A DNA stretch of 64,000 bases from Plantactinospora mayteni (GTDB lineage: Bacteria > Actinomycetota > Actinomycetes > Mycobacteriales > Micromonosporaceae), in contig NZ_BONX01000028.1 in the NCBI RefSeq assembly GCF_016862935.1, positions 1 through 64,000 on the forward strand, in the 5' to 3' direction. The notes beneath the pieces are model-generated. The model worked only from the letters and a program-made list of their open reading frames with translations. It did not search any database and had not been told where the DNA came from. Position numbers and translations under genes: made by a program. Of this stretch, positions 1 through 64,000 are shown in pieces. Every line of letters starts with the position of its first letter. Positions within the stretch are counted from its first letter, which is position 1.

Positions 1-60
1 GGGACCGTGCGATCGTCCGTCGTCGACCCGTGCGCTGCCGCGCGACGTGCGGCCGTCTGG

Positions 61-1254
61 TCACCGGTGGGTGCGCTGTTCGGGGATCGCCTGGTCGCGG
101 GGTATCCGCAACTCGACCTCGGTCCCCTCGCCCCGGGTGGAACTGATCCGGACCGTGCCGCCGAGGTCGGCGACCCGACCCTCGATCGACTGGACCACGC
201 CGAGCCGCCCCTGACCGGCCGCCTCGGCGAGCCGCCCCGGCGGGATCCCCGGCCCGTCGTCCCGGACCGAGACGCTGACCGCGTCCGGGTCGTCCTCGAC
301 CAGCACCCAGCCCTGCCCACCACCGTGCCGGGCCACGTTGTCCAGCGCCGCGCCCACCGCCGCCGCGAGCTCGGCGGCAACTCCGGCGGGCAGCGACACC
401 GGCGTCGCCGGTGCGGCGATCGAGACGGTGGCCGAGGCGTACCGGCCGAGCAGCGAGCGCAGGTCGACCTCCTGCTGGTCCAGCCCGCTCGGTGCCCGGC
501 TCGCGATCAGCGACCGCAGCGCCGCCTCCTGCTCACCGGCGAGTCGGGCCAGCTCACCGGCCTCGCCGTCGAGGTGTGCACCCCGGCGCTGCACCAGGGC
601 CAGCACCTGGAGGACCGAGTCGTGGATGCCCCTGGCCAGCCGCTCCCGCTCCCGGGTCGCCGCCTCCAACTCGACGGCCCGCTGCAACCGCTCCTCGGCG
701 ATCACCGCGAGCCGGACGACGTGCCCGACGGCGATCCCGGCGAGCAGCATCAGCGCGGCGCCGGTCAGCGACGCCTGGGCGAACCGCTGCCGGGCCACCA
801 GGTCGGTACCGCCGATCACCAGGGCCGCCACCACGCCGCGCCGCCGCCCGCCGGAGACCGCCCAGGCGAGTACCGGGCCGGCCAGCCAGGCGACGCTGGG
901 TGGTGGTACCCCGTCGTTCATGACGTCCCGGCCGACCACCCGGGGAGCGGCGACCACCACCGCCAGCACCACGGCCAGGTCGGCCAGGAGCAGGGGCCAG
1001 CGCCGCCAGACCGGATCGGCGTACGCGTAGCCGCTGAACACCGTCCAGCCGGTCATCGCCAGCAGCAGAATCGCACCCGACACCGGATGCGTGTAGTCGT
1101 TCAGGTTGCGTACCGCCAGCACCGCGACGTACGCCAGGGCGGCGAACCGGTAGACGGCGATGGACCGCCACAGCGGCGCCTGGTGGCTGCCCGGCGGGTC
1201 ACGGCGACGGCCGCCCGGCGCGTCGCTCGACGAGTCCGGCACGGGTCCGACCAT
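61..1254 (-). CDS. macS: MacS-family sensor histidine kinase
   Basis: A 397-residue membrane sensor kinase of the NarL/DesK-like class. About five to six hydrophobic segments occupy roughly residues 30-185 with almost no extracytoplasmic loop. A HisKA_3-type dimerisation helix follows, with the phospho-acceptor His near residue 211 (RGIHDSVLQ). The ATP-binding domain has an N-box (ALDNVARHG, Asn about 306) and a G-box (DDGPGIP, about 332-338). The order matches MacS kinases, which respond to envelope signals and phosphorylate a LuxR-type regulator. The regulator gene would be expected just downstream on this strand, beyond position 1, where only 60 bases are visible. The ATG follows no strong ribosome binding site. 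The family call is good; the signal is unknown. Confidence 0.85.
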   Translation of the reverse strand: MVGPVPDSSSDAPGGRRRDPPGSHQAPLWRSIAVYRFAALAYVAVLAVRNLNDYTHPVSGAILLLAMTGWTVFSGYAYADPVWRRWPLLLADLAVVLAVVVAAPRVVGRDVMNDGVPPPSVAWLAGPVLAWAVSGGRRRGVVAALVIGGTDLVARQRFAQASLTGAALMLLAGIAVGHVVRLAVIAEERLQRAVELEAATRERERLARGIHDSVLQVLALVQRRGAHLDGEAGELARLAGEQEAALRSLIASRAPSGLDQQEVDLRSLLGRYASATVSIAAPATPVSLPAGVAAELAAAVGAALDNVARHGGGQGWVLVEDDPDAVSVSVRDDGPGIPPGRLAEAAGQGRLGVVQSIEGRVADLGGTVRISSTRGEGTEVELRIPRDQAIPEQRTHR

Positions 1255-1386
1255 CGCACAGCTTCGCTAGGCGGGACGACCCCCTACGCCGGGCCGGGCC
1301 CACCCGGCGCCCGGGTGCGCGGCTACATACCCTGACGTAGGGTGGGAAAGCCACGAAAGGACTCGACGACCAGCGGCGGGACGGCC

Positions 1387-1848
1387 ATGAGCGACATAGA
1401 TCCCCTCGGGCCAACCGCTGTCGCGCCCGACGGGACACCCCCGCTGCTCGCCGAGACCTTCGACAGCGACCGGGTCACTGAGATCCGGCACACCGTGGCC
1501 GCGTGCGCCGAGACGGCCGGTCTCCGTGACGCGCGGCTGGACGACTTCGTACTGGCCGTCAACGAGCTGATGACCAACGCCGTACGGCACGGCGGCGGGC
1601 GGGGCTGGCTGCGGCTGTGGCGTACCGGAGGGGTCCTCTACTGCCTCGTCTCCGACACCGGCGCCGGAATCGGGGCCGACCGGCTCGGCGACCGGCGACG
1701 CCCCGTCCCGGAGATCGCCGGCGGCTGGGGGCTCTGGCTGGCCCGGCAGCTCAGCGACGACATGCTGGTGCACAGCGGCCCAACGGGCACCACCGTGCGG
1801 ATCAGCGCCAACCTGAACGCCACCGGCCCCGCGCAGCCGACGGGGTGA
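1387..1848 (+). CDS. ATP-binding (HATPase_c_2) anti-sigma-factor-like protein
   Basis: A 153-residue single-domain GHKL ATPase of the RsbW/SpoIIAB-like family common in actinobacteria. It has an N-box (NELMTNAVRHGGG), a D-box (SDTGAGIG) and a G2-like segment (GGWGLWLARQ). Such proteins bind or phosphorylate anti-anti-sigma factors or act as stand-alone regulators; no partner gene is adjacent. The ATG at 1387 was preferred because the in-frame GTG at 1342 overlaps a TAGGGT element that could be a -10 box and has no binding site. The gene is divergent from the MacS kinase, and an ACCCT-5-AGGGT inverted repeat (1329-1343) lies between them. Its stop codon sits in the first unit of a tandem repeat. 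Confidence 0.8.
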   Translation: MSDIDPLGPTAVAPDGTPPLLAETFDSDRVTEIRHTVAACAETAGLRDARLDDFVLAVNELMTNAVRHGGGRGWLRLWRTGGVLYCLVSDTGAGIGADRLGDRRRPVPEIAGGWGLWLARQLSDDMLVHSGPTGTTVRISANLNATGPAQPTG

Positions 1849-2021
1849 CTCCGGCTCCCACGCCCGCGGCGACGGCTTCCGCCCGCGATGACCCCGGCCC
1901 GCGCGCCGGGTGACGGCGGCCCCCCGCCCGGATGACTCCGGCTCCCGTGCCGGGCAACGGCGGCACCCGCCCGGGGTTACTCCGCCGCGCGCCGGGTGAC
2001 GGCGGCGCCGACGCCCGGTAC
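1847..2021 (+). repeat. Four degenerate ~44-bp tandem repeats between the ATPase gene and glpK
   Basis: Units run approximately 1847-1889, 1890-1933, 1934-1977 and 1978-2021. Each begins GACTCCGG, TACTCCG or a variant, carries a central CGGGTGACGGCGG-like core and ends in GCCCGGAT, GCCCGGGGT or similar. The first unit includes the stop codon of the upstream gene and the last ends about 10 bases before the glpK start. The array fills the whole intergenic space, so the glpK promoter and ribosome binding site must lie in or upstream of it. Confidence 0.75.
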
Positions 2022-2031
2022 GGTGCTGCGA

Positions 2032-3552
2032 ATGGCCGGTCAGTTCGTCGCCGCGATCGATCAGGGCACCACCTCGTCCCGCTGCATCGTCTTCGACGCC
2101 GAGGGCGGCATCGTGTCGATGGCCCAGCGGGAGCACCGGCAGATCTTTCCCCGACCGGGCTGGGTCGAGCACGACGCCGAGGAGATCTGGGCCGCCGTCG
2201 CGCAGGTGGTGCCGGAGGCGCTGGCCGAGGCGGGAGTCGGCGCCGACCGGCTCGCCGCGATCGGTATCACCAACCAGCGGGAGACCACGGTGGTGTGGGA
2301 CCGGGCCACCGGCCGGCCGGTGCACCACGCCATCGTCTGGCAGGACACCCGTACCGCGCCGCTGCTGCGCCGGCTCGACACCGAATACGGCGAGCAGCGC
2401 TTCCGGGAGCGCACCGGGTTGCCGCTGGCCACCTACTTCTCCGGGCCGAAGCTGCGCTGGCTGCTCGACAACGTCGACGGCCTGCACGACCGGGCTGGCC
2501 GGGGCGAGGTGCTCTTCGGCACCATGGACAGTTGGCTGATCTGGAAGCTGACCGGGCGGCATGTCACCGACGTGACCAACGCCAGCCGGACGCTGCTGAT
2601 GGACCTGCGGACCCTCGACTGGGATCCGGAGATCCTCGACGTGCTGGGCATCCCGGCCGGGATGCTGCCGGAGATCCGCTCGTCGGCGGAGGTCTTCGGC
2701 ACCGCGGACGGCCTGTCCGGGGGTGGGAGTGGGGGCGCCGGGCCGCTGGCCGGGGTGCCGGTGGCCAGCGCGCTCGGCGACCAGCAGGCGGCACTGTTCG
2801 GGCAGACCTGCTTCCGTCCCGGCGAGGCCAAGTGCACGTACGGCACCGGCAGCTTCCTGCTGCTCAACACCGGCGAGAGCCCGGTGACCTCCCGGCACGG
2901 GCTGCTCAGCACGGTCGGTTACCGGATCGGGAACCAGCCGGCGACGTACGCCCTGGAGGGGGCGATCGCGGTCACCGGGTCACTGGTGCAGTGGCTGCGG
3001 GACAACCTCGGGCTGATCGCCAGCGCATCGGAGATCGAGCAACTGGCCCGGACCGTCGAGGACAATGGCGGCTGCTACGTCGTACCGGCCTTCTCCGGGC
3101 TGTTCGCCCCGCACTGGCGCAGCGACGCCCGGGGCGTCATCGCCGGCCTGACCGGTTACGTCACCAAGGGTCACCTGGCCCGGGCCGTGCTGGAGGCGAG
3201 CGCCTGGCAGACCCGCGAGGTGGTCGACGCGATGAACGCCGACTCGGACGTGGCGCTGCGCCGGCTCCGGGTGGACGGCGGGATGACCGCCAACAACCTG
3301 CTGATGCAGTTCCTCGCCGACGTGCTCGACGTACCGGTGGTGCGCCCGAAGGTCAGTGAGACCACCTGCCTCGGCGCCGCGTACGCCGCCGGCCTGGCGG
3401 TCGGCTTCTGGCCGGACCTGGAGACGCTGCGCGCGCAGTGGCGCCAGGACGCCGACTGGGCGCCGGCGATGGACCCGGCGCACCGGGACCGCGAGCTGCG
3501 CAACTGGCACAAGGCGGTGGCCCGCACCCTGGACTGGGTCGAGGACGAGTGA
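2032..3552 (+). CDS. glpK: Glycerol kinase
   Basis: A 506-residue FGGY-family kinase that phosphorylates glycerol to sn-glycerol 3-phosphate in the cytoplasm. The N-terminus carries the phosphate-binding [11 protein letters not shown] motif, followed by [13 protein letters not shown], the WQDTRT substrate motif and the C-terminal [14 protein letters not shown] segment, all diagnostic of GlpK. Length equals the family norm when started at the ATG at 2032; an in-frame GTG at 1996 would add 12 repeat-encoded residues. No glycerol facilitator or glycerol-3-phosphate dehydrogenase is adjacent. The last codons contain a 13-base sequence repeated 24 bases downstream. Confidence 0.95.
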
Positions 3553-3577
3553 CGGAATCGGGCGGAGGACGAGTGAC
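3541..3577 (+). repeat. 13-bp direct repeat spanning the glpK stop and the next start
   Basis: GAGGACGAGTGAC occurs at 3541-3553 and again at 3565-3577. In the first copy the TGA is the glpK stop; in the second the same GTGA supplies a GTG start codon, and GGAGG the ribosome binding site, for the following kinase gene. The duplication has in effect produced a translation start. Confidence 0.8.
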
Positions 3578-4538
3578 AGCACGGGTGACGGCCCCAGGGA
3601 CCTCGGACGAGATCCACACGATCGCCGAGGCGCTGGGCAGCAGGGTGCTGGCCACCCGGCGGCTGGCCGGCGGGTTCTCCCACGAGACCTGTCTGGTCAC
3701 CCTGGCCGACGGCCAGGTCGTCGTCCGGCTCGGCGGCCCGGACCCGGCGATCGAGGCCGCGGTGATGGCGACGGCCCGCCGGCACGTCCCGGTCCCGGAG
3801 GTGCTGCTCGTGCTACCGGCCGCTGCCGGGGAGCCGGCCGCGCGCCCCGCGATGGTGATCGAGTACGTCTCCGGCACCCCACTGGAGCAGGTGCTCGCCG
3901 CCGACGGGCCGGCCGGGCCACCGCTGTCCGACCTCGGCGCCGAGGTGGGCCGGGTGGTCGCCGGCATCGGCACGGTGGCGTACGACCGCCCGGGCTTCTT
4001 CATTGACGAGCAGCTCACCGTACGCGGGGAACGCCCGTGGTCGACGCAGTTGCCCGAGGTCGCGGCGAGCTGCCTGGCCGGGGTACCCGAGGGGCGGCTC
4101 GACCCGGCGATCCGGGACGGCTGGCGGGAACTCTGCGCCGTCCACGCCCCGGCGCTGAGCGCGGTGGACGGGCACGCCCGGCTGGTGCACGCCGACGTCA
4201 ACCCGAAGAACATCCTGGTCAGCAGCGACGGTGGGCGGTGGCAGGTGGCTGCCGTACTGGACTGGGAGTTCGGCTACGCCGGCTGCCCGTACGCCGACGC
4301 CGCCAACATGCTGCGGTTCGGCGCCGACTATCCAGCCGAGTTCGTGGACGGCTTCCGGTCAGGTTTCGCCGGTCACCAGCCGGCCGACCTCCCGCTCGCC
4401 GCCGACTGGGCGTACCTGGGTCGGGTGCTGGACATGTTCGCGCTCAGCGACCTGGTGACCCGGCCGGCCGGAAATCCCGTAGCCGACCAGGCGGCAGAGG
4501 TGATCCGCCACTGGGTCGCGGACGGGGTACCGGCCTGA
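3573..4538 (+). CDS. Aminoglycoside-phosphotransferase-fold kinase (APH family)
   Basis: A 321-residue APH/choline-kinase-fold phosphotransferase. It shows the catalytic loop LVHADVNPKNIL (His about 206, Asp about 208) and the metal-binding VLDWEFGYAG (Asp about 230). An N-terminal lobe holds the LAGGFSHETCLV nucleotide-loop region. Family members phosphorylate antibiotics, homoserine, choline or metabolites, so the substrate cannot be inferred. The gene starts 20 bases after glpK ends; GTG 3573 follows GGAGG, although GTG 3549, overlapping the glpK stop, is also possible. It is probably co-transcribed with glpK. No sign of a resistance cassette is present. Confidence 0.8.
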   Translation: MTARVTAPGTSDEIHTIAEALGSRVLATRRLAGGFSHETCLVTLADGQVVVRLGGPDPAIEAAVMATARRHVPVPEVLLVLPAAAGEPAARPAMVIEYVSGTPLEQVLAADGPAGPPLSDLGAEVGRVVAGIGTVAYDRPGFFIDEQLTVRGERPWSTQLPEVAASCLAGVPEGRLDPAIRDGWRELCAVHAPALSAVDGHARLVHADVNPKNILVSSDGGRWQVAAVLDWEFGYAGCPYADAANMLRFGADYPAEFVDGFRSGFAGHQPADLPLAADWAYLGRVLDMFALSDLVTRPAGNPVADQAAEVIRHWVADGVPA

Positions 4539-4610
4539 CGCGGGATCTCAGAGCAGCACGCCGCCCTCGACGGTCGGACGAACAGGCCAGGTCGGCAGTC
4601 TCCGGCGGCG

Positions 4611-5015
4611 TCAGCGGCCGAGCTGCCGAGCGTCCAGCGCTGCCACCCTGCGTGGCCCGGCCGTACCCCGGTAGCTGGCGTCGAATAGCTCGCCGATCTC
4701 GTCCCAGTCGGTGTCGTCGGTCAGGTCCACCCCGATCCACCCGTACGCGCCCAGGTACATGGGCAGATAGCAGTGCTCCTCGGCCAGCAGCGCCTCGCGT
4801 TCGTCGGGGTCGACCAGGACGATCACCGATTGCTCGTGCTGCCGGTAACTGCCGTCGATCTTCACCGAGCCGCCGTAGTAGGCGAAGACCTTGGTGGTAA
4901 AGAAGGTGGGCCGACCGTGGGAGATCTTCTCGGCCGCGTCCGGGAACGTCAGCGCGAGCGCCCGCACGCGTTGTAGGAGCGGGTCCGCCTCATCGAACAT
5001 GATCGGGTGTCCCAT
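4611..5015 (-). CDS. MmcQ/YjbR family protein
   Basis: A 134-residue protein of the MmcQ/YjbR (double-wing DNA-binding-like) family. Typical features are the early TFPDAAEKISHGRPTFF segment, the FAYYG strand and the C-terminal GELFDASYRGTA helix. The biochemical role is unsettled; a DNA-binding fold has been proposed for the family. The ATG at 5015 gives the usual start (MGHPIMFDEADP); an upstream in-frame ATG at 5033 is possible. It converges on the APH-fold kinase gene and diverges from the AbiE-like pair. Confidence 0.85.
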   Translation of the reverse strand: MGHPIMFDEADPLLQRVRALALTFPDAAEKISHGRPTFFTTKVFAYYGGSVKIDGSYRQHEQSVIVLVDPDEREALLAEEHCYLPMYLGAYGWIGVDLTDDTDWDEIGELFDASYRGTAGPRRVAALDARQLGR

Positions 5016-5170
5016 GTCGGAAGCTAAGCACATGGCGACGGCTGGGACTGCCTTCCCACCAGACCCGTCATCCTGCCAGGTGTCGCCGCCTGGCGGCTCT
5101 GTCCACCTGGCAATCGCACCCGCGCGGGCGGCCGTGGACCCGGGAACCGACGTCGTAGCCATCGGGGCAA

Positions 5171-5206
5171 TTTTTGCTGGAATCGAGTTTTTGCTCGCAC
5201 AGCAAA
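5171..5206 (+). promoter_or_regulatory. AT-rich candidate operator/promoter of the AbiE-like pair
   Basis: TTTTTGCT occurs twice as a direct repeat (5171-5178 and 5188-5195). The second copy also forms an inverted repeat with AGCAAA (5201-5206) around a 5-base loop. The stretch is far more AT-rich than its surroundings and lies 27-50 bases before the candidate start codons. AbiEi-type antitoxins usually repress their own operon by binding repeats at such sites. The -35 and -10 elements could not be fixed. Confidence 0.45.
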
Positions 5207-5232
5207 CTTTGAATTGTGGCAAACTTCTAGCC

Positions 5233-6312
5233 GTGCCGGGAGGGAAACGCGAGTTGCTCGACCAAGCGCGGTCGCGCCTGGTCGAGCTACTGCCCGCCCG
5301 CTTCCAGCTCACCGAGCAGCGACTCGACGCCGACCGGGGTGCCGACGCGTTCTGGCAGGTCAGGGATACAGGTGGCGACTCCGCACAGCTCGTCGTCCTG
5401 GCCCGGCGATCTCTCAGGCCACGCGAGGCGGAGCGGATCGTGGTGCCCCGGACGGCTACGGGGACACTCGGCGAGCCGACGCTGCTGGTGGTCACCTCGT
5501 GGTTCAGCCCTCGCGCCCGAGAGGTGCTGGAGGCACGTGGCTTCTCCTACCTCGACCTGGCTGGCAACGCCCTGCTGGCCGTCGACCGTCCAGCGATCTT
5601 CATCAGAATGCGAGGTGCAGACCGGAGCCCCAACCCGCCTTCGCGCCCGCCGGCTCGGCTGCGGGGCACCAAGGCGCGACGGCTGGTGCGCCTCCTCGTG
5701 GAGGTCCGCCCTCCCTACCGGATCACCGACCTGACCCAGATGAGTGGGATGAATGCCGGCTACATCTCGCAACTGCTGGCCGCGCTCGACGACCAGGCAC
5801 TCGTCGAGCGTGGCCGGCGGGGAACCGTCGAGGACGTCGACTGGCCCGCCCTGCTCAATGCGGCGAGCGACGACTACCGGCTGACCCGCGCCAACTCGGC
5901 CAGCACGTACGTGGCGCCCGAGGGCGCGACAGACCTCTACCGGCGCCTGGCCGAAGAACAAGGGGCAGACACAGTGGTCACTGGATCCTTCGCGGCCAGC
6001 GCCATCGCGCCGATCGCCGCCCCCGCCCAGCTCGTGCTCTACACCGACGAGCCGGGCCGGATCCGCGACCTCGGCCGGCTGCTTCCTGCGGAACGAGGCG
6101 CCGACGTCATGTTGCTGCGCCCCGAGGATCCGACCCAGATGGCTTGGCCCCGGAAGGTGGACGGCGTCCCCCACGTACGGCTGAGCCAACTCGTACTCGA
6201 CCTGCTCGGCGGTGGGGGGCGACTGCCGGAGGAGGCTGGGCCGGTGATCGACTGGATGCGCGCCGACGAAGACCGCTGGCGACGGGGCACGCTGCGCGAG
6301 CAACTGAAGTAG
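5233..6312 (+). CDS. AbiEi-like winged-helix antitoxin (type IV TA)
   Basis: About 352-359 residues. An N-terminal domain has a conserved strand/loop pattern (LLVVTSWFSPRAREVLEA, then YLDLAGNALLAV). A winged helix-turn-helix follows (RITDLTQMSGMNAGYISQLL, wing near LVERGRRGTVEDV). A C-terminal domain begins at DWPALLNAA and continues to TVVTGSFAASAIAPI. This architecture, placed 11 bases upstream of a nucleotidyltransferase-like gene, fits AbiEi-family antitoxins, which neutralise the toxin without direct contact and autoregulate. The start is either GTG 5233 or TTG 5254; the TTG is better placed, 9 bases after GGGAGGG. The assignment comes from pattern and context, not a search. Confidence 0.6.
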   Translation: MPGGKRELLDQARSRLVELLPARFQLTEQRLDADRGADAFWQVRDTGGDSAQLVVLARRSLRPREAERIVVPRTATGTLGEPTLLVVTSWFSPRAREVLEARGFSYLDLAGNALLAVDRPAIFIRMRGADRSPNPPSRPPARLRGTKARRLVRLLVEVRPPYRITDLTQMSGMNAGYISQLLAALDDQALVERGRRGTVEDVDWPALLNAASDDYRLTRANSASTYVAPEGATDLYRRLAEEQGADTVVTGSFAASAIAPIAAPAQLVLYTDEPGRIRDLGRLLPAERGADVMLLRPEDPTQMAWPRKVDGVPHVRLSQLVLDLLGGGGRLPEEAGPVIDWMRADEDRWRRGTLREQLK

Positions 6313-6323
6313 AGTCGCGACGC

Positions 6324-7184
6324 ATGACTACCCACAGTAGATCAGTGATCTACGTAGCGGCGCGTCGTGTCCTCTTGGACGCGCTCGACGCCCTGGCGGA
6401 GCATCGCAAGGCGGTGATCCTGGCCGGAGCCCAGGCGATCTACGTCCGCACCGGCGGCGCCGACCTCGACGCCAGCATCACACCCTTTACCACCGACGCA
6501 GACCTGGCGATCGACCCACGTACGCTGGGACCGGATCCCCGCATCGACGAGGCGATGAGCGGTGCCGGTTTCCGACTCGGTGTCGAGCCCGGCATCTGGA
6601 CCACCTCGACTGTCATCGCGGGTAGGCAAATCGAGGTCCCAGTCGACCTGCTCGTCCCCGAGGCGCTGGCCGGGACCGGGCGACGCTCCGCACGACTTCC
6701 GCCACATGGCAAGAACGCGGCCCGGCGTACCCCTGGTTTGGAAGCGGCGCTGGCCGACCAGAGCGACGTCCTGATCTCCAGCCTCGAACCGGAAGCCGAC
6801 GGCCGGTCGCTCCTGGTCCCCGTCGCCGGGACGGCGGCGCTGTTCGTGGCGAAGGCGCACAAGGTTTGGGAACGGTTCGCCGACACTGACAGAGGGCAGG
6901 CGGGCCGGCTGAAACCCAAGGATGCCAGCGACGTCGTCCGGCTCATGCGAGCCGAGTCGCCCGAACAGGTGGGTCGCCGCCTCCGGGAGATCGCCGACGA
7001 CGAGACCGCCGGACCGAGCGTCCGCTCCGGCGTGGAACACCTACGGGAACTGTTCGGCCGGCGGCGATCCGACGGCGTCGACCTCGCGGTGCGGGCGCTC
7101 GACGGCGCGATGCCCGAAGCCTCCGTCCGCGCGCTGAGCACCGCGTTCGTCGCCGCACTCGGCGAGGCGTACGACGCCGCGTGA
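6324..7184 (+). CDS. AbiEii-like nucleotidyltransferase toxin
   Basis: A 286-residue protein with a DNA-polymerase-beta-like nucleotidyltransferase signature: ILAGAQAIYVRTGG followed by TTDADLAID, giving a D-x-D metal-binding pair at about residues 58 and 60. Later, FVAKAHKVWERF and RLKPKDASDVVRLM match the lysine-rich KD-x-x-D region of AbiEii/AbiGii proteins. Characterised members transfer nucleotides to tRNA or other RNA ends and block growth until phage or plasmid pressure eases. It begins 11 bases after the AbiEi-like gene, consistent with an operon. Function is inferred from motif and gene order. Confidence 0.65.
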   Translation: MTTHSRSVIYVAARRVLLDALDALAEHRKAVILAGAQAIYVRTGGADLDASITPFTTDADLAIDPRTLGPDPRIDEAMSGAGFRLGVEPGIWTTSTVIAGRQIEVPVDLLVPEALAGTGRRSARLPPHGKNAARRTPGLEAALADQSDVLISSLEPEADGRSLLVPVAGTAALFVAKAHKVWERFADTDRGQAGRLKPKDASDVVRLMRAESPEQVGRRLREIADDETAGPSVRSGVEHLRELFGRRRSDGVDLAVRALDGAMPEASVRALSTAFVAALGEAYDAA

Positions 7185-7404
7185 TCAGCGGGCCCGTCCG
7201 AGGGTGAACCAGCGTGATCGCCCCGCAGCACGGGCAATGCCCAGCTCCGAGCAGAGGAACGCGCTGAGCCGCCGCTCGGCGGTCCCGCAGGAGTCGAGCC
7301 GATCCGCCGCTCGGCCGCCGGTCTCCACGCTTCGTCGCTGACAGTTCGCCGGCAGGTCATGATGCCGTGACCTGGACGGCGGGGACCTGCACGACGGTGA
7401 GCGC

Positions 7405-8577
7405 ATGCGGATCGCGATCGTCACGGAGTCCTTTCCGCCGGATGTCAACGGGGTGGCGAACTCGGTCGTACGGGTCGCCGAGCACCTGGTACGGCGTGGT
7501 CACCGGCCGCTGGTGATCGCCCCGCAGCCGGCGGCCGGCGCCCGGGACGGTACCGGCGCGCTGCCCTACCCGGTGGTACGGCTGCCGTCGGTGCCCATGC
7601 CCGGCTACCCCCAGTTCCGGCTCGGCCTGCCCGGGCGGGATCTGGCGGCGGCGTTGCGCGCCCACGACACCGAGGTGGTGCACCTGGCCAGCCCGTTCGT
7701 GCTCGGCGCCCGGGGCGTCGCGGTGGCCCGGGCGATGGGACTGCCCTCGGTGGCCGTCTACCAGACCGACATCGCCGCCTACGCGCGGGCGTATCGGGTA
7801 TCGCTGACCGAGGCGGCGGCGTGGCGCTGGCTGCGCCGGGTACACAACTCGGCGAACCGCACCCTGGCCCCGTCCAGCGCCACCGCGAGCGCCCTGGACG
7901 AGCACGGCATCCAGCGGATCTGGCTGTGGCAGCGCGGCGTGGACAGCGAGCGGTTCCGGCCGGAGCACCGCAGCGCCGCGCTGCGCCGCGCCCTCGCCCC
8001 CGGCGGTGAGGTGCTGGTCGGCTACGTGGGCCGGCTGGCGGTGGAGAAGCGGGTAGACCTGCTGGCCGGGGCGAGCACGCTGCCCGGGGTCCGGGTGGTG
8101 GTGGTCGGCGACGGTCCGGCCGGGCCGGCGCTGCGCCGGGCGCTGCCGCACGCGCTCTTCGTCGGCCCCCGGCACGGCCGGCAGTTGGCCCGGATCTACG
8201 CCAGCCTCGACGTCTTCGCGCACACCGGGCCGTACGAGACGTTCGGCCAGGCGGTGCAGGAGGCGATGGCCAGCGGGCTGCCCGTGGTGGCTCCGGCCGC
8301 CGGTGGGCCGCTGGACCTGGTGCGGGACGGCCGGACCGGTCACCTCGTCACACCGGACGACCCCGACGCGTTCACCACCGCGATCGCCGGGCTGGTCGCC
8401 GACCCGGACCGCCGGGCGGAGTACGGCCGCGCCGGGCGGGCCGCGGTGCGTGGGCGTACCTGGGCGGCGATCGGGGACGAGCTGATCGGGCACTACGCGG
8501 CGGTACTCGCCGAGGCGCCGGCGGTCGGCAGTCCCCGGCCGGGCCGGCTGTTCTGGCCACGGCAGGCGGCCGCGTGA
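7405..8577 (+). CDS. GT4 glycosyltransferase, probable GDP-mannose-dependent mannosyltransferase
   Basis: A 390-residue GT-B fold enzyme. The N-terminal Rossmann domain begins MRIAIVTESFPPDVNGVANSV, the hallmark of actinobacterial mannosyltransferases such as MgtA/PimB-type enzymes. The C-terminal domain has VGYVGRLAVEKRVDLL and the donor-binding FGQAVQEAMASGLPVVAP (E-x7-E region). These enzymes usually extend phosphatidylinositol mannosides or glycolipids on the cytoplasmic face of the membrane. Acceptor and donor are inferred. The next GT4 gene follows closely, so the two probably act in one pathway. Confidence 0.8.
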   Translation: MRIAIVTESFPPDVNGVANSVVRVAEHLVRRGHRPLVIAPQPAAGARDGTGALPYPVVRLPSVPMPGYPQFRLGLPGRDLAAALRAHDTEVVHLASPFVLGARGVAVARAMGLPSVAVYQTDIAAYARAYRVSLTEAAAWRWLRRVHNSANRTLAPSSATASALDEHGIQRIWLWQRGVDSERFRPEHRSAALRRALAPGGEVLVGYVGRLAVEKRVDLLAGASTLPGVRVVVVGDGPAGPALRRALPHALFVGPRHGRQLARIYASLDVFAHTGPYETFGQAVQEAMASGLPVVAPAAGGPLDLVRDGRTGHLVTPDDPDAFTTAIAGLVADPDRRAEYGRAGRAAVRGRTWAAIGDELIGHYAAVLAEAPAVGSPRPGRLFWPRQAAA

Positions 8578-8684
8578 CCGGGGCTCCTCGGAGGGAAACC
8601 GGTACCGTCCCAGCAGAGCGGCAAGCGGATCAATCTCTTCGGTGCGGAACTTCAGGCCGCCGACGGACAGAGCAGGGAGACGGC

Positions 8685-9836
8685 GTGCGGATCGTACGGC
8701 TGGCCAACTTCATCACCGAGAGTTCCGGCGGGCTGCGTACCGCGCTGCGCCAGCTCGGCGCCGGGTACGCCGCCGCCGGGCACGAGCCGGTGCTGGTGAT
8801 GCCCGGTCGGCGCGACACCGACGAGCAGACCGAGCAGGGTCGGGTGATCACCCTGGCCAGTCCGTCCGTACCGGGGATGGGCGGTTACCGGGTGGTCGTC
8901 GACCGGTTCCGGCTCGCCCGGTTGCTGCGCGAACTGCGCCCGGACCGGCTGGAGATCTCCGACCGGACCACGTTGCGCTGGACCGGGGCCTGGGCCCGCC
9001 GGCACGGCGTACGCAGCATGATGGTGTCGCACGAGAGCCTCGACGGGCTGCTCCGGCTGCTCCCCGGTGGTCAGCTCCGCCGGGTGGCCGACCGGCTCAA
9101 CCTGCGTACCGTCGCCGGTCACGACCAGATCGTCTGCACCACCTCGTGGGCGGCGGCGGAGTTCCGGCGGATCGGCGCCGGCAACCTCTGTCAGGTACCG
9201 CTCGGCGTCGACCTCGACCACTTCCGGCCGGACCGGTACGACCCCCGGCTGCGCGCCGTCTACGCCGAATCCGACGAGCTGCTCCTGCTGCACTGCGGTC
9301 GGCTGTCGCCGGAGAAGCGCCCCGAGCGGTCCCTCGCGGCGCTGGCCGAACTGCGGGCCCGGGGCGTGCCCGCGGTGCTGGTGGTGGTCGGCGACGGGCC
9401 GCGCCGGGAGCGGCTGCGGGCCACCGCCGCCCGGGACGACCTGCCGGTCCGGTTCCTGCGCTACGTCGCCGACCGGGACCTGCTGGCCCGGCTGCTCGCC
9501 ACCGCCGACATGGTGCTGGCGCCGGGGCCGGTGGAGACGTTCGGGCTGGCCGCTCTGGAGGCACTGGCCAGCGGTACCCCGGTGGTGGCGAGCGCGGAGA
9601 GCGCGCTGCCGGAGGTGCTCGGCCCGGCCGGGCTGGCCGCGCCCGGCGAGGGACCGGGATACGCCGACGCCGTGCTGGAGCTGGCCGTCCGTCCGGGCCC
9701 GGAACGCCGGGCGGCGGCCCGCCGCCAGGCCGAGCGTTTTCCGTGGTCGGCGGCGGTGGCGGGCTTCCTGGCCGCACACGACCTACCGGTACGCGCCCAG
9801 CCCTCGGAGGTGCCGGCTACCAGCGGCGGCCGGTGA
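8685..9836 (+). CDS. GT4 glycosyltransferase
   Basis: A 383-residue GT-B enzyme (VRIVRLANFITESSGGLRTA at the start). Its C-terminal half has LLLHCGRLSPEKRPERSLAAL and the donor site ETFGLAALEALASGTPVVAS. It lies 107 bases after the first GT4 gene on the same strand. GTG 8685 was chosen because GGGAGA lies just upstream; a longer reading from GTG 8574 would overlap the previous stop and add 37 poorly conserved-looking residues. It may transfer a second mannose-type residue in the same glycolipid pathway. The last 20 bases overlap the 3' end of purC on the other strand. Confidence 0.8.
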   Translation: MRIVRLANFITESSGGLRTALRQLGAGYAAAGHEPVLVMPGRRDTDEQTEQGRVITLASPSVPGMGGYRVVVDRFRLARLLRELRPDRLEISDRTTLRWTGAWARRHGVRSMMVSHESLDGLLRLLPGGQLRRVADRLNLRTVAGHDQIVCTTSWAAAEFRRIGAGNLCQVPLGVDLDHFRPDRYDPRLRAVYAESDELLLLHCGRLSPEKRPERSLAALAELRARGVPAVLVVVGDGPRRERLRATAARDDLPVRFLRYVADRDLLARLLATADMVLAPGPVETFGLAALEALASGTPVVASAESALPEVLGPAGLAAPGEGPGYADAVLELAVRPGPERRAAARRQAERFPWSAAVAGFLAAHDLPVRAQPSEVPATSGGR

Positions 9837-10650
9837 GCCGTTCGTACACCTCGACGTAGCGGGCCCGGGCCGCCTCGACGACCTCCGGCGGCATCTCCGG
9901 GGCCGGCCCGGTCTTGTCCCAGCCGGTGCCGACCGCCCAGTCCCTGACGAACTGCTTGCTCAGCGAGAGCTGCTCGCGGCCGGGCTGGTAGGAGTCGGCC
10001 GGCCAGAACCGGGACGAGTCGGAGGTCAGCACCTCGTCACCGAGCACCATCGTGCCGTCCGGCGCCCAGCCGAGTTCGAGTTTGGTGTCGGCGACCAGGA
10101 TGCCCCGGTCGGCGGCGAGTTCGGCACCGCGCCGGTAGACGGCCAGGGTGATCTCGCGGAGCCGCTCGGCGGTCTCGGGGCCGACCTTGGCCACCACATC
10201 GGAGAAGGTGATCGCCTCGTCGTGTTCGCCCTGCGGCGCCTTGGTGGTCGGGGTGAAGATCGGCTCGGGCAGGATCGACGCCTCCACCAGCCCGGGCGGC
10301 AGCGGTACGCCGCAGACGGCACCGGTCCGGTCGTATTCCTTGATGCCGGAACCGGTCAGGTAGCCGCGCGCGATGCACTCGACCGGGATCATCTCCAGCC
10401 GGCGGACCCGGATCGCCCGCCCGGCCCACTCGGTCGGTACGTCGGTGGCCGAGACGACGTGGTGCGGCACCAGGTCGGCGAGCTGCTCGAACCACCAGAG
10501 CGAGAGCGCGGTGAGCAGTTTGCCCTTGTCCGGGATCGGGGTCGGCAGCGCCACGTCGTAGACCGAGACGCGGTCGGAGGCGACCAGGATCAGGTCGTCG
10601 TCGCCGTCGGCGTAGACGTCCCTGACCTTGCCTGAGTGCAGCAGTTCCAC
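9817..10650 (-). CDS. purC: SAICAR synthetase
   Basis: A 277-residue phosphoribosylaminoimidazole-succinocarboxamide synthase. It ligates aspartate to CAIR using ATP in purine biosynthesis. The motifs are clear: LLHSGKVRDVY (ATP phosphate loop), LILVASDRVSVYDV, PVECIARGYLTGSG, LPEPIFTPTTKA and ILVADTKLELG. Length and order match the longer PurC class. GTG 10650 gives the expected N-terminus (VELLHSGK), but no strong ribosome binding site is seen. No other pur gene is present in the window. Confidence 0.96.
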   Translation of the reverse strand: MELLHSGKVRDVYADGDDDLILVASDRVSVYDVALPTPIPDKGKLLTALSLWWFEQLADLVPHHVVSATDVPTEWAGRAIRVRRLEMIPVECIARGYLTGSGIKEYDRTGAVCGVPLPPGLVEASILPEPIFTPTTKAPQGEHDEAITFSDVVAKVGPETAERLREITLAVYRRGAELAADRGILVADTKLELGWAPDGTMVLGDEVLTSDSSRFWPADSYQPGREQLSLSKQFVRDWAVGTGWDKTGPAPEMPPEVVEAARARYVEVYERLTGRRW

Positions 10651-10775
10651 GTGCCCAAGTACATCACGGTCGCCGGGCCGGGCCCGGTGCGGCCCGAGGC
10701 GGCCGGGTCGCCGGCCCGACCCCGACACCCGGGCTGTTCCGGGCAGCGGTTGGGACGATCTTGCCCGTACGGGCG

Positions 10776-10804
10776 TTGACACCCGCCGAGGTCGGCTGTG
10801 TAAA
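10776..10804 (+). promoter_or_regulatory. Near-consensus vegetative promoter for the solute-binding lipoprotein gene
   Basis: TTGACA at 10776-10781, a 17-base spacer and TGTAAA at 10799-10804 closely fit the primary-sigma consensus. Transcription would start near 10811, leaving a 5' leader of about 40 bases before the GTG at 10851, which follows AGGAG. Confidence 0.65.
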
Positions 10805-10850
10805 TGGTCCGGTTGCCGTCACAGCTGACCCGGTGTCGTCAGGAGTTGTC

Positions 10851-12194
10851 GTGCCTCTTCCCCTCCCCTCCCCCGTGGCCGGAAGAACCCCCGTGGCAAG
10901 CAGACCCTCCGCCGGCCGGTTCGGCCGGCGACTGGGTGCCGCGCTGCTCGTCGTCGTCACCGCGCTCTCCTCCGGTTGCACCGCCGAGGATGCCGCGCCG
11001 AAGAACGAGAAGGTCGAACTCTCCGTCTTCTGGTGGGGCGGCGACCGGCGGGCCGAGCTGACCAAGCAGGCGCTGGAGGTCTACACCCAGCGCTATCCGG
11101 ACGTCACCTTCAAATTCACCTACCAGGGCAACGCCGGCTACTTCGACCGGCTCTCCACCGAGGCCGCCGCCGGCAACGCCCCGGACATCTTCCAGATCGA
11201 CGACAACTACCTCACCGAGTACGCCCAGCGGGAGATCCTGCTCGACCTGACCGAGTACGTCCGGGCCGACGTACTGGACCTGCGGAAGCTGCCCACCGGC
11301 CTCGCCCAGTCCAGCCAGGTGACCGGCCGTACGGTCGCCGCCGCCGCAGCGGAGAACACCCCCGGCCTGATCTACAACAAGAGTCTGCTGGACCGGCTCG
11401 ACCTGCCCGAGCCGGAGATCGGGATGTCCTACCAGGACTATCTGGAGTGGGCCGAGCGGATCACCGAACGCAGCGACGGCAAGACCTTCGGCACCATGGA
11501 CCCGTCCGCCGACTACAAGGCCCTCTGGCTCTGGCTGCGCTCCCAGGACAAGGAGCTCTACCGGGGCCGGCAGGTGGGCTTCACCGAGAGCGACCTGACC
11601 CGCTGGTTCGAGTTGTGGGCGGAGGCCCGGGAACGCGGCGCGGCTCCCCCGGCGTCGGTGATCCAGCCGGCGAACAGCGGTGACGTGACCAAGCAACTGG
11701 TGACCAGCGGCAAGGCGGCCACCTCGTTCGTCTGGTCCAACCAGCTCTCCGAGTTGCAGAAGCTCACCAAGGACAAGCTCAGGGTGGTCAGCTATCCCGG
11801 TAACCCGGCCGCGCAGTGGGCCCGGGCCTCGCTCTACTGGGCCGCCTTCCGGGGTACCCGCCATCCGGACACCGTCGTGCACGTCATCGACTTCCTGGTC
11901 AACGACGCCAAGGCCGGCGAGATCCTCGGCACCGAGCGGGGCCTCAGCGCCAACCTGGACGTACGGCGGTCCGTGGAGGCGTCGCTGACCGACGAGAGCA
12001 TGAAGCAGTCGGTTGCCTTCGAGACCACCATGACGGAGAGGTTCGGACCGGCTCCGGTGCCGCCGCCGAAGGGGCACGCCACGATCAAGCAACTGCTGAT
12101 CCAGGCGGCCGAGAACGTCCAGTTCGGCAAAGCTTCCCCACGTTCGGCCGCCGCGTCCTTCATCAGCCAGGCGAACGCCGCGCTGACCAGTTGA
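10851..12194 (+). CDS. Extracellular sugar-binding lipoprotein (ABC transporter component)
   Basis: A 447-residue family-1 extracellular solute-binding protein. A basic N-terminus and hydrophobic stretch end in the lipobox LSSGC with lipidated Cys at about residue 43. The mature part begins with the VELSVFWWGGDRRAELTKQAL pattern and includes NAPDIFQIDDNYLTEYAQRE and a C-terminal NDAKAGEILGTERGLSANL segment typical of sugar binders. It would deliver a sugar to a membrane permease, but no permease or ATPase gene is adjacent, so it is an orphan. GTG 10851 is supported by AGGAG five bases upstream. Its 3' end is duplicated about 60 bases downstream. Confidence 0.88.
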   Translation: MPLPLPSPVAGRTPVASRPSAGRFGRRLGAALLVVVTALSSGCTAEDAAPKNEKVELSVFWWGGDRRAELTKQALEVYTQRYPDVTFKFTYQGNAGYFDRLSTEAAAGNAPDIFQIDDNYLTEYAQREILLDLTEYVRADVLDLRKLPTGLAQSSQVTGRTVAAAAAENTPGLIYNKSLLDRLDLPEPEIGMSYQDYLEWAERITERSDGKTFGTMDPSADYKALWLWLRSQDKELYRGRQVGFTESDLTRWFELWAEARERGAAPPASVIQPANSGDVTKQLVTSGKAATSFVWSNQLSELQKLTKDKLRVVSYPGNPAAQWARASLYWAAFRGTRHPDTVVHVIDFLVNDAKAGEILGTERGLSANLDVRRSVEASLTDESMKQSVAFETTMTERFGPAPVPPPKGHATIKQLLIQAAENVQFGKASPRSAAASFISQANAALTS

Positions 12195-12260
12195 GCCGCC
12201 GGCACTTTCCTGCCGATCGAGCAGGCCGGCGGCCGAACGCCGCGCTGACCGGTTGAGCCG
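12172..12260 (+). repeat. 27-bp direct repeat spanning the lipoprotein stop codon
   Basis: The last codons, stop codon and following bases (12172-12198, core GCGCTGACCAGTTGAGCCG) recur at 12234-12260 with one substitution, 62 bases apart. The second copy lies between the stop and the terminator. Confidence 0.85.
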
Positions 12261-12263
12261 TTG

Positions 12264-12310
12264 GGAAGGGACCCGTCCGCCGTTCTCCCCGCGGCGGAGG
12301 GGTCCCTTCC
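12264..12310 (+). terminator. Terminator after the solute-binding lipoprotein gene
   Basis: GGAAGGGACC (12264-12273) pairs with GGTCCCTTCC (12301-12310), and inner CCGCC/GGCGG segments extend the stem. No long T run follows, as is usual in high-GC actinobacteria. It could also serve the convergent small membrane-protein gene. Confidence 0.7.
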
Positions 12311-12353
12311 GGACACCCCGAGGACCTGCCGGGTCGGGGTCACCCAGGGCTGG

Positions 12354-12602
12354 TCAGCCCTTCCCACCCGACCTGCGGTTCCGCATGACGAAGACGAGGA
12401 CGGCGACGATCACGCCGACCACGATCAGGCAGCAGATCAGCCCCCAGAGCCCGAAGGCGCCCCGGGTCCGGCGCCGGGCCGCCTCCACCACCATCTCGCC
12501 GGGTCCGCTCGACGCCCAGGCGACGGCCGGTACGAACACTGTCAACGCCGCCGTACCGAGCACTGCGGTCAGGCGGACCCACCAGTTCCGGAAAATCTCC
12601 AT
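12354..12602 (-). CDS. Small membrane protein with signal sequence
   Basis: An 82-residue protein of unknown function. Residues about 5-30 look like a cleavable signal peptide (VFVPAVAWAS region). A short polar stretch follows, then a single transmembrane helix (GLWGLICCLIVVGVIVAVLV) and a basic cytoplasmic tail (RNRRSGGKG), giving a type I-like topology. The ATG at 12602 follows GAGGAT. It converges on the lipoprotein gene. Confidence 0.65.
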   Translation of the reverse strand: MEIFRNWWVRLTAVLGTAALTVFVPAVAWASSGPGEMVVEAARRRTRGAFGLWGLICCLIVVGVIVAVLVFVMRNRRSGGKG

Positions 12603-12743
12603 GGCTACATCCTCGGGGCTACTCGCAAGTCCCGCCGGCAACGCGGCCGATCACGCCGGACCGGAACCTCGGACGGCACCGGCGCAGCGAGCCGGATCGA
12701 TGCCGTGGAGTGGCCGTGCAGTGACTGTGTGCCGAATCACGGG

Positions 12744-12956
12744 ATGACCCAACTGATCACCCGGCTGGAGCGGGACGGGCTGGCCGAGCGGCGCAGCGAC
12801 CCGGCCGACCGCCGGGTGGTGGTGGTCGCGATCACCGCGACCGGGCGGGACCTCGTACGCCGCCGTCGGCAGGCCCGCGCCGAGAAGCTCTCCGCGCTGC
12901 TCGCCGACGTCTCGGCCGAGGAGCGGGCCGCCATCAGCGCCGACGGCCGTACATGA
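12744..12956 (+). pseudogene. MarR-family regulator remnant
   Basis: The frame reads MTQLITRLERDGLAERRSDPADRRVV and on through VVVAITATGRDLV. This is the recognition helix, wing and following helix of a MarR regulator. The N-terminal dimerisation helix and first DNA-binding helices are missing: upstream codons in the same frame bear no resemblance to the family. The C-terminal helix is cut off where the frame runs into the end of the convergent DUF1772 gene. About half of a normal MarR protein remains, so it is most likely a decayed fragment. Confidence 0.7.
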
Positions 12957-13476
12957 CGAGCGCGACGAGCAGGCAGCCGAACGCCGTGGAGCTGAGTACG
13001 ACGCGGACCAGGTTCCACGCCCGCCACCTCGCCTCGCCGAAGTCCCGGCGTACCCGGGCGAGGTCGGTGATCCGGTCCGGGTCGCCGGCCGCCTTGATGG
13101 CGTCGTTCAGCGGTACGTTCACCGCCAGGGTGATCACGACCACCACCAGGTAGAGCCCGAACGCGACGACGATCCACGGCAACCCGCCGCGCCCGTCCGC
13201 CCGCAGGTGCAGGGCGGCGGAGACACCGGTCAGGACCAGCGCCCCGAGGAAGCACGACATGAACCACGGGTTGATGATCGCCCGATCGATGGCCTGGAAC
13301 GCGGCCACGAACGTACGGTCGTCGGTGCGGCCCAGGCCGGGCATGATCGTGTGTGCGTAGAGGATGATCACGCCGGCCACCAGCCCGGTGGTCATCGCGG
13401 CGGCGCCCAGAACAACTCCGGTCAACACGTGCCCGCCTCCCGTTCGTCCCGCCGGCAGATCCGGCAGTGGCATCAT
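12934..13476 (-). CDS. DUF1772 (anthrone-oxygenase-like) membrane protein
   Basis: A 180-residue integral membrane protein with four predicted helices, including GVVLGAAAMTTGLVAGVIILY, FMSCFLGALVLTGVSAAL, WIVVAFGLYLVVVVITLAV and the C-terminal LSSTAFGCLLVALVMYG. The polar NVPLNDAI motif between helices is characteristic of DUF1772. Some relatives act in polyketide oxidation, but most have no known function. The ATG at 13476 is preceded by GGAGGAG at ideal spacing. Its last 23 bases overlap the MarR remnant on the other strand. Confidence 0.82.
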   Translation of the reverse strand: MMPLPDLPAGRTGGGHVLTGVVLGAAAMTTGLVAGVIILYAHTIMPGLGRTDDRTFVAAFQAIDRAIINPWFMSCFLGALVLTGVSAALHLRADGRGGLPWIVVAFGLYLVVVVITLAVNVPLNDAIKAAGDPDRITDLARVRRDFGEARWRAWNLVRVVLSSTAFGCLLVALVMYGRRR

Positions 13477-13580
13477 CTTGAACTCCTCCAGCCGACCAGA
13501 CGTGCCGGGAGAGCAGAACACGCGCCCCTTTCAGGTCACGGTCATCACCCGGCCACCCGTCCGCCGGCCGACTCGACCGC

Positions 13581-13683
13581 TCGGCAAGGGCGTCCGACCA
13601 GGGCGGGAGCAGACGCGGAGCGGCCCTCCAGTCGGCAAAGGCGTCCGGCCAGGCCGGGGAACAGACGCGGAGCGGCCCTCCAG
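13581..13683 (+). repeat. Two ~51-bp tandem repeats upstream of the DUF1772 gene
   Basis: Units at 13581-13631 and 13632-13683 are about 90% identical. Both start TCGGCAA and end GCGGAGCGGCCCTCCAG. The end of the second unit provides the left arm of the palindrome at 13674-13698. Confidence 0.8.
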
Positions 13684-13698
13684 ATGATCTGGAGGGCC
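13674..13698 (-). terminator. Palindromic terminator of the flavoprotein gene
   Basis: GGCCCTCCAGAT and ATCTGGAGGGCC form perfect 12-base arms around a single G. The site lies 37 bases past the stop codon of the NADH-dehydrogenase-like gene. The very short loop means a cruciform or protein site is also conceivable. Confidence 0.55.
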
Positions 13699-13734
13699 GG
13701 GGAAGACGCAGGATCCGAGCGGTGCAGGATCAGG

Positions 13735-14925
13735 TCACGGAGTTGCCGGGACGGGCTCCGCCTCGACGGCCGCGGCGACATGGCGGCGCAGGGACGGCAA
13801 CATGACCGTCGGGTGGGCGATGCTCCAGGCCGCGCCCGCGCAGACGAACTCCTTGATCCGGGCGGCCGGGCGGCCCGTGATGGCGGATGACCTGGCCTGG
13901 TCGTCGAAGGTGACGAACTGGATGATGCCGTCGTGGCGACCGAGACTGACGCATTGCAGGAAGTAGCCGAGCGGGAACCTGGGAACGGTGCGACCGGTCA
14001 GGCGCCCGGCGATGGCGTCGGCGGCCTGCCAGGCCATCGGGATCCCCGAGGCGCAGGACATCCGCAGTGGTTTGCCGCCCGCTCCCTGAGCGATCCCGGC
14101 GTCGCCGACGGCGTACACATCGGGATGCGAGACCGAGCGCATGGTGTTGTCGACGACGATCTGCCCGGTGTCGGCGACCTCCAGGGTGGTGGCGGCGGCG
14201 ATCGGGTGCGTGGCGAAGCCCGCCGTCCAGACGGTCACCTGGGCCGGGATCCGCCCGGCGTCGCCGGTGAACACGCCGGTCTCGTCGACGCGGGTGATGT
14301 CGGTGTGCTCGTACCCGGTGATGCCGAGCCGGTCGAAGACGCCGCGCAGGTGCCGCCGGGCCTTGTCGCTCAGCCAGTCGCCGATGCCACCGCGGGCGGC
14401 GATCGCGACGTCGAGGTCCGGCCTGCTCTCGGCGAGCTCGGTGGCTGCTTCGATGCCGGTGAGCCCGCCACCGACGACCAGTACGGTCGCGCCCCGGGCG
14501 AGGTCGTGCAGACGCTCGCGCAACCGCAGCGCCCCCGGCCTGCCCGCGACGTGGAAGGCGTGCTCGGCGACGCCGGGGACACCGTGGTCGGCAACGGTAC
14601 TGCCGAGGGCGTAGACGAGAGTGTCGTAGCCGATCTCGTCGGCACCGTGCTGGTCGACGAGCTCGACGGTCCTGCGGTCGACATCGACGGCGGTGACCCG
14701 CGCCGGTCGTACCGTGACCCCCGTGCCCGCATAGACGTCGCGCAACGCCCGGTGCCGCAGGTCCTGCCCGGCCGCGAGCTGGTGCAACCGGACCCGCTCG
14801 ACGAAGTCCGGGTCGGCGTTGACCAGGGTGATCTCGGTGTCGTCGGAGTGCAGCCGCCGGGCGAGGCGGCCGGCGGCGTGGGCTCCGGCGTATCCGGCCC
14901 CGAGGACGACGATGCGGTGCTTCAT
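13735..14925 (-). CDS. NAD(P)/FAD-dependent oxidoreductase (NDH-2-like)
   Basis: A 396-residue flavoprotein. The N-terminal FAD dinucleotide-binding motif is IVVLGAGYAGAHAA and the central NAD-binding motif is VLVVGGGLTGIEAATELAE. A C-terminal FAD segment reads HPDVYAVGDAGIA. This order matches type II NADH dehydrogenases and related disulfide-reductase-fold enzymes that pass electrons to quinones at the membrane. ATG 14925 follows AGGAG at 7 bases. It lies downstream of, and in the same direction as, the ECF41-like sigma gene, fitting the oxidoreductases usually linked to and controlled by that sigma group. Confidence 0.88.
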   Translation of the reverse strand: MKHRIVVLGAGYAGAHAAGRLARRLHSDDTEITLVNADPDFVERVRLHQLAAGQDLRHRALRDVYAGTGVTVRPARVTAVDVDRRTVELVDQHGADEIGYDTLVYALGSTVADHGVPGVAEHAFHVAGRPGALRLRERLHDLARGATVLVVGGGLTGIEAATELAESRPDLDVAIAARGGIGDWLSDKARRHLRGVFDRLGITGYEHTDITRVDETGVFTGDAGRIPAQVTVWTAGFATHPIAAATTLEVADTGQIVVDNTMRSVSHPDVYAVGDAGIAQGAGGKPLRMSCASGIPMAWQAADAIAGRLTGRTVPRFPLGYFLQCVSLGRHDGIIQFVTFDDQARSSAITGRPAARIKEFVCAGAAWSIAHPTVMLPSLRRHVAAAVEAEPVPATP

Positions 14926-15016
14926 GTCCCGACTCCTGTCTGGTGTGGGGTACTCGCTTCCTGAACCGGACGGCGACGCGATCCCTGACAGAAGTCGCTT
15001 GTAACCTGGGTCACCA

Positions 15017-15112
15017 ACGAACCATTTCAAACCTCCCCTTGCGCTCCGGCGAGCCGCAAGGTCGGACGGGGTACGTGCCCGCCGCGCGGTTCAGGCTGAA
15101 AAAGGGTTCAAT
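15017..15112. repeat. Structured palindromic element, copy 1 (inverted relative to copy 2)
   Basis: About 96 bp with roughly 80% identity to the reverse complement of 40371-40465. Shared blocks include AACCTCCCCTTGCG, CCGCAAGGTC, GACG and CGCCGCGCGGTTCAGG, then CTGAAAAAGG and TTCAAT. The ends are related as an imperfect terminal inverted repeat, and TTGCG/CGCAA form an internal hairpin. It lies between sigJ and the flavoprotein gene, and its end contributes the TGA stop of sigJ. Confidence 0.75.
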
Positions 15113-16061
15113 CGATGCCGAGTGGCTCACCGCGCTCGGACGCCACCCATTGCCGCGTGATGCGGTCCAGCTTGTCGGGGTTGACCTGGACGTGGATGGC
15201 AGCCACGCCGCCGGAGGTCACGTCGAGCGACATGACGCCGACGACCCGGTCGACGGTCACCACCAGCGCCGCAGGGCCGCCGTTGACGACGGCGGCGTAC
15301 ACCGCGAAATCGCCGCCGACCAGGCTCCGGTAGAGGGCCCGCTTGGCGTCGGTCAGCGTGAAGACGCCGCGCAGGAATCGCGCGACAGCGAGGGCGCCGA
15401 TGATCGGGGTGCCGCGGGCCGGGACCTGGCCGCCGCCGTCGGCGACGTTCACCGCGTCGTCGGTCAGCAGCCTGACCAGCGGCTCGGTATCGCCGCTGCG
15501 GGCCGCGGCGAGAAACTCCTCGACGATCTTGCCTGCGGCGGCAGCGTCGATCTCCACGCGCGTCCGGTCGGTGCCGAGGTGTTGCTTGGCGCGCCGGTAG
15601 ATCTGCTGACAGTTCGTCTCGGTGACATCAAGGATCTGCGCGATCTCGCCGTGCGGATAACCGAATGCCTCGCGCAGCACGTATACCGCGCGCTCGTTGG
15701 CCGACAGCCGTTCCATCAGGGTGAGCACCGCGATCGAGACCTGCTCGCGCTGCTCGGCGGTTTCGGCCGGACCGAGCATCCGGTCCCCGGCGAGTACCGG
15801 CTCCGGTAGCCACTGCCCCACATAGGTCTCGCGCCTGGACCGCGCCGAGGTGAGCTGGTTGAGGCACAGGTTGGTGAGTACCTTCGTCAGCCACGCCTCG
15901 GGCGTTTCGATGTGTTCGCGGTCGGCCGCCTGCCAACGCAGAAACGTGTCCTGAACCGCGTCCTCGGCGTCGGCCGCCGAGCCCAGCAGACGGTAGGCGA
16001 TCGCCTCCAAGCGGCCCCTGGAGCCCTCGAACAGGTCGACCTCGCGCGAGCTGAGCGTCAT
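15108..16061 (-). CDS. sigJ: ECF sigma factor, SigJ/ECF41 type
   Basis: A 317-residue extracytoplasmic-function sigma factor. Region 2 covers about residues 10-75 (YRLLGSAADAEDAVQDTFLRW), with region 4 at about 115-165 (LREAFGYPHGEIAQILDVTETNCQQIYRRA). A long C-terminal SnoaL-like domain carries the DGGG motif and the terminal NPDKLDRI motif. This fused domain replaces a separate anti-sigma factor in ECF41 proteins and sets their activity. Such sigmas typically control a neighbouring oxidoreductase, carboxymuconolactone decarboxylase or epimerase; here the flavoprotein gene is adjacent. The ATG at 16061 gives the standard start. Confidence 0.88.
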   Translation of the reverse strand: MTLSSREVDLFEGSRGRLEAIAYRLLGSAADAEDAVQDTFLRWQAADREHIETPEAWLTKVLTNLCLNQLTSARSRRETYVGQWLPEPVLAGDRMLGPAETAEQREQVSIAVLTLMERLSANERAVYVLREAFGYPHGEIAQILDVTETNCQQIYRRAKQHLGTDRTRVEIDAAAAGKIVEEFLAAARSGDTEPLVRLLTDDAVNVADGGGQVPARGTPIIGALAVARFLRGVFTLTDAKRALYRSLVGGDFAVYAAVVNGGPAALVVTVDRVVGVMSLDVTSGGVAAIHVQVNPDKLDRITRQWVASERGEPLGID

Positions 16062-16228
16062 CGCCCAACAGTTAAGCACGCCGGCACGGGGCGTCAACGC
16101 CGAGCGCGCCTTCTCTGCCGACGACTACCGGACACCCGACGAGGGCGCCTCGACCGTGGATGTGGCGCCAGGTCCGGAGGTTCACCCGCCGACCGTGGGC
16201 AGGTGGCGGCGACGGTTTCTGGCACAGC

Positions 16229-16258
16229 GGCGCGCCGCCCATCCGCGAGCGGCGCGCC
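16229..16258 (-). terminator. Terminator after the CU044_5270 gene
   Basis: GGCGCGCCG (16229-16237) and CGGCGCGCC (16250-16258) form a perfect 9-base stem with a 12-base loop, 22 bases past the gene's stop codon on the minus strand. Confidence 0.6.
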
Positions 16259-16279
16259 CCTGGCCAGACCGGCGCGGTG

Positions 16280-17353
16280 TCAGCCGAACTGGTCGGTTCT
16301 GCTGGAGTCGAGGATCAGTGTGTAGCTGAGCGGTTCACGGCGCGGCGTCAGGATGGTGGCCTCCCTGGCGAGCAGGCCGCCGGTGCGTTCGTCGAAGATC
16401 AGCACGTACTCGTAATGATTACGGTCGCCGCTGTCGGCCGGCGGCGTCATGGTCGTGCTTATCGCGACGCCCTTGCGTCCTGCCCGGTCGGTGGCCACGC
16501 CGCGCCACAGGAACCCGTCGAGGTTGGCCAGGGTGAGCAGGACCTGCGCACGCACCTGCCGGGGTACGACGTAGCGCTGGTACAACTCCGTGGTCCACTT
16601 GGTGGCGTGGGACGCGCCGTACTTCGCCCGTAGCAGTGTGGCGAGCGCGGTGGGGTCGGTGGGCGGCTGGGTCCGGTCGGTTGGGCGGGCCGCCTCTCCG
16701 GGGTCGGCTGTTGGGGCCGGGGCGACCGGGGGGATGTCGGTGGTCGTCTCGTTGGGGATCGGCGGATGGCCGAACTTGGGGAGTTCCCGCTCCCAGTACC
16801 GCCGGGACTCCTCGCTGGTGAACTCCGCCGCCAGGGTCGTCAGGCGGGAACGGCCGCTGCCGTCCGGCGCGGTCCACCGCCGGCGCTCCTCGACATACCT
16901 CAACTCGTGGCCCTCGTTCGAGAGCACCGAGGTACCCCAGGACTTGTCGTGGCAGTACGCGTACCGGCCGGACCTGCCGTCGTACGGGGCGTCGGTGATC
17001 CGGCCGGCGAGGGCGCGTAGCTGGGCGGCGGCGGGCTGCGGGTTGGTGTCGAACTGGTAGGCGACCGGCAGCAGGACCTGGCCGATCGCGGTGTTGTCCG
17101 GCCCGCTCGGCACGTGCGCCCCGCCGGTCGATCCTCTCGGCAGCGCGTACGCGGTGACGACGGCCGCCGCCACCGCGGCTCCGCCGAGCAGTATCTGCCG
17201 GCGCCGGGGCAGCAGCGGACGGGAGGATCCGGCCACGGCGGTCTCGGCTCGGGCGATGAGTTGCGCGGGCGTGACCGGCGGCGGGGCGATGGTCGTGTCG
17301 CGGGCCGGATCGGCCGGTCCGAATGCGGTGCGGATCTGCTCTTCAGCCTTCAT
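16280..17353 (-). CDS. CU044_5270-family single-pass membrane protein
   Basis: A 357-residue protein matching the actinobacterial CU044_5270 family. A cytoplasmic N-terminal segment of about 50 residues (MKAEEQIRTAFGPADPA) precedes one membrane helix (ILLGGAAVAAAVVTAYAL, about 54-71). A large extracytoplasmic domain follows, with the conserved LPKFGHPP and C-terminal EPLSYTLILD regions. Its ATG overlaps the stop of the upstream sigma gene (ATGA), indicating translational coupling. Family members almost always pair with an ECF sigma factor and may act as its membrane-anchored regulator, which is inference here. Confidence 0.8.
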   Translation of the reverse strand: MKAEEQIRTAFGPADPARDTTIAPPPVTPAQLIARAETAVAGSSRPLLPRRRQILLGGAAVAAAVVTAYALPRGSTGGAHVPSGPDNTAIGQVLLPVAYQFDTNPQPAAAQLRALAGRITDAPYDGRSGRYAYCHDKSWGTSVLSNEGHELRYVEERRRWTAPDGSGRSRLTTLAAEFTSEESRRYWERELPKFGHPPIPNETTTDIPPVAPAPTADPGEAARPTDRTQPPTDPTALATLLRAKYGASHATKWTTELYQRYVVPRQVRAQVLLTLANLDGFLWRGVATDRAGRKGVAISTTMTPPADSGDRNHYEYVLIFDERTGGLLAREATILTPRREPLSYTLILDSSRTDQFG

Positions 17354-17913
17354 GATGCCGTTGCCTTCACTTGGGTGCCGCGGCCGTGGGCCGGCGAGGT
17401 GGTCGGGACAGGTGCGGCCAGCACGGTGGCGAGCCGTCGCCGGGCGCGGTGCAGGCGGACCTTTGCCGCTGTCCGAGTACAACCCAGCACCTGGGCGGCC
17501 TCGGCGATGGTGAGCTGCTCCCAGCCGATCAGGCGGACGATCTCTCGATCGATCTCGGGAAGTCGGGCAAGGGCCGCGCGCAGGTCGGCGATGACCGGGA
17601 CCGAGCTGGGGTCGAATCCGTTCGCCGACTGGATCGCGGCGGTATCGGGCGGCAGCGGGTACGCCGGAGGATTCGTCCGCCGGGCCCGCCAGTGATTGGC
17701 GAGGAGGCGGCGGGCGACCCCGTACAGCCAGGGCAGGCTGTTGTCGGGCACGTCCTCACGCCGGCGCCACGCCACCTCGAACACCTCCTGTGCGATCTCG
17801 ACCGACGTGTCGGCATCCGCCAGCCGCCGGAGCCCGTACCTGACGATGTCCGGGTAGTGGGCGGCGAAGATGCCGTTGAACCACTGCTCGCCACGCCGCT
17901 CCGCCCAGCTCAT
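17350..17913 (-). CDS. ECF RNA polymerase sigma factor
   Basis: A 187-residue sigma-70-like protein. Region 2 spans about residues 15-80 (HYPDIVRYGLRRLADADTSV, then EIAQEVFEVAWRR and LPWLYGVARRLLANHWR). Region 4 lies at about 115-165 (LPEIDREIVRLIGWEQLTIAEAA, then LGCTRTAAKVRLHRARRRL). It is the first full-length gene of a coupled set: its ATG overlaps the stop of a 34-codon leader ORF and its own stop overlaps the next start. The downstream CU044_5270 protein is probably its regulatory partner. The target genes are unknown. Confidence 0.88.
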   Translation of the reverse strand: MSWAERRGEQWFNGIFAAHYPDIVRYGLRRLADADTSVEIAQEVFEVAWRRREDVPDNSLPWLYGVARRLLANHWRARRTNPPAYPLPPDTAAIQSANGFDPSSVPVIADLRAALARLPEIDREIVRLIGWEQLTIAEAAQVLGCTRTAAKVRLHRARRRLATVLAAPVPTTSPAHGRGTQVKATAS

Positions 17914-18014
17914 CGTGCGACCGGGGCGACCGCTGAGGTGGCAACTGCCTGAGCGCCGAAGGCGACAGCCAACGCCGTCCCCATGACGAACGGCGACAAT
18001 CTTCTGAATCGCAC
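17910..18014 (-). CDS. 34-residue signal-peptide-like leader ORF coupled to the ECF sigma gene
   Basis: GTG at 18014 follows GGAGG at 8 bases. The ORF encodes VRFRRLSPFVMGTALAVAFG then AQAVATSAVAPVAR and stops at a TGA that overlaps the sigma factor ATG (ATGA). The product is almost entirely a signal-sequence-like segment: a basic N-terminus, a hydrophobic core and AQA/ATS sites. It could be a tiny membrane or secreted peptide, or a translated leader that sets sigma translation. The strong binding site and exact overlap argue that it is translated. Confidence 0.6.
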   Translation of the reverse strand: MRFRRLSPFVMGTALAVAFGAQAVATSAVAPVAR

Positions 18015-18274
18015 GTGACGAACCTCCGGTTTGACGATGCGTCCACCCATCTGTGTGTCAGCCGTCGCCGGATGGTTACCGCCAAAATCGCTCGCCGGAG
18101 TGTGGGCTCTGACAGTCAGCCCGCCGGCTGGTCAGTTGCGCGGCCAGATCTGGAGCCGGGCAGTGCCCGGGCCTCGCCATGCCTGCACCGCGCGTGAAGC
18201 CCATACGCCGCGATTGTCACCCTCCCGGCTCGCCGGGAGTCGTACTCGCGATGGTCCAAGTCCTTGGAGGATAT

Positions 18275-21200
18275 ATGCATCGACGAGGTAGATCGGCCAC
18301 TGTTGCGGGATGCGTTCTCGCGCTCGTGCTCGGGGCGGAGACGGCCAGCTGGGCAAACGTGCCGCCGGGCGCGGGTCGGCCGGGGTCCGTACCGGGGGAT
18401 CGCGCGGGGATCGCGGCCGTTGGCAACGGTAGGCCGACCGGAGGGCGGCCGGTCACGGTCACGTTGCTGACTGGTGATCGGGTGACGGTGCGCGGGACAC
18501 GGACGAGCATCCAGCGCGGCCCAGGGCGGTCGAAGATGCGATTCGTGACCAGTTGGACCGGTGGAAACGTCAGCGTTGTTCCGCAGGACGCGGTACCGCT
18601 GCTGAGGGCGGGCAAGCTGGATCCACGGCTGTTCGAGGTGACGGAACTAATCCGGTCCGGGTACGACGACACGGCCCGGAAGTCGTTGCCCCTGCTGGTG
18701 ACGTACGGCCGGGCGGGTGACCGGCGGACCGCAGCGGGGATCGCGGGTGTCCGGGTGGTGGCGGACCTGCCTGCGGTGAACGGGGCGGCTCTCGATGCGC
18801 CGAAGGCGCGGATCGGTGAGGTGTGGGCGTCTGTCACTCGTACCCGGGCCGGGGTCCGGTCACAGACTGCGGGTGGGGTCGACAGGATCTGGCTCGACGG
18901 CAGGCGGGATCTGTCGCTGGAGCATAGCGTGCCGCAGATCGGTGCCCCGGCCGCTCATCAGGCAGGTTTCACCGGTCGGGGGGTACGGGTCGCGGTTCTC
19001 GATTCCGGCGTCGACGACGACCATCCGGACCTGAATGTGGCGGAGACGCGGAACTTCAGCGACGCACCGGACGCGAGGGACACGGTCGGACACGGTACCC
19101 ACGTGGCCTCGATCATCGCCGGCAGCGGCGCCGCCTCCGGTGGCAAGTACCGGGGTGTGGCCCCGGGGGCCACGCTGTTGTCGGGCAAGGTCTGTGGTGA
19201 TTTCTGCCAGGAGTCGGCGATCCTGGCCGGGATGCACTGGGCCGCGGTCGAGAAACGGGCGACGGTGGTCAATCTCAGCCTGGGCGGCAGGGATCGGCCA
19301 GGGCTCGATCCGCTGGAGGAAGCAATCAACACGCTGACGGCGCAGACCGGGACGCTGTTCGTGGTCGCCGCCGGCAACAACGAGTTTTCCCCGGTGTCGT
19401 CGCCGTCCAGCGCGGACGCGGCGCTCAGCGTCGGCGCCGTGGACAGGGAAGACAGGCTCGCCGCCTTTTCCAGCACGGGGCCACGGGTCGGTGATGGCGG
19501 GATCAAGCCGGACATCACCGCGCCGGGGGTGGACATCGCCGCCGCCCGTGCGGCCGGCACCTTACTCGGCATCCCGATGGCGGGTGACAAATATGTCCAG
19601 GCGTCGGGTACGTCGATGGCGAGCCCCCACGTGGCTGGTGCGGTCGCGTTGCTGGCGCAGCAGCATCCGGACTGGACGGCGGGGCAGCTCAAGGGCACGC
19701 TGATGGGGTCGGCCGCGCCGCAGCCCGGCCAGACGGTGTACCAGCAGGGTGCCGGTCGGGTCGACGTCGCCCGCGCTGTCGCCCAGACGGTCGTCTCGGA
19801 GCCGGCCAGCATCATGTTCGGTAAGGCGTCGTGGCCGCACCACGACGACGAACCGGTCCGCCGGACCGTCGCCTACCGCAACCACGGCCCGACGGCGGTG
19901 ACTCTGGAGTTGGCGGCAGAGGTGACCGGCCCGGACGGCGAACCCGCACCGGCCGGGATGTTCACCCTCGCCGCCGATCGGGTGACGGTGCCGGCGGGTG
20001 GCCGGGCCGAGGTCGCCGTCACGGCCGACACCACCGTCGACGGCGCCGACGGACTCTTCGCTGGACGGATCGTCGCCCGGGCAGGTGCGACCGTGCTGAG
20101 CACCCCGGTTGCCGTGGAGAAAGAGGTGGAAACCTTCACCGTCAGGGTCACCCACCTCGACCGCAGTGGCGCCAGGACCCCGAACCACGCAACCGATCTG
20201 GCCCGGCTGGACGGGAACATGCCCAGCTGGATCAGTGTGGATGACCCGGACGCCGACGGCGTCGCCGAAGTGCGAGTGCCAAAGGGCCGGTACGGCCTGC
20301 ACAGCAGGTTGTGGGACGTCAACGGTGACGGCGACCAGGACACGTCTGCGCAGATCGTCAAGCCGGAACTGCTGGTCACCGGCGACACCACCCTTACCGT
20401 CGATGCCCGCCGGGCCGGGCCCGTCAAGGTGACCGTCCCGGAGGCGTCCGCTGCCCCTGTCCTAGCCCAGACAACCGCGATCTTCAGCGGGGAACGAGTG
20501 GGCTACGGGATCTCGTCCGATCACACCAGTTACGCCGGACACTTCATCGGTCAGATCGGACCGGCCGTACCAGCGGACCGGTTCGTTTCCTGGGTCGACA
20601 GCCAATGGACTGATCCGGACGTGCCGGCGACCCCCTACCTGTACGTGCTGAGTGAGACCATCCCCGGCAGCCTGCCGAACGGATTCACCCGCACCTACGA
20701 CCGCAGCGACCTGGCCACCGTCAGGAACGAGTTCCGCGGCGAGACCGGCCTGGCTGGTGTACGGACCGTGTTCCCGGCAAAGGAGATGTCCTCCGGAGCC
20801 CCCGTGCCGGTCACGGTGCCCGGCACCCTGGTCGAATTCCACAACACCAACGAGACGGGGCGGGTGTCGAACACGGCGATCGGCGTACCGACCGAGGATG
20901 GCTGGCTGGACAAGGCCATATTCCTGGATTCGCGGCCTACGACCTACCAGGCCGGCCGCCAGTACCGCGACGCCTGGAATTCCGCCCCGTACGCGCCCAC
21001 CCTGGCAACCCGATGGCCGGACCAGGGCATCGTCCGGCGCGGCGACTACATCGAAATCGACATACCGCTGCACGCAGACCACGCCGGCCATCCCGGTATC
21101 TCGTCAAGCCTCGACGACGCCCGGACCGCCTTGTACCGCAACGGACACCTGGTCGGCGAGTACACCGGACCCGGTTGGAATGCCTGGGGCACTTTCCTGG

Positions 21201-21649
21201 TACCGCCCGACGCCGCCCGGTATCGCCTGGAGACGTCGGCCAAACGGAGCTTCACCGACCTGAGCACTGAGGTGAGCGCCAGTTGGACCTTTCCCTCTCA
21301 GCGGACCGACGGCAACGGGACCACCAAACCACCGGCCTCGACCGTACGGTTCACTCCCACTCTCGACACCAACAACGCCGCCCCCGCCGGACAAGTCTTC
21401 GATATCCCCGTCCGGGTGGAACCCCAATCCGGAGCGCCGGCCGCCCCGGTCCGAACCCTGACCGTCCAGATCTCCTACGACGCAGGCAGAACCTGGAAGA
21501 ACGCCACCCTGCGCCCTGACGGCAGCGCCTGGACAGCTACCGTGACCCACCCCACCGGCACCGGCCACGCCTCGCTGCGGGCCACCGCCACCGACACCAA
21601 CGGCAACACCGTCACCCAAACCGTGATCCAGGCATACCGCCTGCGCTGA
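18275..21649 (+). CDS. Secreted S8 family serine protease (subtilase)
   Basis: A 1124-residue exported protease. An N-terminal signal peptide (about 1-35) precedes a propeptide-like region. The subtilisin domain has catalytic Asp 243 (VAVLDSGVDDDHPDL), His 273 (VGHGTHVASI) and Ser 447 (ASGTSMASPHVAG); the oxyanion Asn lies in VVAAGNNEF. About 600 residues of beta-sandwich-like C-terminal domains follow, ending near an Ig-like segment (TLTVQISYDAGRTWKNATL). ATG 18275 is preceded by GGAGG at 4 bases; a GTG or ATG further upstream would lengthen the signal region unnaturally. It probably degrades extracellular protein; no dedicated regulator is seen. Confidence 0.93.
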   Translation: MHRRGRSATVAGCVLALVLGAETASWANVPPGAGRPGSVPGDRAGIAAVGNGRPTGGRPVTVTLLTGDRVTVRGTRTSIQRGPGRSKMRFVTSWTGGNVSVVPQDAVPLLRAGKLDPRLFEVTELIRSGYDDTARKSLPLLVTYGRAGDRRTAAGIAGVRVVADLPAVNGAALDAPKARIGEVWASVTRTRAGVRSQTAGGVDRIWLDGRRDLSLEHSVPQIGAPAAHQAGFTGRGVRVAVLDSGVDDDHPDLNVAETRNFSDAPDARDTVGHGTHVASIIAGSGAASGGKYRGVAPGATLLSGKVCGDFCQESAILAGMHWAAVEKRATVVNLSLGGRDRPGLDPLEEAINTLTAQTGTLFVVAAGNNEFSPVSSPSSADAALSVGAVDREDRLAAFSSTGPRVGDGGIKPDITAPGVDIAAARAAGTLLGIPMAGDKYVQASGTSMASPHVAGAVALLAQQHPDWTAGQLKGTLMGSAAPQPGQTVYQQGAGRVDVARAVAQTVVSEPASIMFGKASWPHHDDEPVRRTVAYRNHGPTAVTLELAAEVTGPDGEPAPAGMFTLAADRVTVPAGGRAEVAVTADTTVDGADGLFAGRIVARAGATVLSTPVAVEKEVETFTVRVTHLDRSGARTPNHATDLARLDGNMPSWISVDDPDADGVAEVRVPKGRYGLHSRLWDVNGDGDQDTSAQIVKPELLVTGDTTLTVDARRAGPVKVTVPEASAAPVLAQTTAIFSGERVGYGISSDHTSYAGHFIGQIGPAVPADRFVSWVDSQWTDPDVPATPYLYVLSETIPGSLPNGFTRTYDRSDLATVRNEFRGETGLAGVRTVFPAKEMSSGAPVPVTVPGTLVEFHNTNETGRVSNTAIGVPTEDGWLDKAIFLDSRPTTYQAGRQYRDAWNSAPYAPTLATRWPDQGIVRRGDYIEIDIPLHADHAGHPGISSSLDDARTALYRNGHLVGEYTGPGWNAWGTFLVPPDAARYRLETSAKRSFTDLSTEVSASWTFPSQRTDGNGTTKPPASTVRFTPTLDTNNAAPAGQVFDIPVRVEPQSGAPAAPVRTLTVQISYDAGRTWKNATLRPDGSAWTATVTHPTGTGHASLRATATDTNGNTVTQTVIQAYRLR

Positions 21650-21722
21650 ACCAGCGTTCCGTCCGGGTCCACCTTTGTATCGCCCCTTGTTACAGGCTGA
21701 CGTCGCGTCGGGCGGACTAACG

Positions 21723-21764
21723 ATTACGGGCCGGTTCTCGATCTTGCGAGAACCGGCCCGTAAT
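21723..21764. terminator. Strong hairpin terminator between the subtilase gene and the tRNA gene
   Basis: Perfect 18-base arms (21723-21740 and 21747-21764; core ACGGGCCGGTTCTCG) enclose a 6-base loop. It lies downstream of both the plus-strand protease gene and the minus-strand tRNA gene, so it probably works in both directions. Confidence 0.85.
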
Positions 21765-21775
21765 CTGCTACTTCG

Positions 21776-21852
21776 TGGTAGCGGGGACAGGATTTGAACC
21801 TGCGGCCTCTGGGTTATGAGCCCAGCGAGCTACCGAGCTGCTCCACCCCGCG
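21776..21852 (-). tRNA. tRNA-fMet (CAT), copy 1
   Basis: The 77-nt reverse strand starts CGCGGGGTGGAGCAG, has the anticodon arm CTGGGCTCATAACCCAG and the T-loop GGTTCAAATCC, and ends TACCA with the CCA encoded. The unpaired first base of the acceptor stem (C opposite T) and three G-C pairs in the anticodon stem mark an initiator tRNA. It differs from copy 2 by one base in the variable region. Confidence 0.93.
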
Positions 21853-21977
21853 TCGCCGGATGAACCTTAGCCCAACTGCGTCCGAAGTCCAACTTGAAAA
21901 CCTCTCGATCGGCGCCGCACGTCCGAGCGTCGCAATGCCTGACGACCACGCGTCGGGAGTAGGAACATAGGAAAAGC

Positions 21978-22013
21978 AAGAACCCGGCCCCATAGTCGGG
22001 AAACCGGGTTCTT
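21978..22013 (-). terminator. Terminator of the second initiator tRNA gene
   Basis: AAGAACCCGG (21978-21987) and CCGGGTTCTT (22004-22013) form a perfect 10-base stem, 14 bases beyond the 3' end of the tRNA at 22027. Confidence 0.8.
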
Positions 22014-22026
22014 ACTACTGTTTCTC

Positions 22027-22103
22027 TGGTAGCGGGGACAGGATTTGAACCTGCGACCTCTGGGTTATGAGCCCAGCGAGCTACCGAGCTGCTCCACCCC
22101 GCG
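22027..22103 (-). tRNA. tRNA-fMet (CAT), copy 2
   Basis: A 77-nt initiator tRNA with encoded CCA. It is identical to copy 1 except one variable-loop position (T here, C in copy 1 on the tRNA strand). The two genes are 174 bases apart in the same direction, and each has its own hairpin terminator. Confidence 0.93.
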
Positions 22104-22208
22104 TCGGCTCGTTAACACTAGCGCACACCGCCCACGCCCCGCAAAACGGGGGGCGAACTACCCGGCGGCGACCATATCGCCGCCGCCGGGAATCCGCGTA
22201 CGACCTGG

Positions 22209-25200
22209 TCAGCCGCTCGGGGAAGCCGGTGGCGGGCTGGGCGTACCGCCACTCGCAGCCGGTGAGCCGGCCGGGGCCGGAGATGCGCCCGAATTCGGTG
22301 CCCGGTCACCGCCCGCCGTCCGCTGGGCGTTCTGGAACTCGGTCATCGCGTCGTCGAGCGCCTTCAGCGCGCGGCCGTACCGCTCGAAGTCGCCGGCGGT
22401 CTGGGCGGCCTTGACCTCGACGATCGCGGCCTGCACCTTGCTCGCGGCGGCGGCCAGCTCCGCCGTCATCTGCGGATTGGTGTCCGCCGGTGGTGCCGTC
22501 GGGGTGGGCGTCGGGTTCGTGCCGCCGTCGGTCGGTGGCGGTGGCGTCGTCGGCGTCGTCGGGGCGGCCTTCTTGCCCTGCTCGACGAGCTGTTTGATGC
22601 CCTCTTCGAGGCTGTTCGCGAGTGCGACGTACTGGCCGCCGTCGCCGTACGAGATCAGCACCCGTTGCAGCAGCGGATAGGCGTTCGTCTGGTTGCTCTT
22701 CACGTAGACCGGTTCGACGTAGAGCATGCCGTCGCCGAAGGGCAGCGAGAGCAGATTGCCGTACTGCACCTGGGCCTGGTTCGAGGAGAGCAGGTTGAGT
22801 TCCTGCCGGATGTTGGCGTTGTTGGTCATCTTCTGGTGCACCTGGACCGGCCCGGATACCGCCGTCTGGTCGGGCAGTTCCAGCACCTCCAACCGGGGCT
22901 GGCCGTTGAGGTAGGACCCGCTGATCAGCGCGGCGAGGTTCTGCCGGCCGGCCGGGGTGACCGCCGAGGTGAGCTGGAAGCGCGGCTCCTCCTGCTCCGG
23001 CAACTGGGTGTAGAGGTAGTACGGCGGCTGCTTCTTACCGGAGTCCGGCGCGTCCGGCGCGTTCGGCACCTCCCAGAAGTCCTGCCCGGAGAAGAACTCG
23101 GACGGGTCCGTGACGTGGAACTTCGCCAGCAGGTTGCGCTGCACCTTGAACATGTCGGCCGGGTAGCGGAAGTGTGCCGCCAGGTCGGCCGGGATCTCCG
23201 ACTTCGGCTTCACCAGATCGCCGCCGAACGCCTTGTTCCATGCCTTCAGCACCGGGTCGCTCTCGTCGAACTGGTAGAGCGTCACCGTGCCGTCGTACGC
23301 GTCGACGGTCGCCTTCACCGAGTTCCGGATGTAGTTGATGTCCTCCCGGGCCAACTCGAAGGTGCCCAGCCCGGTCAGCTCGTCGGCGGTCTCCTCCTGG
23401 AGGTTCACCTGCTCGGCGTACGGGTAGGTGGCCGCCGTGGTGTAGCCGTCGACGATCCACTGGATCCGCCCGCCGACCACCGCCGGGTACGGGTCGCCGT
23501 CCAGGGTGAGGAACGGCGCGACCTTCTCCACCCGGTCGCGGGGGTTACGCACGTAGAGCAGCTTGGAGGCGTCGTTGATCGCCCCGGAGAGCACGAAGTT
23601 CGGCTCCTGCTCCTTGATCGAGTAGAGCAGCCGGCGCCCGAACGAGCCGATCTCGACCCCGCCCGAACCGGTGTAGGTGTAGTACTGCTCGCCGCCGTCC
23701 CGGCCGGTCGGCCGGTCGAACTCGACCGGGTTGTTCCCGTCGGTCTGCCCGACGATCGCGTAGTCGCTGCCGTCCATCTGCTCGCCGTAGTAGATCCGCG
23801 ACTGGTTGGCCGGGATCGTCTCGGTCGCCGACGAGCACGCCTCCTCGGTGCGCTCACCGAGGAAGCCGGAGACGAAGAACGGCTGGCCGCCGCAGACCAC
23901 CTGGTTGGCGGGCGCACCGACCAGGCCGTACCCGTGGGTGAAGACGGTGTGCCGGTTGATCCAGTTGCTCTGCTGGTCGGTCAGCTCCAGATAGTTGATC
24001 TCCCGCATGCCGACGACGTAGTCCTGGGTCTCGCCGTTGACCTGGTAACGGTCGATGTCGAGCTTCGGGCCGAAGTCGTAGAAGCCCCGCACCTGCTGGA
24101 GCTGGGTGTAGGTCTCGGAGACCAGTTGCGGGTCCAGCAGCCGGATGTTCGGCACCACCGCGTTCTCGGTGGCCAGCGTCTCCGGCGGCCTCAGGTTCCC
24201 CGCGTTGTACGGCGCCGTCACGGTGCCGGCGAGCCCGAAGGCGTCCCGGGTGGCGGTGATGCTGCGCTCGATGTACGCGGCTTCCTTGTCCTTGACGCTC
24301 GGCTTGACCTCGAAGGTCTGCACCGCCCACGGGTAGATGCCGCCGATCGCCACCGCCGAGATGCCGAGCAGGGCGAGCGAGATGCCGGGCCAGACCAGGT
24401 TCCGGATGAAGGCGTTGGAGAAGAGGATGATCGCCAGCGCGACCACCACCGAGATGTACGCGAGGATCTCCTTGGCCGGCAGCAGCGCGTTGATGTCGGC
24501 GTAGCCGGCGCCGTACAGGTTGACGCCCTCGTTGAACTCCAGCAGCATCGCCCGCCGGTCGAGCACGTACGCCAGCGCCTTGAGCAGTACGAAGACCGCG
24601 ACCAGCGTGGTCAGGTGGGCCCGGGCGGCGCTGGTCATCCGGTCGCCGACGCCCTGTAGCCGCACCCCGCCGAAGATGTAGTGCATCGCCAGCGAGCCGA
24701 TCACCGCCAGCACCACGGCGGTGAAGCCGACGCCGAGCAGATAGCGCAGGAACGGGAACTGGAAGACGTAGAACCCGATATCGATCTTGAATTCCGGGTC
24801 CTCGATGCCGAACGTCTGCGAGTTCCGGAACAGCATCCACTGACCCCATCGGGTCTGCGCGGAGAGGCCGGCGAAGAGTCCGACGATGATCCCGACCGCG
24901 ACCAGCCAGGTGCCGAGCCGGGGGGCCAGCACCGAACGGTAGCGCTCCAGGGTCACCTGCTCCGGCGAATTGGGTCGGAGCACCGGCCGCAGCCGGTAGG
25001 CCAGCCACATGTTGCCGCTGACCAGCAGCGCCATGGCCAGGCCGATCACGACGAAGAGCAGGATCCGGGTGACCAGCACCCCGCTGAAGACCCGGGTGTA
25101 CTGCACCTCGTCGAACCAGAGCCAGTCGGTCCACGCCTGGACGCCCCAGCCCAGCAAGGTGAGGAGCAGGAACACCCCGAGGAGTACGCCGACCGTGACG

Positions 25201-25247
25201 CGACCGCGTCGACTCATTCTGGGTATGGGGCTGCTACGCATGACCAC
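22209..25247 (-). CDS. UPF0182 family membrane protein
   Basis: A 1012-residue protein of the UPF0182/COG1615 family. Seven or so membrane helices fill the first third (GVLLGVFLLLTLLGWGVQAW, ILLFVVIGLAMALLVSGNMW, FLRYLLGVGFTAVVLAVIGS and others). A large extracytoplasmic domain follows (YRLRPVLRPNSPEQ, YIERSITATRDAFGL, GLVGAPANQV). The tail is Pro/Thr-rich with a final helical region. GTG 25247 has GGAG six bases upstream; ATG 25241 or 25217 are alternatives. The function is unknown; the remembered M. tuberculosis counterpart is Rv3193c. It lies downstream of the Lon-like protease gene on the same strand. Confidence 0.9.
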   Translation of the reverse strand: MVMRSSPIPRMSRRGRVTVGVLLGVFLLLTLLGWGVQAWTDWLWFDEVQYTRVFSGVLVTRILLFVVIGLAMALLVSGNMWLAYRLRPVLRPNSPEQVTLERYRSVLAPRLGTWLVAVGIIVGLFAGLSAQTRWGQWMLFRNSQTFGIEDPEFKIDIGFYVFQFPFLRYLLGVGFTAVVLAVIGSLAMHYIFGGVRLQGVGDRMTSAARAHLTTLVAVFVLLKALAYVLDRRAMLLEFNEGVNLYGAGYADINALLPAKEILAYISVVVALAIILFSNAFIRNLVWPGISLALLGISAVAIGGIYPWAVQTFEVKPSVKDKEAAYIERSITATRDAFGLAGTVTAPYNAGNLRPPETLATENAVVPNIRLLDPQLVSETYTQLQQVRGFYDFGPKLDIDRYQVNGETQDYVVGMREINYLELTDQQSNWINRHTVFTHGYGLVGAPANQVVCGGQPFFVSGFLGERTEEACSSATETIPANQSRIYYGEQMDGSDYAIVGQTDGNNPVEFDRPTGRDGGEQYYTYTGSGGVEIGSFGRRLLYSIKEQEPNFVLSGAINDASKLLYVRNPRDRVEKVAPFLTLDGDPYPAVVGGRIQWIVDGYTTAATYPYAEQVNLQEETADELTGLGTFELAREDINYIRNSVKATVDAYDGTVTLYQFDESDPVLKAWNKAFGGDLVKPKSEIPADLAAHFRYPADMFKVQRNLLAKFHVTDPSEFFSGQDFWEVPNAPDAPDSGKKQPPYYLYTQLPEQEEPRFQLTSAVTPAGRQNLAALISGSYLNGQPRLEVLELPDQTAVSGPVQVHQKMTNNANIRQELNLLSSNQAQVQYGNLLSLPFGDGMLYVEPVYVKSNQTNAYPLLQRVLISYGDGGQYVALANSLEEGIKQLVEQGKKAAPTTPTTPPPPTDGGTNPTPTPTAPPADTNPQMTAELAAAASKVQAAIVEVKAAQTAGDFERYGRALKALDDAMTEFQNAQRTAGGDRAPNSGASPAPAGSPAASGGTPSPPPASPSG

Positions 25248-25436
25248 TGTTGGCTCCGCACCTTCGGCAATGACCGGCTCTGATCAGAGCACCTAGACTA
25301 CGGGGTATTCCTGAGTACGATCGGTCCCCCGTCGGGCCGGCCGGAAACGACCGGTCAGCCGGACGGGACGCGTGGTCACCGACGCGCCGTCATACCGGTG
25401 CCGGACAGTAGCCCGACACCGACACCGCGTAACGCC

Positions 25437-26453
25437 TCAGCACTTCGGCGGCTGGCCTCCGGCGCGGATCGTCTCCAGCGCGCTCAGCGCCTCGTCGAGA
25501 GTCCCGACCCGGGCCATCGGCAGCCCCGACTGCGCGTTGCGGACGGCCTCCTCGCAGTTGTCGGCCGGTACGAGGAAATATTTCGCGCCCGCGTGCTTCG
25601 CGCCGACCAGCTTCTGCGGGATACCGCCGATCGGGCCGACCTCACCGAGGTCGTTGATGGTGCCGGTACCAGCGATGATCCTTCCGCCGGTCAGGTCCTC
25701 GCTCCGGAGCTTGTCGACGATGCCGAGCGCGAACATCAGCCCGGCACTCGGCCCGCCGATGTCACCGAGGTCGATCTTCAACTCGAACGGGTGCGGCTGC
25801 TGCTGCTCGATCTCCACACCGATCCGCGGCGGGTTGTTGTCGGCGGCGGCGCTGACGATGGTCGCGGTGGCCGGCTTGCCGTCCCGGGTGTAGCCGATCT
25901 TCAGCGAGGAGCCGGCCGGACGGGCCCGGATCAGGTCGGTCAGAGTGCTCGCCACCACCACCGGCTTGTCGTCGACCGAGGTGATAACGTCGCCGACCTT
26001 GAGAATCCCCTCCGACGGGGCCCCCGGGGTGACGGTCTTGACCACGACCTGCACCGGATAGCCGAGTTCGCGCAGCGCCGCGGTCTCGGCGCTGGTCTGC
26101 GAGGCGGCGAAGTCCTCCGCGTTGCGCTCCTCCACCTGCTCCTGGGTCTGACCCGGCGGGTAGATCAACTCGTACGGCACCACGGCCTCGTCGGAGGAGA
26201 GCCAACCGGCGATCGCGGAGAGCAGCTTGACGTCGGGCTGCACGCCGACCGTGGTCAGCCGGAGCTGTCCGCCCGAGGTCGAGGTCTCCCGGCCGGACAC
26301 CTGGATCACCTCTTTGTCGTTCTGCCGGCCCAGCGTGTCCACCGTCGGCCCCGGACCGAGCACGACGTACGGGATCGGGGCGGCGAGGACGCCGATGCTG
26401 AGCAGGGCGGTGATCACCGCGCCGAGCAGAACCGTGACACCGCGACGTCTCAT
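25437..26453 (-). CDS. PDZ-domain Lon-like (S16) membrane protease, YlbL family
   Basis: A 338-residue protein. An N-terminal membrane anchor (VTVLLGAVITALLSIGVLAA, about 7-26) is followed by a YlbL-type domain and a PDZ domain (about 126-200; VTPGAPSEGILKVGDVITSV). The C-terminal Lon protease domain carries catalytic Ser 236 (GGPSAGLMFAL) and Lys 281 (GGIPQKLVGAKHAG). It should cleave proteins on the outer face of the membrane without ATP. The matching mycobacterial gene is remembered as Rv3194c beside the UPF0182 gene, the same order as here. It is divergent from the DUF2342 gene. Confidence 0.92.
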   Translation of the reverse strand: MRRRGVTVLLGAVITALLSIGVLAAPIPYVVLGPGPTVDTLGRQNDKEVIQVSGRETSTSGGQLRLTTVGVQPDVKLLSAIAGWLSSDEAVVPYELIYPPGQTQEQVEERNAEDFAASQTSAETAALRELGYPVQVVVKTVTPGAPSEGILKVGDVITSVDDKPVVVASTLTDLIRARPAGSSLKIGYTRDGKPATATIVSAAADNNPPRIGVEIEQQQPHPFELKIDLGDIGGPSAGLMFALGIVDKLRSEDLTGGRIIAGTGTINDLGEVGPIGGIPQKLVGAKHAGAKYFLVPADNCEEAVRNAQSGLPMARVGTLDEALSALETIRAGGQPPKC

Positions 26454-26566
26454 GTCCGGAAGCGTACCCAGAGGGCACCTCCGGCCCGGTCGGCGAACCC
26501 CGAGGTTCGCCCACGGCGTGACACCTGGGCGGGCGGCACACCCTCCGGCGCGCGTACCGTGGACGG

Positions 26567-27841
26567 GTGCCTGATATTCCGTTCGGCTTCGCCCTGCCGG
26601 GTGGCCAGCCGCCCGACCCCAACGACCCGCAGCAGATGCAGCAGTTCATGGCCCAGCTGCAACAGCTGCTCGCCGCGCCGGGCAGCGGCCCGGTCAACTG
26701 GGATCTGGCCCGCCAGGTCGCGGCGAGCCAGCTCTCCTCGGCCGGCGATCCGGCCGTGACGCCGTACGAGCGCAACGCCGTCGAGGAGGCGCTCCGGCTG
26801 GCCGACCTCTGGCTCGACCCGACCTCGGCACACCCCTCCGGGATCCGCAGCTCGGTCGCGTGGAACCGGAACGAGTGGATCTTCAAGACGCTGGACGTCT
26901 GGAAGAAGCTCTGCGACCCGGTGGCCGGCCGGATGGTGGCCGCGATGGGCGACCTGGTGCCGCCGGAGGCCCGGTCGCAGCTCGGCCCGATGCAGTCCAT
27001 GCTGACCACGCTGGGCGGGGCGCTCTTCGGCGGGCAGCTCGGCCAGGCGCTCGGCTCGCTCGCCGCCGAGGTGCTCTCGGCCGGCGACATCGGCCTGCCG
27101 CTCGGCCCGGCCGGCACGGCCGCGCTGCTGCCGGCCAACATCCGGGCGTACGGCGAGGGCCTCGAACTCCCCGAGGACGAGGTACGCCTCTACGTCGCCC
27201 TGCGCGAGGCCGCCCACCAGCGACTCTTCCAGCACGTACCGTGGCTGCGCGGCCACGTCCTCACCACCGTCGAGATGTACGCCACCGGCATCACGGTGAA
27301 CCGGGAGGCGATCGAGGAGGCGATGGGCCGACTCGACCCGATGAACCCGGAGTCGATGCAGGCGCTCTCCGTGGAGGGCATCTTCACCCCGGAGGACACT
27401 CCGGCGCAGAAGGCGTCGCTGGCCCGGCTGGAGACCACGCTGGCCCTGGTCGAGGGCTGGGTGTGCCACGTCGTCGACACCGCCGCCGCCGACCGGCTGC
27501 CGAACGTGAACCGGCTCGCCGAGGCGTTCCGCCGGCGCCGGGCCGCTGGTGGTCCGGCCGAGCAGACCTTCGCCGCGCTGGTCGGGCTGGAGCTGCGACC
27601 TCGCCGGCTGCGCGAGGCCGCCGCGCTCTGGGCGGCGCTCACCGAGCACCGGGGCATCGCCGGCCGGGACGCGCTGTGGGGGCACCCGGACCTGCTCCCC
27701 GCCGCGGAGGACTTCGCCGACCCGGACGCCTTCGCCCGGTCCCAACTCGACCTAGGCGACCTGGACGACTTCGACTTCGGCAACCCCGAGTCCGAGGGCG
27801 ACTCCGGCGAGCAGGGCCCGGAGCGGCGCGACCCGAAGTGA
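26567..27841 (+). CDS. Zincin-like metalloprotease-family protein (DUF2342)
   Basis: A 424-residue protein of the DUF2342 family, often labelled zinc-dependent metalloprotease or F420-biosynthesis-associated. It starts MPDIPFGFALPGGQPPDP and has a Gln-rich early helix. The signature EAAHQRLFQHVPWL (about 214-227) provides His 217 and His 223. The C-terminus is acidic (DLGDLDDFDFGNPE). Proteolysis has not been clearly shown for the family as far as I know. GTG 26567 gives the canonical N-terminus. The stop codon lies in a tandem-repeat region. Confidence 0.85.
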   Translation: MPDIPFGFALPGGQPPDPNDPQQMQQFMAQLQQLLAAPGSGPVNWDLARQVAASQLSSAGDPAVTPYERNAVEEALRLADLWLDPTSAHPSGIRSSVAWNRNEWIFKTLDVWKKLCDPVAGRMVAAMGDLVPPEARSQLGPMQSMLTTLGGALFGGQLGQALGSLAAEVLSAGDIGLPLGPAGTAALLPANIRAYGEGLELPEDEVRLYVALREAAHQRLFQHVPWLRGHVLTTVEMYATGITVNREAIEEAMGRLDPMNPESMQALSVEGIFTPEDTPAQKASLARLETTLALVEGWVCHVVDTAAADRLPNVNRLAEAFRRRRAAGGPAEQTFAALVGLELRPRRLREAAALWAALTEHRGIAGRDALWGHPDLLPAAEDFADPDAFARSQLDLGDLDDFDFGNPESEGDSGEQGPERRDPK

Positions 27842-27943
27842 CCGACGCCCCGGCACACAGAGTCAGTGACGCCTGCCGGGCGTGCGGAGTCAGCGACCGG
27901 CGGGCGTGGGGTCGGTGACCGACGCCTGCCGGGCGTGCGGTCA
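27838..27943 (+). repeat. Degenerate tandem repeats over the DUF2342 stop codon
   Basis: GTGACCGACGCC occurs at 27838-27849 (containing the stop) and at 27915-27926. GACGCCTGCCGGGCGTGCGG occurs exactly at 27868-27887 and 27921-27940. Unit length is about 26 bp. The array runs up to the stop codon of the convergent gene. Confidence 0.8.
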
Positions 27944-28537
27944 GCCGCCGAGCAGTACCCGGGTGGTGTCCCAGCCCTCGACCGCCGGGTCGAGGGTCGC
28001 GAGGTCGGCCGGGGTGCGCAGCCGTCGCCAGCCCGGGGCCACCGCCACCTCGGCCGTTCGCGGCGCGGCGGCGCGTACCAGCTCGACGTCGGAGGTGTCC
28101 AGGTCGAGTTCCGGCAGCCAGTCCGGCGCGGGTAGCCGGGCCGCCAGGCCGAGCAGCCCGGGACCGGGCGTCGCGGGGGCGACCGCGACGGCCCGGCTGG
28201 TCAGCGGGCGGAGCAGTTTGCCGAGGATCAGGCCGGGCACGTCGGGCGCGTCGGCGGCGAGCACGGCGGCCTGGTCGTAGCCGTCCCGGGTCGCGGCGTC
28301 CAGCGCGGTGCCGACCCGGTTGGTCGGCAGGTCGTACACCGGCATGCCGGGCCAGGCGACCGCCTCGGCCAGCGGGCGGTCGGGCGCGGTGGCGGCGATC
28401 GCCGGTTCCACCTCGGCGAGGGTGGCGACCAGGTCGACCACGTCCTCGGCGAGCGCGGACCGCCAGCGGGCCGGGTCGGTGCCGGGCGGTGCCCAGGCGA
28501 CGGGTCCGAGCATCACCACGATCACACGGCGGGTCAC
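27941..28537 (-). CDS. DUF2064-like nucleotide-sugar-transferase-fold protein
   Basis: A 198-residue protein. The strand MTRRVIVVMLGPVAWAPPG, the central YDQAAVLAADAPDVPGLILGKLLRPL region and the overall length resemble DUF2064 / TIGR04282-type GT-A-fold proteins, in which AADAPDVP takes the place of the D-x-D metal site. Substrate and role are unknown. It converges on the DUF2342 gene and is followed upstream by the YgjP-like gene. Confidence 0.55.
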   Translation of the reverse strand: MTRRVIVVMLGPVAWAPPGTDPARWRSALAEDVVDLVATLAEVEPAIAATAPDRPLAEAVAWPGMPVYDLPTNRVGTALDAATRDGYDQAAVLAADAPDVPGLILGKLLRPLTSRAVAVAPATPGPGLLGLAARLPAPDWLPELDLDTSDVELVRAAAPRTAEVAVAPGWRRLRTPADLATLDPAVEGWDTTRVLLGG

Positions 28538-28633
28538 CCGCCGACCTTACCGACCCCGAGTGCTCCGCACCGCGCGCGGCTACACCGCCACGCACCGCCC
28601 GCCCCGGCTCGGGCTGAGCGCACCGGTACGGGC

Positions 28634-29164
28634 TCAGTCCGGCAGGACGATCCCGGCGGTCGCCGCGACGCCCTCCAGGTAGCCCCGGGCCCGTTCGGTC
28701 TTCGGGTAGCGCCCGACCAGCTCCCAGAACCGCGCGTTGTGACTGGGCACGACGAGGTGGGCCAACTCGTGCAGCAGCACGTAGTCGATCACCCAGTCCG
28801 GCATCTCCTGGATCCGGTGCGAGATCCGGATCGTCCGGTCGGCCGGGGTGCAGGAGCCCCAGCGGCCGTTCTGGTTGGTCACCCACCGCACGCTGGCCGG
28901 TACCGCCACCCGGCCGTGCTCGCTCAGGTAGCGGTCGATCAGCCGACGGGACCGGAGCAGCAGTTCCTCGTCGGAACGTCCGAGCCGCTCCTCCCGGGCC
29001 GCGAGCCGGGCGAGCATCCGATCCACCCACTCGGTCTCCTCGGCCCGGGAGAACTGGTCGGGGATCAGGACCACGACGCGCTCGCCGTCCCGGTAGGCGG
29101 ACACCGTCCGGCGCCGACGCTGACTGCGCCGTACCTCGACGACCGGCTTACGCAACCCCGCCAT
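28634..29164 (-). CDS. YgjP/DUF45-type metallopeptidase
   Basis: A 176-residue protein with the zinc-binding motif LLHELAHLVVPSHNARFWELV: HExxH plus a third His, as in DUF45/YgjP (M48-like, WLM/SprT-related) proteins. The preceding NQNGRWGSCTPADRTIRISHR block is also family-typical. It is a soluble, probably cytoplasmic peptidase with no known substrate. It is same-strand with the DUF2064-like gene about 100 bases away. Confidence 0.88.
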   Translation of the reverse strand: MAGLRKPVVEVRRSQRRRRTVSAYRDGERVVVLIPDQFSRAEETEWVDRMLARLAAREERLGRSDEELLLRSRRLIDRYLSEHGRVAVPASVRWVTNQNGRWGSCTPADRTIRISHRIQEMPDWVIDYVLLHELAHLVVPSHNARFWELVGRYPKTERARGYLEGVAATAGIVLPD

Positions 29165-29680
29165 TAGCGGCCCGCGCAGCCCCGGGTTTCGTTCACGATG
29201 GAAAACTAATGCGTACTGACCAGGTCACCGCAAGAGTCAACCCATAGATAGCCGCCGGAAAAATACCAGTTAGCGGTGACCCGTCCGGAAAAAATTCATT
29301 GCGGTGATCGTCTGCGTACCCATGATCAACCGGGATCGCGGCTCGGCGGGGGCGGATGGCCGAACGCCGGAGGCAACGTTAAACGATCATCCGTCGAGCC
29401 CGCCAGGCACCCCCCGATCAGCGATCTGACGCGGTTCATCCGGCGTGTCCCTGCGAAACTGACTTATCCGACCTATTCCGGCATGCACACTCTGGGCGTC
29501 GGCTTCCTCACAGTGTCGACAGATCGCTGACATGGAACTGCCCAGACCTGGGTAGGGTCCGCGGACCGGCGGTCACATTGGTGACCGCGGAGAAACCCCA
29601 GCGCTGGCGCCTACGTGGCCGCCCGCCGCCGGGCGCACGTCAGGCTCGCGAGAGCCGGCGGATGAGACGAGGAGGGCACC
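29165..29680. promoter_or_regulatory. 516-bp AT-richer intergenic region upstream of the DUF5679 gene
   Basis: No convincing gene is present. The first part is unusually AT-rich. It holds a 9-base inverted repeat, GGTCACCGC (29223-29231) with GCGGTGACC (29273-29281), and two copies of CCGGAAAAA near 29255 and 29285. It separates divergent genes and probably carries both promoters. TGGGTAGGGT near 29550 is a possible -10 region for the plus-strand gene. Confidence 0.4.
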
Positions 29681-29848
29681 GTGGCCGAGAAGGCCCAGAC
29701 CTACAACGGTTACTGCGTGAAGTGCAAGGAAAAGCGTGACTTCGAGGGCAACGTCGAGGTTTCCAAGACGGGCATGAACATGGCCAAGGGCAAGTGCCCG
29801 GTCTGCGGCACGACCGTCAACCGGATCCTCGGCAAGGCCAAGGTCTGA
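29681..29848 (+). CDS. DUF5679 zinc-ribbon small protein
   Basis: A 55-residue protein (VAEKAQTYNGYCVKCKEKRD ...) with a CVKC knuckle near residue 12 and a second CPVC knuckle near residue 40. It ends GTTVNRILGKAKV. The pair of CxxC motifs forms a zinc ribbon as in DUF5679, small proteins common in actinobacteria with no known job, possibly RNA- or ribosome-associated. GTG 29681 follows GGAGGG. A perfect hairpin terminator closes the single-gene unit. Confidence 0.85.
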   Translation: MAEKAQTYNGYCVKCKEKRDFEGNVEVSKTGMNMAKGKCPVCGTTVNRILGKAKV

Positions 29849-29870
29849 TCATCGAGAAGTACGCGCGACT

Positions 29871-29905
29871 GCGGGAAGGGGTGGCCGAGCGCCACCCCTT
29901 CCCGC
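29871..29905 (+). terminator. Intrinsic terminator of the DUF5679 gene
   Basis: A perfect 15-base stem (GCGGGAAGGGGTGGC at 29871-29885 with its complement at 29891-29905) and a 5-base loop are followed by TTT. Confidence 0.9.
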
Positions 29906-29969
29906 TTTGACTGTCGCGCTGCGGACACCCGCTGTGATGTCCGCGCGGCGACAGTAGTTACCCATCGGT

Positions 29970-30031
29970 TGTGGATAACACCCCAGATCCTGTGGATAGG
30001 GCAGTGCACAGCGTCCACCCGCTGTGGACAA
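29970..30031. promoter_or_regulatory. Cluster of three DnaA-box-like 9-mers
   Basis: TGTGGATAA (29970-29978), TGTGGATAG (29991-29999) and TGTGGACAA (30023-30031) lie in one orientation. The first is the exact complement of TTATCCACA and the third of the actinobacterial TTGTCCACA box; the middle one differs by one base. They precede the cyclodehydratase-like gene by 43 bases. No dnaA, dnaN or other origin gene is in the window, so this is more likely a DnaA-regulated or titration site than oriC. Confidence 0.5.
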
Positions 30032-30073
30032 CCGCCGCCGGCCCGCACCCGGGCGGTGACAGCGTGTCGCCCC

Positions 30074-31195
30074 ATGACCAGAAGCGTGCTGCCCCGCCCC
30101 ACCCTGCTGCCCGGCCTCGCCCGACTCTGGCGTGACCGGCACACCCTGCAACTCGGCCTCGACCCCCGTCGCGCGGTCCTGCTCGAGGTCGCCAACCCGG
30201 CCGCCGCCCGACTGCTCGACCTGCTCGACGGCAGCCGCAGCGAGCGGGCCGTACTGGACCACGCCGCCACGATCAACGTCTCCCGCGACGACGCCCGTAC
30301 CCTGATCGACACCCTGCGCGCCGCCGGCCTGGTGGTCGCCGCGCACACCCTGCTCCCCACCGACCTGCCCGAGCCGGCCCGGCAGCGGCTCTCCGCCGAG
30401 GCGGCGGCGCTCGCCCTGCACGGGCGGGACTCACCCGGCACCCCGGCCCAACTGCTCCGGCGCCGGGCCGCGGCCCGGATCGTGGTGACCGGTCAGGGCC
30501 GGCTGGCCGCCCCGGTGGCGGTGACGCTGGCCCAGGCCGGCGTCGGACAGGTACATCCGGACCTGCGGGGCCAGGTCGGGCCGACGGACACCACCGGGGG
30601 CGGGCTGCTGGCCACCGACGTACGCCGGCCGAGCGCCGCCGCCGTCGTGGACGCGATCGCCCGGTCCGCACCCGGCACCGCCACCCGGCCGGTCCGGCGC
30701 GGCCGTGCCGACCTGGTGGTCCAGGTCGGGGCGGACCGCCCCGCCGGACTGCTCGCCGCCGGCTACGCCCAGCACCGGCAGGCGCACCTGCTGCTGACCA
30801 TCCGCGACGGTGTCCCGGTCGTCGGCCCACTGGTCCGGGCCGCCGGATCGCCCTGCCTCAACTGCGTCGACCTGCACCGCCAGGACCGCGACCCCGGCTG
30901 GCCGGGCCTCGCCGCCCAGTTGGCCGGCGGTGACGGCCGGGAACCCTGCCTGACCTCGACCCTGGTCACGGCGGTCGGCTACGCGGTCGGCGAGATCCTC
31001 ACCTTCCTCGACGGCGGTACCCCGGAGACGGTGGGCGGGGCGGTCGAGGTGACCGGCGCCGGTCGGCTGCGCCGGCGTACCTGGCCGCCGCACCCGGCAT
31101 GTGGCTGCACCGCACGACGGCGCGGTACGCCGCCCCGCCGCGCGCCGCATGCTCCGGAAACCCCACCCCGATCCCCGGACCCGGATCCCGTCTGA
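30074..31195 (+). CDS. Orphan ThiF/E1-like 'TOMM cyclodehydratase' family protein
   Basis: A 373-residue protein. The N-terminal part resembles a peptide-recognition winged helix (LQLGLDPRRAVLLEVANP, LLDLLDGSRSERAVL). The middle part resembles an E1/ThiF Rossmann region (RIVVTGQGRLAAPVAVTLAQAGVGQV). Two cysteine pairs, SPCLNCVDLHRQDRD and HPACGCTA, look like the zinc site of cyclodehydratase C-proteins. Proteins of this type help make thiazole/oxazole peptides, but no YcaO partner, precursor or dehydrogenase gene is nearby. The gene sits in a conserved block, suggesting a housekeeping role. ATG 30074 was chosen; the upstream in-frame extension is not supported. Confidence 0.65.
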   Translation: MTRSVLPRPTLLPGLARLWRDRHTLQLGLDPRRAVLLEVANPAAARLLDLLDGSRSERAVLDHAATINVSRDDARTLIDTLRAAGLVVAAHTLLPTDLPEPARQRLSAEAAALALHGRDSPGTPAQLLRRRAAARIVVTGQGRLAAPVAVTLAQAGVGQVHPDLRGQVGPTDTTGGGLLATDVRRPSAAAVVDAIARSAPGTATRPVRRGRADLVVQVGADRPAGLLAAGYAQHRQAHLLLTIRDGVPVVGPLVRAAGSPCLNCVDLHRQDRDPGWPGLAAQLAGGDGREPCLTSTLVTAVGYAVGEILTFLDGGTPETVGGAVEVTGAGRLRRRTWPPHPACGCTARRRGTPPRRAPHAPETPPRSPDPDPV

Positions 31196-31495
31196 ACCCT
31201 CGACAGCCGGCGACGACGGGTGCCGGTTCGGGCGCGGCCGGCCGAGTTCATCAAGGCCGACGTCACCAGGATGGCGACTTCGGGGTCCGGCGGAACCGCC
31301 CCCGCCGGTCGGAAGCGGACCGCGTCGTACGAACCGGACCAGCGCGACGGCCAGACCCAGTCGGGTACGCCGGGACACGGTGGGGCGGATTCCGCCGCCC
31401 GGATCGGGCCGTTGCCGGTCGACGGTGACCAGGACGTGGCCCGAGCCACCCGCCGACGGCGGACCGGATCTCGTCGAGTCGGTAACAATGATCTG
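31196..31495 (+). promoter_or_regulatory. 300-bp spacer with a candidate leaderless promoter for the ABC1 kinase gene
   Basis: No gene is seen. AACAAT at 31484-31489 ends 6 bases before the GTG at 31496, and no ribosome binding site is visible. This is the arrangement expected when transcription starts at the start codon. No clear -35 element was found. Confidence 0.4.
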
Positions 31496-32884
31496 GTGAC
31501 CGACATCCCGCGCCGGGCCGTCTCCCGGACCGCCAAGCTCGCCGCTCTGCCACTCGGCTTCGCTGGCCGGACCGTCCTCGGCGTGGGCAAGCGGGTCACC
31601 GGACTCGCCTCCGAGGTGATCTCCAACGAAATCCAGCAGCGCACCGCCGAGCAACTCTTCAGCGTGCTGGGCCAGCTCAAGGGCGGGGCGATGAAGTTCG
31701 GGCAGGCCCTGTCCGTGTTCGAGGCGGCCCTGCCCGAGGAGGTCGCGGCGCCGTACCGGCAGGCGTTGACCAAGCTCCAGGAGGCGGCTCCACCGCTCCC
31801 GGCGGCCAGCGTGCACAAGGTGCTCGCCGAGCAACTCGGGCCGGACTGGCGGTCGTTGTTCGTGGAGTTCGACGACAAGCCGGCCGCCGCCGCGAGCATC
31901 GGCCAGGTGCACCGGGCGATCTGGAAGGTCGAGGGCACCACCCCGACCGGCCGGCGACGCGGCACGAAGGCGGCGACCAAGGCGGTTGCGACGGTTCCGG
32001 CCGGTCGCCCGGTGGCGGTCAAGGTGCAGTACCCGGGTGCCGGACCGGCGCTCCTCTCCGACCTGAAGCAGCTCTCCCGGCTCGGTGCGATGTTCCGGGC
32101 GATCCAGCCCGGCCTGGACATCAAACCGCTGCTCAGCGAGTTGCGTGCCCGGATCAGCGAGGAGCTGGACTACGAACTCGAAGCGGAATCGCAGCGGATC
32201 TTCGCCGCCGCGTACGCCGACGATCCGGAGATCTTCGTACCCGGCGTGGTCGCGGCGGCGCCCCGGGTACTCGTCACCGACTGGGTCGAGGGCACTCCGC
32301 TGTCGGCGATCATCGACTCGGGGTCCGCGAGCGACCGGGACCAGGCCGGCCGGCTGATGGCCACCCTGCACTTCTCGGCGCCGATGCGCGCCGGACTGCT
32401 GCACGCCGACCCGCACCCCGGCAACTTCCGGCTGCTGCCGGACGGGCGACTCGGCGTGATCGACTTCGGCGCGGTGGCGCGGCTGCCCGGCGGGCACCCG
32501 GAGCCGATCGGCCGGCTGGTCCGGCTGGCCCTGGCCGGGGACGCCGACGCGGTGGTGGCCGGGCTGCGCGAGGAGGGCTTCATCCGGCTCGACTCCCCGA
32601 TCGACGCCCAGGCGGTACTCGACTTCCTGATGCCGATCCTGCAACCGCTCTCGGTCGAGGAGTTCCGGTTCAGCCGAGCGTGGCTGCGGGTCGAGGCGGC
32701 CCGGCTCGCCAACCCGCGCTCGCCGGCGTACCAGCTCTCGCGGCAGCTCAACCTGCCGCCGTCGTACCTGCTGATCCACCGGGTGACCCTCGGTTCGATC
32801 GGGGTGCTCTGCCAGTTGGAGGCGAAGGCGCCCTACCGGGGCATCGTGGAGCGCTGGCTGCCCGGGTTCGCCCCGGTGGCCTGA
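31496..32884 (+). CDS. ABC1/AarF-type atypical kinase
   Basis: A 462-residue ABC1 (UbiB/AarF) family protein. It has the signature KGGAMKFGQALSV, an Ala-rich nucleotide loop (AAAASIGQVHRA), the catalytic AGLLHADPHPGNFRLL and the metal-binding GVIDFGAVARL. Family members are ATP-binding proteins linked to quinone or lipid metabolism. The mycobacterial counterpart beside whiB7 (remembered as Rv3197) has been linked to drug tolerance. The gene converges on the whiB7 cluster and ends in a shared hairpin. Confidence 0.92.
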   Translation: MTDIPRRAVSRTAKLAALPLGFAGRTVLGVGKRVTGLASEVISNEIQQRTAEQLFSVLGQLKGGAMKFGQALSVFEAALPEEVAAPYRQALTKLQEAAPPLPAASVHKVLAEQLGPDWRSLFVEFDDKPAAAASIGQVHRAIWKVEGTTPTGRRRGTKAATKAVATVPAGRPVAVKVQYPGAGPALLSDLKQLSRLGAMFRAIQPGLDIKPLLSELRARISEELDYELEAESQRIFAAAYADDPEIFVPGVVAAAPRVLVTDWVEGTPLSAIIDSGSASDRDQAGRLMATLHFSAPMRAGLLHADPHPGNFRLLPDGRLGVIDFGAVARLPGGHPEPIGRLVRLALAGDADAVVAGLREEGFIRLDSPIDAQAVLDFLMPILQPLSVEEFRFSRAWLRVEAARLANPRSPAYQLSRQLNLPPSYLLIHRVTLGSIGVLCQLEAKAPYRGIVERWLPGFAPVA

Positions 32885-32912
32885 CTCTTCCCGCCAGCCG
32901 CACAACGACGTC

Positions 32913-32955
32913 GGGCCGGTCGCGGCGGAGGGTGTACCCCCGTTGCGACCGGCCC
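32913..32955. terminator. Convergent terminator between the ABC1 kinase and whiB7-side genes
   Basis: GGGCCGGTCGC (32913-32923) pairs perfectly with GCGACCGGCCC (32945-32955). TGTTTC follows on the plus strand. Confidence 0.75.
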
Positions 32956-33007
32956 GGCTGTTTCGGATCTCAGATTCGGTTACCTACCGACGGCCTTGGC
33001 CGACGGC

Positions 33008-33157
33008 TCACAGGCTGCCCAGCTCGCGGGCGGCCCGGCGACGGGCCTCCAGCGCGATGGTGCGGGCGGATCGGGTTGCCTCAGTGCTCGTGGTGCTGCG
33101 ACCGGCCTGAGGCAGGCGCATTCGAGCCCGTGACAACGCTTCGTGGATGAGATGCAT
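33008..33157 (-). CDS. 49-residue conserved-looking small protein
   Basis: The frame reads MHLIHEALSRARMRLPQAGR and on to ARRRAARELGSL. It is basic, helical and rich in Ala/Arg. ATG 33157 follows GGAG at 8 bases; a longer version from ATG 33265 lacks a binding site. It lies about 110 bases downstream of whiB7 on the same strand and may share its transcript. I do not know a function, though similar short MHLIHEAL-type proteins occur widely in actinobacteria as I remember. Confidence 0.6.
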   Translation of the reverse strand: MHLIHEALSRARMRLPQAGRSTTSTEATRSARTIALEARRRAARELGSL

Positions 33158-33266
33158 CTTGGTGGCTCCGTCTCGGATGGGCGTGGCAGTGTGGGTTCTC
33201 GACACCGCGGCCATCGCGGTGTTCGGCGCCGATACCAGACCGGCGTTCGTACGGATCGGGTTCATG

Positions 33267-33632
33267 TCAGGCCGCCAACCGGACCGCGCTGCGCGACTCG
33301 GCAAGGCCACTGGCCGCCAGCCGCGCCTGGGCCTCGACCCGCAGCGCCGCGTCCCGGGCGACGTCCTCCTTGCGCGGGCGACCACGGGGCCGCTTGCGCG
33401 GAACGACCGCGCCACGCTCGAAGATCTCGCCGCCCCAGACACCCCACGGCTCCTCCCGCTCCACCGCACCGGCGAGGCACTCGACGCGCAGCGGGCAGTC
33501 CCCGCAGAGCGACTTGGCCAGCTCCAGCTCGGCAGGCGAGTCGGCGAACCACAGGTCGGGGTCGAACTTCCGGCAGGGCAGGTTCGCCTCCAGCTCGACG
33601 TTCGCGTCGAGGGGGGCCAACGCCAGACTCAT
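33267..33632 (-). CDS. whiB7: WhiB7 transcriptional regulator
   Basis: A 121-residue WhiB-like protein. Four cysteines (20, 43, 46, 52; CGDC core) bind a 4Fe-4S cluster. The turn motif EPWGVWGGEIFERG contacts the principal sigma factor, and the C-terminal AT-hook RKRPRGRPRK is the hallmark of WhiB7. In related bacteria WhiB7 partners SigA to activate antibiotic-resistance, efflux and redox genes at promoters with AT-rich sequence upstream of -35. The order uvrD2-whiB7-ABC1 kinase matches mycobacteria. The ATG at 33632 has AGAGGTG upstream. A structured leader with its own ORF precedes it. Confidence 0.95.
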   Translation of the reverse strand: MSLALAPLDANVELEANLPCRKFDPDLWFADSPAELELAKSLCGDCPLRVECLAGAVEREEPWGVWGGEIFERGAVVPRKRPRGRPRKEDVARDAALRVEAQARLAASGLAESRSAVRLAA

Positions 33633-33709
33633 CGCCCGGTCACCTCTCTCTCGTTTCGATCTCGTAGATCGCTGTTCCGACTTACGTGCGGCAGTGCGGA
33701 AATGACTAA

Positions 33710-33773
33710 GGCCGCGGATCCCGGTGTACGGGGTCCGCGGCCTCGAGGTGAGCCGGCTGGTCTGTGTTAGACC
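33710..33773 (-). promoter_or_regulatory. whiB7 leader attenuator hairpins
   Basis: Hairpin 1 is GGCCGCGGATCCC (33710-33722) with GGGGTCCGCGGCC (33730-33742), one mismatch. On the minus-strand RNA it is followed by a U-richer UUAGUCAUUU, so it resembles a terminator. Hairpin 2 is GGTCT/AGACC at 33759-33773, and it contains the stop codon of the upstream ORF. The self-complementary CCTCGAGG occurs at 33741-33748 and 33780-33787. Pairing between these copies would compete with hairpin 1 and be controlled by ribosomes on the upstream ORF. Confidence 0.6.
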
Positions 33774-34024
33774 GGTCTCCCTCGAGGTGGAACCCCGCTG
33801 ACATCCACCCGCTTGACGCCGACGCGGATGCCATTGCCCGTGAATCCATTGGTCCCCTGGCGATCGGCAGCCGCTGGGGCCTGAACCAGCTCGGTCTGGG
33901 TCAGGACCTGGTGCGCCTGCGAACGCTGGAGGAGTTCAGTGATCAGCATGCCGCCGACCTCTGACACCGGAGCTGGGGCAGCAGGCAGCGCCCACGGTCG
34001 CTGGGTGACATAGGTCGTCCCCAT
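33767..34024 (-). CDS. 85-codon upstream ORF in the whiB7 leader
   Basis: The ATG at 34024 follows AGGAGGTG at 6 bases, a full-length match to the anti-Shine-Dalgarno sequence and one of the best in the window. The product starts MGTTYVTQRPWALPAAPAPV and ends RVDVSGVPPRGRPV, with no recognised domain. Its TAA lies inside hairpin 2 of the leader, 135 bases before the whiB7 start. Position and structure suggest a regulatory leader ORF sensing ribosome stalling, but an independent small protein cannot be excluded. Confidence 0.6.
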   Translation of the reverse strand: MGTTYVTQRPWALPAAPAPVSEVGGMLITELLQRSQAHQVLTQTELVQAPAAADRQGTNGFTGNGIRVGVKRVDVSGVPPRGRPV

Positions 34025-34205
34025 CGGGGCCACCTCCTGACTCTCGCTCGTCGCCAACATCGGACTCAATACCCCTCTTGAGCAGCCGGAAAGCCGCCGC
34101 TCGCGAGGTGTGCCATGAGGCTATGCCTCCTTCGGGCAGGAGGGCAAACGAATTACGGCGAGATTGCGGAACTTTCTTCCGACACCCGCCGACGGGCCCC
34201 TCGGC

Positions 34206-36371
34206 TCAGCCCGGCGTCGGCTCGGACTCCTCCGTCAGCAGCACGTCGTCGACCCGGACGCCGTCGACCAGGGCGAGCACCGCGTCGCCGTACAGGGCGA
34301 CCTTGCGGGGGCCGATCCCGGCGATGGCCAGCAGTTCCGCCGGGCGGGTGGGGCGGCGTTCGGCCAGTGCGAGCAGGGTGGCGTCGGTGAAGACCACGTA
34401 TGCCGGGACCTTCTGCGCCCCGGCGACCCGGGCCCGCCAGTCGCGCAGCCGGTCGAGGAGTTCCTCGTCGAGGTCGGACGGGCAGGTGGCGCAGCGGCCG
34501 AGTTTGCGGTCCGCGCCGGCCAGCAGGGTCGCTCCGCAGACCCGGCAGGAGACGACCTGGGTACGCCGACGGTCGGGTTTCCGACTGCCGGCGGGCGCGT
34601 CGACGGTGCGCCCAGCGCCGGAACGGTCGAACTGGGGCAGGAACCGGCACGGCCGCCGGGCCCGACCGCCGGGCGAGCGCGCCGAGGCGTACGACAGCCA
34701 GAGCCACTGGCGGGCCCGGGTCACCCCGACGTAGAGCAGCCGGCGCTCCTCCTCCACCTGTTCGGCGGTCTTCGCGTAGCTGGTCGGCAGCGTGCCGTCG
34801 GAGAGCCCGACCAGGAACACCGCGTCCCACTCCAGCCCCTTCGCCGAGTGCAGCGACGCCAGCGTCACGCCCTCGACCGTCGGCACGTGCTGCGCGGCGG
34901 CCCGCCGACCCAACTCGGCGCAGAAGTCCGCCAACGACACCGGCCGTTCCACACTGGCAGCCTCGCCGATCGGTAGCAGCACCGGCGTGGCCGCGTACTC
35001 CTCGGCGAGCTGGACCAGGGCGGCTAGCGCCTCCCAGCTCTCCCGGGCCGCGCCACCGGGCGGGGGCTGTTCGGGTGCCCAGCCGACCGCGGCCAGCGCC
35101 TCGACCACGGCCGGGACCAGCGGTGTCTCCCCCGGCGTCGACCGGGTCGCGGCGCGGAGCGCGACCAGCGCCTGCCGGATCTCGGGCCGCTCGAAGAAGC
35201 GCTCGGCGCCCTGCACCTGGTACGGCACCTCCGCCTCGGCGAGCGCCTTCTCGTACGCCTCGGACTGCGCGTTGGTCCGGAACAGTACGGCGATCTCCCG
35301 GGCCGGTGTGCCGGCGGCGATCAGGTCCCGGCAGCGCACCGCCACGGCGGCGGCCTCGGCCGGCTCGTCCGGGAAGATCCGCAGGTCCGGCTCGGCACCC
35401 GGCGGCCGTTGCCCGACCAACTCCAGCCGCAGTCGCGCCTCGGCACCCCGGGCCTGCCGGATCACCGCGTTCGCCAGCCCGACCACCTGCGGGGTCGAGC
35501 GGTAGTCCCGGACCAGCCGGACCACCACCGCGTCCTGGCGCAGCCGGGGAAAGTCGATCAGGTACGCCGAGGTGGCACCGGTGAACGAGTAGATCGTCTG
35601 GCTGGCGTCGCCGACCACGGTCAGGTCGTCCCGGCCGCCCAGCCAGACGTCCAGCAACCGCTGCTGGAGCGGGTTCACGTCCTGGTACTCGTCGACCACC
35701 AGGTGCCGGTACTGCGCGCGGATCTGCTCGGCGACGTCCGGGTGCTCCTCGATCCCCCAGACCGCCGCCCGGAGCATGTCCTCGAAGTCGATCACACCGT
35801 TGGCCCGTTTCACCTTCTCGTAGCCGGCGAAGACCTCGGCCACCTTCGCCGGGTCGTGTGGCGTCTCGCGCAGCGCCTTGGCCGCCGCGACGACGTACTC
35901 CCCCGGCTCGACCAGGGACGACTTGGCCCACTCGATCTCGCCGGCCAGGTCCCGCGCGGCGGCCCGGTCGGTGCGCAGCCCGACCCGGGCGGCGGCCAGG
36001 GTGACCAGCCGGACCTTGCTGTCCAGCAGCTCGGGCATCTCCCGCCCGGCGAGCAGCCGGGACGCGAAGTACCGGACCTGGCGCAGCGCGGCACCGTGGA
36101 ACGTCCGGGCCTGCACCCCCGGTACGCCGAGCGCGCCGAGCCGGGCCCGCAGCTCGGCGGCGGCCCGGGCGGTGAAGGTGACCGCGAGCACGTGCCGGGC
36201 GGCGATCTCCCCGGCCGTCACCCGGTACGCGATCCGGTGCGTGATCGCCCGGGTCTTGCCGGTGCCGGCGCCGGCCAGGATGCAGACCGGTCCGGCCGGA
36301 GCGGTCACCGCGGTGCGCTGCTCCGGGTCGAGTCCGGCCAGGATCCGTTCCACGCGCAAGTCAGCCGCCAC
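34206..36371 (-). CDS. uvrD2: ATP-dependent DNA helicase UvrD2
   Basis: A 721-residue superfamily-1A 3'-5' helicase. It has Walker A ILAGAGTGKTRAITHR (about 31-46), motif II VVDEYQDVNPLQ, motif III VVGDASQTIYSF and motif V/VI regions (LASLHSAKGLEWDAVFLVGL, LLYVGVTRARQWLWL). A four-cysteine segment (CRVCGATLL ... CATC) and a C-terminal HRDC domain (LLAIAGIGPRKVALYGDAVL) mark it as UvrD2 rather than UvrD1/PcrA. It unwinds DNA in repair and is essential in mycobacteria. It is divergent from mrx1, as in M. tuberculosis. Confidence 0.95.
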   Translation of the reverse strand: MAADLRVERILAGLDPEQRTAVTAPAGPVCILAGAGTGKTRAITHRIAYRVTAGEIAARHVLAVTFTARAAAELRARLGALGVPGVQARTFHGAALRQVRYFASRLLAGREMPELLDSKVRLVTLAAARVGLRTDRAAARDLAGEIEWAKSSLVEPGEYVVAAAKALRETPHDPAKVAEVFAGYEKVKRANGVIDFEDMLRAAVWGIEEHPDVAEQIRAQYRHLVVDEYQDVNPLQQRLLDVWLGGRDDLTVVGDASQTIYSFTGATSAYLIDFPRLRQDAVVVRLVRDYRSTPQVVGLANAVIRQARGAEARLRLELVGQRPPGAEPDLRIFPDEPAEAAAVAVRCRDLIAAGTPAREIAVLFRTNAQSEAYEKALAEAEVPYQVQGAERFFERPEIRQALVALRAATRSTPGETPLVPAVVEALAAVGWAPEQPPPGGAARESWEALAALVQLAEEYAATPVLLPIGEAASVERPVSLADFCAELGRRAAAQHVPTVEGVTLASLHSAKGLEWDAVFLVGLSDGTLPTSYAKTAEQVEEERRLLYVGVTRARQWLWLSYASARSPGGRARRPCRFLPQFDRSGAGRTVDAPAGSRKPDRRRTQVVSCRVCGATLLAGADRKLGRCATCPSDLDEELLDRLRDWRARVAGAQKVPAYVVFTDATLLALAERRPTRPAELLAIAGIGPRKVALYGDAVLALVDGVRVDDVLLTEESEPTPG

Positions 36372-36508
36372 AGGTAGGAATCATGGCAGCCCCTCCCGAC
36401 GTTGCACCTTTAGCCTGCGTGATCGACAACCCCGTGCGATCCGACGTCCGACCCGGCGAACCGGCCGGACCTGGCTGGAAACGATTGAGCACCGCGGAGG
36501 TCTCGACG

Positions 36509-36754
36509 ATGTTGACGATGTATTCCACGTCCTGGTGCGGCTACTGCCACCGGCTCAAGTCACAGCTTGACCGGGAGGGCATCGGGTACACGGTGGTGGA
36601 CATCGAGCAGGACCTGGCCGCCGCGGAGTACGTGATGAGCGTCAACGGCGGCAACCAGACCGTGCCGACGGTACGGTTCGACGACGGTTCGGCGCTGACC
36701 AACCCGTCGATCGTCGACGTCAAGAAGCACCTGGCCACGCTGGCCGCAAGCTGA
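36509..36754 (+). CDS. mrx1: Mycoredoxin-1-like glutaredoxin
   Basis: An 81-residue thioredoxin-fold protein with the active site WCGYC (Cys 10 and Cys 13), the cis-Pro motif TVPTVRFDDG and the C-terminal NPSIVDVKKHL helix. Mycoredoxins reduce mycothiol-mixed disulfides in actinobacteria. The ATG at 36509 is 8 bases after GGAGG; the longer upstream frame is not supported. It is divergent from uvrD2 with 137 bases between and ends at a convergent terminator. Confidence 0.92.
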   Translation: MLTMYSTSWCGYCHRLKSQLDREGIGYTVVDIEQDLAAAEYVMSVNGGNQTVPTVRFDDGSALTNPSIVDVKKHLATLAAS

Positions 36755-36761
36755 CCGGGTC

Positions 36762-36790
36762 GGCGGTGGGCCCGGCCCGGGCCCACCGCC
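36762..36790. terminator. Convergent terminator of mrx1 and the MFS gene
   Basis: GGCGGTGGGCCC (36762-36773) and GGGCCCACCGCC (36779-36790) form a perfect 12-base stem with a 5-base loop. Confidence 0.8.
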
Positions 36791-36803
36791 ATCGGCAGGT
36801 CGC

Positions 36804-38093
36804 TCAACGGGGCTGCGATCCCGAGGTCGGCGACGTCTCCGCGACGGGCGGGACGTCGGGCAGGATCACGTCCGGCGCCAGCACGCCCGGGTCCGCGTCG
36901 GGTCGGGCGGCGGGTGGCGCGGAGAGTTCCCGCCCCGCCCAGAGATATCCGGCCGCCATCGTCATCACCACCGCGATCACCACGAAGAGCAGCCGGTAGT
37001 CGACGAAGCCGACCAGCAGCGCCCCGGTACCGATCGAGATCGCCTGCGGGCCGCTGATCAGCGCCTCGGAGGCGGCGGCGACCCGGCCGAGCAGCCGACC
37101 CGGGGTGCGGCGCTGGATCAGGGTGTTCAACCCCACGAACGCGATCGGCAGGCCGAAGCCGAGCAGCACCAGGGCGACGAAGGCCAGCCAGATCGTCGGG
37201 TACGCCAGCAGCAGCGCACCGGGCGCGAAGAGTGCCACCCCGACGGCGAGGGCGGCCAACTCGCCGAACCGGCGTACCACGGCCGGGGAGGAGAGCCCGC
37301 CGAGCAGCCCGCCGATGCCCTGCACCGTGACCAGTACGCCCACGAAGCCCGGCTCCCGGCCCAGCCCCTGATCCACGTACGCGAAGATCAGCGACTCGCT
37401 GAACCCCATTACCAGTACGGCCAGCGCGGCGCCGACGACCGCCCGGCGCAGCGCCGGCTCGCCAACCATGTGCCGCAGTCCCGCCCCGACCTCGGTCACC
37501 CAGCGGAGCTGGGCCGGGCCGGGCTTCCGCTCGGCGATCCGCAGCGCGGAGACCGCGCAGGCGGCGGCGGTGAAGCCGGTCATGCCGACCGTCGGCAGGG
37601 TCCAGCCGCCGGCCCCGGTGTAGAGGGCCGCCCCGGCCAGCGGGCCGACCAGCCGGAGACCCTGCTTGACGGTCTGCAACGCGCCGTTCGCCTGGGCCAT
37701 CAGCTCCTCGGGCACGATCTCCTTGATCAGCCCGTTCAGGGTCGCGCCGAGGGCGACGTAGGAGAGCCCGTACAGGGCGCCCACGACGTAGATCACCCAG
37801 ACGTCGGTACGGTCCCGGACCAGGAACAGCGGGGTGAGTACCACCGCCGTGGCCAGGTTGGCGACCAGGAAGAACGGGCGGCGGCGGAACCGGTCCACCA
37901 CCCAGCCGACGATCGGGGCCAGAGCCATCGGCGCGATCATGGCGAAGATGGTGGCGCCGGCCATGCCGTCCGAACCGGTCAGGTCCTTCACCCAGACGGC
38001 CAGCGCCAACAGCATGATCGACTCTGCCGTCATGCTGAACACGAGACCGGCGAAGAGCAGCCGGAAGTCCGGGCGACGCAGGATGGTTCGCAT
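36804..38093 (-). CDS. MFS transporter
   Basis: A 429-residue major facilitator protein with about 11-12 membrane helices. The loop VDRFRRRPFFLVANL between helices 2 and 3 is the classic MFS signature region. It resembles drug-efflux (MFS_3-like) carriers, but the substrate is unknown; placement near whiB7 makes an efflux role attractive without proving it. The ATG at 38093 (MRTILRRPDFR) begins right before helix 1. The C-terminal tail of about 40 residues is cytoplasmic and Pro-rich. Confidence 0.82.
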   Translation of the reverse strand: MRTILRRPDFRLLFAGLVFSMTAESIMLLALAVWVKDLTGSDGMAGATIFAMIAPMALAPIVGWVVDRFRRRPFFLVANLATAVVLTPLFLVRDRTDVWVIYVVGALYGLSYVALGATLNGLIKEIVPEELMAQANGALQTVKQGLRLVGPLAGAALYTGAGGWTLPTVGMTGFTAAACAVSALRIAERKPGPAQLRWVTEVGAGLRHMVGEPALRRAVVGAALAVLVMGFSESLIFAYVDQGLGREPGFVGVLVTVQGIGGLLGGLSSPAVVRRFGELAALAVGVALFAPGALLLAYPTIWLAFVALVLLGFGLPIAFVGLNTLIQRRTPGRLLGRVAAASEALISGPQAISIGTGALLVGFVDYRLLFVVIAVVMTMAAGYLWAGRELSAPPAARPDADPGVLAPDVILPDVPPVAETSPTSGSQPR

Positions 38094-38497
38094 TCGAGGG
38101 GTCCCTTTCGAGGTGGCGGCGAGCCGCTCGGGGACGGCGGACACCCGGAGTTCAACGTGATCGTCGCCGAGGGCGGATCACGGGCACCGGGTCGCCCGCG
38201 GCGGCTGTTCGCCGTACTGGTTTGGGGGCGCGTTCTGGGGGTGGCGTACGGCGCGGTCGTCGTTGTGAGAATTCGTCGCAGTCGATGGTGGCGCGCCGGC
38301 CGGTCGCGCTCGGAGCTCGATCGGCTATCCGACGACAGGGGCCGGAAGTGTCCCGGAAAGCCTCCTCCATTTAGACACGCCGTTACCATTCGACGGCACG
38401 CCGTGAAGAACGAGCGGCATACTGGACCGCCGGGAGCGCGACCTGGACGGTCCGCACCTGCCCGGCGACGGGCTCGACGATCGAGAGCGAGGATCCG
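38094..38497. other. 404-bp divergent spacer, no gene seen
   Basis: The region separates the MFS gene and an XRE regulator gene. It must hold both promoters, yet no convincing -35/-10 pair or operator stands out. ORFs crossing it show no family resemblance. Confidence 0.4.
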
Positions 38498-39463
38498 ATG
38501 CCTCCTGCTCAACCCAGCCCGATCCTGCGGCGGCGCAGGCTCGGCACGGAACTGCGCAAGCTGCGGGAGTCCGCCAAGCTCACCGGCGACCAGGTCATCG
38601 AGGCGGTGGGGTGGGCATCGGCTTCCAAACTGTCCCGGCTGGAGAACGGCCGCAGCCGGCCCGACCTGCGTGACGTCCTCGACCTGCTGGACCTCTACAA
38701 GGTCACCGGGGCGCTGCGGGAAGAACTGACCGCGATCACCAACGAGGCCGGCGACATCCGGAGCTGGCTGCGCTCGTACGCGACGATGACGCCACGGCAG
38801 CGCGGCTACGCCGAACTGGAGGCCGGTTGCGCGGAGATCCGCGAGTACAGCCCGGTGATCGTGCCGGGTCTGTTGCAGACCAAGGCGTACGTCAAGCTGC
38901 GGATCGTCTCCTCCCGACAGCTCGTGGACGACCCCGACGCCGAGGACGCCGACACCGAGGTGGCGGCCCGGATGGCCCGGCAGTCGCTGCTCACCCGCGA
39001 GGTCGAACCGCCCCGCTATTCGGCGGTGATCGAGGAGGCCGCGCTCGGCGGCCGGGCCGGCCCCCGCGAGCTGCTGCGCGCCCAACTGATCCAGTTGCGC
39101 AAGCTCGCCGGGCTGCCGAACGTGACGCTCCAGGTGCTGCTCACCGAGCAGACCATCGCGAGCTGGTACCTGCCGCACACCGGGTTCTCGCTCTATCGCT
39201 TCGCCGAGCCGCAGGATCCGGAGACCCTCGCCATCGAGGGGCTGGCCACCAACCTGATGGTGACCGAACCGAAGGAGATCGCCACCTACTCGAAGGTCTT
39301 CGACTGGCTCCAGGACGCGGCGCTCGGTCCGGAGGAGACGATCACCTGGCTGTCCGACATGGCGGCGCAGCGCTCGTCAGCCCCCCGCAAGCCGGCGAGC
39401 CGCGACCCGGGGAGGCCGCCAACCCAGCGCAGTCGCCGCTCGGGACGGCTGACCGAGCAGTAG
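38498..39463 (+). CDS. XRE-family regulator with DUF5753 (no DUF397 partner)
   Basis: A 321-residue protein. An N-terminal Cro/CI helix-turn-helix spans about residues 14-70 (LGTELRKLRESAKLTGDQVIEA, KLSRLENGRSRPDL). A DUF5753 domain spans about 110-285 (YSPVIVPGLLQTKAYVKL). These regulators normally pair with a small DUF397 protein encoded just downstream; none follows here. The C-terminal tail is basic. ATG 38498 has a GAGGA site. Confidence 0.88.
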   Translation: MPPAQPSPILRRRRLGTELRKLRESAKLTGDQVIEAVGWASASKLSRLENGRSRPDLRDVLDLLDLYKVTGALREELTAITNEAGDIRSWLRSYATMTPRQRGYAELEAGCAEIREYSPVIVPGLLQTKAYVKLRIVSSRQLVDDPDAEDADTEVAARMARQSLLTREVEPPRYSAVIEEAALGGRAGPRELLRAQLIQLRKLAGLPNVTLQVLLTEQTIASWYLPHTGFSLYRFAEPQDPETLAIEGLATNLMVTEPKEIATYSKVFDWLQDAALGPEETITWLSDMAAQRSSAPRKPASRDPGRPPTQRSRRSGRLTEQ

Positions 39464-39551
39464 TCCGAACCCGGTCCCCGACGCGGTAGTCCCGGCCCTG
39501 CCGGCCGCCGACGGGTCCGCGACCGGGCCGGCACCGTACACAGACGAGTCC

Positions 39552-39588
39552 GCAGCCGCCGGCTCCCGTTCGGGGAGCCGGCGGCTGC
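39552..39588 (+). terminator. Terminator after the XRE-DUF5753 gene
   Basis: Perfect 16-base arms (GCAGCCGCCGGCTCCC at 39552-39567 and its complement at 39573-39588) enclose a 5-base loop. The rest of the 365-bp spacer (39464-39828) holds no gene but has CGCGTTTCAC twice, near 39648 and 39702, and the palindrome at 39754. Confidence 0.8.
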
Positions 39589-39753
39589 GTCGTACGCCGG
39601 AACGTCGCTGACCCAGTCAGCCGAGACCGTGCCGACCTCGCGTTTCACGGGCGTGGCGTTGACCCTGCGTCACCTGATCGGACGAGCAACTACTCCAATC
39701 GGCGCGTTTCACTTGCCCACCGGCCAAGAATGGGTGAACATAGCCCAAGGGGG

Positions 39754-39770
39754 ACGTGGAAGTTCCACGT
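39754..39770. promoter_or_regulatory. 17-bp palindrome upstream of a small gene
   Basis: ACGTGGAAGTTCCACGT is a perfect palindrome around one central base, 58 bases before the start codon at 39829. Its size and placement fit an operator for a dimeric regulator, possibly the XRE protein encoded upstream. Confidence 0.5.
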
Positions 39771-39828
39771 AATGACTTCGGTAGGTAATCGCAGAATCAT
39801 CGTCCGTCACCGGCCCTCGGAGACACCC

Positions 39829-40257
39829 ATGCGGTTTCTAATCGTTCGCACGGATATCCGTGCCGCCGCTGATGACGAGTTGGCCGCTGCCTGGGCGCAG
39901 GGGGAGCGCCTCCGCGACGAACAGACCTCTCCGGAACAGCGCCGTCAGACCGTCCGCGCCGAGGACCGGGACGCCGCCCTGCTGCTCGCCCGGGCACTGT
40001 CCAGCGTGGGCGCGGTTCGATCCGGACGGCAGCGGGTCAAGGTGGTCCCGGTGGGCGAGCCCGACCGGCGGCAGCGCAACAGCCCGTTCCGGGACCAGGC
40101 CGGTGACCTTGCCCTGCCCGGCGACCCCCACCGACCCGGCGTCGACTCCCCCGGCCCAGCCCCGGCCGAGTTCGGCCCGGCCCCGGCCGAGTTCGGCCCG
40201 CCGACCGGCGGCGACCCGCAACCCAGGAACCTCGGCCCGCCGTCGAGGTTCGGCTAG
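39829..40257 (+). CDS. Hypothetical protein with Pro-rich repeat tail
   Basis: 142 residues, not recognised. Residues 1-70 (MRFLIVRTDIRAAADDELAA ... RALSSVGAVRSGRQRVKVVPV) look like a compact alpha/beta domain. The tail is Pro/Gly-rich and includes the direct repeat PAPAEFGPAPAEFGP. ATG 39829 follows GGAG. No partner genes; a palindrome lies upstream. Confidence 0.55.
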   Translation: MRFLIVRTDIRAAADDELAAAWAQGERLRDEQTSPEQRRQTVRAEDRDAALLLARALSSVGAVRSGRQRVKVVPVGEPDRRQRNSPFRDQAGDLALPGDPHRPGVDSPGPAPAEFGPAPAEFGPPTGGDPQPRNLGPPSRFG

Positions 40258-40326
40258 ACGACCGTCGGCGGCCGGGGTGGCGTCCCCCGCCACGTACCAT
40301 GCCTGACCCGGCAACGACGGCCTATG

Positions 40327-40372
40327 ATCTTGGCCCGTGATCGTCGCGGCAACGACGGTCGCGGGCCAAGAT
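40327..40372. terminator. Hairpin between convergent genes
   Basis: ATCTTGGCCCG (40327-40337) pairs perfectly with CGGGCCAAGAT (40362-40372). It overlaps the outer end of the palindromic element by two bases. It could terminate either convergent gene. Confidence 0.5.
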
Positions 40373-40465
40373 TGAACCTTTTTCAACCTGAACCGCGCGG
40401 CGCTCACACACCGCGTCGGACCTTGCGGTCCGACGAACCGCAAGGGGAGGTTGAAAAAGGTTCAT
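40371..40465. repeat. Structured palindromic element, copy 2 (best preserved)
   Basis: A 95-bp element bounded by 17-base perfect terminal inverted repeats, TGAACCTTTTTCAACCT (40373-40389) and its complement (40448-40464). Inside is GTCGGACC-TTGC-GGTCCGAC (40415-40434). The alternative hairpin TTGCGGT/ACCGCAA (40423-40443) overlaps it. The related copy at 15017-15112 lies in the opposite orientation. It has no room for a protein, so it is a non-autonomous or RNA-structural element. Confidence 0.8.
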
Positions 40466-40485
40466 TTGGGCAGGCCCGGCCCGGA

Positions 40486-41457
40486 CTACCGGGCGTCCGC
40501 CAGCCAACTGCGGATCAGGAACAGCGCGATCGACGACGGCGGCGGCAACGCCAACCGCAGCCCGGCACCGACCTCGACCGCCTGGCCGGCAAGCACCGCC
40601 GCGATGTCCCGCCGGCTGAACCAGCCCGCGTGGGCGATCTCCGCCGGGTCCAGCCGGATCGGCCGCTCCGGGTCGGCGAGGGCGAAGAAGCCCAGCATCA
40701 GCGAGCCGGGGAACGGCCAGGACTGGCTGGCGACGTACCCGATGTGGTGCGGGACCAGGCCGACCTCCTCGGTGACCTCCCGGACCACCGCGTCCTCGGC
40801 CGACTCGCCCGGCTCGACGTAGCCGGCGAGGCAGGAGTATCGGCGGACGTCCCGCTCGGACCGCCAGGCCGCGTTGTTGCCGAGCAGGCACCGTCCGCCC
40901 GGGCCGGCGACCCCGTCGTGCACCAGCACGATCATCGCCGGATCGGTACGCGGCCAGAGCTGGTTGCCTGACTCGTCCCGCCGGGACCAGCCCGCGTCTC
41001 CGACCACCGTGGACAGACCGGTCAGCGACGAGTAGAGGTGCCGGGCGTGCCAGTTCGCCAACGCCACGGCGGTGGTGAAGAGGCCGGCGTCCCGGTCGCT
41101 GAGCAGGTGGCCGACGTCGCGCAGGTTCGCCGGCCGGGTGCCGGCCAGCTCCGGGAGCGGCGCGTCGACCGCGAAGACCGGTATCCCGTCCGGCTCGACG
41201 CCGAGGAAGAGCCGGGCGCCCGGCGCGCTGTCCCGGGCCGCGTCCGGGCCGAGCAGGATCAACTCCGGCTTGTCAGCGGCCGAGCCGACCAGGGTCCGGC
41301 CGCCGTTCGCCACGTCCACCACCAGCACCCGGGCCCGCTGCCAGGCGTCGGCCAACCACCGCTCGTCGGTACGCCGGTGCGCGGCGCGGTCGAGCGTGGA
41401 CCGGGCCAGTGGCGGATGACCGGCCGGCAGGTCCAGCGGCGGCGGGCCGGAGGTCAC
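40486..41457 (-). CDS. nudC: NADH pyrophosphatase NudC
   Basis: A 323-residue Nudix hydrolase. The Nudix box is GYVEPGESAEDAVVREVTEEVG and the NudC-specific motif SQSWPFPGSLMLGF follows about 15 residues later. It hydrolyses NAD(H) and may remove NAD caps from RNA. The usual four-cysteine zinc ribbon between the N-terminal and catalytic domains is absent: WHARHLYSSLTG and RDESGNQLWPRTDP occupy the places of the CxxC pairs. GTG 41457 overlaps the stop of the M16 gene (GTGA), so translation is coupled. Confidence 0.92.
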   Translation of the reverse strand: MTSGPPPLDLPAGHPPLARSTLDRAAHRRTDERWLADAWQRARVLVVDVANGGRTLVGSAADKPELILLGPDAARDSAPGARLFLGVEPDGIPVFAVDAPLPELAGTRPANLRDVGHLLSDRDAGLFTTAVALANWHARHLYSSLTGLSTVVGDAGWSRRDESGNQLWPRTDPAMIVLVHDGVAGPGGRCLLGNNAAWRSERDVRRYSCLAGYVEPGESAEDAVVREVTEEVGLVPHHIGYVASQSWPFPGSLMLGFFALADPERPIRLDPAEIAHAGWFSRRDIAAVLAGQAVEVGAGLRLALPPPSSIALFLIRSWLADAR

Positions 41458-42779
41458 GATCCCGTGGCCTCGGTCCGGACCGGTCCCAGCACACCGAGTG
41501 GCGCCTCGACCTGGCCGGCGTCGCCGAGCACCACCGTGACCGCCCGGGCCGGAGCCAGATACTTCGCCGCCACCGTGGCCACGTCGTCCCGGGTCGCCTT
41601 CGCCAGCCGGGCGGCGTGCTCGGCCAGGAACTCCAGGCGCAGCCCGGAACCGGCGTACGCGCTGGCCACCGCCGCCAGCCCGGCCTGGGTCGAGATGCCG
41701 AGCTGGAGGGTGCCGAGGGCGTACTGGCGGGCCTGCTCCAGCTCGTCCTCCTTCGGCGGCAACGAGGCCAGTCGACCCAGCTCGTAGATCGTCTCCAGCA
41801 GGGCCGGCCCGGTCACCTCGGTGGCGACCTCGGCCGAGACCACCAACGCCGACCCGGCCACCGAGTGCTCGATGCTCGAGTGCGGCCCGTACGTGTAGCC
41901 CTTGTCCTCGCGGATGTTCTCCACCCAGCGGGACGAGAAGTAGCCGCCGAAGATCAGGTTGGCCAGTTGCAGCGCGGCATGGTCCGGATGGGTACGCGGC
42001 ACCGCCGGCAGCGCCAGCCGGACCGACGACTGCACCGAACCGGGCCGGTCCATCAGCAGCAGCGGTCCCGCCTCCAGTGGCGGGGTCGGCGGCAGCTCGG
42101 CCGACGCGCCGTCCCCGGTCCAGCCGCCGAGGGCCCGCTCCACCGCGTCCAGCGCGCTCGCCGGCTGCACGTCGCCGACCAGCAGCAGGATCCCGCCCGC
42201 CGGCCGTACCCGGGCGGCGTGCAGACTGCGCAGCGCCGCCGGCCGGACCGCCTCGACCTGCTCCGGCTCCGGCGTCTGCACCGCGTACGGGTGCTTGCCG
42301 TACATCCGCTTCAGCAGCGCCTTGCGGACCAGGTGGGTCGGCTGGCTCTGCGCCATCCGGATCCCGTCGATCAGCCGGGCCCGCTCGATGCCGACCTCGT
42401 CGTTCGGGTAGCTGGCCCCGGTCAGCACCTCGGCGAGCAGCTCCAGGATCCGGTTCAGCCCCGTCGAGAGGCCGGTACCGGAGATCATCAGCCGGTCGGC
42501 GTCGGCCCCGGCGGAGAGCCCGCCGCCCACCTTCTGCAACTCGGCGGCGAGCTGCACCGAGGTCATGGTTCCGGTGCCGGAGAGCAGCGTCTGGGACATC
42601 ATCAGGCCGCGGGCCAGGTGCGCCCCACCGAACGGCACCCAGAGCCGCAGCTCCACCAGCGGCACCGCCGGCCGGCGCAGCACGATCACCGTCAGCCCGT
42701 TGGGCAGGGTGTGCTCGACCTCGCGGGGCAGCTTGAGCTTGCGGTTCGGCCCGAGCGGGGGCAGCGTACGCACGGTCAC
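41454..42779 (-). CDS. M16-family protein, non-catalytic subunit
   Basis: A 441-residue pitrilysin-fold protein. The place of the zinc motif HxxEH reads GGAHLARGLMMSQTLLSG, so the catalytic residues are missing. The Arg/Tyr-type C-terminal region is retained (WVENIREDKGYTYGPHSS), as in the partner subunit of two-chain M16B peptidases. Its ATG overlaps the stop of the catalytic-subunit gene (ATGA), and its stop overlaps the nudC start, so three genes are tightly coupled. Confidence 0.88.
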   Translation of the reverse strand: MTVRTLPPLGPNRKLKLPREVEHTLPNGLTVIVLRRPAVPLVELRLWVPFGGAHLARGLMMSQTLLSGTGTMTSVQLAAELQKVGGGLSAGADADRLMISGTGLSTGLNRILELLAEVLTGASYPNDEVGIERARLIDGIRMAQSQPTHLVRKALLKRMYGKHPYAVQTPEPEQVEAVRPAALRSLHAARVRPAGGILLLVGDVQPASALDAVERALGGWTGDGASAELPPTPPLEAGPLLLMDRPGSVQSSVRLALPAVPRTHPDHAALQLANLIFGGYFSSRWVENIREDKGYTYGPHSSIEHSVAGSALVVSAEVATEVTGPALLETIYELGRLASLPPKEDELEQARQYALGTLQLGISTQAGLAAVASAYAGSGLRLEFLAEHAARLAKATRDDVATVAAKYLAPARAVTVVLGDAGQVEAPLGVLGPVRTEATGS

Positions 42780-44089
42780 CTGACACCTCCACCGGGAACG
42801 ACCTCGACGGCGGCCCGGCGCTGCGGTCGCAGGGTGGCGGCCGCTGCCCGCACCTGCTCCTCGGTGACCTCGCCGACCAGCCGGGGCAGCTCGCCCAGCA
42901 GCCCCGGATCACCCCGCTGCTGCTCCAGCACCGCCATCTGGAGCGTCCGGCCGAGCACCGCGTCCGTCTCCCGGAGCAGGTGGGTGGCCATCCGGGCCTG
43001 GGTCCGGGCCAGCTCGTCGGCGGCCAGCCCGTCGGTGGCGAGCCGGTCGAGTTCCTCGTCGATGGTCTGGAGTACCTTCTCCACCCCGCCGCCGGGCGGC
43101 AGGTGGGCCTGGAGCACCAGCGCGGTCGGGTCCCGTACGTCGAACGGGTCGCCCATCAGCCCGAGGTAGCCGCCGACGCTGGTCACCGTACGGTCCCGCA
43201 GCACCAGCCGCTCCACCAGCCGGGACGCGTCGCCGTCGGTGAGCACCTCGGCCAGTACCACGTACGGCAGGTAGCCGGCGAAGTCGCCGATCGGGTCCGG
43301 TACCCGCCACGCCGCCGCCACCGCCGGCAACGGCGCCAGCTTGTCGGTGTACGACTCCCGCCGCTCCCCGGTCAGGTCCGGCTCGGCGAAGTCGGGCCGG
43401 GCCGGTGCGGGCCGGGCCGGTACGTCCCCGAAATGCCGCTCGACCAGCGCCGTCGCCTCCGCCACGTCCAGGTCCCCACCGACCGCGAGTACGGCATTGC
43501 CGCAGGCGTAGTACCGGTCGAAGAAGTCGGTCGCGTCGGCGATGCTGGCACTTTCCAGGTCGTCGAAGGAGCCGTACCCGTCGTGCGCGTTGGCGAACGT
43601 GCCGAACAGGACCGGCGGCAGCCGCAGCCACGGAAAGCCGCCGTACGGCCGGTTCAGCACGTTGACCCGGATCTCCTCCTTCACCACGTCGACCTGGTTG
43701 CGGAGGTTCTCCTCGGTCAACCGCGGCCCGCGCATCCGGTCCGCCTCCAGGAAGAGGGCCCGCTCCAGCGCGTTGCTCGGCAACGTCTCCCAGTAGTCCG
43801 TGTAGTCCAGGTGGGTGGACCCGTTGAAGGTCCCGCCGGCACCCTGGACGTGCCGGAAGTGCGCCAGCTTCTCCAGGTTTTCCGAGCCCTGGAACATCAG
43901 GTGCTCGAAGAGGTGCGCGAAACCCGTCCGACCCTCCGGTTCCGACCGGATGCCCACGTCGTAGACGACCGCCACGCCGACCACCGGGGCACTGCGATCC
44001 GGGGCCAGCACCACCCGCAGGCCGTTGTCGAGGGTGAACCGCTCGACCGAATGCTTCGTCGCTGGAATTCTCGATCTTCCCGCCGCCAC
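42776..44089 (-). CDS. M16-family zinc peptidase, catalytic subunit
   Basis: A 437-residue pitrilysin-fold peptidase with the inverted zinc motif AHLFEHLMFQGSENL (HxxEH) and a downstream Glu region (LRNQVDVVKEEIRVNVLNRPYGG). It should form a clamshell dimer with the following subunit and degrade peptides in the cytoplasm. GTG 44089 is the start. It is first in a coupled run with the inactive subunit and nudC. Confidence 0.9.
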   Translation of the reverse strand: MAAGRSRIPATKHSVERFTLDNGLRVVLAPDRSAPVVGVAVVYDVGIRSEPEGRTGFAHLFEHLMFQGSENLEKLAHFRHVQGAGGTFNGSTHLDYTDYWETLPSNALERALFLEADRMRGPRLTEENLRNQVDVVKEEIRVNVLNRPYGGFPWLRLPPVLFGTFANAHDGYGSFDDLESASIADATDFFDRYYACGNAVLAVGGDLDVAEATALVERHFGDVPARPAPARPDFAEPDLTGERRESYTDKLAPLPAVAAAWRVPDPIGDFAGYLPYVVLAEVLTDGDASRLVERLVLRDRTVTSVGGYLGLMGDPFDVRDPTALVLQAHLPPGGGVEKVLQTIDEELDRLATDGLAADELARTQARMATHLLRETDAVLGRTLQMAVLEQQRGDPGLLGELPRLVGEVTEEQVRAAAATLRPQRRAAVEVVPGGGVR

Positions 44090-44171
44090 GAACCGACCCT
44101 AGCGCGTCCCGTCACCACCGGTGGCCGGGCTCGGCGTACCTGCCCATGCTTCGGGTGTGCCCGCGCCCGTC

Positions 44172-45119
44172 TCAGGTGGGGCGGACCGAGGCGAGAGCGT
44201 GCTCGACCACCCAGTCGAACTCCCGATGGGTGCCGGGTATCGAGATGTAGAGGACCGCGGCGGTCGACCGCCCCACGTCGATGCACGCCACCGCGGCCAA
44301 CTCGTCGGTGGCCCGCAACCGTGGCCGCTCGAAGTGCAGCCGGAACACGGAGACCCAGGCCGGCCGCCCGCCCAGGGTGGTCCGCCCGTCCCGGATCGAC
44401 TCCATCCGGTTCGGCTGCGGGTAGTACTCGGTCCGCACGTCGGTCGCCACCTGCCGACCGACACACTCCAGGTCGAAGGTGAGAGCGTCGTTCTCGGCCG
44501 CTGGCACGGCTGCCGACAGGATCGAGGCGTGGTAGTCGCTGAACCCGTCGTACTCCCGCTCGGTGACGAAGTGCTGCCCGACCTTGTACGGCACCTCCAG
44601 CGTCCCGGCACTCCACACCGCCTGCCACGGCTGCCACGGTGGGCCGTAGGTGGCGTACGAGATCCCCGCCTCCGGGTCGACGGTCCGCTCCCCGCTCAAC
44701 GGCTGCCCCGGCCCTTCCGGCGGAACAACCGGATCCGGATCCGGCACCGCCGGCCCCGGCGACCCGGGTACGCCCGGTGTCGGCGCACCCGGTGCGGCCT
44801 GGCCCGACGAGCCGGGCAGCGGGCACTTCCGGGCCAGCGGGGGCCGTACGTCCGTCGGCGCCTCCGGCCGACTCCACAGCGGGTCGACTCCGCCGGACAG
44901 GGTCAGCCCGAGCACCACCACCAGACCGATCACCAGTACGCTGCCGGCCGCCCCGGCGAACCACCACAGCCGACGATCCCGACGGCCTTTACCCCCAGCC
45001 GGTTCGGGCAGTTCCGGTGCCGGTACGGGCAGGCCGATCCGGGTGACGGCACCCGCCGACCAGGCGGCACCAGGCTGGGCCTCGGCACCGTCGGTCGCGC
45101 GCGGGACGTTAACCGGCAT
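44172..45119 (-). CDS. Single-pass membrane protein, unknown
   Basis: 315 residues. A cytoplasmic N-terminus is followed by a membrane helix at about 52-74 (LWWFAGAAGSVLVIGLVVVL), a Pro/Gly-rich linker and an extracytoplasmic domain with two Cys (PLARKCPLPG, LECVGRQVA). Conserved-looking blocks are ISYATYGPPWQPW and VACIDVGRSTAAVLYISIPG. This layout is common in actinobacterial envelope proteins. It may be co-transcribed with the peptidase genes 83 bases downstream. Function unknown. Confidence 0.72.
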   Translation of the reverse strand: MPVNVPRATDGAEAQPGAAWSAGAVTRIGLPVPAPELPEPAGGKGRRDRRLWWFAGAAGSVLVIGLVVVLGLTLSGGVDPLWSRPEAPTDVRPPLARKCPLPGSSGQAAPGAPTPGVPGSPGPAVPDPDPVVPPEGPGQPLSGERTVDPEAGISYATYGPPWQPWQAVWSAGTLEVPYKVGQHFVTEREYDGFSDYHASILSAAVPAAENDALTFDLECVGRQVATDVRTEYYPQPNRMESIRDGRTTLGGRPAWVSVFRLHFERPRLRATDELAAVACIDVGRSTAAVLYISIPGTHREFDWVVEHALASVRPT

Positions 45120-45403
45120 ACCCTCTAGTGAACACCACCGGCAGCCCGGTCAGCCGACCCGGCGGATCTCCTCCTGGTGCCGGCGGATCCCCTTCTGGTG
45201 CCGGCCGAGCCAGCCAAGCCGGGCCGTCACGGTCGCGGACCGAGGTCGGACACGGACACCGACCAGGGCGGGGTCGGGGGCCGGATCGCCCGCGTCGGGA
45301 TCAAGCCTGACCGCCCAGAGCGGATGATCCGGCCCCCGATCCCCACGCGAACCCGGCACATCCCGAACCCCGCACGCCCAACCCTCGGTCGCGCGAACGT
45401 AGC

Positions 45404-45616
45404 TCAGCCGTCTCCCGCGACAGTCAGCCCCATCTCGTCCCCGGGCGACGTCCCCACCGGTGCGTGCATCTCGACCACCTCGACGTTGCGCGCCCCGGCG
45501 GCAAAGCCGTACCACGGGGTGAACGCGACGAGCGTGGCGAGGAGCAGACCACTGACCGCGAGCGCGAGTACCACCAGGATCTCCCGCGCCGAGCCCTGAC
45601 CGACACGCACGGTCAT
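45404..45616 (-). CDS. Small single-pass membrane protein
   Basis: 70 residues, MTVRVGQGSAREILVVLALA, then a helix continuing VSGLLLATLVAFTPWYGFAA. A short acidic external tail follows. ATG 45616 follows GGAGG at about 6 bases. No known family. Between this gene and the previous membrane-protein gene, 45161-45202 holds two copies of a 21-bp unit (GGCGGATCTCCTCCTGGTGC). Confidence 0.6.
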   Translation of the reverse strand: MTVRVGQGSAREILVVLALAVSGLLLATLVAFTPWYGFAAGARNVEVVEMHAPVGTSPGDEMGLTVAGDG

Positions 45617-45967
45617 CGCAACCTCCCCCATCGCGACCCACCCCCGTGGCCGCTGGTTCCCCAGGACAGGATGGCCCTTCGATGGTTACTCCACAGTCGC
45701 CCATCGGACGCGATCAGGTGTATTCGCGGGCATAATTGCCCTGACCGATCGGAGAACGACCGCGCTGCCCGCTCGGGACAACGCCGTAGCGGGTCGCCCC
45801 GGCCTCACACTGTGTCACCCACCGGGGTCGCCAGGGCTCAGTGGGCAGGTGACCCCGGGACCGCCCGACCACCGAAGCGACGAGCGGGCGCGCCGGCCCG
45901 GATCGCCGAGGCGATCGCCCGACGAGAAGGGGCGACCGCGTGGCGGGCAACCGCCTGGAATGGGCGG
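45617..45967. other. 351-bp spacer, no gene seen
   Basis: It lies downstream of the DEAD-box helicase gene and upstream of the small membrane-protein gene, both minus-strand. It probably contains the helicase terminator and a promoter; no distinct motif was found. Confidence 0.4.
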
Positions 45968-47296
45968 TCAGGCGGCTCGGCGGAGTCGACGTGACCGTGA
46001 CGCGCGGCGAGTACCACCGTTTCCAGTCCGGGGCTTCGGCGCCGGTGCCGAGGCCGTCGCCCGCGAAGCCGCCACGGTTGTCGCCGGTTTCGTCGGCCGG
46101 GCCGCCGTCGCCTGGAGCGGAACTCCGGACGGAACCCGCGCTCCGGTGAGCCGTACCAGCGCCTGGTCACCGGGGCGGACCACCAGGGTTTCGGGCCTGA
46201 TCCCGGCGTCGTCCAGGAGCCGCGCCACCTCCCGGCGCTGTTCGGGCAGCACCAGGGTGACCACCCGGCCGGACTCGCCCGCCCGGGCCGTACGGCCGCC
46301 CCGGTGCAGGTAGTCCTTCGAGTCGGTCGGCGGGTCGACGTTCACCACCAGGTCGAGCCCGTCGACGTGGATGCCCCGGGCCGCCACGTCGGTCGCCACC
46401 AGCGCGCTCACCTGGCCGGTCCGGAACTGCTCCAGGGTACGGGTCCGCTGCGGCTGCGACTTGCCGCCGTGCAGGGCGGCCGCCCGTACGCCCCTGGTCA
46501 GCAACTGCCGGGCCAGCCGGTCGGCGCGGTGCTTGGTACCGACGAACAGGATGACCCGGCCGTCCCGGGCCGCGATCTCGGCCGTCGCCGTCGTCTTGTC
46601 CGCGGCCTCCACCTGGAGTACGTGATGGGTCATCGCGGTGACCGTGGCGGTCGTCGGGTCGACGGAGTGCGACACCGGATCGGTGAGGAACCGGCGGACC
46701 AGCCGGTCGACGCCCCGGTCCAGGGTGGCCGAGAAGAGCATCCGCTGCCCGCCCGGCGCGACCTGCCGCAACAGGTCGGTGACCTGCGGGAGGAAGCCCA
46801 TGTCGGCCATCTGGTCGGCCTCGTCGAGCACCGTGACGGCGACCTCGTCCAGCCGGCAGTCGCCCCGGTCGACCAGATCGGCGAGCCGCCCGGGCGTGGC
46901 GATCACCACCTCCGCGCCGGCCCGCAACGCCGCCGCCTGCCGGTTCAGCGACAACCCGCCGACCACAGTGGCGCAGCGCAGCCCGAGCGTGCGAGCGTAC
47001 GGGGCGAGGGCGGTGGTCACCTGCTGTGCCAGTTCACGGGTGGGGACCAGGACAAGCCCGAGGGGGCGGCCCGGCCGAGCCCGCCGCCCGGCCGTACGGG
47101 ACAGCAGGGGCAGGCCGAACGCGAGCGTCTTGCCGGAGCCGGTACGCCCCCGGCCGAGCACGTCCCGACCGGCCAGCGAGTCGGGCAGCGTGGCCGCCTG
47201 GATCGGGAACGGCGTGACGATGCCGTTCTCGGTCAACGCGGTGTGCAGTCCGGCGGCCAGCGGCGCGTCGGCGAACGAACGGATGGTGCGGGTCAT
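45968..47296 (-). CDS. DEAD-box RNA helicase
   Basis: A 442-residue superfamily-2 helicase. Motifs in order: Q-motif (ENGIVTPFPIQAATLP), motif I GRTGSGKT, Ia VPTRELAQQ, II LDEADQMADMGF, III SATLD, IV VGTKHRADRLA, V TDVAARGIHVDGLDLV, VI HRGGRTARAG. The C-terminal tail is basic and Ala/Arg-rich, a likely RNA-binding extension. Such helicases remodel RNA during cold and ribosome assembly, and a cold-shock gene lies just upstream on the same strand. ATG 47296 follows GGAAGG. Confidence 0.93.
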   Translation of the reverse strand: MTRTIRSFADAPLAAGLHTALTENGIVTPFPIQAATLPDSLAGRDVLGRGRTGSGKTLAFGLPLLSRTAGRRARPGRPLGLVLVPTRELAQQVTTALAPYARTLGLRCATVVGGLSLNRQAAALRAGAEVVIATPGRLADLVDRGDCRLDEVAVTVLDEADQMADMGFLPQVTDLLRQVAPGGQRMLFSATLDRGVDRLVRRFLTDPVSHSVDPTTATVTAMTHHVLQVEAADKTTATAEIAARDGRVILFVGTKHRADRLARQLLTRGVRAAALHGGKSQPQRTRTLEQFRTGQVSALVATDVAARGIHVDGLDLVVNVDPPTDSKDYLHRGGRTARAGESGRVVTLVLPEQRREVARLLDDAGIRPETLVVRPGDQALVRLTGARVPSGVPLQATAARPTKPATTVAASRATASAPAPKPRTGNGGTRRASRSRRLRRAA

Positions 47297-47517
47297 TACG
47301 GACCTTCCTCGAAGCGGTACGTGTCGAGGAAGGTCACCGGCGCCCGCCCCGGCGGCTCGGCCACCGGCGGCGGTACGCCCGGCGACCGCAGCCACGGACC
47401 GGGAGATACGCGGGAGCCAGCCCGTGCCGTCGGGCGCGGGCTGGCCGCGTCACCACGCCGGTCTGGGCGCGGTGGTCGAACTTCTTCTCTACGGCTGACG
47501 CCGCGGAGGGCGCTGGG

Positions 47518-47721
47518 TCAGATCGGGCGGATGTTCTCCGCCTGCGGGCCCTTCTGGCCCTGGGTGACCTCGAACTCCACCCGCTGGTTCTCGTCCAGGC
47601 TGCGGTAGCCCGAGCTCTGGATCGCGGAGAAGTGGGCGAAGACGTCGGCGCCGCCGCCGTCCGGGGTGATGAAGCCGAAGCCCTTGTCGGCGTTGAACCA
47701 CTTCACGGTGCCAATTGCCAT
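47518..47721 (-). CDS. Cold-shock domain protein (CspA family)
   Basis: A 67-residue OB-fold protein with RNP1 ([11 protein letters not shown]) and RNP2 (VFAHFSAI) motifs. Full CspA length. It binds single-stranded RNA/DNA and acts as an RNA chaperone. ATG 47721 follows GGAG. The region upstream to about 47915 lacks a gene; TAACGT on the minus strand (47909-47914) is a possible -10 element and would imply a leader of about 180 bases, typical of cold-shock genes. Confidence 0.95.
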
Positions 47722-47980
47722 GTGTTTCGTCTCCTGACGGAACGTTCGGCCCGCACCTGTTGCGGACCGAATAGTTGCCCACCGTCGCCGGTGAGCCGCT
47801 GTCGCTCTGGTCGCCCCGCCCGGAGAACTCCGGACATAACAAAGAGCGCCTACGGTCACAATCCCGCAGGCGCACACAGAGTCTCTGGGAACCAAAACTG
47901 CAACGCTGCCACGTTAGCACACCACGAGCCCGCCGGCGGGGATTCCGGCAGATCGAGGAGGTGACCCGGCCCTCGCGGGC

Positions 47981-50900
47981 TCAACCACCCGTCGCCGCCT
48001 CCGGCACCCGTGCCAGCAGCGCGGCCAGTCCGTCGGCGTCGAGCAGGTCCGCCGGGCGTACGGTCGCGTTGTCCCGTACGTAGTGGAAGGCGGCCCGGAC
48101 CCGGTCGACCGGCACACCCGCGAGTTCCGCCCAGGCCAGCCGGTACGCCGCCAACTGCACCGCGGCGGCGTCCGCCTCGACTCCGGTCGGCTGTCGACCG
48201 GTCTTCCAGTCGACCACGTCATAGCGCCCGCCGGGGAGGGTGAAGACGGCGTCCATCCGCCCCCGGACCAGCAGCCCGCCGATCGACGTGGCGAACGGCA
48301 CCTCGACCTCGACCGGGGTGCGCTCGGCCCACTCGCTGGTCAGGAACCGCTCCTGCAACTCGGCCAGTGCCTCGTCCGGCGCGGCGTCCGAGTCGGCCGC
48401 CCCGGGCAGTTCGTCGACGTCGAGCAGCCGGCTGATCCCGTACCGCTGCTCCAGCCAGGCGTGGAACGCGGTCCCCCGCCGGGCGTACGGCTCGGGGCGC
48501 CGGGGCATCGGCCGGCGCAACGCGCGGGCCAGCGCCGCCGGGTCCCGGCGCAGCGTCACGAGCTGCGAGACCGACAGGTGGCCGGGGAGCGCCACCTCGA
48601 CCGGTCCGGAGCGGTGGGCCAGCATGTCCCGCTCGGCGAGCAGTAGTTCGGCCTCCCGCCGCCACGCGGCTGCGACCGCCACGGCCTCCGGGTCCACCGG
48701 TGGCAGCTCCTCGGCGGCGGCCTCGTCCACCGCGCTGTCCGCTGGTTCGGCAGCGCTGACCGCTGGTTCGGCGGCGCTGACCGCTGGTTCGGCGGCGCTG
48801 ACCGTCGGCTCGGCGGCGGCGGGAGGGGGTTGTTCGGACATCAGGCGGCGGACCAGGGCGGCGGCCTCGGCGAGAGCCGGTCGTCGGGCGCCCAGCGGGT
48901 CGGCCGGCCACTCGGCCCGGAGCACCACCTCGGTGGTCGGATTGCTGGCGTCCGCCGCCGGCTCCGGCGCCCAGGCGTCGACCACGAAACCGCTCTCGCC
49001 GGCCTCGGGCGTGGTCAGACACCACTCGTACACCTCGGAGAGGAACGTCGACGGGCCGCGCGGTCGCTTCGTCCCCTCGCCCCACCAGTAGCCGGAGCAG
49101 AGCAGCAGCCGGCGCGGCCGGGTGACCGCCACGTACGCCAGCCGGCGTTCCTCCCGCTCGTCGTGCGCCCGCCAGTCGTCGCTGAAGGTGGCCAGCGCCC
49201 GGGCCACCGCCTTCTGGTCGTCGGCGTCGTGCAGCGCGAGTTCGGGCAGCCCGTTCGCGTCGCCGCGCAGCGGGAACGGCAGCACGCCGAGGCCGAGCAG
49301 GAAGTGGTCGGAGCCCCGGGCCGTACCGGGCCAGACGCCCTTGCTCAGGCCGGCGACCGAGACCACGTCCCACTCCAGGCCCTTGGCGGCGTGCGCGGTG
49401 AGGATCTGCACCGCACCCTCCACCACCTCGACCTCGCCCGGGGAGAGGCCCCGCTCCTCGTCCTCGGCGGCGGCGAGGAAGGCCAGGAAGGCGTGCAGCG
49501 GCGCACCGGCCGAGTCACCGGCGAACCGGGCCGCCACGTCGCCGAGCGCGTCCAGGTGCCCCCGGGCCAGGCCGGCGTCGCCGCCCCGGCCGTCGCTGCC
49601 GGCGCGTACCGCCACCTCGACGTCGAGGCCGATGGTCCGCTCGACGTCGGCGAGCAGGTCCGGCAACGGCTGGTCCAGGCGGTGCCGGAGCAGGCCGAGT
49701 TCCTTCGCGTACGCCCGCAGCCGGGCATAGCCCTCCGCCGAGTACGCCTGCGCCGGGCCGAGGTCGGCCAGCGCCTCGACCAGGGTCGCCTCGTCGAGTC
49801 GATCGGTCACGATCTCCGGCTCGTCGTCGCCGTCGGACCGGGGCAGTTCCCGCCGGGCGCGGGCGATCGCGGTGGCCCGGCGGTGCAGGGCGACCAGGTC
49901 GCGCGGGCCGATCCGCCAGCGTGCCCCGGTCAGCAGCCGGAGCAGCGCGGCACCGTCGGTCGGGTCGGAGAGGACCCGCAGGGTGCAGACCACGTCCCGG
50001 ATCTCCGGGGTGTCCAGCAGTCCGCCGAGGCCGACCACCTCGACCGGCAGTCCCCGGTCCCGCAGTGCCGCCTCGATTGCCGGGATCTGGCTGCGCAGCC
50101 GGACCAGTACCGCCGTCGTCGGCCGGGCCAGTACCGGGATCTGCTCCGGCAGCGCGTCCGGCATCCGGGCCGCACCCCGCCAGGCGGCCAGGATGCTGTC
50201 GGCGATCCAGTCAGCCTCGTCGGCGTACGTGTCGAGCAGCGCGCAGTGCACCGTGCCGCCGGCGTACCCCCGGCCGGTGCGGCCCGGGATCTCCTCGTCG
50301 ACCCGGAACGCGGCGGCCAGCTCGGCGACCTGCGCTCCGGCGGCGCGCAGCGGCGCGGCGAGCCCGTTGGCGACGTCCAGGATCTGCGGCCGGTTCCGCC
50401 AGCTCGTGGTGAGCGTCCGCACCTGCGCCGGGGTGCCGTCCGGCTGGGCGAACTCGGTCGGGAACCGGTCCAGGGTGCCGGCGCTGGCGCCCCGCCAGCC
50501 GTAGATCGACTGGCACGGGTCGCCGACGGCGGTCACCGGGTGCCCGCCGCCGTAGAGCGCGTGCAGCAGCACCACCTGGGCGTGGCTGGTGTCCTGGTAT
50601 TCGTCGAGCAGCACCACCCGGTAGCGCCCGCGCTCGATCGCGCCGACCTCCGGGTGGTCCCGGGCCACCAGCGCCGCCCGGGCGAGCTGGTCGCCGAAGT
50701 CCATCGCCTCGAAGTCGTCCTTGCGCTGGGCGTACGCCCGGACCAGCGGCAGCAGCCGCAGCCGGAGTTGCTGGATGTGCAGCGCCTTGCGTACGTCGGC
50801 GTAGACGCGGCCGGGTCGGGACTGCACCTCGGCGAAGAACCTGCCCGTCCAGGCGGCCAGGTCGTCCGGGGTGACCAGGTGTTCCGCCAGGTCGGCGGCG

Positions 50901-51478
50901 AGCGCCAGCACGGCGTCGGTGACGGTGCTCGGCTGCCGCTCCACCTCGGACATGTCCCCGTCGTGGTTACGGACCAGCGAGTCGACGATCTGCCAGCGGG
51001 ACGCCTCGGTGAGCAGCCGGGTCGACGGCTCGTACCCGCCGCGCAGCCCGTGCTCGGTGACGATCCGGGCCGCGTACGAGTGGTACGTCGCCACGGTCGG
51101 CTCACCGCCGAACGGGTCGTCGTCGCTGTTGCGACTGTTCCGGCCGAGCCGGCGCACCAGTTGGCCGAGCCGGGTGCGGATCCGCATCCCGAGTTCCCCG
51201 GCCGCCTTCCGGGTGAAGGTGAGGCCGAGGACGTGCCCGGGTTCGGCGTACCCGTTGGCGACCAGCCAGACCACCCGGGCGGCCATCGTCTCGGTCTTGC
51301 CGGAGCCGGCCCCCGCGACCACCAGCAGCGGTTCGACCGGCGCCGAGATGATCGCGGCCTGCTCCAGGGTGGGCGCCGGCAGCCGGAGCAGCTTGGCCAG
51401 CTCGACCGGGGTGTAGCGCGGTCCGGCGTCGGCGACCCGCTGGGGCGGGGGCGCGCTGAACAGCGAGGGCTGGGTCAC
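47981..51478 (-). CDS. adnB: AdnB subunit of the AdnAB helicase-nuclease
   Basis: An 1165-residue UvrD-like motor with a C-terminal RecB-like nuclease. Walker A is VVAGAGSGKTETMAARVVWL, motif II DEYQDTSHAQ, motif III VGDPCQSIYGWRGAS, and the helicase C-terminal region has AAKGLEWDVVSVAGL and YVAVTRPRRLLLC. The nuclease core reads GRMDAVFTL ... YDVVDWKTGRQP. In mycobacteria AdnB is the main motor of the complex that resects DNA double-strand ends. GTG 51478 overlaps the adnA stop (GTGA), coupling the subunits. A linker contains tandem AEPAVSA repeats. Confidence 0.93.
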   Translation of the reverse strand: MTQPSLFSAPPPQRVADAGPRYTPVELAKLLRLPAPTLEQAAIISAPVEPLLVVAGAGSGKTETMAARVVWLVANGYAEPGHVLGLTFTRKAAGELGMRIRTRLGQLVRRLGRNSRNSDDDPFGGEPTVATYHSYAARIVTEHGLRGGYEPSTRLLTEASRWQIVDSLVRNHDGDMSEVERQPSTVTDAVLALAADLAEHLVTPDDLAAWTGRFFAEVQSRPGRVYADVRKALHIQQLRLRLLPLVRAYAQRKDDFEAMDFGDQLARAALVARDHPEVGAIERGRYRVVLLDEYQDTSHAQVVLLHALYGGGHPVTAVGDPCQSIYGWRGASAGTLDRFPTEFAQPDGTPAQVRTLTTSWRNRPQILDVANGLAAPLRAAGAQVAELAAAFRVDEEIPGRTGRGYAGGTVHCALLDTYADEADWIADSILAAWRGAARMPDALPEQIPVLARPTTAVLVRLRSQIPAIEAALRDRGLPVEVVGLGGLLDTPEIRDVVCTLRVLSDPTDGAALLRLLTGARWRIGPRDLVALHRRATAIARARRELPRSDGDDEPEIVTDRLDEATLVEALADLGPAQAYSAEGYARLRAYAKELGLLRHRLDQPLPDLLADVERTIGLDVEVAVRAGSDGRGGDAGLARGHLDALGDVAARFAGDSAGAPLHAFLAFLAAAEDEERGLSPGEVEVVEGAVQILTAHAAKGLEWDVVSVAGLSKGVWPGTARGSDHFLLGLGVLPFPLRGDANGLPELALHDADDQKAVARALATFSDDWRAHDEREERRLAYVAVTRPRRLLLCSGYWWGEGTKRPRGPSTFLSEVYEWCLTTPEAGESGFVVDAWAPEPAADASNPTTEVVLRAEWPADPLGARRPALAEAAALVRRLMSEQPPPAAAEPTVSAAEPAVSAAEPAVSAAEPADSAVDEAAAEELPPVDPEAVAVAAAWRREAELLLAERDMLAHRSGPVEVALPGHLSVSQLVTLRRDPAALARALRRPMPRRPEPYARRGTAFHAWLEQRYGISRLLDVDELPGAADSDAAPDEALAELQERFLTSEWAERTPVEVEVPFATSIGGLLVRGRMDAVFTLPGGRYDVVDWKTGRQPTGVEADAAAVQLAAYRLAWAELAGVPVDRVRAAFHYVRDNATVRPADLLDADGLAALLARVPEAATGG
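48741..48824 (-). repeat. Four 21-bp tandem repeats inside adnB
   Basis: Units at 48741-48761, 48762-48782, 48783-48803 and a diverged fourth unit encode repeated AEPAVSA heptads in the linker between the helicase and nuclease domains. The reading frame is kept. Confidence 0.85.
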
Positions 51479-54400
51479 CGGCGCTCCCCGCGGCCACGCT
51501 GGCCGGGAGGTTTCGGCGGGCTGCCCGGACCCGCCCCGCGCTGGCCCGGCGGCTTCGGTGCCGGGGCGGTGTTCGGGGCGGCGTCCGGCCGGCGCCGGGT
51601 GGGCGGCTCGACGACCTGGCGACCCTGGCCGGAGATCGGGCAACTGCTCCGCACCGGGCAGACCCGGCACTTCGAGTTGGCGACGGCGGAGAAGGTGGCC
51701 GCCGCCATCGTGTCGGCGGTACGCCGGACCATCGCCCGGGCCCAGCTACCCGCCTCCTCGGCGCTGACCGGTGCCTGTACCTGCTCCTTGGCGTCCTGGG
51801 TCGGCGTACCGAGCTGCACCAGCGCGGCCCCGCCGGACTCCGCCCCGGCGCCGAGGTCCTCGAACGCCCCCGCCTCCACCGCCGCCTGGTACGCGCCGAG
51901 CTGCGGATGCTCGGCCAGCTCCGAGGCGGTCACCGCCGTCGACTTGCCGGTCTTGAGGTCGATCACCACGAGCCGGCCCTCGGCGTCCACCTCCAACCGA
52001 TCCACCCGGCCGGTCAGCTCGATCGGCCGCGTCGGGTCGTCGAGGCGTACCGCGAACTCGTGTTCGATGGCGAGCAGCCGGCGCGGGTTGCCGGCCAGCC
52101 AACGCAGCAGCTTGTCCACCATCACCTCGGCGCGAGCCCGTTCGGTGCCGGCCATCCACCGGGCGGCGAGTTCGATCACGTCGAACCGGGCGGTGACGTA
52201 CTCCAGCAGTTTTCCCCGGTCGGCGCTGGCGTCCTCGGCGAGCATCGCGGCGGCGTGCACCAGGTTGCCCACCCCCTGGGCGGAGCTGGCCGGCGCCTTG
52301 CCGCCGTGCCGTTCCAGCAGCCAGCGCAGGCTGCACCGCAGCGCGCTCTCCATCCCGGACGGGGTGACCCGGACCGGTTCCCCCTCGTCGACCAGCGGCC
52401 GGTCGTCGGAGAGCGGTCGCAGCCCCCACCAGTCGTCGGGATGCGCCCCCGGCACCCCGGCGACGGCCAGCCGGGCCAACTCCTCCGCCGCCGCGCGCCG
52501 CCGGGCCGGCGACGCCTCCGGGTCGGTGACGGCGGTACGCAGCTCGGCGACCAGCGCCGACAGCGTCAACGCCCGGGGCGGCCGGCCGACGGGCAGCGCC
52601 GGTACGTCGTCGGCCGCCCCGTCCACCTCCTCGACCGCGGCACCGTCCCCGCCCGGCGTGTCCCCGCCACCGGTGACCGGGCCACCCCGGCCATCCGGAC
52701 CGCCCCGGCCGCGTGTGTCGTCGCCGTCGTCCGGGCGTTCGACGGTCGGGCCGAGTTCGTAGAGGAAGCGGCTCGGCTGCTCCTCGTGGTCGGCGACCCC
52801 GACCGCCGCCGAGGCGACCGCGCTGACCAGCAGTCTGCGCCGGGCCCGGGTGGCGGCGACGTAGAAGAGCCGCCGTTCCTCGTCCAGCATCGCCGAACTC
52901 TGCCCGACCAGGGTGGCCGCGACGCCGGCCCCCTCACCCCGGCCGGCGAGCACGTCGACCAGCCGTTCCGAGCCGAGCAGGCTGCCGCGCAGCCGCAGGT
53001 CCGGCCAGATCCCCTCCTGTACGCCGGCCAGCGCGACCAGGTCCCACTCCAGCCCCTTCGCCGCGTGCGCGGTGAGCAGGCGTACCGCCTCGCCCCGGTC
53101 GGCGCTCGGCGCGAGGGTGTCGGCCGGCAACTGCTGCCCGAGCACGTGGTCGAGGAAGACCTCGGTACGCGCCCCGGGCAGCCGGTCGACGAACCGCGCC
53201 GCCGCGTCGAAGAGTACGACGATCGCGTCCAGGTCCCGGTCGGCCGCCGCGGCCCGCCAGCGCAGCCCGCCGTCCTGCGCCCCTGCGCTGGTACGGGACC
53301 GGGCCAGCGCGCCGGACCAGCGCTCGGCGAGCCCGCTGGCCCGCCACACCGACCAGAGCACGTCCTCGGCGGTCGCGCCGGGCACGGCGGCAGCCTCCCG
53401 GGCCGCGGCCAGCAGGTTGGCGACATCCTGGGCCGGTGCCGCCCAGCGCCGCTCGATTGTGAGCAGGTCGCGCGGATCCCGCAACGCCTCCACCAGCAGG
53501 TCTCCGGAGGGACGCCGGTCACCGCCGGCCAGCGCCAGCGCCCGCAGTCCCTGTCGCAGCCGCCGCTCGGCCAGCGGGTCGGCACCGCCGAGCGGCGAGT
53601 GCAGCAGCGTCACCGCCGCCTCCTCGTCCAGCCGGTCCGGTTCGAGCGCGCAGCGCAGCAGCAGCAGGATCGGCGCCACCGCCGGTTGCAGGTGCAGCGG
53701 CAGGTCCTCGGCGTGCACCACGGTCGGTATCCCGACGGTGTGCAGCGCGCGCTGCAACGGCGGAAGTTGCAGCGTGGTGGAGCGGAGCAGCACCGCCATC
53801 CGCGACCAGGGCACCCCGTCCAGCAGGTGCGCCGAGCGCAGCGCGTGCGCCAGGTAGGCCGCCTCGCTGGTGCCGGAGCGGAAGGTGCGGATCTCCACCG
53901 TCCCCGGCTCGGCGTCCGGCACCGGGTGCAGGTCACGATGGGCCACCGGCCCGCGCAGCCGCCGCGCCAACCGCCGGGTCGCGTCCAGCAGCCCCGGCCC
54001 GCTCCGGTACGACGTGTGCAGCAGCAACGTCCGGGCCACCGCCCCGGAGACGGTACGGAACCGGTGCGGAAAGCTGTGCACGATCTCCGGGTCGGCGCCC
54101 CGGAAGGCGTACGTGGACGAGTCCGGGTCGGCGAACGCCACCAGTGGCTTGCCACCACCGGCCACCAGGTGCAGCAGGTCCACCTGGGCCGGGTCGGTGT
54201 CGGCCAGCTCGTCGACGTAGACGTGCGCCAGCCGGGCCCGTTCGGCGTCGAGCAGGTCGGGGTCGTCGGTGAGCAGACCGGAGGCGGCCCGCACCAGTTC
54301 GGCGGGATCGTAGGCGACCGAGCCCCGGGTGGTGACGTCACGCAGCGCGAGTACGGCGACGTACTGCCGGAGGAACCGGGCGGCGGCCGGCCAGTCGGCC

Positions 54401-55017
54401 CGGCCGAGCCTCTCGCCGAGCTGGGCCAGCTCGACCGGCCCGACGCCCCGCTCGGCGGCCCGCATCAGCAGGTCACGGAGCTGTTCGGCGAAGGCCCGGG
54501 TACGCAGCGCCGGCCGCAACTCCGCCGGCCAGCCGACCGGATCCTCGATCTCGTCCCCGGCTTCGGGTTCGTCGTCCTCGACCCCGATCACGCCGAGCAA
54601 CTCTCGGATGATCAGATCCTGCTCGGGACCGGTGAGCAGTCGGGGGGACGGCTCGCCGCGTTCCGCCGCCGACCTGCGCAACAGCCCGAACGCGTACGCC
54701 GGGAAGGTCCGGACCAGCGGCTCGTGCAGTACCCGATTCGTCGCCTCGGCGATCCGGGCCTCGATCCGGTGCCGGAGTGCGGTGGCCGAGCGGCGGCTGA
54801 ACGCGAGCACCAGGACGCGTTCCGGGTCGACGCCCTCGGCGACCCGGGCGACCACCGCCTCGACCAGGGTGCTGGTCTTGCCGCTGCCCGGTCCACCCAG
54901 GACCAGCAGCGGGCCGCCGGTGTGTCCGAGCACCTCCCGCTGCACGGGGTCGTCGTGTCGCGCCGGCCCGGCCTCGGCCGGCCGACGGACCAGCCGGTAC
55001 GCCTGCACGCCGCCCAT
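51475..55017 (-). CDS. adnA: AdnA subunit of the AdnAB helicase-nuclease
   Basis: An 1180-residue UvrD-like protein beginning MGGVQAYRLVRRPAEAG. Walker A is LVLGGPGSGKTSTLVEAVV, motif II HVYVDELADTDPAQ and motif VI FYVAATRARRRLLV. The C-terminal nuclease has VIDLKTGKSTAVTASELAEH. A cysteine in SALRCSLRWLL and the cluster CRVCPVRSSC would bind an iron-sulfur cluster, as in AddB-type nucleases. It is the first gene of the adnA-adnB pair. The ATG at 55017 has GGGTGG upstream. Confidence 0.92.
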   Translation of the reverse strand: MGGVQAYRLVRRPAEAGPARHDDPVQREVLGHTGGPLLVLGGPGSGKTSTLVEAVVARVAEGVDPERVLVLAFSRRSATALRHRIEARIAEATNRVLHEPLVRTFPAYAFGLLRRSAAERGEPSPRLLTGPEQDLIIRELLGVIGVEDDEPEAGDEIEDPVGWPAELRPALRTRAFAEQLRDLLMRAAERGVGPVELAQLGERLGRADWPAAARFLRQYVAVLALRDVTTRGSVAYDPAELVRAASGLLTDDPDLLDAERARLAHVYVDELADTDPAQVDLLHLVAGGGKPLVAFADPDSSTYAFRGADPEIVHSFPHRFRTVSGAVARTLLLHTSYRSGPGLLDATRRLARRLRGPVAHRDLHPVPDAEPGTVEIRTFRSGTSEAAYLAHALRSAHLLDGVPWSRMAVLLRSTTLQLPPLQRALHTVGIPTVVHAEDLPLHLQPAVAPILLLLRCALEPDRLDEEAAVTLLHSPLGGADPLAERRLRQGLRALALAGGDRRPSGDLLVEALRDPRDLLTIERRWAAPAQDVANLLAAAREAAAVPGATAEDVLWSVWRASGLAERWSGALARSRTSAGAQDGGLRWRAAAADRDLDAIVVLFDAAARFVDRLPGARTEVFLDHVLGQQLPADTLAPSADRGEAVRLLTAHAAKGLEWDLVALAGVQEGIWPDLRLRGSLLGSERLVDVLAGRGEGAGVAATLVGQSSAMLDEERRLFYVAATRARRRLLVSAVASAAVGVADHEEQPSRFLYELGPTVERPDDGDDTRGRGGPDGRGGPVTGGGDTPGGDGAAVEEVDGAADDVPALPVGRPPRALTLSALVAELRTAVTDPEASPARRRAAAEELARLAVAGVPGAHPDDWWGLRPLSDDRPLVDEGEPVRVTPSGMESALRCSLRWLLERHGGKAPASSAQGVGNLVHAAAMLAEDASADRGKLLEYVTARFDVIELAARWMAGTERARAEVMVDKLLRWLAGNPRRLLAIEHEFAVRLDDPTRPIELTGRVDRLEVDAEGRLVVIDLKTGKSTAVTASELAEHPQLGAYQAAVEAGAFEDLGAGAESGGAALVQLGTPTQDAKEQVQAPVSAEEAGSWARAMVRRTADTMAAATFSAVANSKCRVCPVRSSCPISGQGRQVVEPPTRRRPDAAPNTAPAPKPPGQRGAGPGSPPKPPGQRGRGERR

Positions 55018-55045
55018 CACACCACGCCACCCCGACGAGCCCCCC

Positions 55046-55375
55046 TCAGGTACGCCCCGCGCGCCTCCTCTGCTCCGGGTCATGATTCTCGGCGACTTGT
55101 GGTTCCCCACTAACCACAGATCGACAAGAATCATGAGACTGTGGGGCGGGCTGCCCGGTCGGGACCCAGCCGAGGAAGCGTAGGCAGAGGGCCACCTGGT
55201 CGAGGTTTGGTGAGGTGGCGAGGAGGTCGCACAGCGCTCGGTGCAGGTGTCCGGCGAGGTGGACCAGGAGTTTCGCCCTGGCACCACGGTAGGCGTGCAG
55301 CAGGTTCAGTCGGGCCGGCTGGCACGGCCAGGGGGCGGCGCAGGTTCGACAGAGGTACCTCGGCCGGGTCGGCAT
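55046..55375 (-). CDS. Cys-containing small protein, unknown
   Basis: 109 residues from ATG 55375 (MPTRPRYLCRTCAAPWPCQP), or 120 from ATG 55408; no strong binding site decides. Three Cys in CRTCAAPWPC suggest metal binding. Similar short proteins occur near XRE-DUF5753 genes in actinobacteria, sometimes mislabelled as flavin reductase. The last about 30 codons are read through the large imperfect palindrome at 55081-55135, so the C-terminus may be a recent addition. It ends 28 bases before adnA. Confidence 0.55.
   Translation of the reverse strand: MPTRPRYLCRTCAAPWPCQPARLNLLHAYRGARAKLLVHLAGHLHRALCDLLATSPNLDQVALCLRFLGWVPTGQPAPQSHDSCRSVVSGEPQVAENHDPEQRRRAGRT
55081..55135. repeat. 55-bp imperfect palindrome upstream of adnA
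   Basis: Left arm 55081-55104 and right arm 55112-55135 match at about 18 of 24 positions around a 7-base loop. The outer CATGATTCT, the middle CGA and the inner GTGGTT are fully paired. It is AT-richer than the surroundings. It lies within the 3' part of the small gene and 64 bases before the adnA start. Confidence 0.7.
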
Positions 55376-55421
55376 GTGCGGCCGACGGCGTGCGAGTGGC
55401 GGATTCATCGCGCGGGCCGGT

Positions 55422-55727
55422 TTATCGGCTCGGCTGTCCGGCAGCGGCGTGCCCGGAGCGGGCCGAGGTCGGGCGACCGGCGCGGCCGGCGGACGCGGTC
55501 CAGCCCGACCCCCGGTTGGTGTTCCGGGCCGCGCCCGAGGTCGGTCGCGGACCCGGCTCCGGATCGACCGGCACCGGCACCCCAGCCGGTGGCGGTGGCG
55601 GAGGCCACGACACCAACATCACGGGTACGTCGTCCGGGCAGCCCCAGCGCAGCCCGCACCGGCAGTAGCGCCAGAACCGCCGCCAGTCCCGACGGTGACG
55701 TTCCGGTTGCCGCCTTCTCCAGCGCAT
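55422..55727 (-). CDS. Hypothetical basic small protein
   Basis: 101 residues. The N-terminal half MRWRRRQPERHRRDWRRFWR continues YCRCGLRWGCPDD with Cys residues; the C-terminal half is Pro/Gly-rich and probably disordered. ATG 55727 follows AAGGAG at 7 bases, strong support for translation. It is 47 bases upstream of the next small Cys-containing gene on the same strand. Function unknown. Confidence 0.55.
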   Translation of the reverse strand: MRWRRRQPERHRRDWRRFWRYCRCGLRWGCPDDVPVMLVSWPPPPPPAGVPVPVDPEPGPRPTSGAARNTNRGSGWTASAGRAGRPTSARSGHAAAGQPSR

Positions 55728-55880
55728 CCCGCTGCTCCTTTCCGTCGTGCTGCTCTCCGTGGGATGGAGGCGGGGACCGCCCGACTTACGGGGAGACGAT
55801 CCGGGCGGTCCCCGCGCGGTTCCGTCCGGGCGGTTGCCGCCACCGAACAGTTCCGCTATCTGAAGCCTGCTCGGCGTCGC

Positions 55881-55909
55881 GAGACAAACACACAACGTAG
55901 TTGTATGTT
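55881..55909 (+). promoter_or_regulatory. Candidate promoter/operator of the XRE-DUF397 pair
   Basis: GAGACA (55881-55886) and TATGTT (55904-55909) are 17 bases apart. The inverted repeat ACAAC-GTA-GTTGT (55892-55904) lies between and touches the -10 element, an ideal position for repression by the encoded XRE protein. Confidence 0.5.
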
Positions 55910-55944
55910 CCGGGGAAATCCTGGACGTCCACTGCGGAGGGCAC

Positions 55945-56694
55945 ATGAACGAGACCCTGCGGATCGCGATGGCCGAGGTCGGGGAGACCGCCGAGTCGCT
56001 CGCCGAGAAGGTGGGCGTCGATCCCAAGACCGCCGGGCGGTGGTTGACGCCGGGCCGGATCCCACAGCCGCGTCACCGGACGGCGGTAGCGGAGTTGCTC
56101 GGCCGGGATGTCGGCGAACTCTGGCCGGACGTCCTCCGCCGCCGGGAACTCGAATGGTTCCGCCCGTGGGCCGACGCCGAACGGGAGGCAACCTCGCTGC
56201 GATCGTTCCAGGTCGCGGTACTGCCGGGACTGCTCCAGACCGAGGCGTACGCCCGCGCGGTGCTCGGCAGCGGACCACTCGGCGGTGACGAACTCGACGG
56301 TCACGTAGCGGCTCGACTCAAGCGTCAGGCAGCGGTCTTCGACCGGCCCAGGCCACCGCTGACCGTCTTCGTGTTGGACGAGGCGACGCTGCGCCGGGGC
56401 GACCCGGAGATCATGCATCCGCAGCTCAACCACCTGGTCGAGATGGCCCAGCGCCCGTTCGTGATGGTGCACGTGCTGCCACTGCACGCCGGTCTGCATC
56501 CCGGCCAGGCCGGGGCGTTCGTCATCGCCAGCCTGGACGACCGACCCGACGTCGCCTATCTGGACGACCAGGCGGCAGGCCGGATGACGAGCGACGTTGC
56601 CGCGCTCTGGCGCACCTGGGACACTGTGAGATCGGTAGCGCTGCCGCGCGACCTGTCGATAGCACACCTGAGGGCACGAGAATGGTTGACCTGA
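55945..56694 (+). CDS. XRE-family regulator with DUF5753
   Basis: A 249-residue protein. A short helix-turn-helix lies at about 5-55 (AMAEVGETAESLAEKVGVDPKT), and DUF5753 at about 85-240 (FQVAVLPGLLQTEAYARAVL, AFVIASLDDRPDVAYLDD). ATG 55945 follows GGAGGG. It overlaps the DUF397 gene by 13 bases. Such pairs regulate development or secondary metabolism in actinobacteria (BldB/WhiJ-like loci) and resemble toxin-antitoxin arrangements. Confidence 0.88.
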   Translation: MNETLRIAMAEVGETAESLAEKVGVDPKTAGRWLTPGRIPQPRHRTAVAELLGRDVGELWPDVLRRRELEWFRPWADAEREATSLRSFQVAVLPGLLQTEAYARAVLGSGPLGGDELDGHVAARLKRQAAVFDRPRPPLTVFVLDEATLRRGDPEIMHPQLNHLVEMAQRPFVMVHVLPLHAGLHPGQAGAFVIASLDDRPDVAYLDDQAAGRMTSDVAALWRTWDTVRSVALPRDLSIAHLRAREWLT

Positions 56695-56879
56695 CCGGCG
56701 CCCAGTGGCGCACCAGCACCCGCAGCAGCTCCAACGGCGGCGACTGCGTGGAGGTGGCCGACAACCTGCCCGGCCGCGTACTCGTCCGGGACAGCAAACA
56801 CCGCGACAACGCCACCCTCACCTTCACCCCCACCGCCTGGCACACATTCGTCACCGGAATAACAGCCCAGGCGTCGTAG
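56682..56879 (+). CDS. DUF397 protein
   Basis: A 65-residue protein with the canonical DUF397 pattern: WRTSTRSSSNGGDCVEVAD, VLVRDSKHRDNATLTF and WHTFV. It is the partner of the upstream XRE-DUF5753 protein, with the start inside its last codons and a GAGGGCACGAG binding region. Confidence 0.9.
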   Translation: MVDLTGAQWRTSTRSSSNGGDCVEVADNLPGRVLVRDSKHRDNATLTFTPTAWHTFVTGITAQAS

Positions 56880-57062
56880 CCGGAATTGTCGTCTCCGGAC
56901 TACGGCAACAAGCAGGCCGCGATGACGGCGGAGCGCGGGTGCCCGGTCGAAGCAACCCGACGCGCTGACCGGGCATACGAGCACACCCGTCCATCCGCAG
57001 CCGGCGACACTGCCTGGTGGGCGTCGTCGGCCCAGCCTGCGAATCCGTTGCTGCGTCCTGAA

Positions 57063-57929
57063 TTACGCGGGGCCGATCGTCCAGTTGCCGTCGGCCTTGA
57101 CCTGCACAAGTGCGGGCGCCTCCAACGGTCGCCGGCCCGAGTAGCCACCAATCTCGTTCACTAGCAGGCCACCCTCACCGGAGTCGAGATTGTAGGCGTA
57201 GACGACGAAGTTTGAACTGCCCTTTGAGTGCGTGATCTTCGCCGTGTCGTAGTCTCCACCAAGAATAATCACATCGTCACCTCTCCCGGCCACTTTCCCC
57301 GAGGGCGCCTTGGTCGCAAGCTGCTCAACCGTTCCGACAGTCAACGTCCATTTTCCGCTGGCCTGAATCTCGAACTGGCTGGTCAACGAGTCCTCCTCCA
57401 GGTTGATCCACGCCTTGCCGCTGTAGGCGCCAATCTCATTGACCAGGAGGCCCTCTCGGCCGTCGCTCTGGACGATGGTGTTGCTGGTGCAGCGCGGACA
57501 TTTGAAGACGACGACAGAGAGGTCGGTCAGCTCAGGGGTCTTCACCACATCGTCACCGCGCCCGGAATATGTCTTCGGCTTTGGTTTCGGCGGCGGTGGC
57601 GTAGTTGTGGTTGTCGATGGGGCAGCACTGGGCGTTGTCGGCGCCACAGTCGCAGGCTTGGTTGGTGTTGGTCCCGCCGACCTGCTAGTCGCCGTGGCCG
57701 CGACGGGATCGGCCTCGTTCGTCGGGCTGCCGGCGAGATTTCCGATGGCTGCGATCCCGCAACAGAGGAGGAGTAGCCCGGCGAGACCGCCAGCGATCCA
57801 CGGGACAACCTTTTGCTTCCTCGGCGGGGCCAGCTGCCCCGACATGCCTATGGGTGGCGACGGGAGATGCGTAGATCCGGGAGTGTGTGGGGTCGACTGA
57901 GTCGGTTCGACCGGCGGCTGGTTCGTCAT
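57063..57929 (-). CDS. Membrane-anchored protein with two repeated ~75-residue domains
   Basis: 288 residues. A cytoplasmic Pro-rich N-terminus precedes a membrane helix (VPWIAGGLAGLLLLCCGIAA, about 43-62) and a Thr/Pro linker. Two related extracellular domains follow; each begins GRGDDV, contains GLLVNEIGAYSG or GLLVNEIGGYSG, and ends with GKWTLTVG or GNWTIGPA. The first also has a CPRC pair. The repeated beta-rich module suggests a sensor or binding role. It is not a family I can name. ATG 57929 has AGGGAG upstream. Confidence 0.7.
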   Translation of the reverse strand: MTNQPPVEPTQSTPHTPGSTHLPSPPIGMSGQLAPPRKQKVVPWIAGGLAGLLLLCCGIAAIGNLAGSPTNEADPVAATATSRSAGPTPTKPATVAPTTPSAAPSTTTTTPPPPKPKPKTYSGRGDDVVKTPELTDLSVVVFKCPRCTSNTIVQSDGREGLLVNEIGAYSGKAWINLEEDSLTSQFEIQASGKWTLTVGTVEQLATKAPSGKVAGRGDDVIILGGDYDTAKITHSKGSSNFVVYAYNLDSGEGGLLVNEIGGYSGRRPLEAPALVQVKADGNWTIGPA

Positions 57930-58230
57930 GGGGACTCCCTTGGGGTATCGGCCCGGCCATCTTGATTGATCGAAGGGAGATGTTCCTGGTGGATGTCGGT
58001 CAGGTGACAGCAGCCATGACCGGTCGGGTAAGCCACTCTGGGCCGACGTTGGATAGTCTTGTGCTTCCGGCTGTCGGGACCGTCCGCAGGCAGCAACTGC
58101 TACCGCCTGCCGGATATCCTCGAATGCCAGCTCGCCGTGGCGATACTCACCAGACGCAGAATCTGTCACCTAGGGAGTCAGCGTCGACACCCTATTAGCC
58201 ACCGCAAATAAACACGAGGAGGAGAGGACG
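57930..58230. other. 301-bp divergent spacer, no gene seen
   Basis: It separates the repeated-domain protein gene and a small plus-strand gene. CTATTA near 58181 and nearby AT-rich sequence may be a -10 region for the small gene. Confidence 0.35.
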
Positions 58231-58401
58231 ATGAGCGAGGTTCGACGCTGGCGGGAGTCCGGTCATCTGGAGCGTGCTGTCGAGACGGCAGGTGGCCCGG
58301 AAGCCTTCGAGGCCCGAATCGGCCAGATGCTCAACGAGGCGCGCGGGTTGGCACCTGACGAAATGCGCAAGCAGCGGCTGCCCCCGGAGCAGATCGTCTA
58401 G
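58231..58401 (+). CDS. 56-residue small protein with a strong ribosome binding site
   Basis: Encodes MSEVRRWRESGHLERAVETA followed by GGPEAFEARIGQMLNEARGL and a charged tail ending PPEQIV. Highly charged and predicted helical; no family recognised. GAGGAGGAGAGG precedes the ATG, so translation is likely. It stands alone between a divergent gene and a convergent MarR gene. Confidence 0.55.
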   Translation: MSEVRRWRESGHLERAVETAGGPEAFEARIGQMLNEARGLAPDEMRKQRLPPEQIV

Positions 58402-58446
58402 AGCCGCACACGCTCTGTTCACGCCCAGAGGACCTCGCACCGGGGC

Positions 58447-58887
58447 CTATCGGGCGTCGAGGCGGTTCTGGGCCTCGACCAGTCGGCCCATCAGGTCGAC
58501 CAGCGTACGGACCTCGTCGCGCGACCAGTCGGCGGTCAGGGTACGCAGCACCTCCTCCTGCCAGGCGTGTGCGGCGCGCAGCAGGTCCCGGCCCTCACTC
58601 GTGACGGTGATCGCCGTCGCCCCGCCGACGGTGGACGGTCGCACCCGGGCGAGCAGACCCAGCCGCTCGGCTCGGGAGACCATCCGGCTCGCGCCGGACT
58701 GGTCGACGCCGAGTTCCCGCGCCACGTCGTTGACCGACGCCACGACGCCCCGGCCGGTCAGTGCCGCCACCGCCTCCACGACCATCACGTCCCGGCCCCG
58801 CTCGGCGTCGACGCCGAGGCCGGCACCGGTCCAGCGCCGCGACCAGTAGCGCACGAACGAGAACAGCACCTGCCCACCGGAAGCCAT
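58447..58887 (-). CDS. MarR-family regulator
   Basis: A 146-residue winged-helix regulator. The DNA-binding core is VNDVARELGVDQSGASRMVSRAERLGLLARVRPS, followed by the wing and helices to the C-terminus. It is divergent from a SnoaL-like gene; the shared 76-bp spacer holds an 11-base inverted repeat that is a likely binding site for this protein. Confidence 0.88.
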   Translation of the reverse strand: MASGGQVLFSFVRYWSRRWTGAGLGVDAERGRDVMVVEAVAALTGRGVVASVNDVARELGVDQSGASRMVSRAERLGLLARVRPSTVGGATAITVTSEGRDLLRAAHAWQEEVLRTLTADWSRDEVRTLVDLMGRLVEAQNRLDAR

Positions 58888-58914
58888 CCGCCGCTCCCCT
58901 CCCCTTGCCAGCCA

Positions 58915-58952
58915 GTATGCGTTTCACATACGGTCACATGCGAAACGCATAC
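58915..58952. promoter_or_regulatory. MarR operator candidate
   Basis: GTATGCGTTTC (58915-58925) and GAAACGCATAC (58942-58952) are perfect inverted arms 16 bases apart. CATACGG and CATGCG submotifs are repeated between and beside them. The site lies between the divergent starts at 58887 and 58964. Confidence 0.7.
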
Positions 58953-58963
58953 GGAGGAGAGTC

Positions 58964-59449
58964 ATGTTAGAGGAAGTGGTCTCCCGGTGGCACGCCGCCG
59001 TCAACCAGCGGGACCTACCAGCGGCCCGCGCGGCGGTGACCGACCCAGTCGACGTCACCGGGCCGCGCGGGACCGGCCCGATCTCGGCCGACGCGTTCAC
59101 CCAGTGGATCGTCGACTCGGGAATCGCGCTGCATCCGGTCTCCTGGCACCCCGTCGACGCCGACACGATCGTGGTCGAGCAGGACGCGACCTGGCCCGAC
59201 CCGACGGCGGCGGACGCGGCCCGTACCGCGCCGACCAGGGTCGCCACGCTGTTCCGGGTACGCGACCGCGCGGTGGCAGTGGTGCATCGCTACGAGGACC
59301 TCCATGCGGCCCTTCGGGCAGCGGCCGATCCGACCCCTGACCGGCATCACCTCCTGAGCGGCATCACCTCCTGGCCGGCATCGGATCCGGTCGACGGATC
59401 ACCCGGACGCCCGCCGCGCACCCGCCCGACTGCGGTGACTTCCACTTGA
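58964..59449 (+). CDS. SnoaL/NTF2-like protein
   Basis: A 161-residue cone-fold protein (MLEEVVSRWHAAVNQRDLPA, then GPRGTGPISADAFTQWI, HPVSWHPVDADTIVVEQ and TLFRVRDRAVAVVHRYED). This is the SnoaL-like ketosteroid-isomerase fold used by small-molecule isomerases and stress proteins. The tail after about 130 is low-complexity. ATG 58964 follows GGAGGAG. Probably repressed by the divergent MarR protein. Confidence 0.78.
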   Translation: MLEEVVSRWHAAVNQRDLPAARAAVTDPVDVTGPRGTGPISADAFTQWIVDSGIALHPVSWHPVDADTIVVEQDATWPDPTAADAARTAPTRVATLFRVRDRAVAVVHRYEDLHAALRAAADPTPDRHHLLSGITSWPASDPVDGSPGRPPRTRPTAVTST

Positions 59450-59589
59450 AAGCGAAATGAAGTCGCCCGGCCGTAGCGTCCCAGCCAGCCGGCCGACAAA
59501 GACCGTCGATACTCCCGCCTCGGAGGCGACCCGTCGGCGACGGCCGGCCGGTCATCGATCAGCACCTCGATCCCCGGGGAGGATCTCTC

Positions 59590-59967
59590 GTGGAAACCGT
59601 GGAAACAACACCGACCCAGCCCCGTACGACGACAGGTCGATCGAGCACCTGGCGCCGGGCGGCCCGGGTGGCGGTGGTCGGCGTGCTGGCCGGTGCGGCC
59701 GTCGGGCTCGCCGCCTCGCCCGGGCTCGCCGCCACCGGCCGGGTCGTCATCGGCAGCCCCGCCGGCCCGAACGCCATCCTGGTCAACCCGGCGGCCGGCT
59801 GTCACGACATCAACGGCACGTTCCCGCCCGGCACCACGGTCAGGAACCAGACCGACGCCACGATCGTGGTCTACACCGGAGGGTTCTGCACGGGCTTCCC
59901 GTCGATCGCCCTCCCGCCCGGCGACTCCACCGTCTTCTCTCCGGGAAGCATCCGGGTGCTGTCGTAG
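59590..59967 (+). CDS. Small secreted protein
   Basis: 125 residues. A basic region (WRRAARVAVVG) leads into a hydrophobic signal peptide ending near GLAA (about 48). The mature part has two Cys (GCHDINGTF, GFCTGFPSI) likely to form a disulfide. A beta-rich small extracellular protein; no family named. GTG 59590 follows GGAGG. Confidence 0.65.
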   Translation: METVETTPTQPRTTTGRSSTWRRAARVAVVGVLAGAAVGLAASPGLAATGRVVIGSPAGPNAILVNPAAGCHDINGTFPPGTTVRNQTDATIVVYTGGFCTGFPSIALPPGDSTVFSPGSIRVLS

Positions 59968-60038
59968 TCAGCGGCACCAACCGGCCCACTCCTGGCTGAA
60001 CAGGGGTGGGCCGGCGCACATCGGACGCGGCCGGAAGA

Positions 60039-60116
60039 TCGACGGTTCAGCCGGAGCGGGAACCGGAGCGGAAAGTCGACGGTTCAGCCGGAGCGGGAGG
60101 TCGACGGCTCAGCGGG
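60039..60116 (-). repeat. Tandem repeats over the LOG gene stop codon
   Basis: TCGACGGTTCAGCCGGAGCG begins 23-bp identical units at 60039-60061 and 60076-60098. A shorter related unit (TCGACGGCTCAGCGGG, 60101-60116) contains the stop codon of the LOG gene. Confidence 0.75.
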
Positions 60117-60960
60117 TGTTGCGTGTCGTGGCGGCCGACTGCTGGGCCGCCTCGGCCTGGGCGATCGCGGTCTCCTGGAGCGCCTCCTGCTCGGCGGCGA
60201 GCGCCGCGTCCGCCTCGACGATGTGCCGGACGGCCGCGTTCACGTCGTCCGTCACGATGATCAGTTCCAGGTCGGCCAGGCCGATCTTCCCGTCGGCGGC
60301 GAGGGTGTCCCGGAGCCAGTCGAGCAGCCCGCTCCAGTACGCCGTACCCATCAGGACCACCGGGAACCGGGTCACCTTGCCGGTCTGCACCAGGGTCAGC
60401 GCCTCGAACAGTTCGTCCAGGGTGCCGAAGCCACCCGGCAGCACCACGAACGCCTGGGCGTACTTGACGAACATGGTCTTGCGGGCGAAGAAGTACCGGA
60501 AGTCGATCGCCATGTCGACCCAGTCGTTGATGCCCTGCTCGAACGGCAGCTCGATGCCGAGCCCGACCGACAGCCCGCCCGCCTCGATGGCGCCCCGGTT
60601 GGCCGCCTCCATCACGCCCGGCCCCCCGCCGGTGATCACCGCATAGCCGGCGGCGGCGAGCGCGGCGCCCAACTCCTCGGCCAGCTCGCACTCCGGGCTG
60701 TCCGGCTTGCTGCGGGCCGAGCCGAAGACGCTGACCGCCGGGGGCAGGTCGGCGAGGGTGTCGAAGCCCTCCACGAACTCGGAGAGGATGCGCAACGCCC
60801 GCCAGGCGTCCTTGGTCTTCCAGTCGCCCCGGCTGCGGGAGTCGAGCAGCCGCTGGTCCGCCGTACTCAACGGAATTGCCTCGCGGCGCAGGGTGACCGC
60901 GCCCCGATGCCGTTCCGGTCCCGGACCCCGGCCGCCGTTTCGCCCCTGGCTGTGGTTCAT
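60109..60960 (-). CDS. LOG-family protein (TIGR00730)
   Basis: A 283-residue Rossmann-fold protein. It carries the family motifs GGGPGVMEAANRGA and PGGFGTLDELFE, with an N-terminal VSVFGSARS strand. LOG proteins release cytokinin-type bases from nucleotide monophosphates (phosphoribohydrolase); the bacterial role is often purine-nucleotide clean-up. ATG 60960 (MNHSQGRNGG) was chosen over an upstream start because the extension looks non-coding. Confidence 0.9.
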   Translation of the reverse strand: MNHSQGRNGGRGPGPERHRGAVTLRREAIPLSTADQRLLDSRSRGDWKTKDAWRALRILSEFVEGFDTLADLPPAVSVFGSARSKPDSPECELAEELGAALAAAGYAVITGGGPGVMEAANRGAIEAGGLSVGLGIELPFEQGINDWVDMAIDFRYFFARKTMFVKYAQAFVVLPGGFGTLDELFEALTLVQTGKVTRFPVVLMGTAYWSGLLDWLRDTLAADGKIGLADLELIIVTDDVNAAVRHIVEADAALAAEQEALQETAIAQAEAAQQSAATTRNTR

Positions 60961-61132
60961 GGGGTCCACGGTAATCCGGTGGACCACGGCCGGGGTGGCG
61001 TGATCCCGTACGTCACAGGACAAACATCCAGCACGGACGCAACCAAACGGCGCTGGTGGGCGTCTTACCATTCACACAGGGGGAACGCGCGGCGCCCACA
61101 CCACGGCCGCGCACCTTCGGGGGGCAACGGTG

Positions 61133-61297
61133 ATGACCAGCGGGGAGATCGTTCGACTTCGACGACAGATGCAGCGCCGGATCCGGGCGGTGGTCGCGGA
61201 GCGCCGGATGGCGCGAAACGCCGCGCCGATCAGCGCCATCGACGACGACTCGAGGCCGGAGCAGGAATCGCGTACGCAGCAGCACGTCGACGGGTAG
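61133..61297 (+). CDS. 54-residue conserved-looking small protein
   Basis: MTSGEIVRLRRQMQRRIRAV continues VAERRMARNAAPISAIDDDS and ends QQHVDG. It has a basic amphipathic helix then an acidic tail. The ATG is preceded by GGGGGGC; a GTG three bases earlier is also possible. Unknown function; similar small proteins upstream of dapE occur in relatives as I remember. Confidence 0.5.
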   Translation: MTSGEIVRLRRQMQRRIRAVVAERRMARNAAPISAIDDDSRPEQESRTQQHVDG

Positions 61298-61427
61298 TCC
61301 GCCGACCGAAAATCACGGGGAAAACCGGTGCCGGCCGGCGGCAAAGGGGCCACCGCCGGCCGGCACCGGGCCGAGAGAACGCGGCGCGGGACAGCGCACC
61401 GGCCGAGAGAACCCGGTGCGGGACAGT

Positions 61428-62501
61428 TCAGTCCGAGGCGAGCCAGCGGTGCAGGGTGGCCGCGCCGTCCCGGATCTTGCCGATCTCGACGTGCTCGTCG
61501 GGGGCGTGTGCCAGGTTGGGGTCGCCCGGCCCGAAGTTGAGCGCCGGGATGCCGAGCGCGGCGAACCGCGACACGTCCGTCCAGCCGAGCTTGCCGATCG
61601 GGTCCGCGCCGACCGCCGTCAGGAACTCCCGGGCCGGTGCCGCGGTCAGTCCGGGCAGCGCGCCGGGCGCCGAGTCGGTCACCCGGACCTGGTAGTCGGC
61701 GAAGACCTCGCGTACGTGCGCCTCCGCCTGCTCCGCCGTCCGGTCCGGGGCGAACCGGTAGTTCACCTCCAGCTCGCAGAGGTCCGGTACCACGTTGCCG
61801 GCCACCCCACCACTGATCCGCACCGCGTTCATCCCCTCGCGGTACACGCAGCCGTCGATGGTGACCATCCGGGCCTGGTACGCCGCCAGCCGGTTGATCG
61901 CGCCGCCGATCCCGTGGATCGCGTTCACCCCGTTCCACGAGCGGGCCGAGTGCGCCCGCCGGCCGGTCGAACTGACCATCGCCCGCATCGTGCCCTGGCA
62001 GCCCGCCTCGACCACCCCGTGCGTCGGCTCCAACAGCACCGCGAAGTCGGCGGTCAGCCACTCCGGATGCGCCTGCGCGACCAGGGTCAGCCCGTTGTAG
62101 CGGGACTCGATCTCCTCGGCCTCGTAGAAGAAGTAGGTCACGTCGTATCGAGGCTCGGGCACGCTCACCGCCAGGTGCAGCGCGTACGCCACCCCGGACT
62201 TCATGTCCGAGGTGCCGCAGCCGTAGATCAGGTCGCCCTGCACGCTGGACGGGAAGTTGTTGTTCAACGGCACGGTGTCCAGGTGCCCGGCCAGCACCAC
62301 CCGCTGGGCCCGGCCCAGGTCCGTACGGGCCATGATCGTGTTGCTGTGCCGCGCCACGGTCAGGTGCGGTGCGGTCCTGAGCACCTCCTCGACGCAGTCC
62401 GCGATCTCCTTCTCGTCGCGCGAGACGGACTCGATGTCGACCAGGGCGCGGGTCAACGCCACCGGATCGGCCAACACCTCGGGGGTGAGCGGGTTCTCCA
62501 T
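61428..62501 (-). CDS. dapE: Succinyl-diaminopimelate desuccinylase
   Basis: A 357-residue M20-family zinc amidase. Metal ligands are visible in LAGHLDTVPLNNN, GCGTSDMKSG and YEAEEIES; the closing HAPDEHVEIGK provides the final His/Glu. It removes succinate from N-succinyl-L,L-diaminopimelate in lysine and peptidoglycan synthesis. It is divergent from dapD, which makes the succinylated precursor, so the two probably share a control region of 116 bases. Confidence 0.93.
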   Translation of the reverse strand: MENPLTPEVLADPVALTRALVDIESVSRDEKEIADCVEEVLRTAPHLTVARHSNTIMARTDLGRAQRVVLAGHLDTVPLNNNFPSSVQGDLIYGCGTSDMKSGVAYALHLAVSVPEPRYDVTYFFYEAEEIESRYNGLTLVAQAHPEWLTADFAVLLEPTHGVVEAGCQGTMRAMVSSTGRRAHSARSWNGVNAIHGIGGAINRLAAYQARMVTIDGCVYREGMNAVRISGGVAGNVVPDLCELEVNYRFAPDRTAEQAEAHVREVFADYQVRVTDSAPGALPGLTAAPAREFLTAVGADPIGKLGWTDVSRFAALGIPALNFGPGDPNLAHAPDEHVEIGKIRDGAATLHRWLASD

Positions 62502-62617
62502 GGTGGGAGACGGTACCGTCAAGGTCGTATCGGCGGGACGCGTCCAAGGCTCGGAAATGACGTTCCACACTCACGGCTGAGCCGAGGTCCCAGACGGATG
62601 ACGGAGAGGTAGACCCG

Positions 62618-63571
62618 GTGACGACCGCACAGCCCGCCTGGGGGATCGGAGTGGCCACGCTCGCCGGAGACCAGGTGCTCGACACCTGGTATCCGACCGG
62701 CAAGCTCGGGCTGGGTTCGTCGCCGCTCGTCGCGGGTGAGGACGGCGACACGCTCGACCTGCCGCCGGGCGCGATCGGCGAGCGGGGGCTGCCCGGGCTG
62801 CGTACCGCCGTGGTGGTCACCGAGATCGGCTCGCTGGCCGACCCGATCAAGGACGCCGCCGACGCGTACCTCCGGTTGCACCTGCTCTCGCACCGCCTGG
62901 TCCGGCCCAACGAGCTGAACCTCGACGGCATCTTCGGGGTGCTGGCCAACGTCGCCTGGACCTCGGCCGGCCCGTGCCCGCCGGAGCGGGTCGACGAGCT
63001 GCGGGTGCTGGAGCGGGCCGCCGGCCGGCACCTGGCGGTCTACGGGGTCGACAAGTTCCCCCGGATGACCGACTACGTGGTCCCGTCCGGGGTCCGGATC
63101 GCCGACGCCGACCGGGTACGCCTCGGCGCGCACCTGGCCAGCGGCACCACCGTGATGCACGAGGGCTTCTGCAACTTCAACGCCGGCACCCTCGGCACCT
63201 CGATGGTGGAGGGCCGGATCGTCGCCGGAGTGGTGGTCGGGGACGGCTCCGACGTCGGCGCCGGCGCCTCGATCATGGGTACCCTCTCCGGCGGCGGCAC
63301 GGAGAAGGTCCGGATCGGCGAGCGGAGCCTGCTCGGCGCGAACGCCGGGATCGGGATCTCGCTCGGCGACGACTGCGTGGTCGAGGCCGGCTGCTACGTC
63401 ACCGCCGGCTCCAAGGTGACCCTGCCGGACGGCCGGGTGGTCAAGGCCCGCGAGTTGTCCGGGGTCGACGGGCTGCTGTTCTGGCGCAACTCGGTGACCG
63501 GCGCCCTGGAGGCGAAGCCGCGTACCGGGCGGGGCATCGAGCTGAACGCCGCCCTGCACGCCAACGACTGA
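62618..63571 (+). CDS. dapD: Tetrahydrodipicolinate N-succinyltransferase
   Basis: A 317-residue enzyme of the actinobacterial DapD type. A left-handed beta-helix covers the middle ([40 protein letters not shown]), ending with [14 protein letters not shown]. It transfers succinate from succinyl-CoA to tetrahydrodipicolinate in the diaminopimelate pathway. GTG 62618 follows GGAGAGG. The next gene starts 16 bases downstream. Confidence 0.95.
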
Positions 63572-63587
63572 ACGGGCCGGGCCGGGA

Positions 63588-64000
63588 ATGGGTGCCGAGA
63601 CGGATCCGCGCTCGCCACGGGAGCGGATGCTCGCCGGTGACCTCTACCGGGCCGACGACCCGGAGCTGGCGGCGCTGATCCGCCGGGCCGCCCTGCTCGT
63701 CCAGCGCTACAACTCGACCGCCGCCGACCAGCCGGAGCGGTACGAGGCGCTGCTCCGGGAACTGCTCGGCGCGGTCGGCGACCGGGTGGTGGTCCGGCCG
63801 CCGTTCTACTGCGACTACGGCACCCAGATCCGGATCGGCGACCGGTCGTTCCTGAACTTCAACGCCGTGCTGCTGGACGTCGCCGCGATCGAGATCGGCG
63901 CCGACGTGCAGATCGGGCCGAACGTACAACTGCTGACCCCGCACCACCCGCTCGACCCGGAGCAGCGCCGGGCCGGCTGGGAAGCGGCCCGGCCGATCAC
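63588..64000 (+). CDS. Maltose O-acetyltransferase-like hexapeptide acetyltransferase (partial)
   Basis: The first 137 codons of a gene cut by the window end. The N-terminal Maa domain (ERMLAGDLYRADDPELAALI, YNSTAADQPERY) and the start of the left-handed beta-helix (PPFYCDYGTQIRIGDRSFLN, FNAVLLDVAAIEIGADVQIG) are clear. It should acetylate a sugar or related acceptor with acetyl-CoA. It lies 16 bases after dapD and is probably co-transcribed. Confidence 0.88.
   Translation, partial: MGAETDPRSPRERMLAGDLYRADDPELAALIRRAALLVQRYNSTAADQPERYEALLRELLGAVGDRVVVRPPFYCDYGTQIRIGDRSFLNFNAVLLDVAAIEIGADVQIGPNVQLLTPHHPLDPEQRRAGWEAARPI

Follow-up and report, generated by a model that had tools for sequence, protein, structure and literature searches.

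Background

Insertion sequences (ISs) of the ISL2 group of the IS5 family produce duplications of 2-3 bp and use an ANT-type target. One report describes ISL2-group elements that are 914-991 bp long and encode a 275-aa transposase; the portion of it drawn on here gives no direct repeats for them (PMC3196728). In archaea, ISs of the IS5 family have also given rise to MITEs, which are non-autonomous DNA transposons. In the excerpts used from the report on these elements, M. acetivorans contains 24 copies of a 140-bp MITE that is related to ISMma12 and has an inverted repeat of 16 bp and a direct repeat of 3 bp; within the archaeal set, all of the new MITEs but one could be paired with previously identified ISs (PMC3852290). 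Like the Plantactinospora element described below, these archaeal MITEs are short and ORF-less, have 16-bp inverted repeats and 3-bp direct repeats, are present in tens of copies and have an IS5 partner, which for the Plantactinospora element is a proposed one; unlike it in sequence, they also reside in a different host.

Two other systems offer looser parallels. TIMEs are Tn3-derived MITEs of 262 bp, with 38-bp inverted repeats and duplications of 5-6 bp, according to the sections of the source considered here (PMC4133298). They resemble the Plantactinospora element in being transposase-less and in the thought that they are mobilised in trans, but differ from it in their length, in their Tn3 family and in the greater length of their inverted repeats and duplications (same sections of PMC4133298). 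The REP and BIME sequences associated with RAYTs are, like a MITE, palindromic, intergenic and present in many copies; REPs are 20-40 bp long, as stated in the part of the source used here (PMC3733652).

The window, that is, the whole 64,000-nucleotide stretch of Plantactinospora mayteni DNA that was analysed, contains two copies of a palindromic element that is best explained as a MITE, probably moved in trans by the transposase of an IS5-family IS with similar terminal inverted repeats (TIRs). The probability of this reading is put at roughly 0.82, on the strength of the TIRs, the high copy number, the ANT duplications, the empty sites and the presence elsewhere of full-length ISs with similar ends. 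The element has the usual properties of a MITE: it is short, it contains no transposase gene, it has TIRs, target duplications and empty sites, and its copies are dispersed. As a MITE it is ordinary, since elements of this kind are known from other organisms, and the family is new as far as the searches show; no paper in the open-licence literature searched was recognised as describing the Plantactinospora element, and the plasmid and phage records searched with it gave no match. The duplications and empty sites of this MITE set are unusually clean.

The two copies in the window

The positions of the two copies and of their parts are collected in Table 1. Two claims made from the letters of the window were borne out: the stretch 40371-40465 does contain 17-base perfect terminal inverted repeats (100% complementary over 17 nt when the target T and A are counted), and a diverged copy in reverse orientation, judged to be about 80% identical and placed near 15017-15112, is present as copy 2, which agrees with copy 1 in 75 of 91 aligned columns. 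The AAC that now flanks copy 2 on one side is probably a mutated AAT, judging from the sequence of the empty site.

Table 1. Parts of the two MITE copies and their flanking duplications (window coordinates)
Feature	Position	Strand	Remark
MITE copy 1, GAACC...GGTTC, 90 bp	40374..40463	+	
Copy 1, left target duplication ATT	40371..40373	.	relatives G001 and G006: single ATT
Copy 1, right target duplication ATT	40464..40466	.	relatives G001 and G006: single ATT
Copy 1, left 17-bp TIR	40373..40389	+	outer T is part of the ANT target
Copy 1, right 17-bp TIR	40448..40464	-	outer A is part of the ANT target
Copy 1, inner palindrome CCTTGCGGTCCG/CGAACCGCAAGG, beside the right end	40421..40445	.	
MITE copy 2, 91 bp	15019..15109	-	82% identical to copy 1
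Copy 2, target duplication, now AAC	15016..15018	.	empty site in G006: single AAT
Copy 2, target duplication AAT	15110..15112	.	

It had also been proposed that both copies lie just 3' of a minus-strand gene. This holds for copy 1, which is located between a hairpin (40327-40372) and the stop codon (40486-40488) of a minus-strand NUDIX/NADH-pyrophosphatase-like (nudC-like) ORF, about 20 bp away. It does not simply hold for copy 2, which interrupts a sigma-factor-like ORF within its final sense codon (window 15108-15112). The restored site reads GAT-TGG-TGA, and since copy 2 brings its own in-frame TGA, the ORF loses its final Trp only; with its stop one codon ahead of the natural one, this copy provides an example of harmless settling. 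The hairpin beside copy 1, with a 20-bp, 90% complementary stem and a 6-nt loop, is retained in all six of the other genus genomes and looks like a common terminator of converging genes.

Copy number and distribution

The host genome holds at least 150 copies, as found with a covariance model made from 69 aligned copies (every one of the 150 candidates scored, at E<=0.01); thus, the two copies reported in the sequence-only reading were an undercount. With the same model, the six other genomes of the genus yield 31, 17, 10, 8, 0 and 0 copies. A search of the host with the 95-mer gives at least 40 long matches at E<1e-28, and when up to 3 mismatches are allowed, the host genome has 133 + 127 matches to the 16-base TIR versus 1 + 2 to a reversed control pattern. 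Among relatives, the 95-bp element was found in the genus only, in 5 of 61 genomes, the host included (E<=1e-5, best 14 candidates or fewer per genome). A short copy with the Plantactinospora interior type (L150) is present outside the genus, in Phytohabitans suffuscus.

The set collected from the host comprises 132 distinct copies, 126 of them full-length and 119 with both ends readable, and 81 of these 119 are exactly 90 bp long. Two subfamilies can be told apart by their middles, while the ends and the sub-terminal sequence are common to both. Two element sequences were each found, identical, at two sites. At one place (G000:C4:288602-288693 and 288713-288796; L015), two MITE copies in opposite orientation lie 19 bp apart.

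According to a crude GC-periodicity gene finder, which scored copy 2 as within a gene, 103 of the 132 host copies are intergenic. In a control taken from the window only, sites outside called genes make up 31 of its 85 CANTG sites and 125 of a sample of 400 from its 966 ANT sites. Among the 103 intergenic copies, 52 lie between tandem genes, 15 are flanked by two 3' ends and 27 by two 5' ends, and 9 are one-sided, with a gene called on one side. A preference for 3' ends is not apparent, and the family does not follow a rule of lying directly 3' of genes. Relative to tandem genes, 33 copies have the same orientation and 19 the opposite one, which was not taken as a signal.

Target duplications and empty sites

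At 109 of the 119 copies, the left and right flanking triplets agree in their middle base, compared with an expectation of 27% (about 32 copies) and a maximum of 52 in 20,000 shuffles. The full 3-mers are identical at 69 copies and not fully identical at the remaining 50; 65 of the 69 identical triplets are ANT (AGT 22, ACT 18, ATT 16, AAT 9). The bases outside the triplets are also favoured, with C before in 74 of 119 cases and G after in 90 of 119, and so the target can be described as CANTG-like.

At the place orthologous to that of copy 1, the element is absent from all six of the other genus genomes. Two of them (G001 and G006) have the empty site GGGCCAAG-ATT-TG, with a single ATT, and the remaining four have different sequence past the shared hairpin. 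The empty site of copy 2 is found in G006 as GGGTCACC-AAT-CGG, with a single AAT. At this place, G001 has 42 bp of other sequence between the flanks, and in G002 two weak matches lie about 100 bp apart; at E<=1e-20, only one flank is matched in G004, and G003 and G005 give no match. Clean empty sites of this sort are what an insertion that duplicates 3 bp leaves behind. The MITE reading accounts for a repeat that is abundant in Plantactinospora, and its insertion sites differ between species, which makes them usable as markers.

Related insertion sequences

The ISs that come closest to the MITE are DDE_Tnp_4 elements of an ISL2-group-like type, represented by L228, from Actinoplanes couchii, and L274. 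They resemble the MITE in their TIRs (14-15 of 16 bases at the closest), in their mostly ANT targets and in an inner end, and differ from it in that they encode a transposase and mostly start with GAGCC, not GAACC. The transposase of L228 (275 aa) matches PF13359 (DDE_Tnp_4), PF13613 and PF01609 above cut-off, and the best NCBIfam match for the IS transposase, NF033581 (IS5), scores 118 bits, under its cut-off of 140. Of 250 genomes from the bacterial family to which the window belongs, 94 contain relatives of the L228 transposase at E<=1e-60. L274, with an open frame of 287 codons, has the closest TIR; it starts GAGCCTTTTTCAACCTGATCTTGCAGGTCA, and its two ends are identical to the MITE at 15 and 14 of 16 bases. 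In most of the other ISs, 2-5 of 16 bases differ from the MITE TIR at each end.

Sixty loci (L227-L286, some places included twice) were scanned for IS ends, and both ends were within 3 mismatches of the consensus at 35 of the 60 (31 distinct), the consensus having been drawn from these same ISs, so that the scan favours such ends. Identical triplets flank the IS at 20 distinct loci; 19 of these ISs are 914-919 bp long and one is 1120 bp (AAA). Among the 19, the triplet is ANT in 16 (ACT 5, AAT 5, AGT 4, ATT 2), GAT in 2 and AGA in 1. Of the 62 ends at the 31 distinct loci, 48 start with GAGCC and just 2 with GAACC; one of these (at L250) is a neighbouring MITE-like end, and the other (at L240) belongs to an IS with a mid-frame shift in its transposase. 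The inner part of the MITE right end and the left end of L274 have CTTGC-GGTC in common, a similarity that 11 of 20,000 shuffles score as highly; four pairings of ends were compared in all, and the remaining three are not significant.

The 90-bp element contains little beyond two putative transposase-binding ends. In the proposed mechanism, an IS5-family DDE transposase, supplied in trans, would bind at the ends, GAACCTTTTTCAACCT, and cut there; the element would then be inserted into a CANTG-like target that is cleaved with a stagger of 3 bp, so that ANT is duplicated. The right end of the MITE may have been derived from an IS left end. The IS that drove the amplification may since have been lost from the host genome, or may have been left unassembled in its draft of 123 contigs.

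The search for an autonomous partner

In the host, no IS of the L228-type subfamily was found at E<=1e-60 among the best 10 of 28 candidates, and no IS with TIRs exactly matching those of the MITE came to light. The PF13359 loci (n=5) and PF01609 loci (n=16) of the host have no pair of MITE-like ends within 1.5 kb, with the exception of L144, where a MITE copy lies beside a transposase match. At this place (G000:C94:2763-2852; L027 and L144), the right end of the MITE is altered and a PF01609 match lies alongside at 3118-3489; another IS may have landed in this copy.

A pattern search for ISs that start with GAACC (354 family genomes, up to 3 mismatches) gave matches in 93 genomes, and among the matches listed the ends were mostly GAGCC. 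The 44 matches in the host are taken to be MITE right ends, which fit the pattern within 3 mismatches. For the sole exact match among those listed (G163:C42, L389), a right end is lacking in the adjoining 1.5 kb and no transposase was identified alongside; other IS-type GAACC left ends among the matches listed are at G329:C1 and G208:C70. Because no resident IS was found and GAACC ends are few among the ISs, we infer the driver, which from sequence similarity would be an IS of the L228/L274-type lineage.

A perfect TIR pair 1284 bp apart on host contig C50 was considered as an autonomous element and rejected, since it represents two separate MITEs around a gene. These two copies (L082, 1784-1873 and 2978-3069) are in opposite orientation in a composite-like arrangement, but differ in their outer triplets (AAC and AGT).

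Alternative explanations

The sequence-only reading had called the element REP- or MITE-like, and the MITE half of that description is upheld by the TIRs, the 3-bp duplications, the number of copies and the empty sites. As a REP-type element, it would have been spread by a RAYT, a Y1 tyrosine-type (HUH) transposase. Such an origin would suit a palindromic sequence of high copy number that is mostly intergenic (103 of 132), but single-strand transposition of the REP/RAYT type is not expected to duplicate its target; the 3-bp duplications, seen together with clean empty sites, largely refute it, and the length of about 90 bp and TIRs that resemble the ends of DDE-type ISs make it most improbable. 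Selection for a structured RNA or terminator, such as an attenuator or an mRNA-stability hairpin dispersed over the genome, is also very unlikely. Two copies of the family do give a strong single-strand RNA fold (-44.9 and -46.8 kcal/mol, values obtained without a shuffle control), and the 3' ends of neighbouring genes are nearer than the 5' ends (medians of 61 bp, n=82, versus 150.5 bp, n=106). However, all gene contexts occur (27 of 103 copies between 5' ends), and no Rfam family reaches its gathering score with either copy. The only Rfam matches in the window at the gathering score are a pair of minus-strand tRNA genes, at 21779-21852 and 22030-22103, with equal scores of 61.7 bits. Base pairing was followed in 67 distinct aligned copies; the alignment was made from 71 full copies less two, of 107 bp and 84 bp. 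Pairing is present in 95.4% of cells for the outer helix and in 84.2% and 75.6% for the two inner ones, the lowest value being that of the inner hairpin, which is imperfect in subfamily B. Pairs changed on both sides number 7 versus 4.9 in shuffles (reached in 84 of 500), and cells changed on both sides number 10 versus 6.4 (reached in 48 of 500), so that base changes which preserve pairing, a check named beforehand, show no excess over shuffles in the hairpins. The two mutually exclusive hairpins that had been proposed are weakly supported: the inner one (40421-40432 with 40434-40445) is indeed 92% complementary, but the changes are uncompensated beyond the level of shuffles. The element is structured in the sense of DNA symmetry, while covariation gives no support to selection for an RNA fold, and what is conserved is best taken to be the DNA ends.

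The transposase that drives the MITE could also come from some family outside the IS5 type. Duplications of 3 bp are known in other IS groups too, the host has no resident IS found with such ends, and most IS5-type ISs depart from the MITE TIR by the 2-5 bases given above. On the other side are the closest IS5-type TIR, at 15 of 16 bases, the ANT target of 16 of 19 IS5-type ISs and the similarity of the MITE right end to the IS left end, and a driver from another family is accordingly considered unlikely.

The same ends in other actinomycetes

An exact scan with TGAACCTTTTTCAACCT gave at least 73 stretches, with many actinomycetes among their sources. From these matches, 36 actinomycete loci were chosen by name, with 5 Plantactinospora loci left out. 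A right end is present at 27 of the 36, delimiting elements of 72-151 bp; the flanking triplets are identical in 16 of these 27 and share the middle base in 20. The interiors vary from group to group, with lengths of 81-90 bp in Actinoplanes, Paractinoplanes, Mangrovihabitans, Nucisporomicrobium and Pseudosporangium and of mostly 150 bp in Spongiactinospora; the element of Phytohabitans suffuscus, at 72 bp, has an interior of the Plantactinospora type. In viral contigs, the exact TIR has 4 matches, and no right end follows any of them over the next 2.5 kb when up to 4 mismatches are allowed.

A tentative reading, somewhat doubtful as it stands, is that these elements form an "ends-only" family across actinomycete genera (Micromonosporaceae and Spongiactinospora), in which one 16-bp TIR encloses unrelated, group-specific interiors that were amplified independently and cross-mobilised by transient IS5-type elements. 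That the host carries at least 150 copies while no matching resident driver was found suggests such cross-mobilisation by transiently acquired ISs. As part of the same tentative reading, the MITEs would share an optimised GAACC end that most ISs do not have. Actinomycete MITEs with shared ends provide a test case for the choice of ends, for amplification without a resident transposase and for harmless settling. In Thermocatellispora, an end of this type adjoins an IS5-type transposase in two frames.
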